Positions 1 to 35,034 of a stretch of DNA of 35,034 bases are shown here, piece after piece. Origin of the DNA: Spirogloea muscicola (taxonomy: Eukaryota > Streptophyta > Zygnematophyceae > Spirogloeales > Spirogloeaceae); assembly GCA_009602725.1 (NCBI GenBank), contig WELB01000038.1, forward strand, positions 709,191-744,224, written 5' to 3'. The number at the start of each line of letters is the position of its first letter. The stretch's first letter is position 1. The notes under the pieces are model-generated. The model saw only the letters and a program-made list of their open reading frames with translations. It ran no database searches and was not told the DNA's origin. The translations under genes were made by a program, and so were the position numbers.

Positions 1-375
1 GCCGCCCTGCGCGGTGCCGCCCTGCGCGGCGCCGCCAGGCGCGTCACAGCGCTACACGCGTCACAGGTATGTCACTACGAGTCCGGCGGCCAAGAGGTGG
101 CGCTCACCGGTTCGGCGGACATGCCGCCGACGGGCACGTCGCAGTGCCGCCCTGCGCGGTGCCGCCCTGCGGAACGGTTGTGAGGGCGGCGGCGGCCACG
201 GCCCGGGGGCCCGGGCGGCCCTGCGGCGACAGCTCCGGCGAGCTGCGGTGAGCCGCGTCTCACTTGCCGCGCGTCGCCCACGTGTCGCACGCCAACGATA
301 CTGGGGCCGCGTGCCGTTACCACGCGTTAGCGTTCAACCCACGGTTAAACGTCACGTAACGGATGGGGACGTTAC
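1..375. other. GC-rich stretch, no gene recognised
   Basis: Very GC-rich sequence with no convincing protein. A block reading tgccgccctgcgcggtgccg is present at the left edge and again near 150-176, so part of it is a direct repeat. A perfect 8-bp inverted repeat (acgtaacg at 354-361 and cgttacgt at 370-377) lies exactly where recognisable retrotransposon sequence begins. It may be the remnant of another element or a deletion junction; I cannot tell which. Confidence 0.4.
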
Positions 376-903
376 GTTTCCAGCCCCGTGTCAGGCTGTG
401 ACAGTGGGAGTCTTTGGCCCCATAGTATAACTCTGTGCTGGTATACTTGGATGACATACCGGTGTTCGTATGACACCCGAGGATCACGTACTGCACCTGC
501 AGCTAGTGCTGCCTTTGCAACGTGAGAATCACTTGTCTGCCAAGTGTATGTCACCAGTAGTAGTAGGGCGTACTGTGGGCGAAGACGGGGTTCGCGTCGA
601 CCCCACAAGTATAGTCCATCATGCTGCATCTGTCTGCAGAGACTGACGTAAAGGACTGGCTAAGTGCCACGGAACGTGCGGCAGTTGCGTTCCTTTCGAG
701 GATTCGCACAGTATGCCCGTTCCTGTTAGGATTCCTGCAAGGTCACGGAAGCATGACATCTCCTCTTACGAAGCTCACTCGTAAGGACGTACCCTTGGGT
801 GGACGTCCACATGCCCGCGGGCATTTGAGGAAATTCAAAACGGGTTCTAGTATCCCCACCTGTTTTGGGCCTTGCCTCGAGAAGGCGCTCCATTGTAGTC
901 ATA
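376..903 (+). pseudogene. Reverse transcriptase 3' fragment of element 1
   Basis: The translated sequence carries VLVYLDDIPVF, the metal-binding YxDD box of retroviral-type reverse transcriptases, followed by a degraded thumb/connection region ending in SPLTKLTRKD. The latter matches the corresponding segment of the better-preserved minus-strand copy at about 4324-4400. Everything upstream of the box, including the fingers and palm, is missing. Frames shift between the blocks, so no functional protein can be made. Confidence 0.8.
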
Positions 904-908
904 TATTG

Positions 909-1447
909 TGTATTGAAACAGCCGTTTGGTTAAGCCACATGGCTTTGTTGGCATTGCATGACCGATTATTTGGGCCAGGTGCCCTGCCAGCTGCCAGGCT
1001 GGCTGGTCGGTGGCCCGCCCGGGTGCGGGTCCCGTCCGTCCGGAAATACCCCTCAAGGATCCGCCCGGCCAAGGGAGGATCTTTGGGCCTGCCGCAAGGC
1101 GGGCCTTGGGGCGAACCTGCTCACACCCCTGGAGGGGGGGTGGCACGGGAAGCACCAAGGAGCCTCAGGGGCAGAGGCTCCACAATCAGTTCGAGTCGAG
1201 GAAGCCCAGGAGCAGCCTTGCCGCTGCTCGCCGCCGCAGCCGCCGCCGCACTGCGCTGCGGGGCTGCGCCGGCCTGCGCCCAGGAGCTGGAGTCGCCGTC
1301 GAGGCGGCGCCACAGGGCCTGTCTTCCGCTGCGCTATGCGCTAGTGCTTCCTTGTGTAGTGGGTTGGCTCCTAAACCCCCTATGCTCGAATACAATAAAT
1401 AAGGACTCTCTCCCTCTAACTGCGTGTTCAGGGCGAGATTCACTACA
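909..1447 (+). mobile_element. Solo LTR (copy A) with 5-bp target duplication
   Basis: A 539-bp solo LTR starting TGTATTG and ending CTACA, flanked on both sides by tattg (904-908 and 1448-1452), a perfect 5-bp target duplication. Removing it restores alignment of the gypsy RNase H region with the copy at 3949-4424, which confirms both boundaries. It shares long stretches with the LTRs at 3188-3948 and 8071-9230: the segment after the start (tttggttaagccac), a G-run block near 1130, and the terminal block near 1415-1447. An aataaa-like string lies near 1395. The plus orientation is inferred from alignment with the 3' LTR of element 1. Confidence 0.9.
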
Positions 1448-1720
1448 TATTGTGTGACGCCTCTTTGATCGGCATTTGCCGTTCTCTTGCAGGAGGGTCA
1501 CCCCGTAGCGTTTGAGATTCGCCTGCTCAGTCCTGCCGGGCGCATCTCAACTACGGGGGGAGCAAGAGCTCCTTGCTATTGTGCACGCCCTCAGTGTGTG
1601 GCGATGCTATCTCAAGGGTGCTGAAATTACGGTTGTAACGGGCCATAGCCAGTCGACCGTTTTTCGCACACAACAGCATATGAGCAGGCGCCAAGCTTGG
1701 TGAGCTCGTAGTTCGGTACC
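1448..1720 (+). pseudogene. RNase H fragment of element 1
   Basis: After the second target duplication the gypsy sequence resumes with a frame reading EGHPVAFEIRLL and GEQELLAIVHALSVWRCYL, the RNase H region of Ty3/gypsy pol. The same blocks occur in the minus-strand copy near 4060-4190 with moderate divergence. The region ends near the equivalent of the LSRRQARW motif, here frameshifted (about 1682-1702). Confidence 0.8.
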
Positions 1721-1799
1721 TTTCCAATCCAACGGGAATCCAACGGGTGTACCACGTAGACGTATCAATGCTGCGGACTTGGTGGCCGCAACATTGTAG

Positions 1800-2480
1800 G
1801 GGCTGCTGTGGCGCCTGTCTTGTGTGCCACACGGGCTCAGACCGCAGACGTGTGGCCTGCCCGTGGGGCCGCTCGGCACTGTACCACCAACCTCTCTGAG
1901 CTGTATGTGCGTATTTGTGATGGATATGGCACAGACCCTTGGTTTGCACGAGCAACCAAACCACGCACTGTAGTATGTGAGCAAGGCTTCTGGTGGCGAG
2001 GTGACGCCATTGTGGTGCCCAAATGCAATGCCTTGCGCACTAGTATCATGCAAGAGACGCATGAGCCTCAGTACAGTGGTCACTTGGGTATTGGAAAGAC
2101 AAGAAAAGCTATCAAGCTTCTTTTATGGTGGCCGGGCTTGTAAAAGCAGTAGTGACTTTGTGAAGACTTGCGCCACCTGCCAGCGTAGTACAGCACGCTC
2201 TCCCAAGCCTGCCAAGTTGCTGGCATGTCTGTGGACCGAGTATGGAAACTGCACGCCGTACCCGAGCGCATCGTCTGCTTGCGATCCTCGCTCCACGGGT
2301 CACTTCTGGAAAGAATTGTGAAGGTTTACTGGCACAAGCAATCCATGTCCACAGCTTTCCACCCACTATCAGACGGTCAGACTGTGAGGTTGAAGCAGGA
2401 TTTGGCAGACATGCTAAGGCATTTTGTAAACCTCAGTCAGGCTGATGGGGACTACCTTGCTCCAGCGAGTATGCTGTGAA
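1800..2480 (+). pseudogene. Integrase remnant of element 1, catalytic core deleted
   Basis: A frame at about 1808-2143 carries the integrase N-terminal zinc-binding region (HEPQYSGHLGIGKTRKAI, the first half of an HHCC finger). A second frame gives the CATCQRST pair of cysteines. Immediately after (about 2225) the sequence jumps to the end of the catalytic core (STAFHPLSDGQTVRLKQDL). The intervening segment, which should hold two of the three DDE acidic residues, is missing. Frameshifts and stops interrupt every frame. Confidence 0.85.
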
Positions 2481-2644
2481 CAACGCCTTTCATGACTCCC
2501 AAAAGCACACCCTTTTTCCTGAATGTCAGCATCCCGATCACCTTTGCAGGTGGGGAGGCCGGAGCGCGTTCTGGCCGCAGTAAGCTTTAAGCTTTCCCGG
2601 TGACCTCCTGGAGGCTCAGCGGAGGGCTAAGCAGTTCTTGACAA

Positions 2645-3016
2645 TTGCTCACCACCGGCAAAAGCAGTAAGCTGATTTACGTCGCAAGAGTGTGCCTTCG
2701 ACGTGGGTGCCCCAGTGCTATTGACCACTCAGCACCTAGCCTTGCGGGCTATGGGTACGCAAGTTGCTGCCCAAAGTGGGTTGGACCCTTTCGTGTAGTG
2801 CGCCTGGTCGGCAAGGTCGCATATGAGCTTGATACACCGGTACAATGGCAACTCCATGTGTCTCAGCTCGAGCCATACCATACAGATGGCCGTGTCCAAC
2901 CGCCCCCACCTCCCCTCGTTCTTGCCAACGAGGAAAAGAATCAAGTGGAGGAGACTTTGTCCCACCGGGCCAATCTCCGTGGGCGTTGTAAGTCCCGTGA
3001 GTGCCTTATCAAGTAG
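2645..3016 (+). pseudogene. Integrase C-terminal / chromodomain-like tail of element 1
   Basis: A 123-residue open frame contains WVGPFRVVRLVGKVAYEL and LHVSQLEPYHTDGR. This is the GPF/Y-type C-terminal module that follows the integrase core in many Ty3/gypsy elements and precedes or replaces a chromodomain. Gypsy sequence upstream (2480-2645) is degraded. No intact chromodomain can be seen. Confidence 0.75.
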
Positions 3017-3174
3017 CTGGGCTATGCGCCTGAGCACCGTACATAGAAATCTGCGGTCAATCTTGCCAGTCCTTCTCTCATTCACGAGTATCTGACAGAA
3101 GGCATTGTCTCTTCTCTCCATCGTCCAGTATCTTCTGTAGTGCTCCCTTCTTGTTCCCGAGGATGTGAACATCT

Positions 3175-3185
3175 AAGTGGGAAGG
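3175..3185 (+). other. Polypurine tract of element 1
   Basis: The purine run aagtgggaagg lies two bases upstream of the LTR start at 3188. It has the position and composition of the plus-strand primer used in LTR retrotransposon replication. It identifies the following LTR as the 3' LTR of element 1 and not an independent solo insertion. Confidence 0.7.
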
Positions 3186-3187
3186 TA

Positions 3188-3948
3188 TGTAACGTTCCCA
3201 CCGTTTGAGAGTGCCAACGGTGCCGGTAACCTTACATGATCGTATCGTATCTACCGTTTGGGAGTTCCAAACGGTGCGGGTCGTCTGCTACACCCCGTGT
3301 AGCTAATTACGGTCCGCAACCCCGGGCTTCGGACCGCGCGGCATCGTCCGCTAGTCGTACTGTCCGAGAGGCGCTGCTTCGCTCGCGCGCGACATCGTCC
3401 GGGAGTTGTCTCCATCCGCCAGGCGCTGCTTCGCTCGCGCGCGGCAGCGTCCTGCAGATCCGTCGTATTCCCTTGACAGTCCCGCCCCTCCGGGGGAGGA
3501 CCTTGGGGCAGCCCTCGTCCCCTCGGGGGGGGGGGTGGCAAATGGAACGCTTATCAACAGTAGGCAGAGGCCAGACTCCTCAGTCTGACCCGTAACGCCA
3601 AGAGAGGCACAGCCCTGCTGCTGCCTGCTGCCGCAGCCGCCGCCACAGCCCTGCTGCTGCCGCCTGCTGCCCAGCCCGTCGCCGCAGCTCGTCGCTGCGG
3701 GCCTCGCCGGCTCTCTGTAAGTACCATGGCTGCGCCCCTTGCGGGGACAGCTGCTGAACCTCGGTGAGTCGCCGCCTTCCGGCGGTGCCTCAGGGTAAGA
3801 CTTCCGCTGCGCTCTGTGCGCATACGTGTGCGCTGTGTGCGCTGGCGTTCCACTCTGTAAGGGGGTTGTCTCCAAAACACCCTATGTCCGAAACCCAAAC
3901 AGGACGTTCTGACTCTAACTGTGTGATTAGGGACAGAGATGTCACACA
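3188..3948 (+). mobile_element. 3' LTR of gypsy element 1 (copy B)
   Basis: A 761-bp LTR from TGTAACG to CACACA. It is related to the solo LTRs at 909-1447 and 8071-9230, best seen in the G-run block near 3525 and the terminal block (tctaactgtgtgattaggga). It starts just after a polypurine tract and ends exactly where a minus-strand gypsy RNase H region begins, so element 1 appears to have inserted into the other element. Two hairpin-forming segments lie near its start (3201-3220 and a perfect 9-bp stem at 3253-3275). A 50-52-bp tandem repeat occupies about 3326-3475. Confidence 0.8.
3326..3475. repeat. Tandem repeat of 50-52 bp inside LTR copy B
   Basis: Nearly three units start at the gcttc of 3326, 3376 and 3428. 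Shared blocks include aggcgctgcttcgctcgcgc and catcgtccg. The period is 50 then 52 bases, with the third unit truncated. The solo LTR at 909-1447 lacks the array, so it is an expansion private to this LTR copy or its subfamily. Confidence 0.8.
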
Positions 3949-4400
3949 CTCAGCCCAGCGTGCTTGACGCCTGCTTAGTTGCTGATGTGTGTGAAAGTAG
4001 GTCAACGGCCAATGATCCGTTACAACTTTAAATTCAACACCCTCGAGATAGCATCGTCACACACGTAGGCGTGCACAACAGCAAGGAGCTCTTGCTCCCC
4101 CGAAGTATAGTCACGCTCTGCAGGACGAAGCAGGCGACTCTCAAATGCTACGGGGTGACCCTCCTGCAAAAGAACGGCACCAATGCCGATCAAAGAGGCG
4201 TCACAAACTACTTCAAGTGGCACGCCTTCTCGAGGCAAGGCCAAAACAGGTGGATGCACCAGGACCCGTTTGATATCCTCGAATGCCTTCTGGCATTCGG
4301 ACGTCCACACCCAGCTGACGTCCTTACGAGTGAGCTTCGTAAGAGGAGACGCCATACCTCCGTACTTGCAGGAACTTACGGAAGTAGTTTGCGAATCCCA
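3949..4400 (-). pseudogene. Gypsy connection and RNase H region (element 2)
   Basis: Minus-strand translation shows SPLTKLTRKDVSWVW, CQKAFEDIKRVL, EVVCDASLIGIGAVL, HPVAFESRLLRPAERDY and GEQELLAVVHA. The conserved DAS and E residues of gypsy RNase H are visible. A frameshift follows near 4060, and the motif LSRRQARWAE is picked up in another frame ending at the LTR border (3949). Confidence 0.88.
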
Positions 4401-5230
4401 AAAAGGAACGTAACTGTGGCACATTCCGTGGCACTTGCCAGTCCTTTACTACTGCAGTCTCTTTGGGGTCGACGCGGACCCCGTCTTTGCCCACAATGTG
4501 TCCTAAGTATGTCAACTCCGGCTGGTTGAAGACACATTTAGACCTCTTGGCATACAATTGGTTTACACGCAGCAATTGCAGCACTTGCCGCAGGTGCAGT
4601 ACGTGATCCTCAGGCAGTTTACTGAACACCAGGATATCATCCAAGTAGACCAGCACGACATCACACAAAAGGGGGCCAAAGACCTTCGTCATCACCGCCT
4701 GAAATGTGGCAGGTGCATTGGTTAGACCAAAGGTGAGCACCTTGAACTGAAAGTGACCGAGCGGCGTAACGGAATGCCGACTTCGGGACGTCCTCAGGGG
4801 TGATACGAATTTGGTGGTGACCACTTCGAAAATCTAGGAAACCAAAGACGTTAGCTCCTGCGAGCCGATTGAACAGGTCGTCGATTCGAGGCAAAGGATA
4901 CCCGTTCTTGACGGTGAGCTTATTCAAAGCTCTGTAGTCAATGCACATCAAACTACCATCCTTCTTCTTGACGAAGAGGATTTGTGCACAGTACGGCGAC
5001 TGGGAAGGCTCACTGTGCCGTTTAAGTAGCAGTGCCGCCACCTGGGACTGCATCTCCCGAAATTTGAGAGGACTCAGTCGATACATCCGACGGTACGGCG
5101 GCGAAGCGCCCGGCTCCAATTGTATGAGCCACGCCTCGATCCGGAGGCAAACCGTCTGGAAGATCATCCGGGAACACATCCAAAAACTCCGCCAACAGAT
5201 TGTCAAGAGCCGCAATATGTGAGGCCACAT
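4324..5230 (-). pseudogene. Gypsy reverse transcriptase, frameshifted (element 2)
   Basis: Recognisable reverse transcriptase blocks appear in order: [40 protein letters not shown], then after a frameshift near 4770 [16 protein letters not shown], the catalytic box VYLDDILVFSK, and LTYLGHIVGKDGV. This is the classic Ty3/gypsy order with the YxDD box. A second frame break near 4375 separates it from the connection/RNase H part. The normal role is copying element RNA into DNA; this copy cannot produce a full protein. Confidence 0.93.
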
Positions 5231-5356
5231 TACTCACTTCCACCGAGTCAGGAGGGGCCTCATCTTTCATCACCATTGGCAGATACACAGCCGACGTGGG
5301 TTCTGCGTGAAGGACCCTCTTAAATTGCACAGCCGACAGCTGAATAGAGGAGTTTG

Positions 5357-5625
5357 TCACAGGCGAATAATAAGGGGATCGTCTTTGTACAGTACAAAAC
5401 GACGAAAACCCCGTCGGCCCGAGCAAGTCCGCGTGTCAAACTCAAGTGGGGCCGCGGTAGCACACACCCAGTCATCGCCCAATATCACATCAAAGCCCAG
5501 TGCCCAATCAATGACATGGCAAGACACAATCGTCTTATAAGTAAGAATGCGTAGAGAGATTTGAGACAGGCCCATGATTTCGGCACTTTGTCCACTTGCC
5601 AATGTAGCTTGCGATACCAGCCTTG
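5357..5625 (-). pseudogene. Retropepsin-like protease C-terminal half (element 2)
   Basis: The minus-strand frame reads ALGFDVILGDDWVCATAAP. This is the hydrophobic-ILG-x-DW signature in the second half of gypsy aspartic proteases. The D-S/T-G active-site loop is not visible: upstream, at about 5640-5710, the sequence changes into an interspersed repeat (see that entry), which probably disrupts the N-terminal half. Confidence 0.7.
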
Positions 5626-5629
5626 ATGT

Positions 5630-5725
5630 GTGAGGCCTTCGGGGTGGAGGCTGTGAAAGCCAGCCCAGAAAGTATGAAGAAAGGTTCAAACGGCCGAAAG
5701 ACGCCAATATGGCAAGCCTGAACGG
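5630..5725 (-). repeat. Short interspersed repeat copy (GGGCTGGC family)
   Basis: Read on the minus strand this contains the family core (ctgggctggctttcacagcc, centred near 5660) preceded by a tttcggccgtttgaacc block. Matching copies lie at about 8709-8800, 13820-13885, 14040-14110, 14448-14540 and 16645-16712. It interrupts the protease region of element 2. Confidence 0.65.
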
Positions 5726-6453
5726 AGTCGGCAGCCCTCCAGAGCGTGGGCAGCAGCCAGGGCACGACGAGAGCATCAGATGCAAGGCATGAACGATGAA
5801 GTACATGCATTAGTTGAGTGCCAGGTAGCGGCAGCATTGATATTGTAGCAGGTACGCCCCTTGCTAGCACACTTCAATCTGGGCCTGCGATCCTTTGCTG
5901 CTGTAGGAAGCTCCTCGTCGCCTAGAGAGGGAAGGCGCGCGGTGCGCATGAAATTGAAAGGGAGGCCAATCCTAGCCTTACAGATGTCCTGTTAACGGGA
6001 TAATGAGCTAGCTAAGGGGTACACTGATATCGCCGAGTGAGCACATGCATATCTGATAAGCTAAGCTGAGGAGCCATATTACCACCACGGAAGCCATTAG
6101 CCTGGGCTAATGCACGCCCAGCACGCGCGCTGGTGTATCGCGAGTGCCTGGGAGCGCTGTAGACTCAAATGATAGCCGCATTCTCTGGCATGCAATGATG
6201 GCTTGCGGGACGCTAGAATGCGCTAAGCCAAAGGTGAAGCCACTAAGCCTCAGACGCCCCTGTAGACAATTTGGTGAGTGAAAATGTTTACTGCATGGTC
6301 AGCGCACTTCAACTCCTTGCCTAGGGCGGCGCTGCGGACCGCGTTGCCAGCCTTCGAGGCCGAGGACACAGTTTGAAGTGCTTCGTAGTCAAAGCGTCTT
6401 CAATGACGACATCGGTGATGATGCAGGTCCGCCTGCAGAGCTGGTGTACGAAA
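5726..6453. other. No gene recognised
   Basis: No frame shows a known domain, and neither strand gives coding-like structure. The left part could be eroded gag or leader sequence of the minus-strand gypsy element, but I see no zinc knuckle or other gag signature to prove it. Confidence 0.4.
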
Positions 6454-6915
6454 TGCTGTGGATCGCCAAGCCCGGCCAGCCGGCGGAGCGAGGAAAAGCG
6501 GGGAAGGCATTGGGACGGGGCTGCAACAGTAATATTAGCAACGGTTACTGCAGGGCCTAGGTTCCAGGGGTCCGAGGGTGGGTGAAGAACTCACCCCCTT
6601 TTCCATCTCGGAATCCCCTTTTATAGCCCGACGGACTGCGAGCCCGATCATGGGGGCCGGGCTGGGATCAGCACCCAGTTGCTCGTTGACGACCGTCCAC
6701 GACCTGTCGACGGCTATCAACGGACAATCCACTCATCCATCGGCCACCACCGCCATACCGACGCCCCCGTCACTGCCCCGTCAATAGCAATTGACGGTCC
6801 ACTACCCTCGGGCTGTCGTGAGCCGTCTATCGTCACGTCGACATCAGCGACCGCTAAGACGCAGTCACGGTAGCCTACAGCTCTGCCGCCTCCCGTCGCC
6901 GTTCCAGCGCCAGCA
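6454..6915. repeat. Left LTR of the short LTR element
   Basis: 462 bp, TGCTGTGG to CCAGCA, with terminal TGCT/AGCA inverted ends. It contains a TATA-like ttttatag near 6614, which would favour plus-strand transcription. It is intact and supplies the empty-site sequence that confirms the insertion in the partner LTR (around 6650-6680). Confidence 0.75.
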
Positions 6916-7858
6916 CTTTATTAACGGTGGACCTTACTTATCCTTCAACGCAAACGTCAAGGGAGGTCGAGTTCCACCAGCAGCAGCCATGGTGCAGCAG
7001 CAGCAGCAGCAGCAGCATAGCACCAGCAGCTCCTACAGCAGCAGCGGCATGTTTACCTCATCACCATGACGCCGTTGCAGTGTGCGCCATGTCATGCGGG
7101 TACGCTTGCCCAAAATGAGCAGAGCCAGTTCTGCACCTTCCTCCAGCCCAAAAAAAAGACGCCGCTCTGGCACTGGTGCCATCCTTAGAACAACAGTCCA
7201 GCATTGTTGGAGCCAAAGCTTCTACAGCAACTTCAACAGCACAAAGACAGTTCGGCCACAAGGCGGCTGACAGACACATGCAGACGACACACAGTCTTGC
7301 ACAGGGCTGTTGTTTTGGGTTGGCAGGAGTCACCAGTCAGAGCATCAAGGAAGAGAAACACAAACTCAGCCTCAAGCACAGAGTCAACGTTCACCTCCCA
7401 ATTGTCGCTGACTTGGACTCCATGCTGACAAGCAGACAGCCCTACCAACAGCAGGTGATGAGCGCGTGAAAGGGTTGACCCAGCAACAGCTGCCTTTGGG
7501 GTGCCAGTGGTGACGACGGCACCTTCCAATCCCACCTCGTCGCCATGGTTGACAGTTATGGCCCTTCCGGGACCTCCGCCAACCCCACGTCGTCGCCATT
7601 GCTGGCGGCAACGGTCCCTCCGGACCACTGTGGACACAAGCGGTTGCCAGCCGCTAGGTCCCGAGGACTCACTCACGATGCAGGCAGCGAAGCTCGTCCA
7701 CCAGGCATCATCGCGAGCAGTGTAACCGGCCGCTAGTGTGCAGGAGTTACTGCACACGCGCCACACATCCCGCTTCCGCAGCGCCTCCTTGCCTCCATGG
7801 CGCACACGCCTTGTGAGCGCTGGCGAGGGCTTGTCTCCTCTGACTCCTCTCCATTAAA
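6916..7858. other. Internal segment of the short LTR element, non-coding or unrecognised
   Basis: 943 bp with no known retrotransposon domain. A CAG trinucleotide run lies at about 6994-7017. A diverged duplication with a period near 53 bp lies at about 7527-7630 (shared block ctcgtcgccat / gtcgtcgccat). The longest frame is a 190-codon minus-strand frame (7233-7805) with no recognisable motif. A plus-strand frame near 7100 has a basic PKKRRR string, but it is short and I do not call it a gene. Confidence 0.5.
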
Positions 7859-8234
7859 TGCTATGGATCGCCAATTCCGGACGGCCGGCGGAGCGAGAAA
7901 AGCGGGGAAAGCATTGGGGAAAGGGGTTGCAACGGTAAAATGAGCAACGGTTACTGCAGGGGCTGAGGGTCCAGGGGTCCGAGGATGGGTGAAGTCCTCA
8001 CCCCCTTTTCCATCTCGGAATCCCCTTAAGTAGCCCGACGGCCTGCGAGCCTGGGCATACGGGCCCGGGTTGTAACGATCCACCCATTTGGTTAAGTCAC
8101 ACGGTGCTGTTAGCCGTTGCATGACCGCTATCCACTTGCCGGACTGACGGACAAGTGGCCCGTCCAGCTGGCGGGCAGGTGGCTTGCCAGGCAAGTGGCC
8201 CGCCCAGGTGCGGGCGGGCCCGCCCGTCCTACGG

Positions 8235-8663
8235 GACCCGGGCCCTGACGCCTACGACCGCTCACACCCCGCCCAGTGTGCCTCCAAGGCTGGGTATGCG
8301 GTAGCCTGCGCAGCTCGGGCCAAGGAGCTCAGACACGCAGATCACCCGCGGGAAGACGAGTTCATCCCGCTCGCAATCGGCACGCACGGGGCGTTGAGCG
8401 CTCGGTGGCTCGAGCTGCTCAACCAGCTCTCACGTCACGCCATCGTCCGCCGCTTGCATGGGGAGCCGGTGGAGTTTCACGCAGCCGGGTCGCTAGCACA
8501 GGTGTACCGCATGCGCTTGGCCGTCTCGCTGCAGAGGTTTATGACCCGCGCGCTGCACCTGCGTGCCGGAAGAGCCCTCGCTGCTGCCTCTGGCTCTGGC
8601 CAGGGGACCCGCTACCAGGAGCCAAGTTTCTCTGACCTGAGGCTGCTTAGCAGGGGTTACTGA
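8235..8663 (+). pseudogene. Captured reverse-transcriptase C-terminal-like fragment inside LTR copy C
   Basis: An open frame runs through the extra segment and ends at a stop at 8661-8663. It includes EFIPLAIGTHGALSARWLEL, SRHAIVRRLHGEPV and RMRLAVSLQRFMTRALHL. This resembles the conserved tail found after the reverse transcriptase domain in many algal and protist non-LTR or DIRS-type elements (pattern FxPLxxxTxGxL followed by a basic amphipathic end). I base this on memory of the pattern and cannot search. The same frame also runs left into LTR sequence (from 8184), so it is not a real gene start. No catalytic residues are present. Confidence 0.55.
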
Positions 8664-8699
8664 GTGCTTCGTAGCTGCTTAGTGCTTGATTTTTCTTAG

Positions 8700-8800
8700 T
8701 GCTTCCCCTGGCCCCTTCTCGTATCTTGTTCATTCTTTTTTGGGCTGGCATTTTTCTAGCCCCTATCCTCAATGGGCGAGCCCTTCCTCCTAGAATACCC
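8700..8800 (+). repeat. GGGCTGGC-family repeat copy inside LTR copy C
   Basis: The sequence around ttttttgggctggcattttt (8737-8757), with the preceding ggccccttctcgtatcttg and following atgggcgagcccttcc, matches the family copies at 14448-14540 (+) and, on the minus strand, 13800-13885. It lies at the right end of the extra segment of this LTR. Confidence 0.6.
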
Positions 8801-9575
8801 CTCGCCAGGATCCACACGTTCAAGGGAGGGTCTTTGGCCCGCCGCTAGGCAGGCCATGGGGGCGACCCGGTCACACCCCTAGAGGGGGGGTGGCACGGGG
8901 GAAGCACTACGAGCCTTGGGCTGAGACCCGACAGCAGTTCCGACCGGTGAAGCCAGAGAGTAGCCTTGCTGCTGCTGCCGCCGCAGCCGCCGTCGCAGCC
9001 TGCTGCGGGGCTTGCTCAGGAGTCCGTGGCTGCGCCTCTTGGGGAACAGGTGCTGGCTTGCGCCCAGGAGGTGGAGTCGCCGCCGGACGGTGGCGCCACA
9101 GGGCCTGTCTCCCGCTGCGCCTATGCGCTAGTGCTTCACTGTGTAGTGTGCTCGCTCCTAAAACCCCGACAGCCAAACATAACAAGGACGACTCACCCTA
9201 ACTGCGTGTGTAGGGTCGAGCTTCTTTACACGGGTGGTATAAGTGGCACCCAATTTCTCGTTGACGACCCGTCCACAACCTGTTGACGGCTATCAACGGA
9301 CTACCACGACAATCTACCCATCCATCGGCCTCCACCGCCATACCAACGGGCCCCCATCAATGCCCCGTCGATAGCAACTGCCGATCTACTACCCTCGGCC
9401 TCTCGTGAGCCGTCTATCGTCACGTCGACATCAGCGACTCCTAACGACGCCGTCAAGGTAGCCTACTGCGCTGCCGCCTCCCGTCGCCGTTCCAGCACCA
9501 GCACCACGCTGTCTCGCGCGTCACGACTCCGGGTTGCGCACTCTCAGCCTTAGGTTAAATCCACGTTCCCCAGTC

Positions 9576-9715
9576 GTCAGCCTGGTGAAATGTCCGTCTC
9601 CGGGCATCTGTCAAGCCTTTCCTGCGGCACTGACGGTCAATTATTGTCAGCCGGATGAGGTGTCTAGTCTCCAGGCATTTATCGATACGTTACTGCTGCA
9701 TTGACATTCCAGCCA
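9576..9715. repeat. Diverged 70-bp tandem duplication
   Basis: Two adjacent 70-base units begin gtcagcctggtg (9576) and gtcagccggatg (9646). Shared features in register include gtctcc-ggcat and a ctg-c-g/ttgac block. They are clearly diverged, so the duplication is old. No coding function is apparent. Confidence 0.7.
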
Positions 9716-11147
9716 TGTAAATATCGTTTAAGCTGGTCCCCAACAGCCATCGCCCCTTCAGATCGCTCATTCTCGAATGAGGAGCAGCCTTACTCTGCTG
9801 CCGCAAGCTACCTGGCCGTAGAAACAGTTGGTTGGCCTCCATTTGAAGTCATGCGCTCCTTTTTGCCCTGGACTGGCATCGACCTGGCGCTTCCACCGTC
9901 TTCCACGTTTTTCGGCTTCTGAAACTTTAGTCATTATCTGGTGGCTGGCTTATTCACAGCGCTCGCCCTCCCCTTTGGTACAGCTGCTTATTCTACTGTC
10001 AAGCCATCGCTTCGTAAAGTAAATCTTGAGATCGTCATCGTGCCCATGCAAAGCTAGGCCAAAGGCCTCCCGACGAATGGCAAGTGGGCCTGGTCGCCAT
10101 CGAGCCTGACAGGGGCCAGCCCAATGCCAAACGTGGCCTATTTTCGCGCTCCGACCACGACCATTCTATTCCCCGGCCATGAAGGCGGGGCAAGAGGTTG
10201 CCAAAGCTGGACTACGCAAGGAGCTCGAGAGGCCGATCACCCTTTGGATATGATTTTGTCCCAATCGCTAATCGACGAGCCCTTGAGGTTTAATGGCTCG
10301 ACCTTCTCCAGCAGCTTGCACAACGGCGGTGGGCAGACGGTAGAGGCAGCAGGGCGAGCAGCCACGTCTGGGCCTTGAGCTTGCTACGCTAGGTATACCC
10401 CATGCGTCACTCCCATCCGCTGCAACCGTCAGAAGCTTCAGCCTTGCAGCTGCATGTTGTCTGTGCCTTCTTGGCCTTTGGCACATGCTTGTCCAATTAT
10501 GACAATCCAGCGGCCTCTTGGCCCCACCCAGCCCATTCCACGCTGTCACCTACTTCGCCCACGGCCGTCACTTTGGCGGCTGCCAATGCACAGTCACCAC
10601 TTGGCATGTTGTCTGAGAGCCAGCGCTCCACTACTGGGAGCACGACCAACCAGATCGGCGTCGCTGGATCGGAAAGTCAAGCACAGTGGCCTCACCTCTC
10701 ATTGGCAAGGCAGCCAGGATCGTAACGTTAGAATTGGCACATGCGTCTCTCGTTGCACAGTGCCGAAGTTTCAGATGTGGCTGCTCCTAATGTCGCTTTT
10801 GTCGACTGCATTTCCTGGTTTGGGAAGTGAGCCCAAAGTGCTGGGCCACCCCTGTCCACAGGGAGCGCTCCCACGGCGCACAAGGCTGAGTCAGGTTGTT
10901 ACCCAGCCCGACCTGCCGCTTCACTATACCATTACACCCACTACACAAGAACCCAAGGCGTGAGGCCAGACTAGCAAACCTGGTCCATGACTGGAAGGCC
11001 AATCATTTACCCTATCATTTAACCTCACTTGTGAACCCAATGTAGCTGCACAACCACCTGAACGCAGGCTCTACCAGAACGTCAAAGGACTAAACGCAAG
11101 GGTGGACGTAGACAATGAACACCCCCGTTGCTCTCGTAGCACCTTCG
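9716..11147. other. No gene recognised between the LTR cluster and the PPR gene
   Basis: No frame on either strand shows a known domain. A weak relative of the GGGCTGGC repeat lies at about 9938-9976 (ggctggcttattcacagcgc). A TGTAA on the minus strand at 10932-10936 is about 210 bases downstream of the PPR stop codon and could be that gene's polyadenylation signal. Confidence 0.4.
10932..10936 (-). terminator. Possible TGTAA polyadenylation signal for the PPR gene
   Basis: TGTAA on the minus strand, about 210 bases past the stop codon. TGTAA is the usual polyadenylation motif of chlorophyte algae. Five bases occur often by chance, so this is only a suggestion. Confidence 0.3.
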
Positions 11148-13655
11148 CTACAAATATAAGTAATTGTCAGACTTGTGCTCCTCTTTGCCGTCAAGATGGG
11201 CAGAATATTGAGGCCATGGAGTTGCAGCAGCAGGGGCATGCTGTAGGCTTTCAAACAACTCCACCACCTCATCTCTTAGCTGCTCATTGTCTCTGCATGC
11301 GCTCAGCAGGGCTCTCCGAGTGCCATCATCAGGAGCAATGCCCTCATTCACCATGTCCGCAAAGGACGCCCTCGCTCGATCGAACTCCCCGGCTGCAGAG
11401 TGTGCACTAATGAGAGTGCTGTAGGTGACAACGTTGGGAAGGACGCCAGCTGACTGCATCTTCCTGAATATGTCAACCACTTTCTCATAACGTGCCTGCT
11501 CGCGGTACCCTGTCATGAGGACGTTGTATGTGACTGCCGTGGCCTCACAGCCTTCTTGGCCCATGCGCTTGAGGATACTCTCGGCCTTCTCCATGTTGGC
11601 TTGCTTGCAGTAAGCATCAATTAGCAGCGTGTATGTGCTGACCGTAGGTCGACACCTGGCAGAGGAACAGCAAATGCAAGTCATTCAACAAGTCATACAT
11701 TGTGCAGCTCGTTCAGGAAAGCATCAACAGCAAGGCCACGTCAGCGTGATCAGCGTGAAGCTCACAGAGACAAACGATAGGCCAGTAGGAGAGCACATAC
11801 CGATCCTTGCTCATGCTTTTGAGAACGGCCTCTGCGTCCTCAACTTGGCCGGCTCTGCCATAGGCTTCCAGAAGAGCGGTGTAGGTTCGTGCCGTCGGCC
11901 TGCAGTACAAGCGGAAACAATTAACATATACATGAGCTTGAGAAGCTGCAGGTGAGGTAAGGTGCTGAGCCCTGGCTCGGTATCATAGTCTTAGGACTCA
12001 TTGGCCTGCTTATCGATAGTGAGCTGTAACTTGTAACTCCAATACCAATCTGTTCCATCTGTGATGAGATTAGTCTAAAACCATAGTCTCATGGCCCTCC
12101 AAGGGGCCCCGATCGCGCCGCTCGTCCACTCTTCCTCTGTCAACGTATCACCTGAGAATTTGAATGTAGGCTTGCTGCTTGATTACATGCACTGCATGCC
12201 AGAAACTACCGAAAGCACTAGGTACTCTGATACCTGATCTTGCATGCAAGCATGTCCTGGAAGACCGCATGAGCCTCCTCCGCTCTGCCCGCCCTGCCAT
12301 AAGAGCGGAGGAGGGATGTATACGTGTACACATCTGGTCGCACTCCCGCCTGCTGCATCTGCACAACATGTCATCGTGAAAGTCGATGAGTAGGCTAAGC
12401 TGATGAAACCAGTACGAGCGCAACCCTATTGTCAGAAGCAGCCTGACCCGAAACATGCAGGGCGAAGATTCAGGGTCCAGGGTGTAACCACGGACCTGAC
12501 GAAAGACGGCTTCGGCTTCCTTGGACCGCGCATCAGTGGCAAACATGCTGATGAGGGTGTTGAAGGTGATGTGGTCAGGTTCTAAAGCTTCAGCCTTCAT
12601 GCGTCGGAAAACCCTCATGGCATCGTCCACCCTCCCAGCCTTGCTGTAGCCATCCATGAGGCAGTTGTAGAGCTTCCGATCCGGGGCATGGAGGCCTTCA
12701 CAGACCATCTGCACGACGCGCTCTGCATCATCCATCCGTCCCCTCTGCAGGAGCACGAGGGGTGCCGGTCAGGCTTTCAGCTGGCAAGTAGCATCAACAG
12801 AAGGCTACAAGGATTGCACAGTCAGCGGCTCACCAGGCAGTAGCCCTTGAGGAGGGTTTGGTAGGTGATGAGGGTGGGAGCAGGCCCAGCAGCCCTCATG
12901 CGCTGCAAGAGCACCTCGGCATCCTGGAACCGGCCGGCTCGTGCGTACGCATCCAGTAACGTCGTGTTTGTGACCAGGTTCGGCTCAAACCCTGTGTCGG
13001 GAGAAGCTCGCCCCTTTGGCTTAGCCTCTACTAAAGTAGGCACCATGCTGTGGTCCTTTCATTCGTGCAGCACCAGAGGGATCCGATCCTACACCAACAA
13101 TGGGGTGCACTTCACACGGACATCACTAGCCGGAGCGAGCCTTCCAAGAGCTGACGGTGACAGGGGAAGCAGGGCCATCCCACCTGCCGCGGAATACCTG
13201 CAGCGACCATGGCCTCTAGCGAGCGCTCCGCCTCCTCCACCTGCCCGAGCCTCGCGTGCGCCAGCACCAGCATGCCATAGTCCTGCACCGCCAGCTCGAA
13301 GGGCTCCGCCTCGGAGCTCTTCAGCCACTCGTACACCTGCAGCCAGAGGCGAAGCCTGAGCGCCAGCCTGAGCGGCCGGCTAGAGGGAGAGCGCAGCCTC
13401 CAGCAGCAGGAGCTCCGGCAACCGCCGCCGTGCCGAGCCACTGGTTCCCGCTAGGCGAGGCATGGGGCGGGGACCTGGAGGAGGCGGTGCCAGGCGCGGA
13501 GCTGCTTGAAGCGCACGAGGACGCCGACGAGCGCGGTGCGGGAGAGCATGCCGGCGGCGCGCCAGCGGGCGAGCGCGGGCGCCGGCGCGGGGCCGCCCTC
13601 CACCTCGCGCATCATGCGCTCCCACTGCCGCTGCGCTTCCGGCGCCGCCGCCGCC
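11148..13655 (-). CDS. P-class pentatricopeptide repeat (PPR) protein, 5' end missing
   Basis: Seven exons on the minus strand join with matching phases: 13655-13475 (partial), 13336-13198, 12991-12834, 12744-12496, 12358-12234, 11899-11801, 11655-11148. They give about 485 residues. After a leader with FKQLRAWHRLLQVYEWL come about ten tandem 35-residue PPR units, for example YTALLEAYGRAGQVEDAEAV and YNVLMTGYREQARYEKVVDI, with typical spacing and no E, DYW or SMR domain. P-class PPR proteins bind organellar RNA site-specifically and act in splicing, stability or translation; RNA target and organelle are unknown here. The architecture recalls plant At3g59040-like proteins (from memory). The start codon and any transit peptide are lost where adapter sequence begins at 13656. 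All introns are GT-AG. Confidence 0.92.
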
Positions 13656-13688
13656 AGATCGGAAGAGCGTCGTGTAGGAAAGAGTTNA
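13656..13688. other. Illumina adapter sequence left in the assembly
   Basis: The string agatcggaagagcgtcgtgt followed by agg-aaagagtt and an N at 13687 matches the standard Illumina TruSeq read-through adapter except for one missing G and a degraded end. It sits inside the first visible exon of the PPR gene. On the far side no PPR coding continues. This marks a false join or an unclosed gap, not biology. Confidence 0.95.
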
Positions 13689-13780
13689 CGGCCTTCGAGG
13701 TTTTAGGGTAGGGGATGGGGCTTTCCCCACCGGCAACTCGTCCCACTGGCAGACCACGTCACCGGGGCGTTGGGAAGGCG

Positions 13781-13809
13781 GAGCTCTTCTTCCAGAAAGA
13801 GAAGAGCTC
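13781..13809. repeat. Perfect 10-bp inverted repeat
   Basis: gagctcttct at 13781-13790 and agaagagctc at 13800-13809 form a 10-bp stem with a 9-base loop. It lies next to a copy of the GGGCTGGC repeat (13820-13885). No rho-independent-like T tract follows, and a role as terminator is not expected in a nuclear genome. Confidence 0.6.
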
Positions 13810-13819
13810 GCCCATAGAG

Positions 13820-13885
13820 AAGAGAGGCTGGCAAAGCCAACCCAAAAAGAGTGGACAATGTCCAAAGCCAAAGAAAAAAGTGCCG
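13820..13885 (-). repeat. GGGCTGGC-family repeat copy
   Basis: On the minus strand this reads ctttggctttggacattgtc, then tttttgggttggctttgcca, in the same order and spacing as the copies at 16645-16712 and 5630-5725. It is diverged at several positions. Confidence 0.6.
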
Positions 13886-13964
13886 GACAAGGACTTCACT
13901 ACAAAGCACGAGACGGTGCGGAGGGAGATGCAGATGGATGCTCAGTATCCACGAAAGGAAAAGT

Positions 13965-14100
13965 GGCGATGGCTGTGACTGGCCAGCCCAACAGAACGGA
14001 CAAGCACCCAGTGGCCTCTTGAGTTGCTGTGTGCTCTGGCGCTTTTCTGGCCCCTCCGGAATTGATCCTTTTTCTGGGCTGGCCACTCACAGCCATCGCC
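13965..14100. mobile_element. MITE-like element with 26-bp terminal inverted repeats
   Basis: The 26 bases at 13965-13990 and the reverse complement of 14075-14100 differ at one position. Both contain ggcgatggctgtga and ggccagccca. They enclose 84 bases, making a 136-bp element without coding capacity, which fits a miniature inverted-repeat transposable element. The inverted repeat is the core of the repeat family found elsewhere in the window as single ends (5650, 8740, 14475, 16660). No clear flanking target duplication was found. Confidence 0.65.
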
Positions 14101-14962
14101 CTCTACTGAAGCGTTTCCCCTCTCTACCTAATGCGATTTGAGGCTTGGTGGCTTGTCCATAAGCAGCAAGCGGGCATTGTGTTCCAAGGCAGGGGCAGCA
14201 ACGAAAGCAGCCAAATAGTGCCGCAGGCCTCATGTATTGCTCTTCGGCCTGTATAGCTTCGCTGTAGCGAAGCTAGGCGCTTGCCTTGCATCTGTATGTT
14301 GTTCATGCCCTGGTTGCCGCCTTAGGCTTCTGGCAGACCATGATTTGCTGCTGCTGCGTGTCATTTAGATTTGCGGCTGAGGACTAGGGTGTTTGAGTGA
14401 CCAGCCATGGTGATTGCTTGATTTGCTTCCTGGGGAGATTGCACTTAAGGCCCCTTCGAACCTTGTCCGTTCTTTTGGGCTGGCCTTTCACAGCCATCGC
14501 CTCCTACTAGTAAAGGGCTCTCCTTCTCTTTCGCTTTAGGGGAGACCCTCTTGGCCTCCCCTTAGACGAAGCACTGTCACACGTGGAGGGTCCCGCTCAA
14601 CTGCCGCCAGGTATGGCGCTGCGTAGCCCACCAGGGCCGCCGCCGTCGCTGCTGTCGCCGCCACCGCCGCTGGGTCCCCCTGCCTCGTATGACAGGCCTT
14701 GGCGGCGCAGCGGCCACCAAGATGCACGCCCTCCGAGCCGGCTAAGACTCGTGGCAGAGCCAGAGCTCGGCACTGCGCCCCTTGGTGGCAGGCCTCGGCC
14801 CCTTTCTGAGCACAGGAAAAGGCTAGCCATGCTCTGTCGACCGCGAGGTCTGCCTCGCTACTCCGAGGAGCTGCATTGCCAGAAGCCACTGACAGCAGGT
14901 AACGGTGCCGTGCAGCATGCACGGCTTCTCAGGGGATCATAGAAGCCAGAAGGCAGCAGCTC
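14101..14962. other. Intergenic sequence, no gene recognised
   Basis: Apart from the repeat copy at 14448-14545 I see no domain on either strand. A short palindrome, agcttcgctgtagcgaagct (14257-14276), is notable: an 8-bp perfect stem with a 4-base loop. The region is downstream of the coiled-coil gene and should contain its 3' end. Confidence 0.4.
14448..14545 (+). repeat. GGGCTGGC-family repeat copy
   Basis: Contains ggccccttcgaaccttgtcc, then ttttgggctggcctttcaca and gccatcgcctcctac. It is very like 14049-14110 and 8709-8800 in order and spacing. The partner inverted end is not visible nearby, so it is a single-ended or truncated copy. Confidence 0.65.
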
Positions 14963-17230
14963 TCAGGTCTTGGACCTGCTCCGCGTGGTCACGCCAGTGG
15001 CCAGACTATCTGGTAGCTCCTCGTTGGTAACCAGCGAGAAGAACTGGAGCCGCTTCCGCAGCCGCCTGTGTTGGTGGGGGGGGCCCCACGGCGTCGTTGC
15101 CTGCTGGCTGCCGCCACCATCCCTCTCTTCAGCGGCAGCGGCGTCATCTTCGATCTCGTCAGCACGCACAGCAGCCCTTGCCCGAGTCCTCTGCCACCGC
15201 ACCCGCACAAGGTCGTCGTCATCCGAGTCCTCCGAGTTGTTGCCGGCGCTGGGGCTCCCGCTAAGCCAGGCCAGATTGCGGTCACCGCCCGCCGATCCGC
15301 CCACTGTCGCCGCGAGCTTGGGGCCAGCCTTGAGAACTGTCAGGGCCTTGGCGCACATCTCGTCGCCCATCGACAGGGGCTCTCGCATTGTTGTGGCTGT
15401 GGTGGCCATGTCACCACACTCCCGCGTCGGGTTGGTGCCCAGCGCCCAAAGCCGCGCGCTCTGCGCCAGGTCTGGCAGCTTGGCTGGCGAGCAAGACGCG
15501 CTCCGAGTCCTGGCGGCCCGGCCATCAGCAGGCGTGCTCCTCCCGAGGACAAGGACGCCACCTGACGGCTCAAAGCCGCCACTTCCATCGTCCTCTGTGG
15601 ACGAGGCTGCAATGCGGATCGCCTCAATCTCCCTCCGGAACTCCTCGCGGCACGCCTCCAGGTCCTTGCGCACGCGCTGCAGCTCCAGCTCTTTCCGCGC
15701 TATGTCCTCCGACTTCTCGGCGAGGCCGGAGCGCCGCTGTGCACGCAGCAGCAGGAGCTCCTCCCACATGGACTGCGCCTCCGCCGCTGCCACGCCTTCT
15801 CGCTCACGCGACTCGCACAGCTCCAGCTCCAAGTGGCTGCACCAAAAGCAACTCTTTAGGTTGCCTGATCCATCTGGTGTAGGAAAGCCTAAAGTGGACT
15901 CTATTTCTACAATGTGTAAGACTTGATAACCCAAAGCTGTCAATAATGTCAGAGTGCCTCAAGAAGAGGCGGATTGCAATGGAGCAATGATGAGGTGCAA
16001 GGAACTCGAGACAAATCGCCTGAGATATGCTACAAGTATCTGAACTGAATATTTCTTGCTCTCGTTGGCCAGTGCCGGCAATGCTGCGAGCTGATAACAC
16101 TTGAACAGCAGGGCCTATCTGGCAGCTGCAGCCGAGGCTGGCATTGACGTTCTGACATTGAGCTGCAGCCACTTGCAGGCCGCTGACAGCCATGGCCCTG
16201 GCAGCAACTTGAGGAGCCCCACGCGGCATCAAGTGCTGGCAGAACCTGCCTATGCAAGCAGCGCACTACCTGGCAGGGGTTCTTGAGGCTCACCTGGACC
16301 TCACTGCCAGGTCCTGGACTTCACACCGGAGCTGTCGGAGCTCATCCTCCCGCTGCGCTTCACGTAGCAGGAGGGCCGCCTCCCGAGCTGCCGCCGAGGC
16401 CCTTAGGGCCTCACAGCTGGCGTGCTCGTCCGCGGTGGCCTGTAGAGACTGCACACGGCTCTGTGCCGCCACCAGCTCCATGGCGAGCGCGTCGCGCTCC
16501 GCACAGAGGGCCTCCAGGCCAGGACTCTTCTCCTGCTCAGCCTTCTCCTCCACCTCCGCCGCCGCGGCCACCATTGGAGACGACACCGGCTCGGCCGACG
16601 TCTGCGAGTCCTGCTTTAAGAAGGAGTGAGCTCCTCAGAAGGGGGCGGGGGCTGTGAAAGGCCAGCCCAGAAAAAGTGAACAGGGTCCAAAGAGCCGAAA
16701 GGTGCCAGCTTGGGAATCGTCTTACCACTATCGTTAGGAGTTGCTTTCTTGGTAAAGTTGAGCGCAAGGTAATGGCCTCTATGCGACAAAGAAAGGGGTG
16801 TAATGTCAAGGTTTGTTTGGAGTACTACAGCCTCTAGCAGATTGTTTTAACTGAAGATAAAAGAACCACACCTGCGGCAAGATCTTCGCAATCGAGCTCC
16901 TGGCATCAGTGGCGACAGCAGTGGCCGCGGCAGGGGTGCTGCCAGGATGCGGTTCCCGCAGCGGCTCCTCGAGCCGCCCGCTGCCGCCATTGACGAGGCT
17001 GAGGTCCTCGTCGCCACCCTGCGAAGGTGTAGGCGGCGGCGGCGGCGGCACGCGGCCGAGGAGGAGGTCCCGCTGGGAGGCTGCAATGGCGGCGGCGAGC
17101 CCCGTGCAGTCGTGGAAGCCAAACGTGAGGCCGAAGACGGCCTTGCCGCAGCCTTCGCAGGTGACGAAGGACGAGCCGGCGCCGCCGCCGCCGCCGGCGG
17201 CGCCGGCGCCGGCGCGCGATGCAGGAGGTG
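14963..17230 (-). CDS. Coiled-coil protein with N-terminal CxxC/HxC motif, start unresolved
   Basis: Three minus-strand exons join in phase: about 17230-16872, 16610-16294 and 15836-14963 (stop TGA 14965-14963), all with GT-AG introns. The N-terminal part has SSFVTCEGCGKAVFGLTFGF followed by HDC, a C-x2-C...H-x-C metal-binding-like motif resembling the tail motif of some plant HMG-box proteins (from memory). Next come proline-rich sequence, a long charged coiled coil over exon 2 and the start of exon 3 (for example EDIARKELELQRVRKDLEAC), an acidic run (NNSEDSDDDDL) and a basic C-terminus. No enzyme domain is visible. The first ATG in frame is not reached before the sequence overlaps exon 1 of the divergent isoleucyl-tRNA synthetase; the only in-frame ATGs (17411, 17498) lie antisense to it. 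The start is therefore uncertain. Confidence 0.65.
16640..16712 (-). repeat. GGGCTGGC-family repeat copy in an intron
   Basis: On the minus strand this reads ggcacctttcggctctttgg, then accctgttcactttttctgg and gctggcctttcacagccc. It lies in the first intron of the coiled-coil gene and is one of the best-preserved copies of this end of the repeat. Confidence 0.7.
17175..17207 (+). promoter_or_regulatory. GC-only hairpin just upstream of the IleRS start codon
   Basis: A perfect 12-bp stem (17175-17186 with 17196-17207) of pure G/C with a 9-base loop ends 11 bases before the ATG at 17219. If it is in the mRNA leader it could slow ribosome scanning. The same bases encode a Gly/Ala run in the divergent coiled-coil gene on the other strand, so low sequence complexity is an alternative explanation. 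Confidence 0.4.
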
Positions 17231-20200
17231 GCGGAGGGGCGGCTGTACAGCTTCCCCGACGCCGAGCTGCGCGTGCTCGCCCTCTGGGACGCCCTCGACG
17301 CCTTCCGCACGCAGCTCCGCCGCTCCGAAGGCCGCCCCGAGTACGTCTTCTACGACGGCCCGCCCTTCGCCACTGGTGAGGCCTCCTCTCTCCTTCCGCC
17401 CGCCTTCGCATCGCTGCGACTCGGCGGGCTTGCGCTGCAGCCGTGCCACCCGTCCTCCGCTTCGGCCTGCTGCTCCTCAATCGCCGGTTGAACGGCAAAG
17501 CGCTGCGTGACGCCGTGCCGGGCGTGGGCAGGGCTGCCGCACTATGGCCACATCCTTGCGGGCACCATCAAGGACATCGTTACTCGCTACAAGGTGCGGC
17601 ACACGCCGCCTGAACCCCAAATCTTAAAAACCAAAGCACCGGTTCTCGTCAGGCACTTTTGAGGAGGCGCAACCTTCCGCTATTACCTTTTTCCCACACC
17701 TCTTCAGAAGGCACTGGCAGTCCTGGGCAGCCTGTCTCGGAATGGCACTCACAGCTCATTGAGAAACCGAACATAGTGAAGCACAGAGTAGAGCTGGCCT
17801 GCAGCGCTGGACTCAGCCACTTGTGGCTCTCAAGACGGTCTAGTACCTACAAGAGGACAGAGCTGACCCCCCCCTTCCACTCGACTCCACTGTGGACGCA
17901 CTCACTTGCTCGCCTCAATAGTGCTCACGCAAGTGTGCTGCTACTGGTGCAGACCGCCACTGGGCACCACGTGACGCGCCGCTTCGGTTGGGACTGCCAT
18001 GGCCTTCCAGTGGAGTACGAGATTGATCAGAAGCTCAACATCAAGACGAAAGATCAGGTCAGTATATACTGATGAGTTAGTAGCTGCTAGAGCTCGCTCC
18101 TCCATGCAAGTTTATACTGCTTCCTGCCTTGACCACTCTGTAAAAGTTGCAGCTTGAGACAAGAGGCTGCTAATCGCTCACCTTTCTGTATGCGTGATGC
18201 AGGTGCTGGAGATGGGGATTGAAGCATACAACGAAGAATGCAGGAGTATTGTGATGAGGTACTCCAAAGAGTGGGAGAAGGTCATCACGCGGTGTGGGCG
18301 GTGGATTGACTTCCAGAATGACTACAAGACCATGGACCCCGAGTTCATGGAGACAGTCTGGTGGGTCTTCAGTCAGCTCCACCAGAAGGGGCTGGTCTAT
18401 CGTGGCTTCAAGGTCAGTCCCTTACACGAGCCCAAGTCGCGACAGCTGACCTGTGACCCAGTGACACATGGCAATGTGTAGACAGTGTTGACATACATCA
18501 TAACGTCCACAATTCTGGCCAGCTCTGCTTGCAGCTGCATGCACCGTCCTAGCAGCTGCATATATCATATTACAACAGTGTGTGTTTTATGAGAAGCCCG
18601 TCGCACTTTCAGGTCATGCCATACAGCACTGGCTGCAACACTCCGCTCTCTAACTTCGAGGCTGGCTTGAATTACAAGGTATTATCCAATGCTATGGGCC
18701 TGACTACTCATGACTCTGAGTTCTGACACAAAAGAGGAGAACCTTCCATTTGACCTGTCAGGCCTGAGAGTTGTTGGGGGGTTCTTGTCTGCAAGTCATG
18801 CATTGTACATAGTGATGACATTCGAAGATGGCCGAGCAGCTCATTCTGAATGAGGGCAAGTGCTAGCGATTGTGCTGCAAGCTTGCCAGTATTCAATGGG
18901 TCTGATATATCTCTCGTGCTGCAAGCTAAAATTGCCGGTATCCACTGGGTCTGAAACATCAGGATGTTTCAGACCCAGCAGTGATGGTGAGCTTCAAGCT
19001 GCTGGACGATGCAGACGACGCCTCTCTCGTGGCTTGGACCACAACCCCCTGGACATTGCCCAGCAACCTTGCTCTTTGCGTCAATGCAAGGCTTAGATAT
19101 GTCAAGGTTTACTCTCTCTCACTTTTCATGTTGTTACCTATACCGTTGCCCTCCCTGCGAGATTTATTTTCTTCTCGACAGAATATATACCTGATCAGAA
19201 TAATCGGCAGTGTGCAGCCTGACCCTTTTACGCCTTCTTGTCACACCTTTGCTAGCCCTTCAACCATGCAATTCCCGCCTTGGACATGTGATGGTGGTCA
19301 TATCTGCAAGAAGCGGACGTGTTCTGGTATTGAGTCTGCTTATGGACCATACGTGCAGGTCAAGAATAGAGAAAGTGGAGAGGTGTTAATAGTAGCAGAG
19401 TCAAGAGCATCGCAGCTCCCTGCAAAAAGGAGAGCCAAGAGTGAAGCAGCCAAGCCTGATGCAGCACATCAGACAGCTAACGGAGTAGTGGCAGAAGGAA
19501 AGGATGCAAAGAAGGGGCCAACCAAGAAGGAGGGCAAGAAGAGCGACAGCGCCATGCCTCAACAACCAGCAGTGGATGCGTACACATATGAGCTGCTCAC
19601 CACTGTTATGGGGTCTGATCTGGTGGGAGTGAAGTAAGTATCTAGTTCTCGAGACACCCTCTGAGTACTGGAACAAGTAGTGAGGAACGCAGAGGCAGGT
19701 GTGCAGGAGCTGTGTCTCTGACATGGAGATGTTACTTTTGTGCAGATACAAGCCCCTTTTCCCATACTTCCAAGAGCTCTCTGCAGTGGCGTTCAGAGTC
19801 GTGGCCGATGATTATGTAACTGACGACAGTGGCACAGGAGTCGTGCATTGTGCTCCTGCATTTGGGGAAGATGACTACCGGGTTTGCCTTGCACACAATA
19901 TCATAACGAAGGTAGTCGATGGCTCCCTTTCGATCTGATCTTGCTCAGAGAGCACCTCATGTGCAGATGCTGGGCCGAAGCAGTGACAATCAGGACAGCT
20001 ATGCGTGCTCCTTTACCTTGATACCCTGCTCATTTAGTCGTGCAATACAATCACAATCGAAGTTCCCTCGAGACAATCGTGACATCGGATGTTGTTGGGT
20101 GGAAGGGCGAGGAGTTGCCAAATCCTGTTGATGGAAGTGGTGCATTCACAGCGAAGGTCAGCGATTTTGCTGGCCGGTATGTCAAAGAGGCGGACAAGGA

Positions 20201-23200
20201 CATCATTGCAGCAGTCAAGGTGAGAGTGAACTGTCCACCTTGATCTTGTCCTTTGGCTGCACATACTCTGGACACAATTATCAGCTCAACTGAGAAATCT
20301 TATTCTGGTAGCAACGGAATGCTCAACTTAGGCAGACTTTCGACATTGAGTAAAAGCAAGAGCATGATGGAAGTGCATTCACCTGCTTTCAAATGTTCCT
20401 CAGAAGGGCATGCATATTTCTGCAGGCCATGGGGAGGCTTGTCAGTTCCGGAAGCATCATGCACTCCTACCCCTTCTGCTGGAGATCTGATACTCCCCTT
20501 CTCTACAAAGCAGTTCCCAGCTGGTTCGTCTCGTCAATTCTGGCAACCCCTCCATCATTTGTTGGAATGTCGTATGGCCGATGCAGTTTGAAATTATCCT
20601 GGGTCCGTCTTCTTAGGGGTGGAGTCTGACATCCTTCATGACTGGAGAACATGCTGTCATTCAGGCTCTGGAGATGTAGAGAGTCTGAGTTACAGGGTCC
20701 TTCTTGCACTACTCCAGGTTTGTTGCTGTGGAGAAGATGAAAGACAAGCTGCTGAAGAACAATGAGCAGACGTATTGGGTGCCAGATTATGTCAAGGTAA
20801 CACAAAGAGAATACACTTGTACTATTCGTATTATTGCACACATTATATGCTCAATCCAATGGTTTCTGTCACGAGGGTACATATATTCAATCCGACAGCT
20901 CGTTGCTTTGCTGCTCATTTTTTACAAATTATTGGAAAGGCTGTTAGCAAGGGTTGAACTTTGTGTAATATGATTTCAGGACAAACGTTTCCACAATTGG
21001 CTAGAAAGTGCAAGAGACTGGGCTGTCAGTCGAAGTCGATTCTGGGGCACGCCACTTCCGATCTGGGAAAGCAAAGATGGCCGGGAAATCCGAGTCATTG
21101 GCTCCATACAGGAGCTTTATGAAGCATCTGGCTTCAAGGTATCCTGACATATATGTTATGAGCTTGACGACTCCTTACTTGTTCAAGGCTTTTGTTGTGG
21201 AGTTTTGTGTTCGATAGAGTATAATTTCAAAGCTGGGGTTCAGTCTACCACGTCTACAACAATGGAATAAACATCCTCTAGTATAGCAGCTTGACTGCGC
21301 TGCTTCTTCATCAGCATGGATGAAGTAGCCAACTCTTTGAGCTACAGCATGCTGACATTCTTGTTTGATGCAGGCTACAGACTTACATAGGCACCACATA
21401 GACCATGTCACAATTCCTTCAAGCCGCGGCCAAGAGTTTGGAGTTCTCAGAAGAGTTGAAGAAGTAAGGCACCACAAATTTCTGCTATTACCAGTTTGTT
21501 GCGTTGCTTCTTCTGTGCTTTCCTTCATTGAGCTGCAAATTCACTGGAGCTCATTCACAACTTTTGCAGTTGGGTGCTTTCCCAGGTATTTGATTGCTGG
21601 TTTGAGAGTGGCTCAATGCCTTATGGTTATATACATTATCCATTTGAGAATCGGGACCAATTTGAGCACAACTTTCCAGGCGACTTTGTTGCTGAGGGTC
21701 TCGATCAGACCCGTGGCTGGTAATCAACCGCAAGTCAAGCACTGCCACTGTCAGGAAGTTAATTGTCCTGGTATGAATGCAGTGGTTGTATTCTCATGGG
21801 ATGCTGTGCCTGTCTGGTCATGCACTCAATTTGCCAAGCTTTCTGTGTTACCAGAATTGAGTTGCTGCCCGCACTGCACACCACGAGTCTAGTATCCTCA
21901 ATGTGTCCCTTTGCCTGATTCTCTGCATGCTCTGAGTGGTCTTTGTGAGATTGTAGGTTCTATACATTGATGGTGCTTGCAACCGCACTGTTCGACAAGC
22001 CAGCATTCAAAAACCTCATCTGCAATGGGCTGGTGTTGGCTGAGGACGGCAAGAAGATGAGCAAGCGGCTTAAGAACTACCCTCCTCCCCAGGAGATTGT
22101 CGACGAATATGGAGCTGTGAGACCCTTCTCTGCAGCTTCAGATGCTGCATGCTGCACTCTGCTGCCCCTCGACTCGATCTCTGACCCCAAGTTTTGAATC
22201 AGGTCCATACAGTTGCTATGATCCTCTCTCTGACACTGCTGCCGAATATTGTACTCATCAGGATGCCATGAGGCTGTACCTGATAAACTCTCCTGTCGTT
22301 CGAGCAGAGCCTCTTCGTTTTAAGAAAGAGGGTGTCTTTGCTGTTGTGAGCGCCTGCTAAGCCCTTGTAATTGTACACTGAAGCTCATATTATCTTTGTC
22401 AATGCTGAAGAGATCCTTGCAATTTTGCTTTGAGAGTGAGGACTAGTCAGTGTTGAGCTGTTGGCACATTATCTATGCGGGGCAACTGAGGTGTATCTTA
22501 TGTTTCGTCGAGTTGCGGCCTAGCATTGACTGAGCTGAATATCAGAAGGCTTGCATGGCTGTGTGACAGGTCAAAGACGTGTTTCTGCCTTGGTACAACG
22601 CCTATAGGTTCCTTGTGCAAAACGCTTTGAGGCTTGAGATTGAGGGACTTCCCCTCTTCCAGCCTGCAGACCCCACCACATTGGATGATTGTGTGAACAT
22701 TCTCGACCGGTGGATCAACTCAGCAAGTAAAAGCGTGGTTCGGTTCGTGCGAGTAGAGATGGAGGCTTATAGACTCTACACTGTGAGTGGATGGAGTCTG
22801 CATGTGTGCAATGCTTGCATGAAAAGCAGACGAAATTTGTCCTTTCTTCAGTCCTCCTTGGGAATATTAATCCTGCACAAGAATCAATACTGCTGACCAG
22901 CAGATGCTTTGACGCTGTGAGTTCTGATCAAGCATGACATATCTTGCCAGGAGTTTGAGTTATGAGCTTGTCAGATTGCTTGACATTACTGCGATAATTT
23001 TTCTGAGCAGGTGGTCCCATTCCTACTCAAGTTCGTCGACAACCTCACAAATATTTACGTGCGATTTAATCGGAAGCGTCTAAAGGGTCGTACAGGCGAC
23101 CCTGACTGCCGCATGGCCCTTTCCACCCTATTCAATGTACATCTCAATCCATTCTACATTTCTGCACATGATCTTAATCAAAGCCTTCTGCTTTTACAGA

Positions 23201-26200
23201 CACCCAGGTCTATCTCTGAATTACTTGGACCATCACTGTTGGGCTAGTGGGACCAATACTATTGAGCAGGTTGCTGTTCTGAAGTGGTAATACGCCATGG
23301 CAAGTTGAGAACATGAAACATCATGGCAAGACAAGAACAGAATATGATATTTTCGCATCGTTCGTGCAGGTTCTTTTGACAGTGTGCAAAGTCATGGCGC
23401 CATTTACTCCATTCTTTTGCGAAGCTATGTACCAGAATCTGCGGAGGGCTCTCCCACCTACCGCCGAGGAGAGTGTGCATTACTGTGATTTCCCAGAGTC
23501 CTCCGGTGAGGTACGCCTAGCCATAGCTGAACAAGTGCCCAGCACAGCCTGCCTGCCAGATCCCCGTTGAGAAGCCATGGTCATTGGACAGTAAGACTCC
23601 TGGTACCAATATGTTGCAAGATTACTTGTCCAAAGCACTGATGTGGGCCAGAGTGGTGGATTCCTGCAAGTGCAGAGTGACTCTAGAATTGAGCAGAGCG
23701 TGGCCAGGATGATGACAGTCATCGACCTCGCTCGCAATACGAGAGAGCGGCACAACAAGGCCCTCAAAACACCCCTAAAGTAAGCCCAGGTAATCTTGCT
23801 GTATGTCAGCTAAGACTTGTATGATCTGCAAGCCAAGAGGTTGTGGCAGCAGTCCTTACGGCTAGCTCTGCTGTTGGTGCCAGGGAGATTGTGGTGGTGC
23901 ATCCAGACAAGGACTTCCTGGAGGACATCACTGGTCAGCTTCGCAAGGTACGGAACGCATTCATGACATGGCAGGACATGTGCTTGTCGCTCTTACCATG
24001 GGGCCTCTGACACAAGCCCTGAAACAGTACGATGCCCCAATTGTTGGAGTTGGTCGCAAAGTGCGAAATGGCTCTATTGCTGCGCCAAGCTTGCTTCACA
24101 AAGAGCTGCTGACCAGAGTCGGATGCTACTCCACGTTGGTGCCTCCTGGTTGGCTGTGGGGAGTACTGGCGCTGAGATTACACTCTGGTGTGCAGTATGT
24201 GGAGGAGGAGTTGAATTGCAGGGCTATTGTGCCGTGCTCTGACCCTCTCCAATATGCGACTCTGAAGGCAGAGCCAGACTTCAGGCAAGCCGCCGATGCG
24301 CCAGTAATATGGAGTTCGCGCTACATGTGTCTCCAAGATAAGGTGCAGTGCACAGTATAAGCCATAAGAGTGTCTTCTCAAATCTTGCGCTCACAAAGGC
24401 TGATGTCCTACACAGTGTACTGGGAAAGCGCTTGGGGAAGGCCATGGGTGCTGTCGCCAAGGAGGTCAAGGCTATGGACATGGAGTCTATCCTTGCCTTT
24501 GAGAAGGCTGGGGAGGTAGATATTGCCGGATACAAGCTCAAGGCCGGAGAAATCAAGGTCTGTCGATTATCCAACACTTCCTCAGAACCAACTGTTGCTA
24601 TGCAGTGCTCTCGCCACTCCCACCCTCATGCATTAATATGTCTACGAGAATAACAAGGTCACAGGAATATGTCAGTTACGGGATGTAAATGCTCCTTGAC
24701 AACAACAGCTCAGCTGACCAAGTCTTGGCCTGGCAGATCAGTCGGGAGTTCAAACCCCCAGCAGGCGTTGATGCTTCTGGCCTTGATGCTGCTACTGATG
24801 GTGCGCGGCTTTCTTCATCCTCCTCAACTTTGGATTGGGATTGGCACTGTCCTGTAGCTGCCTGTGAGCCAAGAATGTGTCACATGCAGTTTGTCATTCA
24901 CAATCCTTGTCATTCACGATCCTGCTTTCACAAGCTGACATGTTGAACATGGGGGTCTCATTTGTGCCAGGGGATGTATTGGTGGTCCTTGACCTTAGGC
25001 CGGATGAGGAGCTCGCTGATGCCGGAATTGCTCGGGAGGTAGCATGTCACTCCGTGACTGTCTCAATGCAAATGCAAGCAGGCACGGAGCAGGCACAGTC
25101 ACTATGGATCTCATGCATGTCAAGTCTTAGGACGGCTTCAGATGTCCTTGGTGATGGGAGGTATACTGCTGTGTATTCTGTCTCCGCCAGGTTGTGAACC
25201 GGGTGCAGAAGTTGAGGAAGAAGGCCGGCCTGGAACCCACGGACACTGTTGAGGTCTTCATAGAGTACCTTGGGCCCTGTGAGGTGCTGAAGCGTGCATT
25301 AAGTGCGCAGGTGAGAACGTCTTGTTTGCTTCAGGTAGTGAATTATGGATGCATCAGAGGCTATAACTTGAAGGGGCCCCTGGCCCAATCAGTGGCCGAG
25401 TCGGCATATTGCGTGACGAAGCTTTGTGTCTCCCCTCAACTAGGCTGCGTACATTGTTGAAGGGCTGGGGTCCTCCCTACTCCCAGCGAGCTTCCTTCTT
25501 CCATCGGCGGTACGTGATAAGCTAGCCAGCACTGCGTACATAGGGCAAAGCAAAGCTCGCCTTTTCAGGAAAGCTTGGTTAAAACCCGAGCAGCAAGCGC
25601 CTGGATCTCTTTCTCTGTGCAGCCCTTTACTTGCCTTTTTGCTTGTTACCTTCATGAGGCAGACAAGTCATGACAACACCCTTTGCATACCACTGTCAAC
25701 CATGATGCATTTGTGCTGGATGATGTTCTTTCGGTTCAGGTTCAGATAGCAACTGAGCACTACAGCGGAGTGGGGGACTGCAGCTTCAAAATTCTGCTTG
25801 CACGCCCCACTTTGTTCTTCAATCGGGACACTATCACGAGGACTTGTGGAGGTGGGCACTTCTGCTTGCCGGTGCCGTGCATTATCTGCACATCAAGTGC
25901 CTTCCTCATTGATGCTGTCCTCTTGCTGTCGATGTCCGCGGTTTTGGCACATCGCTGTAGAAGCCAGAGCTTTCAGGGCAGTAAATGCTGGGGTTGTCTT
26001 CTCCTGATTGGGACAGTGTCAAGATGGTCTATACTGCTTGGCGCAGGTAACGAGGCGCACGCGAGCAATGTGATGGTAGCCTTGTGCGCTCGGGATTGGG
26101 CAAATCTGCAGCGGCACCTGGCCAGCCACGGCGGCAAGGTGAGTGGGGCGCCTGGGCATGACTCTGGGGTGCTGTGTTGCACGCCCGTGGTTGCATTCGG

Positions 26201-26386
26201 CTGCAGATGGGCAGGCATGCCGCTGATGCACAGGCGGGCTGTGGGAGCACGCAGATTGCAGTGGCGGTGGATGGCCAGCCGGCGTATGAGATGGAGGTGG
26301 GCCGCGACTTCTTGGCGAGCGTGGGCGATCACGTGGATCGCATGGAGGAGGGGTTGGAGGAGGAGGAGCATAAAGCGGCGAGGTAG
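17219..26386 (+). CDS. Cytosolic isoleucyl-tRNA synthetase, 30 exons
   Basis: Class I synthetase charging tRNA-Ile in the cytosol. Exon ends (start-end): 17219-17375, 17532-17593, 17953-18057, 18203-18412, 18613-18678, 18963-19106, 19359-19633, 19746-19911, 20106-20219, 20426-20523, 20718-20796, 20980-21138, 21374-21463, 21586-21719, 21957-22116, 22262-22345, 22570-22782, 23011-23136, 23370-23510, 23676-23779, 23884-23947, 24196-24284, 24416-24557, 24737-24800, 24971-25038, 25191-25310, 25444-25509, 25740-25851, 26047-26138, 26207-26386. All phases agree, giving 1227 aa, normal for the eukaryotic family. HIGH-type HYGH is at residues 56-59, the CP1 editing domain follows ([31 protein letters not shown]), and KMSKR is at 653-657, then the anticodon-binding region. 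The acceptor of exon 9 (20106) is the least certain. Intron 22 uses a GC donor. A lysine-rich insert lies in exon 7. Confidence 0.97.
18871..18960. repeat. Two tandem 45-bp intron units carrying inverted copies of the exon 6 start
   Basis: Units start at gtgctgcaagct (18872 and 18916) and end in gggtctgatatatc (18898-18911) and gggtctgaaacatc (18947-18960). The second end is the perfect inverted copy of the start of exon 6; the first matches it at 12 of 14 positions. Confidence 0.75.
18945..18978 (+). promoter_or_regulatory. Perfect 34-bp palindrome centred on a splice acceptor (IleRS intron 5)
   Basis: Bases 18945-18960 and 18963-18978 are exact reverse complements (16 of 16), with only the intron's terminal AG (18961-18962) between them. 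In the pre-mRNA the acceptor would lie in the loop of a 15-16-bp hairpin. Exon 6 (GAT GTT TCA GAC CCA...) is conserved coding sequence, so the intron side is the derived copy. Confidence 0.85.
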
Positions 26387-27402
26387 CTGGGGGGGAGGAG
26401 CTCGTCAGGCACAGGGCGGGCAGGCAGGGGCATGCAAGGAGGACCACTGCGCCTGGATCCGGAGGAAGAGCAGCATGCATTGTATAACAGAGGCCTGAGC
26501 GGCCAAGCGCAATGGAAGCCAATCTCAAAAAGGTGGACTGGCCGCAAAAGGTTAGCTCAGTTGGATGGACAACGCAATGAGGCAAGCCCGTCCTTTGTCC
26601 TTTGTTTCCGATTGTAGGAGGGAAAAGACGGGAATTGAGTAATGCAAGGCCACAAAGTGAGCTTTTCTAGAATGGGGCGTGGCTGTGACATGCCATCCCA
26701 AGAAACACAGAGCGGCCAAGTACGAAGGCAATCTACATCTACAGATGTCAATGGCCTACTGCTGAGGTTGCTCGTTGATGCCTGGATACTGGACGGCAGA
26801 TGCCAAGCCCTTCCGCCCCCAACCAGAGCACGCCCGGCTATCTGGTGGAAGTGGAGCGTGTATGAAGTGATGGAGGGCCTGAGTGGCCAATTATGTAGGC
26901 AAGCACATCGACGGATGTACATCACCTGCTGCTAAGCCGACCCCGCCCAGTAGCCACTAGTCAGCATGCAGAGGCCGCTCACTGATGCCCGAGTGACGGA
27001 CGGTGATTGACAGGCCCAATAGCCACTGTCTTGAGCTCGAGCAGCTTTCTGGGCTAGCCCTCGCCCCCTTTGGAAGAGCCAACAACTTCTTTCTGCTTCA
27101 CAGCAAGCAAGTATGAGCCTGAGCTCGCTGTGAGCAGGCTTGCATGACCTGGTGCAAGGAGCGGTTTGGGTGCTGAGTGACGGAGGGCCTGAGTGGCCGA
27201 GCACAGAGGCGAGCACATCGAACAGCTGCACATCGTGGGACAGGTGTCCGTCGACTGCTGCTGGCTGACCCGCTCAGTAACCACGAGTCAGCGCGGAGCG
27301 GGCAGCCGGGCGGCGCGACGGCTGCCGTCGGGGCGTCGTCAGAAGGCCCCGCCAACGCCGCGGCCCCGCCCCTCCGCCGCCCTCGTCTCCGCCCCCTTCG
27401 CC
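26387..27402. repeat. Intergenic region with diverged ~110-bp repeats, no gene
   Basis: Related units begin with ggagggcctgagtggcc at about 26871 and 27182, share aagcacatcg / gagcacatcg, and end in a cag-tagccactagtcagc / taaccacgagtcagc block. An eroded relative lies at 26707-26785 (agcggccaag, atctac, ggcctactgctgagg), and a fragment (gcctgagcggccaag) at about 26492. A GGGCTaGCC stretch near 27048 resembles the other repeat family. The region must hold the 3' UTR of the synthetase gene and the promoter of the next gene; I see no coding frame with a known domain. Confidence 0.55.
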
Positions 27403-29649
27403 ATGGCGCCGCCCCGCGCCNATGACGCCGCCCGCGCCGTCGCCGCCGCCGCCGAGGAGCCGGCGCTGCTGGCGGAGGACATGCCTCTCCGCCTCTCCTC
27501 CGCGCCCTGGGTGCGTGCGCCTCGATGCGGCCGGGCTGCCGGCCCTGCGGCCGTCCCAGTGCTCCCCGCCACTGCGTGCTCTGAGCGCCGCCGCTGACAT
27601 GCTGCGGCACCTGCGCCTTCTGCTCTGCAGAGCTGTGGCCGCTACATCGCCTACCGCCGCTTTGAGGTACGCCGCCGCCGTCTCCTGCTTGGTCATGGGG
27701 CCGCGGTCGGGAGGAGGGGAGGGCCCAAGGCCTCGCCTGAGCTTGACGATGCTCTATCTTGCACGAGGCATGCGCTCTCAACTCCTGCAACTGACACCGT
27801 CACTGTCTGGTGAAGCAGCCGGAGACGGTGGGCATCCTTCTCCGCGGAGGCATGACCTTCGCCATCCGGCGCCACCCGGCAGTCCTCGTTCTCCATCATG
27901 CCGACATGGCCTTCCTGGTGGAGTCCATGGCCAGGCTCGACGAGGCTGAGGATGCCGAGCTCTGTGCGCCCCTCCACCTTGGACCCCCTCTACCGCCCCC
28001 CGCGCCTAATCTCTTGTTCATGTGCACGATTGCCAGTCTCTCATCCACCGGCGGCTCATTCGTCTGTCAATCTGCATCATTTGCCATTCGGGTCACCAAT
28101 TGGCCCTTGATGCCCGGCTCTTCATGATGCGCCTTCCTTAGGATCGTCCTCCTCTCATCTTCAGTTACAAGCCTCGCTCTTGGCCTTGGCAATCTGCTGT
28201 CGAGGACTTACTTGCATACCTTTCTTGTTGCAGCTTCGCAGGCTGAGTCACTTTTCCATGGTCTACCAGAGCTTCCTTTCCCGGTCCCGGCCCAAGCTGT
28301 TGAAAGTGATGACAAGTCCTTTTCCACAGATGGAGCTGAGGATAGCATCATCAGATTCACCAACAATCGCCTGCAAAAGGCGCCCAAGGAAGACGTATCT
28401 CCAAGGCACTTTCTCGGAAGCTCCATCGCTAGAAAGTGGCAGCTCGATGAGCAGGTGCGCACTGCTGTTGCCAGAGCCCGTGCCTCTGGCTCGATGCAAG
28501 CCCCATGCTCTTTGCTGGGGCTCAGCATGTGCTCATTCAGATACTGCCACTTGGATGCAGGGAGCACAGCTGATGACCGACATTGTGGAGCAGATCACAT
28601 GGTTGCGCAACCGATTTGTTGCCAAGCTCCCTGAGAAAGTGCTTGGGACAGGGCCTGACCACGCAGTGTACCAGGAGGTCGGGCCGTCATTGATTGAGCA
28701 ATCTGTGCAGGACTTAGCTGAGGAGCAGGCTGAACCATCGTTTGGCCCCCTCTTCATGGCAAGCGCCTCCAGCAGCAGTGATGCTCAGAGCAGCTATGTC
28801 AACAGCCTCGATGGCCCTGCTTCTGGCTCCAATGTTTTCTTCATCCCCAGCCGCAAATCGTTGAGCACTTTGGGGAGCCATCCCAAGCATACACGTGAGC
28901 CATACCACAGCTGGGTCCCATTGCTTCTGCTTACAGACAAGCTGCGAATGTCTTTGTCATCGTGACTACTGGCCACATTCAAATGGCCGCGCTACCTTAA
29001 TTTCGCACCAGTGGGTATTCCTTGCTGGGGTTGACTGTTTGATAAGTAAGTAATAATGTGGTGTTGACTTGTGAGCAGTGGACGTCGTGGACTTTGTGAG
29101 AGCCTCGGCCACAACTAGCATGGTGGGCACCATCCTCGTGGGGTTGTCATTCTCGCTCCTCTTTGCGCTGCTCTTCTCCTGCACCGCATCAATGCTGCAG
29201 TGGGCAGACTCCTCGGATACATATGGCAATCACGCTCCTCTCCTTGCTGTAAGTACCCAACTGATGTTGCCTCTGCACACTCTCGAGCCGTCACTATCTT
29301 CCTCTGTACATGGTGCAATAGCTAGGCTGTGTGGGGCAGTCTGTTGCCATCTCTCTTGACCCTAAATCCTACATATTTGCGGCTGGTGCTTTACAGCCTT
29401 CTTGTAGCAGCCACGTGCCTCCGCTCTGGGGCTTGTTGGCCACTTAACAGCTGATTTTAGGACAGTCACCTGACAGAGGACTATCAAGTCGAAAAATGAC
29501 TGGTCAATCACTGCTACACTCTGCAGGCGGCATTGGAGGACAGTGATGAAGATGATGAGTCGGACCAGGAAGATGATCAGGAGGAGCACGTGGATGTCGT
29601 TCTGCAGTACGAGCCCCCAGAGGAGGGCACTGCAGGACCCCGTACGTAG
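27403..29649 (+). CDS. Unrecognised protein with one C-terminal membrane segment and acidic tail
   Basis: Seven exons join in phase: 27403-27510, 27631-27666, 27819-27963, 28234-28454, 28561-28894, 29079-29248, 29527-29649, giving 378 residues. I do not recognise the family. An N-terminal domain (about residues 30-95) contains SCGRYIAYRRFE and GGMTFAIRRHPAVLVLHHAD, then a Ser-rich polar middle. A hydrophobic helix at about residues 296-316 (MVGTILVGLSFSLLFALLFS) predicts a single membrane span, and the last 40 residues are highly acidic (ALEDSDEDDESDQEDDQEEH). No signal peptide is evident, so a tail-side membrane anchor is likely. The donor of exon 3 was chosen because it restores phase. One codon near the start (27421-27423) contains an N. 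TGTAA follows the stop by about 110 bases. Confidence 0.7.
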
Positions 29650-29757
29650 TGGGATTACGCTGCGCTTTGACTTCTGTATAGACCTGCAGCAGTATATTAT
29701 TCGACATTCACTATATTGATGGAGTACCCTCACTGGCAGAGAATATGCCAAAGTATG

Positions 29758-29762
29758 TGTAA
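29758..29762 (+). terminator. TGTAA polyadenylation signal
   Basis: TGTAA lies 109 bases past the TAG stop of the membrane-protein gene, the usual signal and a usual distance in chlorophyte algae. It supports both the stop choice and the lineage inference. Confidence 0.5.
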
Positions 29763-30295
29763 TGTGATACAGACCGATAAGCAACAGCTTTCACAACGTT
29801 GACTGCATTGCACCATTGTATGGTGTATTGCTGAGTTCACAATATTTGCAGCGCTCGAGAAATGCAGAATGTGTGAACAGCAGGTTCAGATCTTTGAAAG
29901 CATACCGAATGATAGTACAGAGCATCGGAACAAGCACAAAAGCAGTGATGCTCAGGCACATTCCATCATCGCCTTTTGAGCCTTTTGGCTATCCAAAAAG
30001 GTCCTCCATCCAGCAAGGATAATGACTGTCCTACCAACATGCCCGCCAGGTCATTGGCTACTAACGTTTTGGTAGCTTACTGCTTGCATGTCCTCCACAA
30101 CATAACTTTCCTGGTCACTTGTATGTCGAAGCAGCCTTCTATAGCAGACATGACTTTGTTTTGTGGCTCCTATACTCTACTTCTGCTCCCGTGTGAGGTT
30201 GCCGAGTAGAATGTACTTCATCTGTTTCGAGAAGCAACAGCACCGTTTTAGTGTTTTGCCTCTTCCCTCTACGAGATAACAATTTCAAACAGAGG
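29763..30295. other. Intergenic region between convergent genes, nothing recognised
   Basis: AT-richer than the surrounding exons, with no domain in any frame. It should contain the 3' UTRs of the two converging genes. I found no TGTAA on the minus strand past the SSADH stop in this stretch. Confidence 0.4.
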
Positions 30296-34990
<4,695 letters not shown>

Positions 34991-35034
34991 CTCGCGGGCA
35001 GACGCTGGCGCGGCGGCGGCGGCGGGCCGGAGGC

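Follow-up and report, generated by a model that had tools for sequence, protein, structure and literature searches.

The 35,034-bp stretch of the Spirogloea muscicola genome analyzed here (hereafter the window; C38:709191-744224, where C-numbers denote contigs of one 153-Mb genome assembly with 471 contigs) in all likelihood contains an assembly artefact with two faulty joins. Judged from sequence comparisons, an Illumina adapter seems to mark the end of a contig with the remains of a pentatricopeptide repeat (PPR) gene, and the interval between this gene and an isoleucyl-tRNA synthetase (IleRS) gene appears to have been filled with a stretch of contig C160 (Table 1).

Table 1. Features of the window and our reading of them. 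Positions count from the first base of the window.
Feature	Position	Strand	Remarks
Remains of a PPR gene, several exons	11151-13655	-	Outer span, not exon limits; frame open to the adapter
Illumina TruSeq adapter remnant	13656-13686	+	One G absent from the adapter at 13656-13685; 13686 is T
Single N joining two contigs in the scaffold	13687	n/a	
Probably misplaced block of 3,493 bp	13688-17180		Same sequence as the reverse strand of C160:32044-35536
Headless duplicate of coiled-coil gene SM000160S02517	14963-17180	-	First 102 bp including the start codon missing
Second join, unmarked	17181-17210		Within a (GCC)n stretch
IleRS gene, many exons	17219-26400 (end approximate)	+	Start codon at 17219
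Second single N, used as control	27421		Correct join by colinearity

The adapter itself is readily recognized. AGATCGGAAGAGC occurs exactly at 13656-13668 as the sole match in the window with up to one mismatch, and 100 shuffles gave a mean of 0.06 matches, with at least one match in 5 of them. Local alignment to the 58-nt TruSeq adapter sequence spans 13656-13685 with a single gap, i.e., a G absent from GGG, and scores 28 compared to 13 to 18 for 20 single-base shuffles, which is beyond chance. The following bases are a T at 13686 and an N at 13687. The original prediction of an Illumina adapter starting at 13656 and ending in an N is therefore confirmed, though its statement that most of the remaining adapter is present went too far, with the match covering 31 adapter positions or about half of the 58 nt. 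A chance match is ruled out by the shuffles for the window and by reversed-pattern controls for the whole assembly (see below). Among the titles listed in a literature search, none reports adapter in the S. muscicola assembly. More generally, a table note of PMC10898089 counts adaptors among the contaminants that are common in submitted genomes.

From the base after the N (13688) through 17180, the window is identical to the reverse strand of C160 at 3,493 of 3,493 bp. This is what would be expected of a misplaced duplicate, as the homoeologs compared in our analysis are 83-93% identical and those of the block, on C91 and C53, show 89% and 85% identity, respectively (compared over 14400-17180). 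The surroundings of the block on C160 are shared with these homoeologs: the 3,964 bp of C160 sequence compared beyond 35536/35537 are matched in full on C91 and C53, with no such match on C38, and a search with this outer sequence gave 7 additional matches of only 37-64 bp. C91:444034-444740 aligns with C160:36086-35413 at 85% identity and unbroken across 35536/35537, while past the other edge of the block C91 has an 850-N gap and then continues as the counterpart of C160:31178-30665 at 91%. On C53, block and outer sequence keep their order and orientation, and the other block edge is an N gap; this contig is weaker support than C91 because ca. 12 kb separate its block from the outer sequence. 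The C160 context is thus present on both sides of the block in C91 (on one of them after the 850-N gap) and on one side in C53, and this outer context common to the three contigs points to C160 as the native place of the block. Given that the right flank of the adapter is an exact copy of C160, its two flanks are very probably not neighbors in the real genome, as had been predicted.

The opposite edge of the block lies inside a gene. On C160, the coiled-coil gene deposited as SM000160S02517 (s160:31942-34261) starts exactly at the ATG at 31942 and crosses the block's right edge with its start codon outside the block. From this ATG, the frame on C160 passes through a (GCC)n stretch (MSDCGCSRRR...), as does the deposited model. 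On C38, the gene's first 102 bp are instead replaced by the sequence upstream of IleRS, and this second join, situated at the (GCC)n, has no N. The bases at 17181-17202 also occur on C160 just past the block, while the exact match to C33 starts at 17198 and that to C147 at 17210, from where both run into IleRS (followed to 17235). C33 turns into N at this (GCC)n, ahead of IleRS, and therefore, with at least 3,011 N upstream of the gene, cannot show the true interval; on C53, too, the corresponding edge of the block gives way to an N gap. The contig numbers used here follow those of the deposited scaffolds for s33 and s160, and we infer the same for C38.

Among the alternatives to an assembly artefact, the one that fares best is that only the adapter is artefactual and that 13688-17180 is a true, extremely recent segmental duplication by which 3.5 kb of C160 arrived between PPR and IleRS on C38. 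A coiled-coil gene lacking its start would then face IleRS head-to-head, with the adapter merely adjacent. While 100% identity over 3,493 bp is expected of a fresh copy and the right-hand join without N would also fit, we consider this scenario improbable, because the assembly is weak at both ends of the block (the left one has the adapter and N, and the right one the (GCC)n at which C33 and C53 give way to N), the copied gene is interrupted at this stretch and has no start codon, and the block's three homoeologous places are already filled by C160, C91, and C53. The IleRS gene, like the block, has three homoeologous places, and a triplication in Spirogloea muscicola is mentioned in PMC9065682 (citing Cheng et al. 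2019).

On the other side of the adapter, the PPR gene is recognized by Pfam matches on 12148-12756 (PPR_1, 1.8e-19; PPR_2, 5.4e-16) and has a homoeologous copy at C147:301841-304633 with 87% identity. The original prediction had placed this coding sequence to the right of the adapter, but it actually lies on the left (up to 13655, minus strand) so that its upstream side abuts the adapter. Beyond this point, the frame does not run on into PPR-like genomic sequence and instead reads the adapter codons (LFPTRRSSDL) up to a stop at 13705. In C38 as well as C147, the frame stays open as far as the adapter, which suggests that the gene lost a 5' part; truncation, as originally proposed, is therefore likely, though no more than that, as no complete copy was found. 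A genome search with the PPR region returned two matches, C38 itself and C147, and hence no third homoeolog. The homology search gave at least 32 matches, mostly to plant PPR proteins and many of them without a name; none among the matches listed bears the name S. muscicola, so that the length of the missing 5' part could not be estimated.

For the IleRS gene, the joined exons have their best match in the deposited model SM000033S12418 (locus=s33:848870:857947:-), and the start codon on C33 is at 857947, exactly as in this model. Its homoeologs on C33 and C147 show 88% identity over 17190-20500. C147 carries PPR and IleRS in the same order and orientation as C38 across a gap, with window positions 10876-13686 corresponding to 304633-301810 and 17175-19604 to 294457-292001 (the end of the fetched stretch). 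Between the two genes, C147 has an adapter, 121 T, a gap of 1,388 N, 5.7 kb of repeat-rich filler, and a single N. This filler (294600-300300) gave at least 339 repeat matches, and its placement could therefore not be judged. The linkage of PPR and IleRS thus appears to be supported, with the support coming from a scaffold of the same assembly project. The gene order PPR - coiled-coil - IleRS had originally been called unproven, and this holds true for the coiled-coil gene, which belongs to C160, while the linkage of PPR with IleRS survives through C147. The true DNA between PPR and IleRS of the C38 copy was not found in the assembly.

The adapter of the window is not an isolated case. Searching all contigs with 17-mers of both adapter arms and up to one mismatch, we found 45 sites (37 exact), of which 23 belong to one arm (17 exact, 6 with one mismatch) and 22 to the other (20 exact, 2 with one mismatch); reversed-pattern control 17-mers had 0 and 0 matches in the same assembly. 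We inspected 43 sites, i.e., all 23 of the first arm and 20 of the 22 of the second (the exact ones), and 40 of them sit at a marked contig end, with N following at once, after a few bases, or behind a homopolymer run. For the first arm (n = 23), what follows is a single N, immediate or a few bases away (11 sites), poly-A or poly-T and then N (9), and an N run directly (2), with ordinary sequence at one site (C126); for the second arm (n = 20), it is a single N (5), a homopolymer run and then N (11), and an N run (2), with ordinary sequence at two sites. Adapter followed by poly-A is the signature of reads running off short fragments, which does not account for poly-T after the adapter. The remnants vary in length where they are cut, and the G+C content of the 60 bases (or the fetched part of them) preceding the sites is 60-92%. 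At the three sites with ordinary sequence (C126:126461, C16:1102837, and C137:176943), no N is present within the fetched 3,017, 241, and 241 bp, respectively, and these 3 of 43 are a point against reading the adapter as a contig-end artefact. The sites on C16 and C137 have common flanks and look like homoeologs. At C37:88225 and C46:292103, 1,640 positions are identical up to and including the adapter and poly-T, which is probably another contig placed twice.

Several of these sites can be compared with a homoeologous contig. C14 and C36 have their adapters at corresponding positions, and an alignment of 1,666 columns through this point shows 91% identity, while C63 aligns with C33 across its adapter point at 83% and C164 with C279 at 89%, with both flanks aligning in the latter pair. 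C33 and C279 lack the adapter at these places, yet have a single N 28-31 bp away (C33:172759 and C279:144426); the agreement is therefore one of order in two scaffolds and not of unbroken sequence. It seems that breaks in homoeologous contigs fall on shared GC-rich positions. The order kept at C14/C36, C63, and C164 contradicts the idea that every adapter site is a false join, and the adapter by itself is no proof of one, a reservation being that an N or adapter also occurs close by in the partner scaffolds. With the same reservation, this conserved order is what speaks for a second alternative at the window site, namely that the adapter stands in for a small unsequenced stretch between truly adjacent flanks. 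We regard this as very improbable, as no homoeolog joins PPR to the block (C147 has adapter, poly-T, and an N gap at this place) and the block has different neighbors on C160 and C91.

The only homoeolog that we found for the adapter site of the window is C147:301810-301840, where the adapter occupies the homologous point and lacks the same G. The adapter tails on C38 and C147 are alike although the two copies differ 12 and 19 bases before them (C147 is ca. 11% diverged), which counts against an assembly artefact as the best explanation and leaves the tail in both contigs unexplained. Even so, the possibility that the adapter-like sequence is genuine genomic DNA, to which its presence at homologous points of the diverged C38 and C147 and likewise of C14 and C36 would lend itself, can practically be dismissed in the face of 45 sites compared to 0 matches of the reversed controls, remnants of varying length, 40 of 43 inspected sites leading into N, and its absence from the homoeologous place on C279. 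A genuine genomic repeat is likewise contradicted by the contig-end pattern.

A single N is not in itself the mark of a false join either, a generalization ruled out by the second single N of the window: the sequence around 27421 is colinear with C33 and C147, whose homoeologs of 27422-30000 beyond the IleRS copies show 85% and 83% identity, respectively, in the same order and orientation and with similar spacing (compared over 17190-20500 and 27422-30000). Elsewhere in the window, 13800-13953 is a member of a dispersed repeat family of ca. 155 bp with at least 37 other genome copies at 91-96% identity and has inverted repeats nearby at 13965-14100; it is possibly a small transposable element. 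The minus strand further carries a reverse transcriptase fragment at 4661-5230 (Pfam RVT_1, 5.4e-07) and an open frame of 374 amino acids at 33866-34990 whose match to aldehyde dehydrogenase (E 0.001) does not reach the Pfam cut-off. The window starts directly after a gap of 2,127 N (C38:707064-709190).

Our preferred reading of an assembly artefact with two faulty joins would involve the following steps. An untrimmed Illumina adapter probably stayed on the end of a contig that halted in GC-rich DNA, as indicated by its identity, its contig-end context, and its recurrence. During the building or gap filling of C38, the gap between the PPR and IleRS contigs would then have taken in the 3,493-bp stretch of C160, for which the identity and native context of the block argue. 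This stretch most likely entered via the shared (GCC)n that closely precedes the IleRS start codon, after which both sides may have been abutted with a single N beside the adapter.

The genome of Spirogloea muscicola is among the references used in studying how land plants originated. The artefact is ordinary in kind and its recognition is of practical use only. Very probably, the divergent coiled-coil/IleRS gene pair, the 3.5 kb upstream of IleRS on C38 that would be taken for its "promoter", and the extra gene copy are all artificial, and users of the C38 scaffold would be misled in studies of synteny after triplication, promoter work, and gene counts. The unmarked right-hand join is more misleading than the join at the adapter, and the (GCC)n illustrates that a false join can be located 3.5 kb away from a visible warning sign.

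UniVec/VecScreen and NCBI FCS are established screens for untrimmed adapter ends, and the case described here resembles the adapter carry-over of other short-read assemblies in that TruSeq sequence sits at the ends of contigs, adjoining N or homopolymer runs. It does not differ from them in kind, but the adapter of the window additionally flags a 3.5-kb block duplicated from a different scaffold. Mis-scaffolding or false gap filling is likewise a known kind of error in polyploid genomes with GC-rich low-complexity stretches, and the window shares with it an identical stretch in two scaffolds that is joined via a (GCC)n. What sets the window apart is that one edge of this stretch carries no N or other warning sign.
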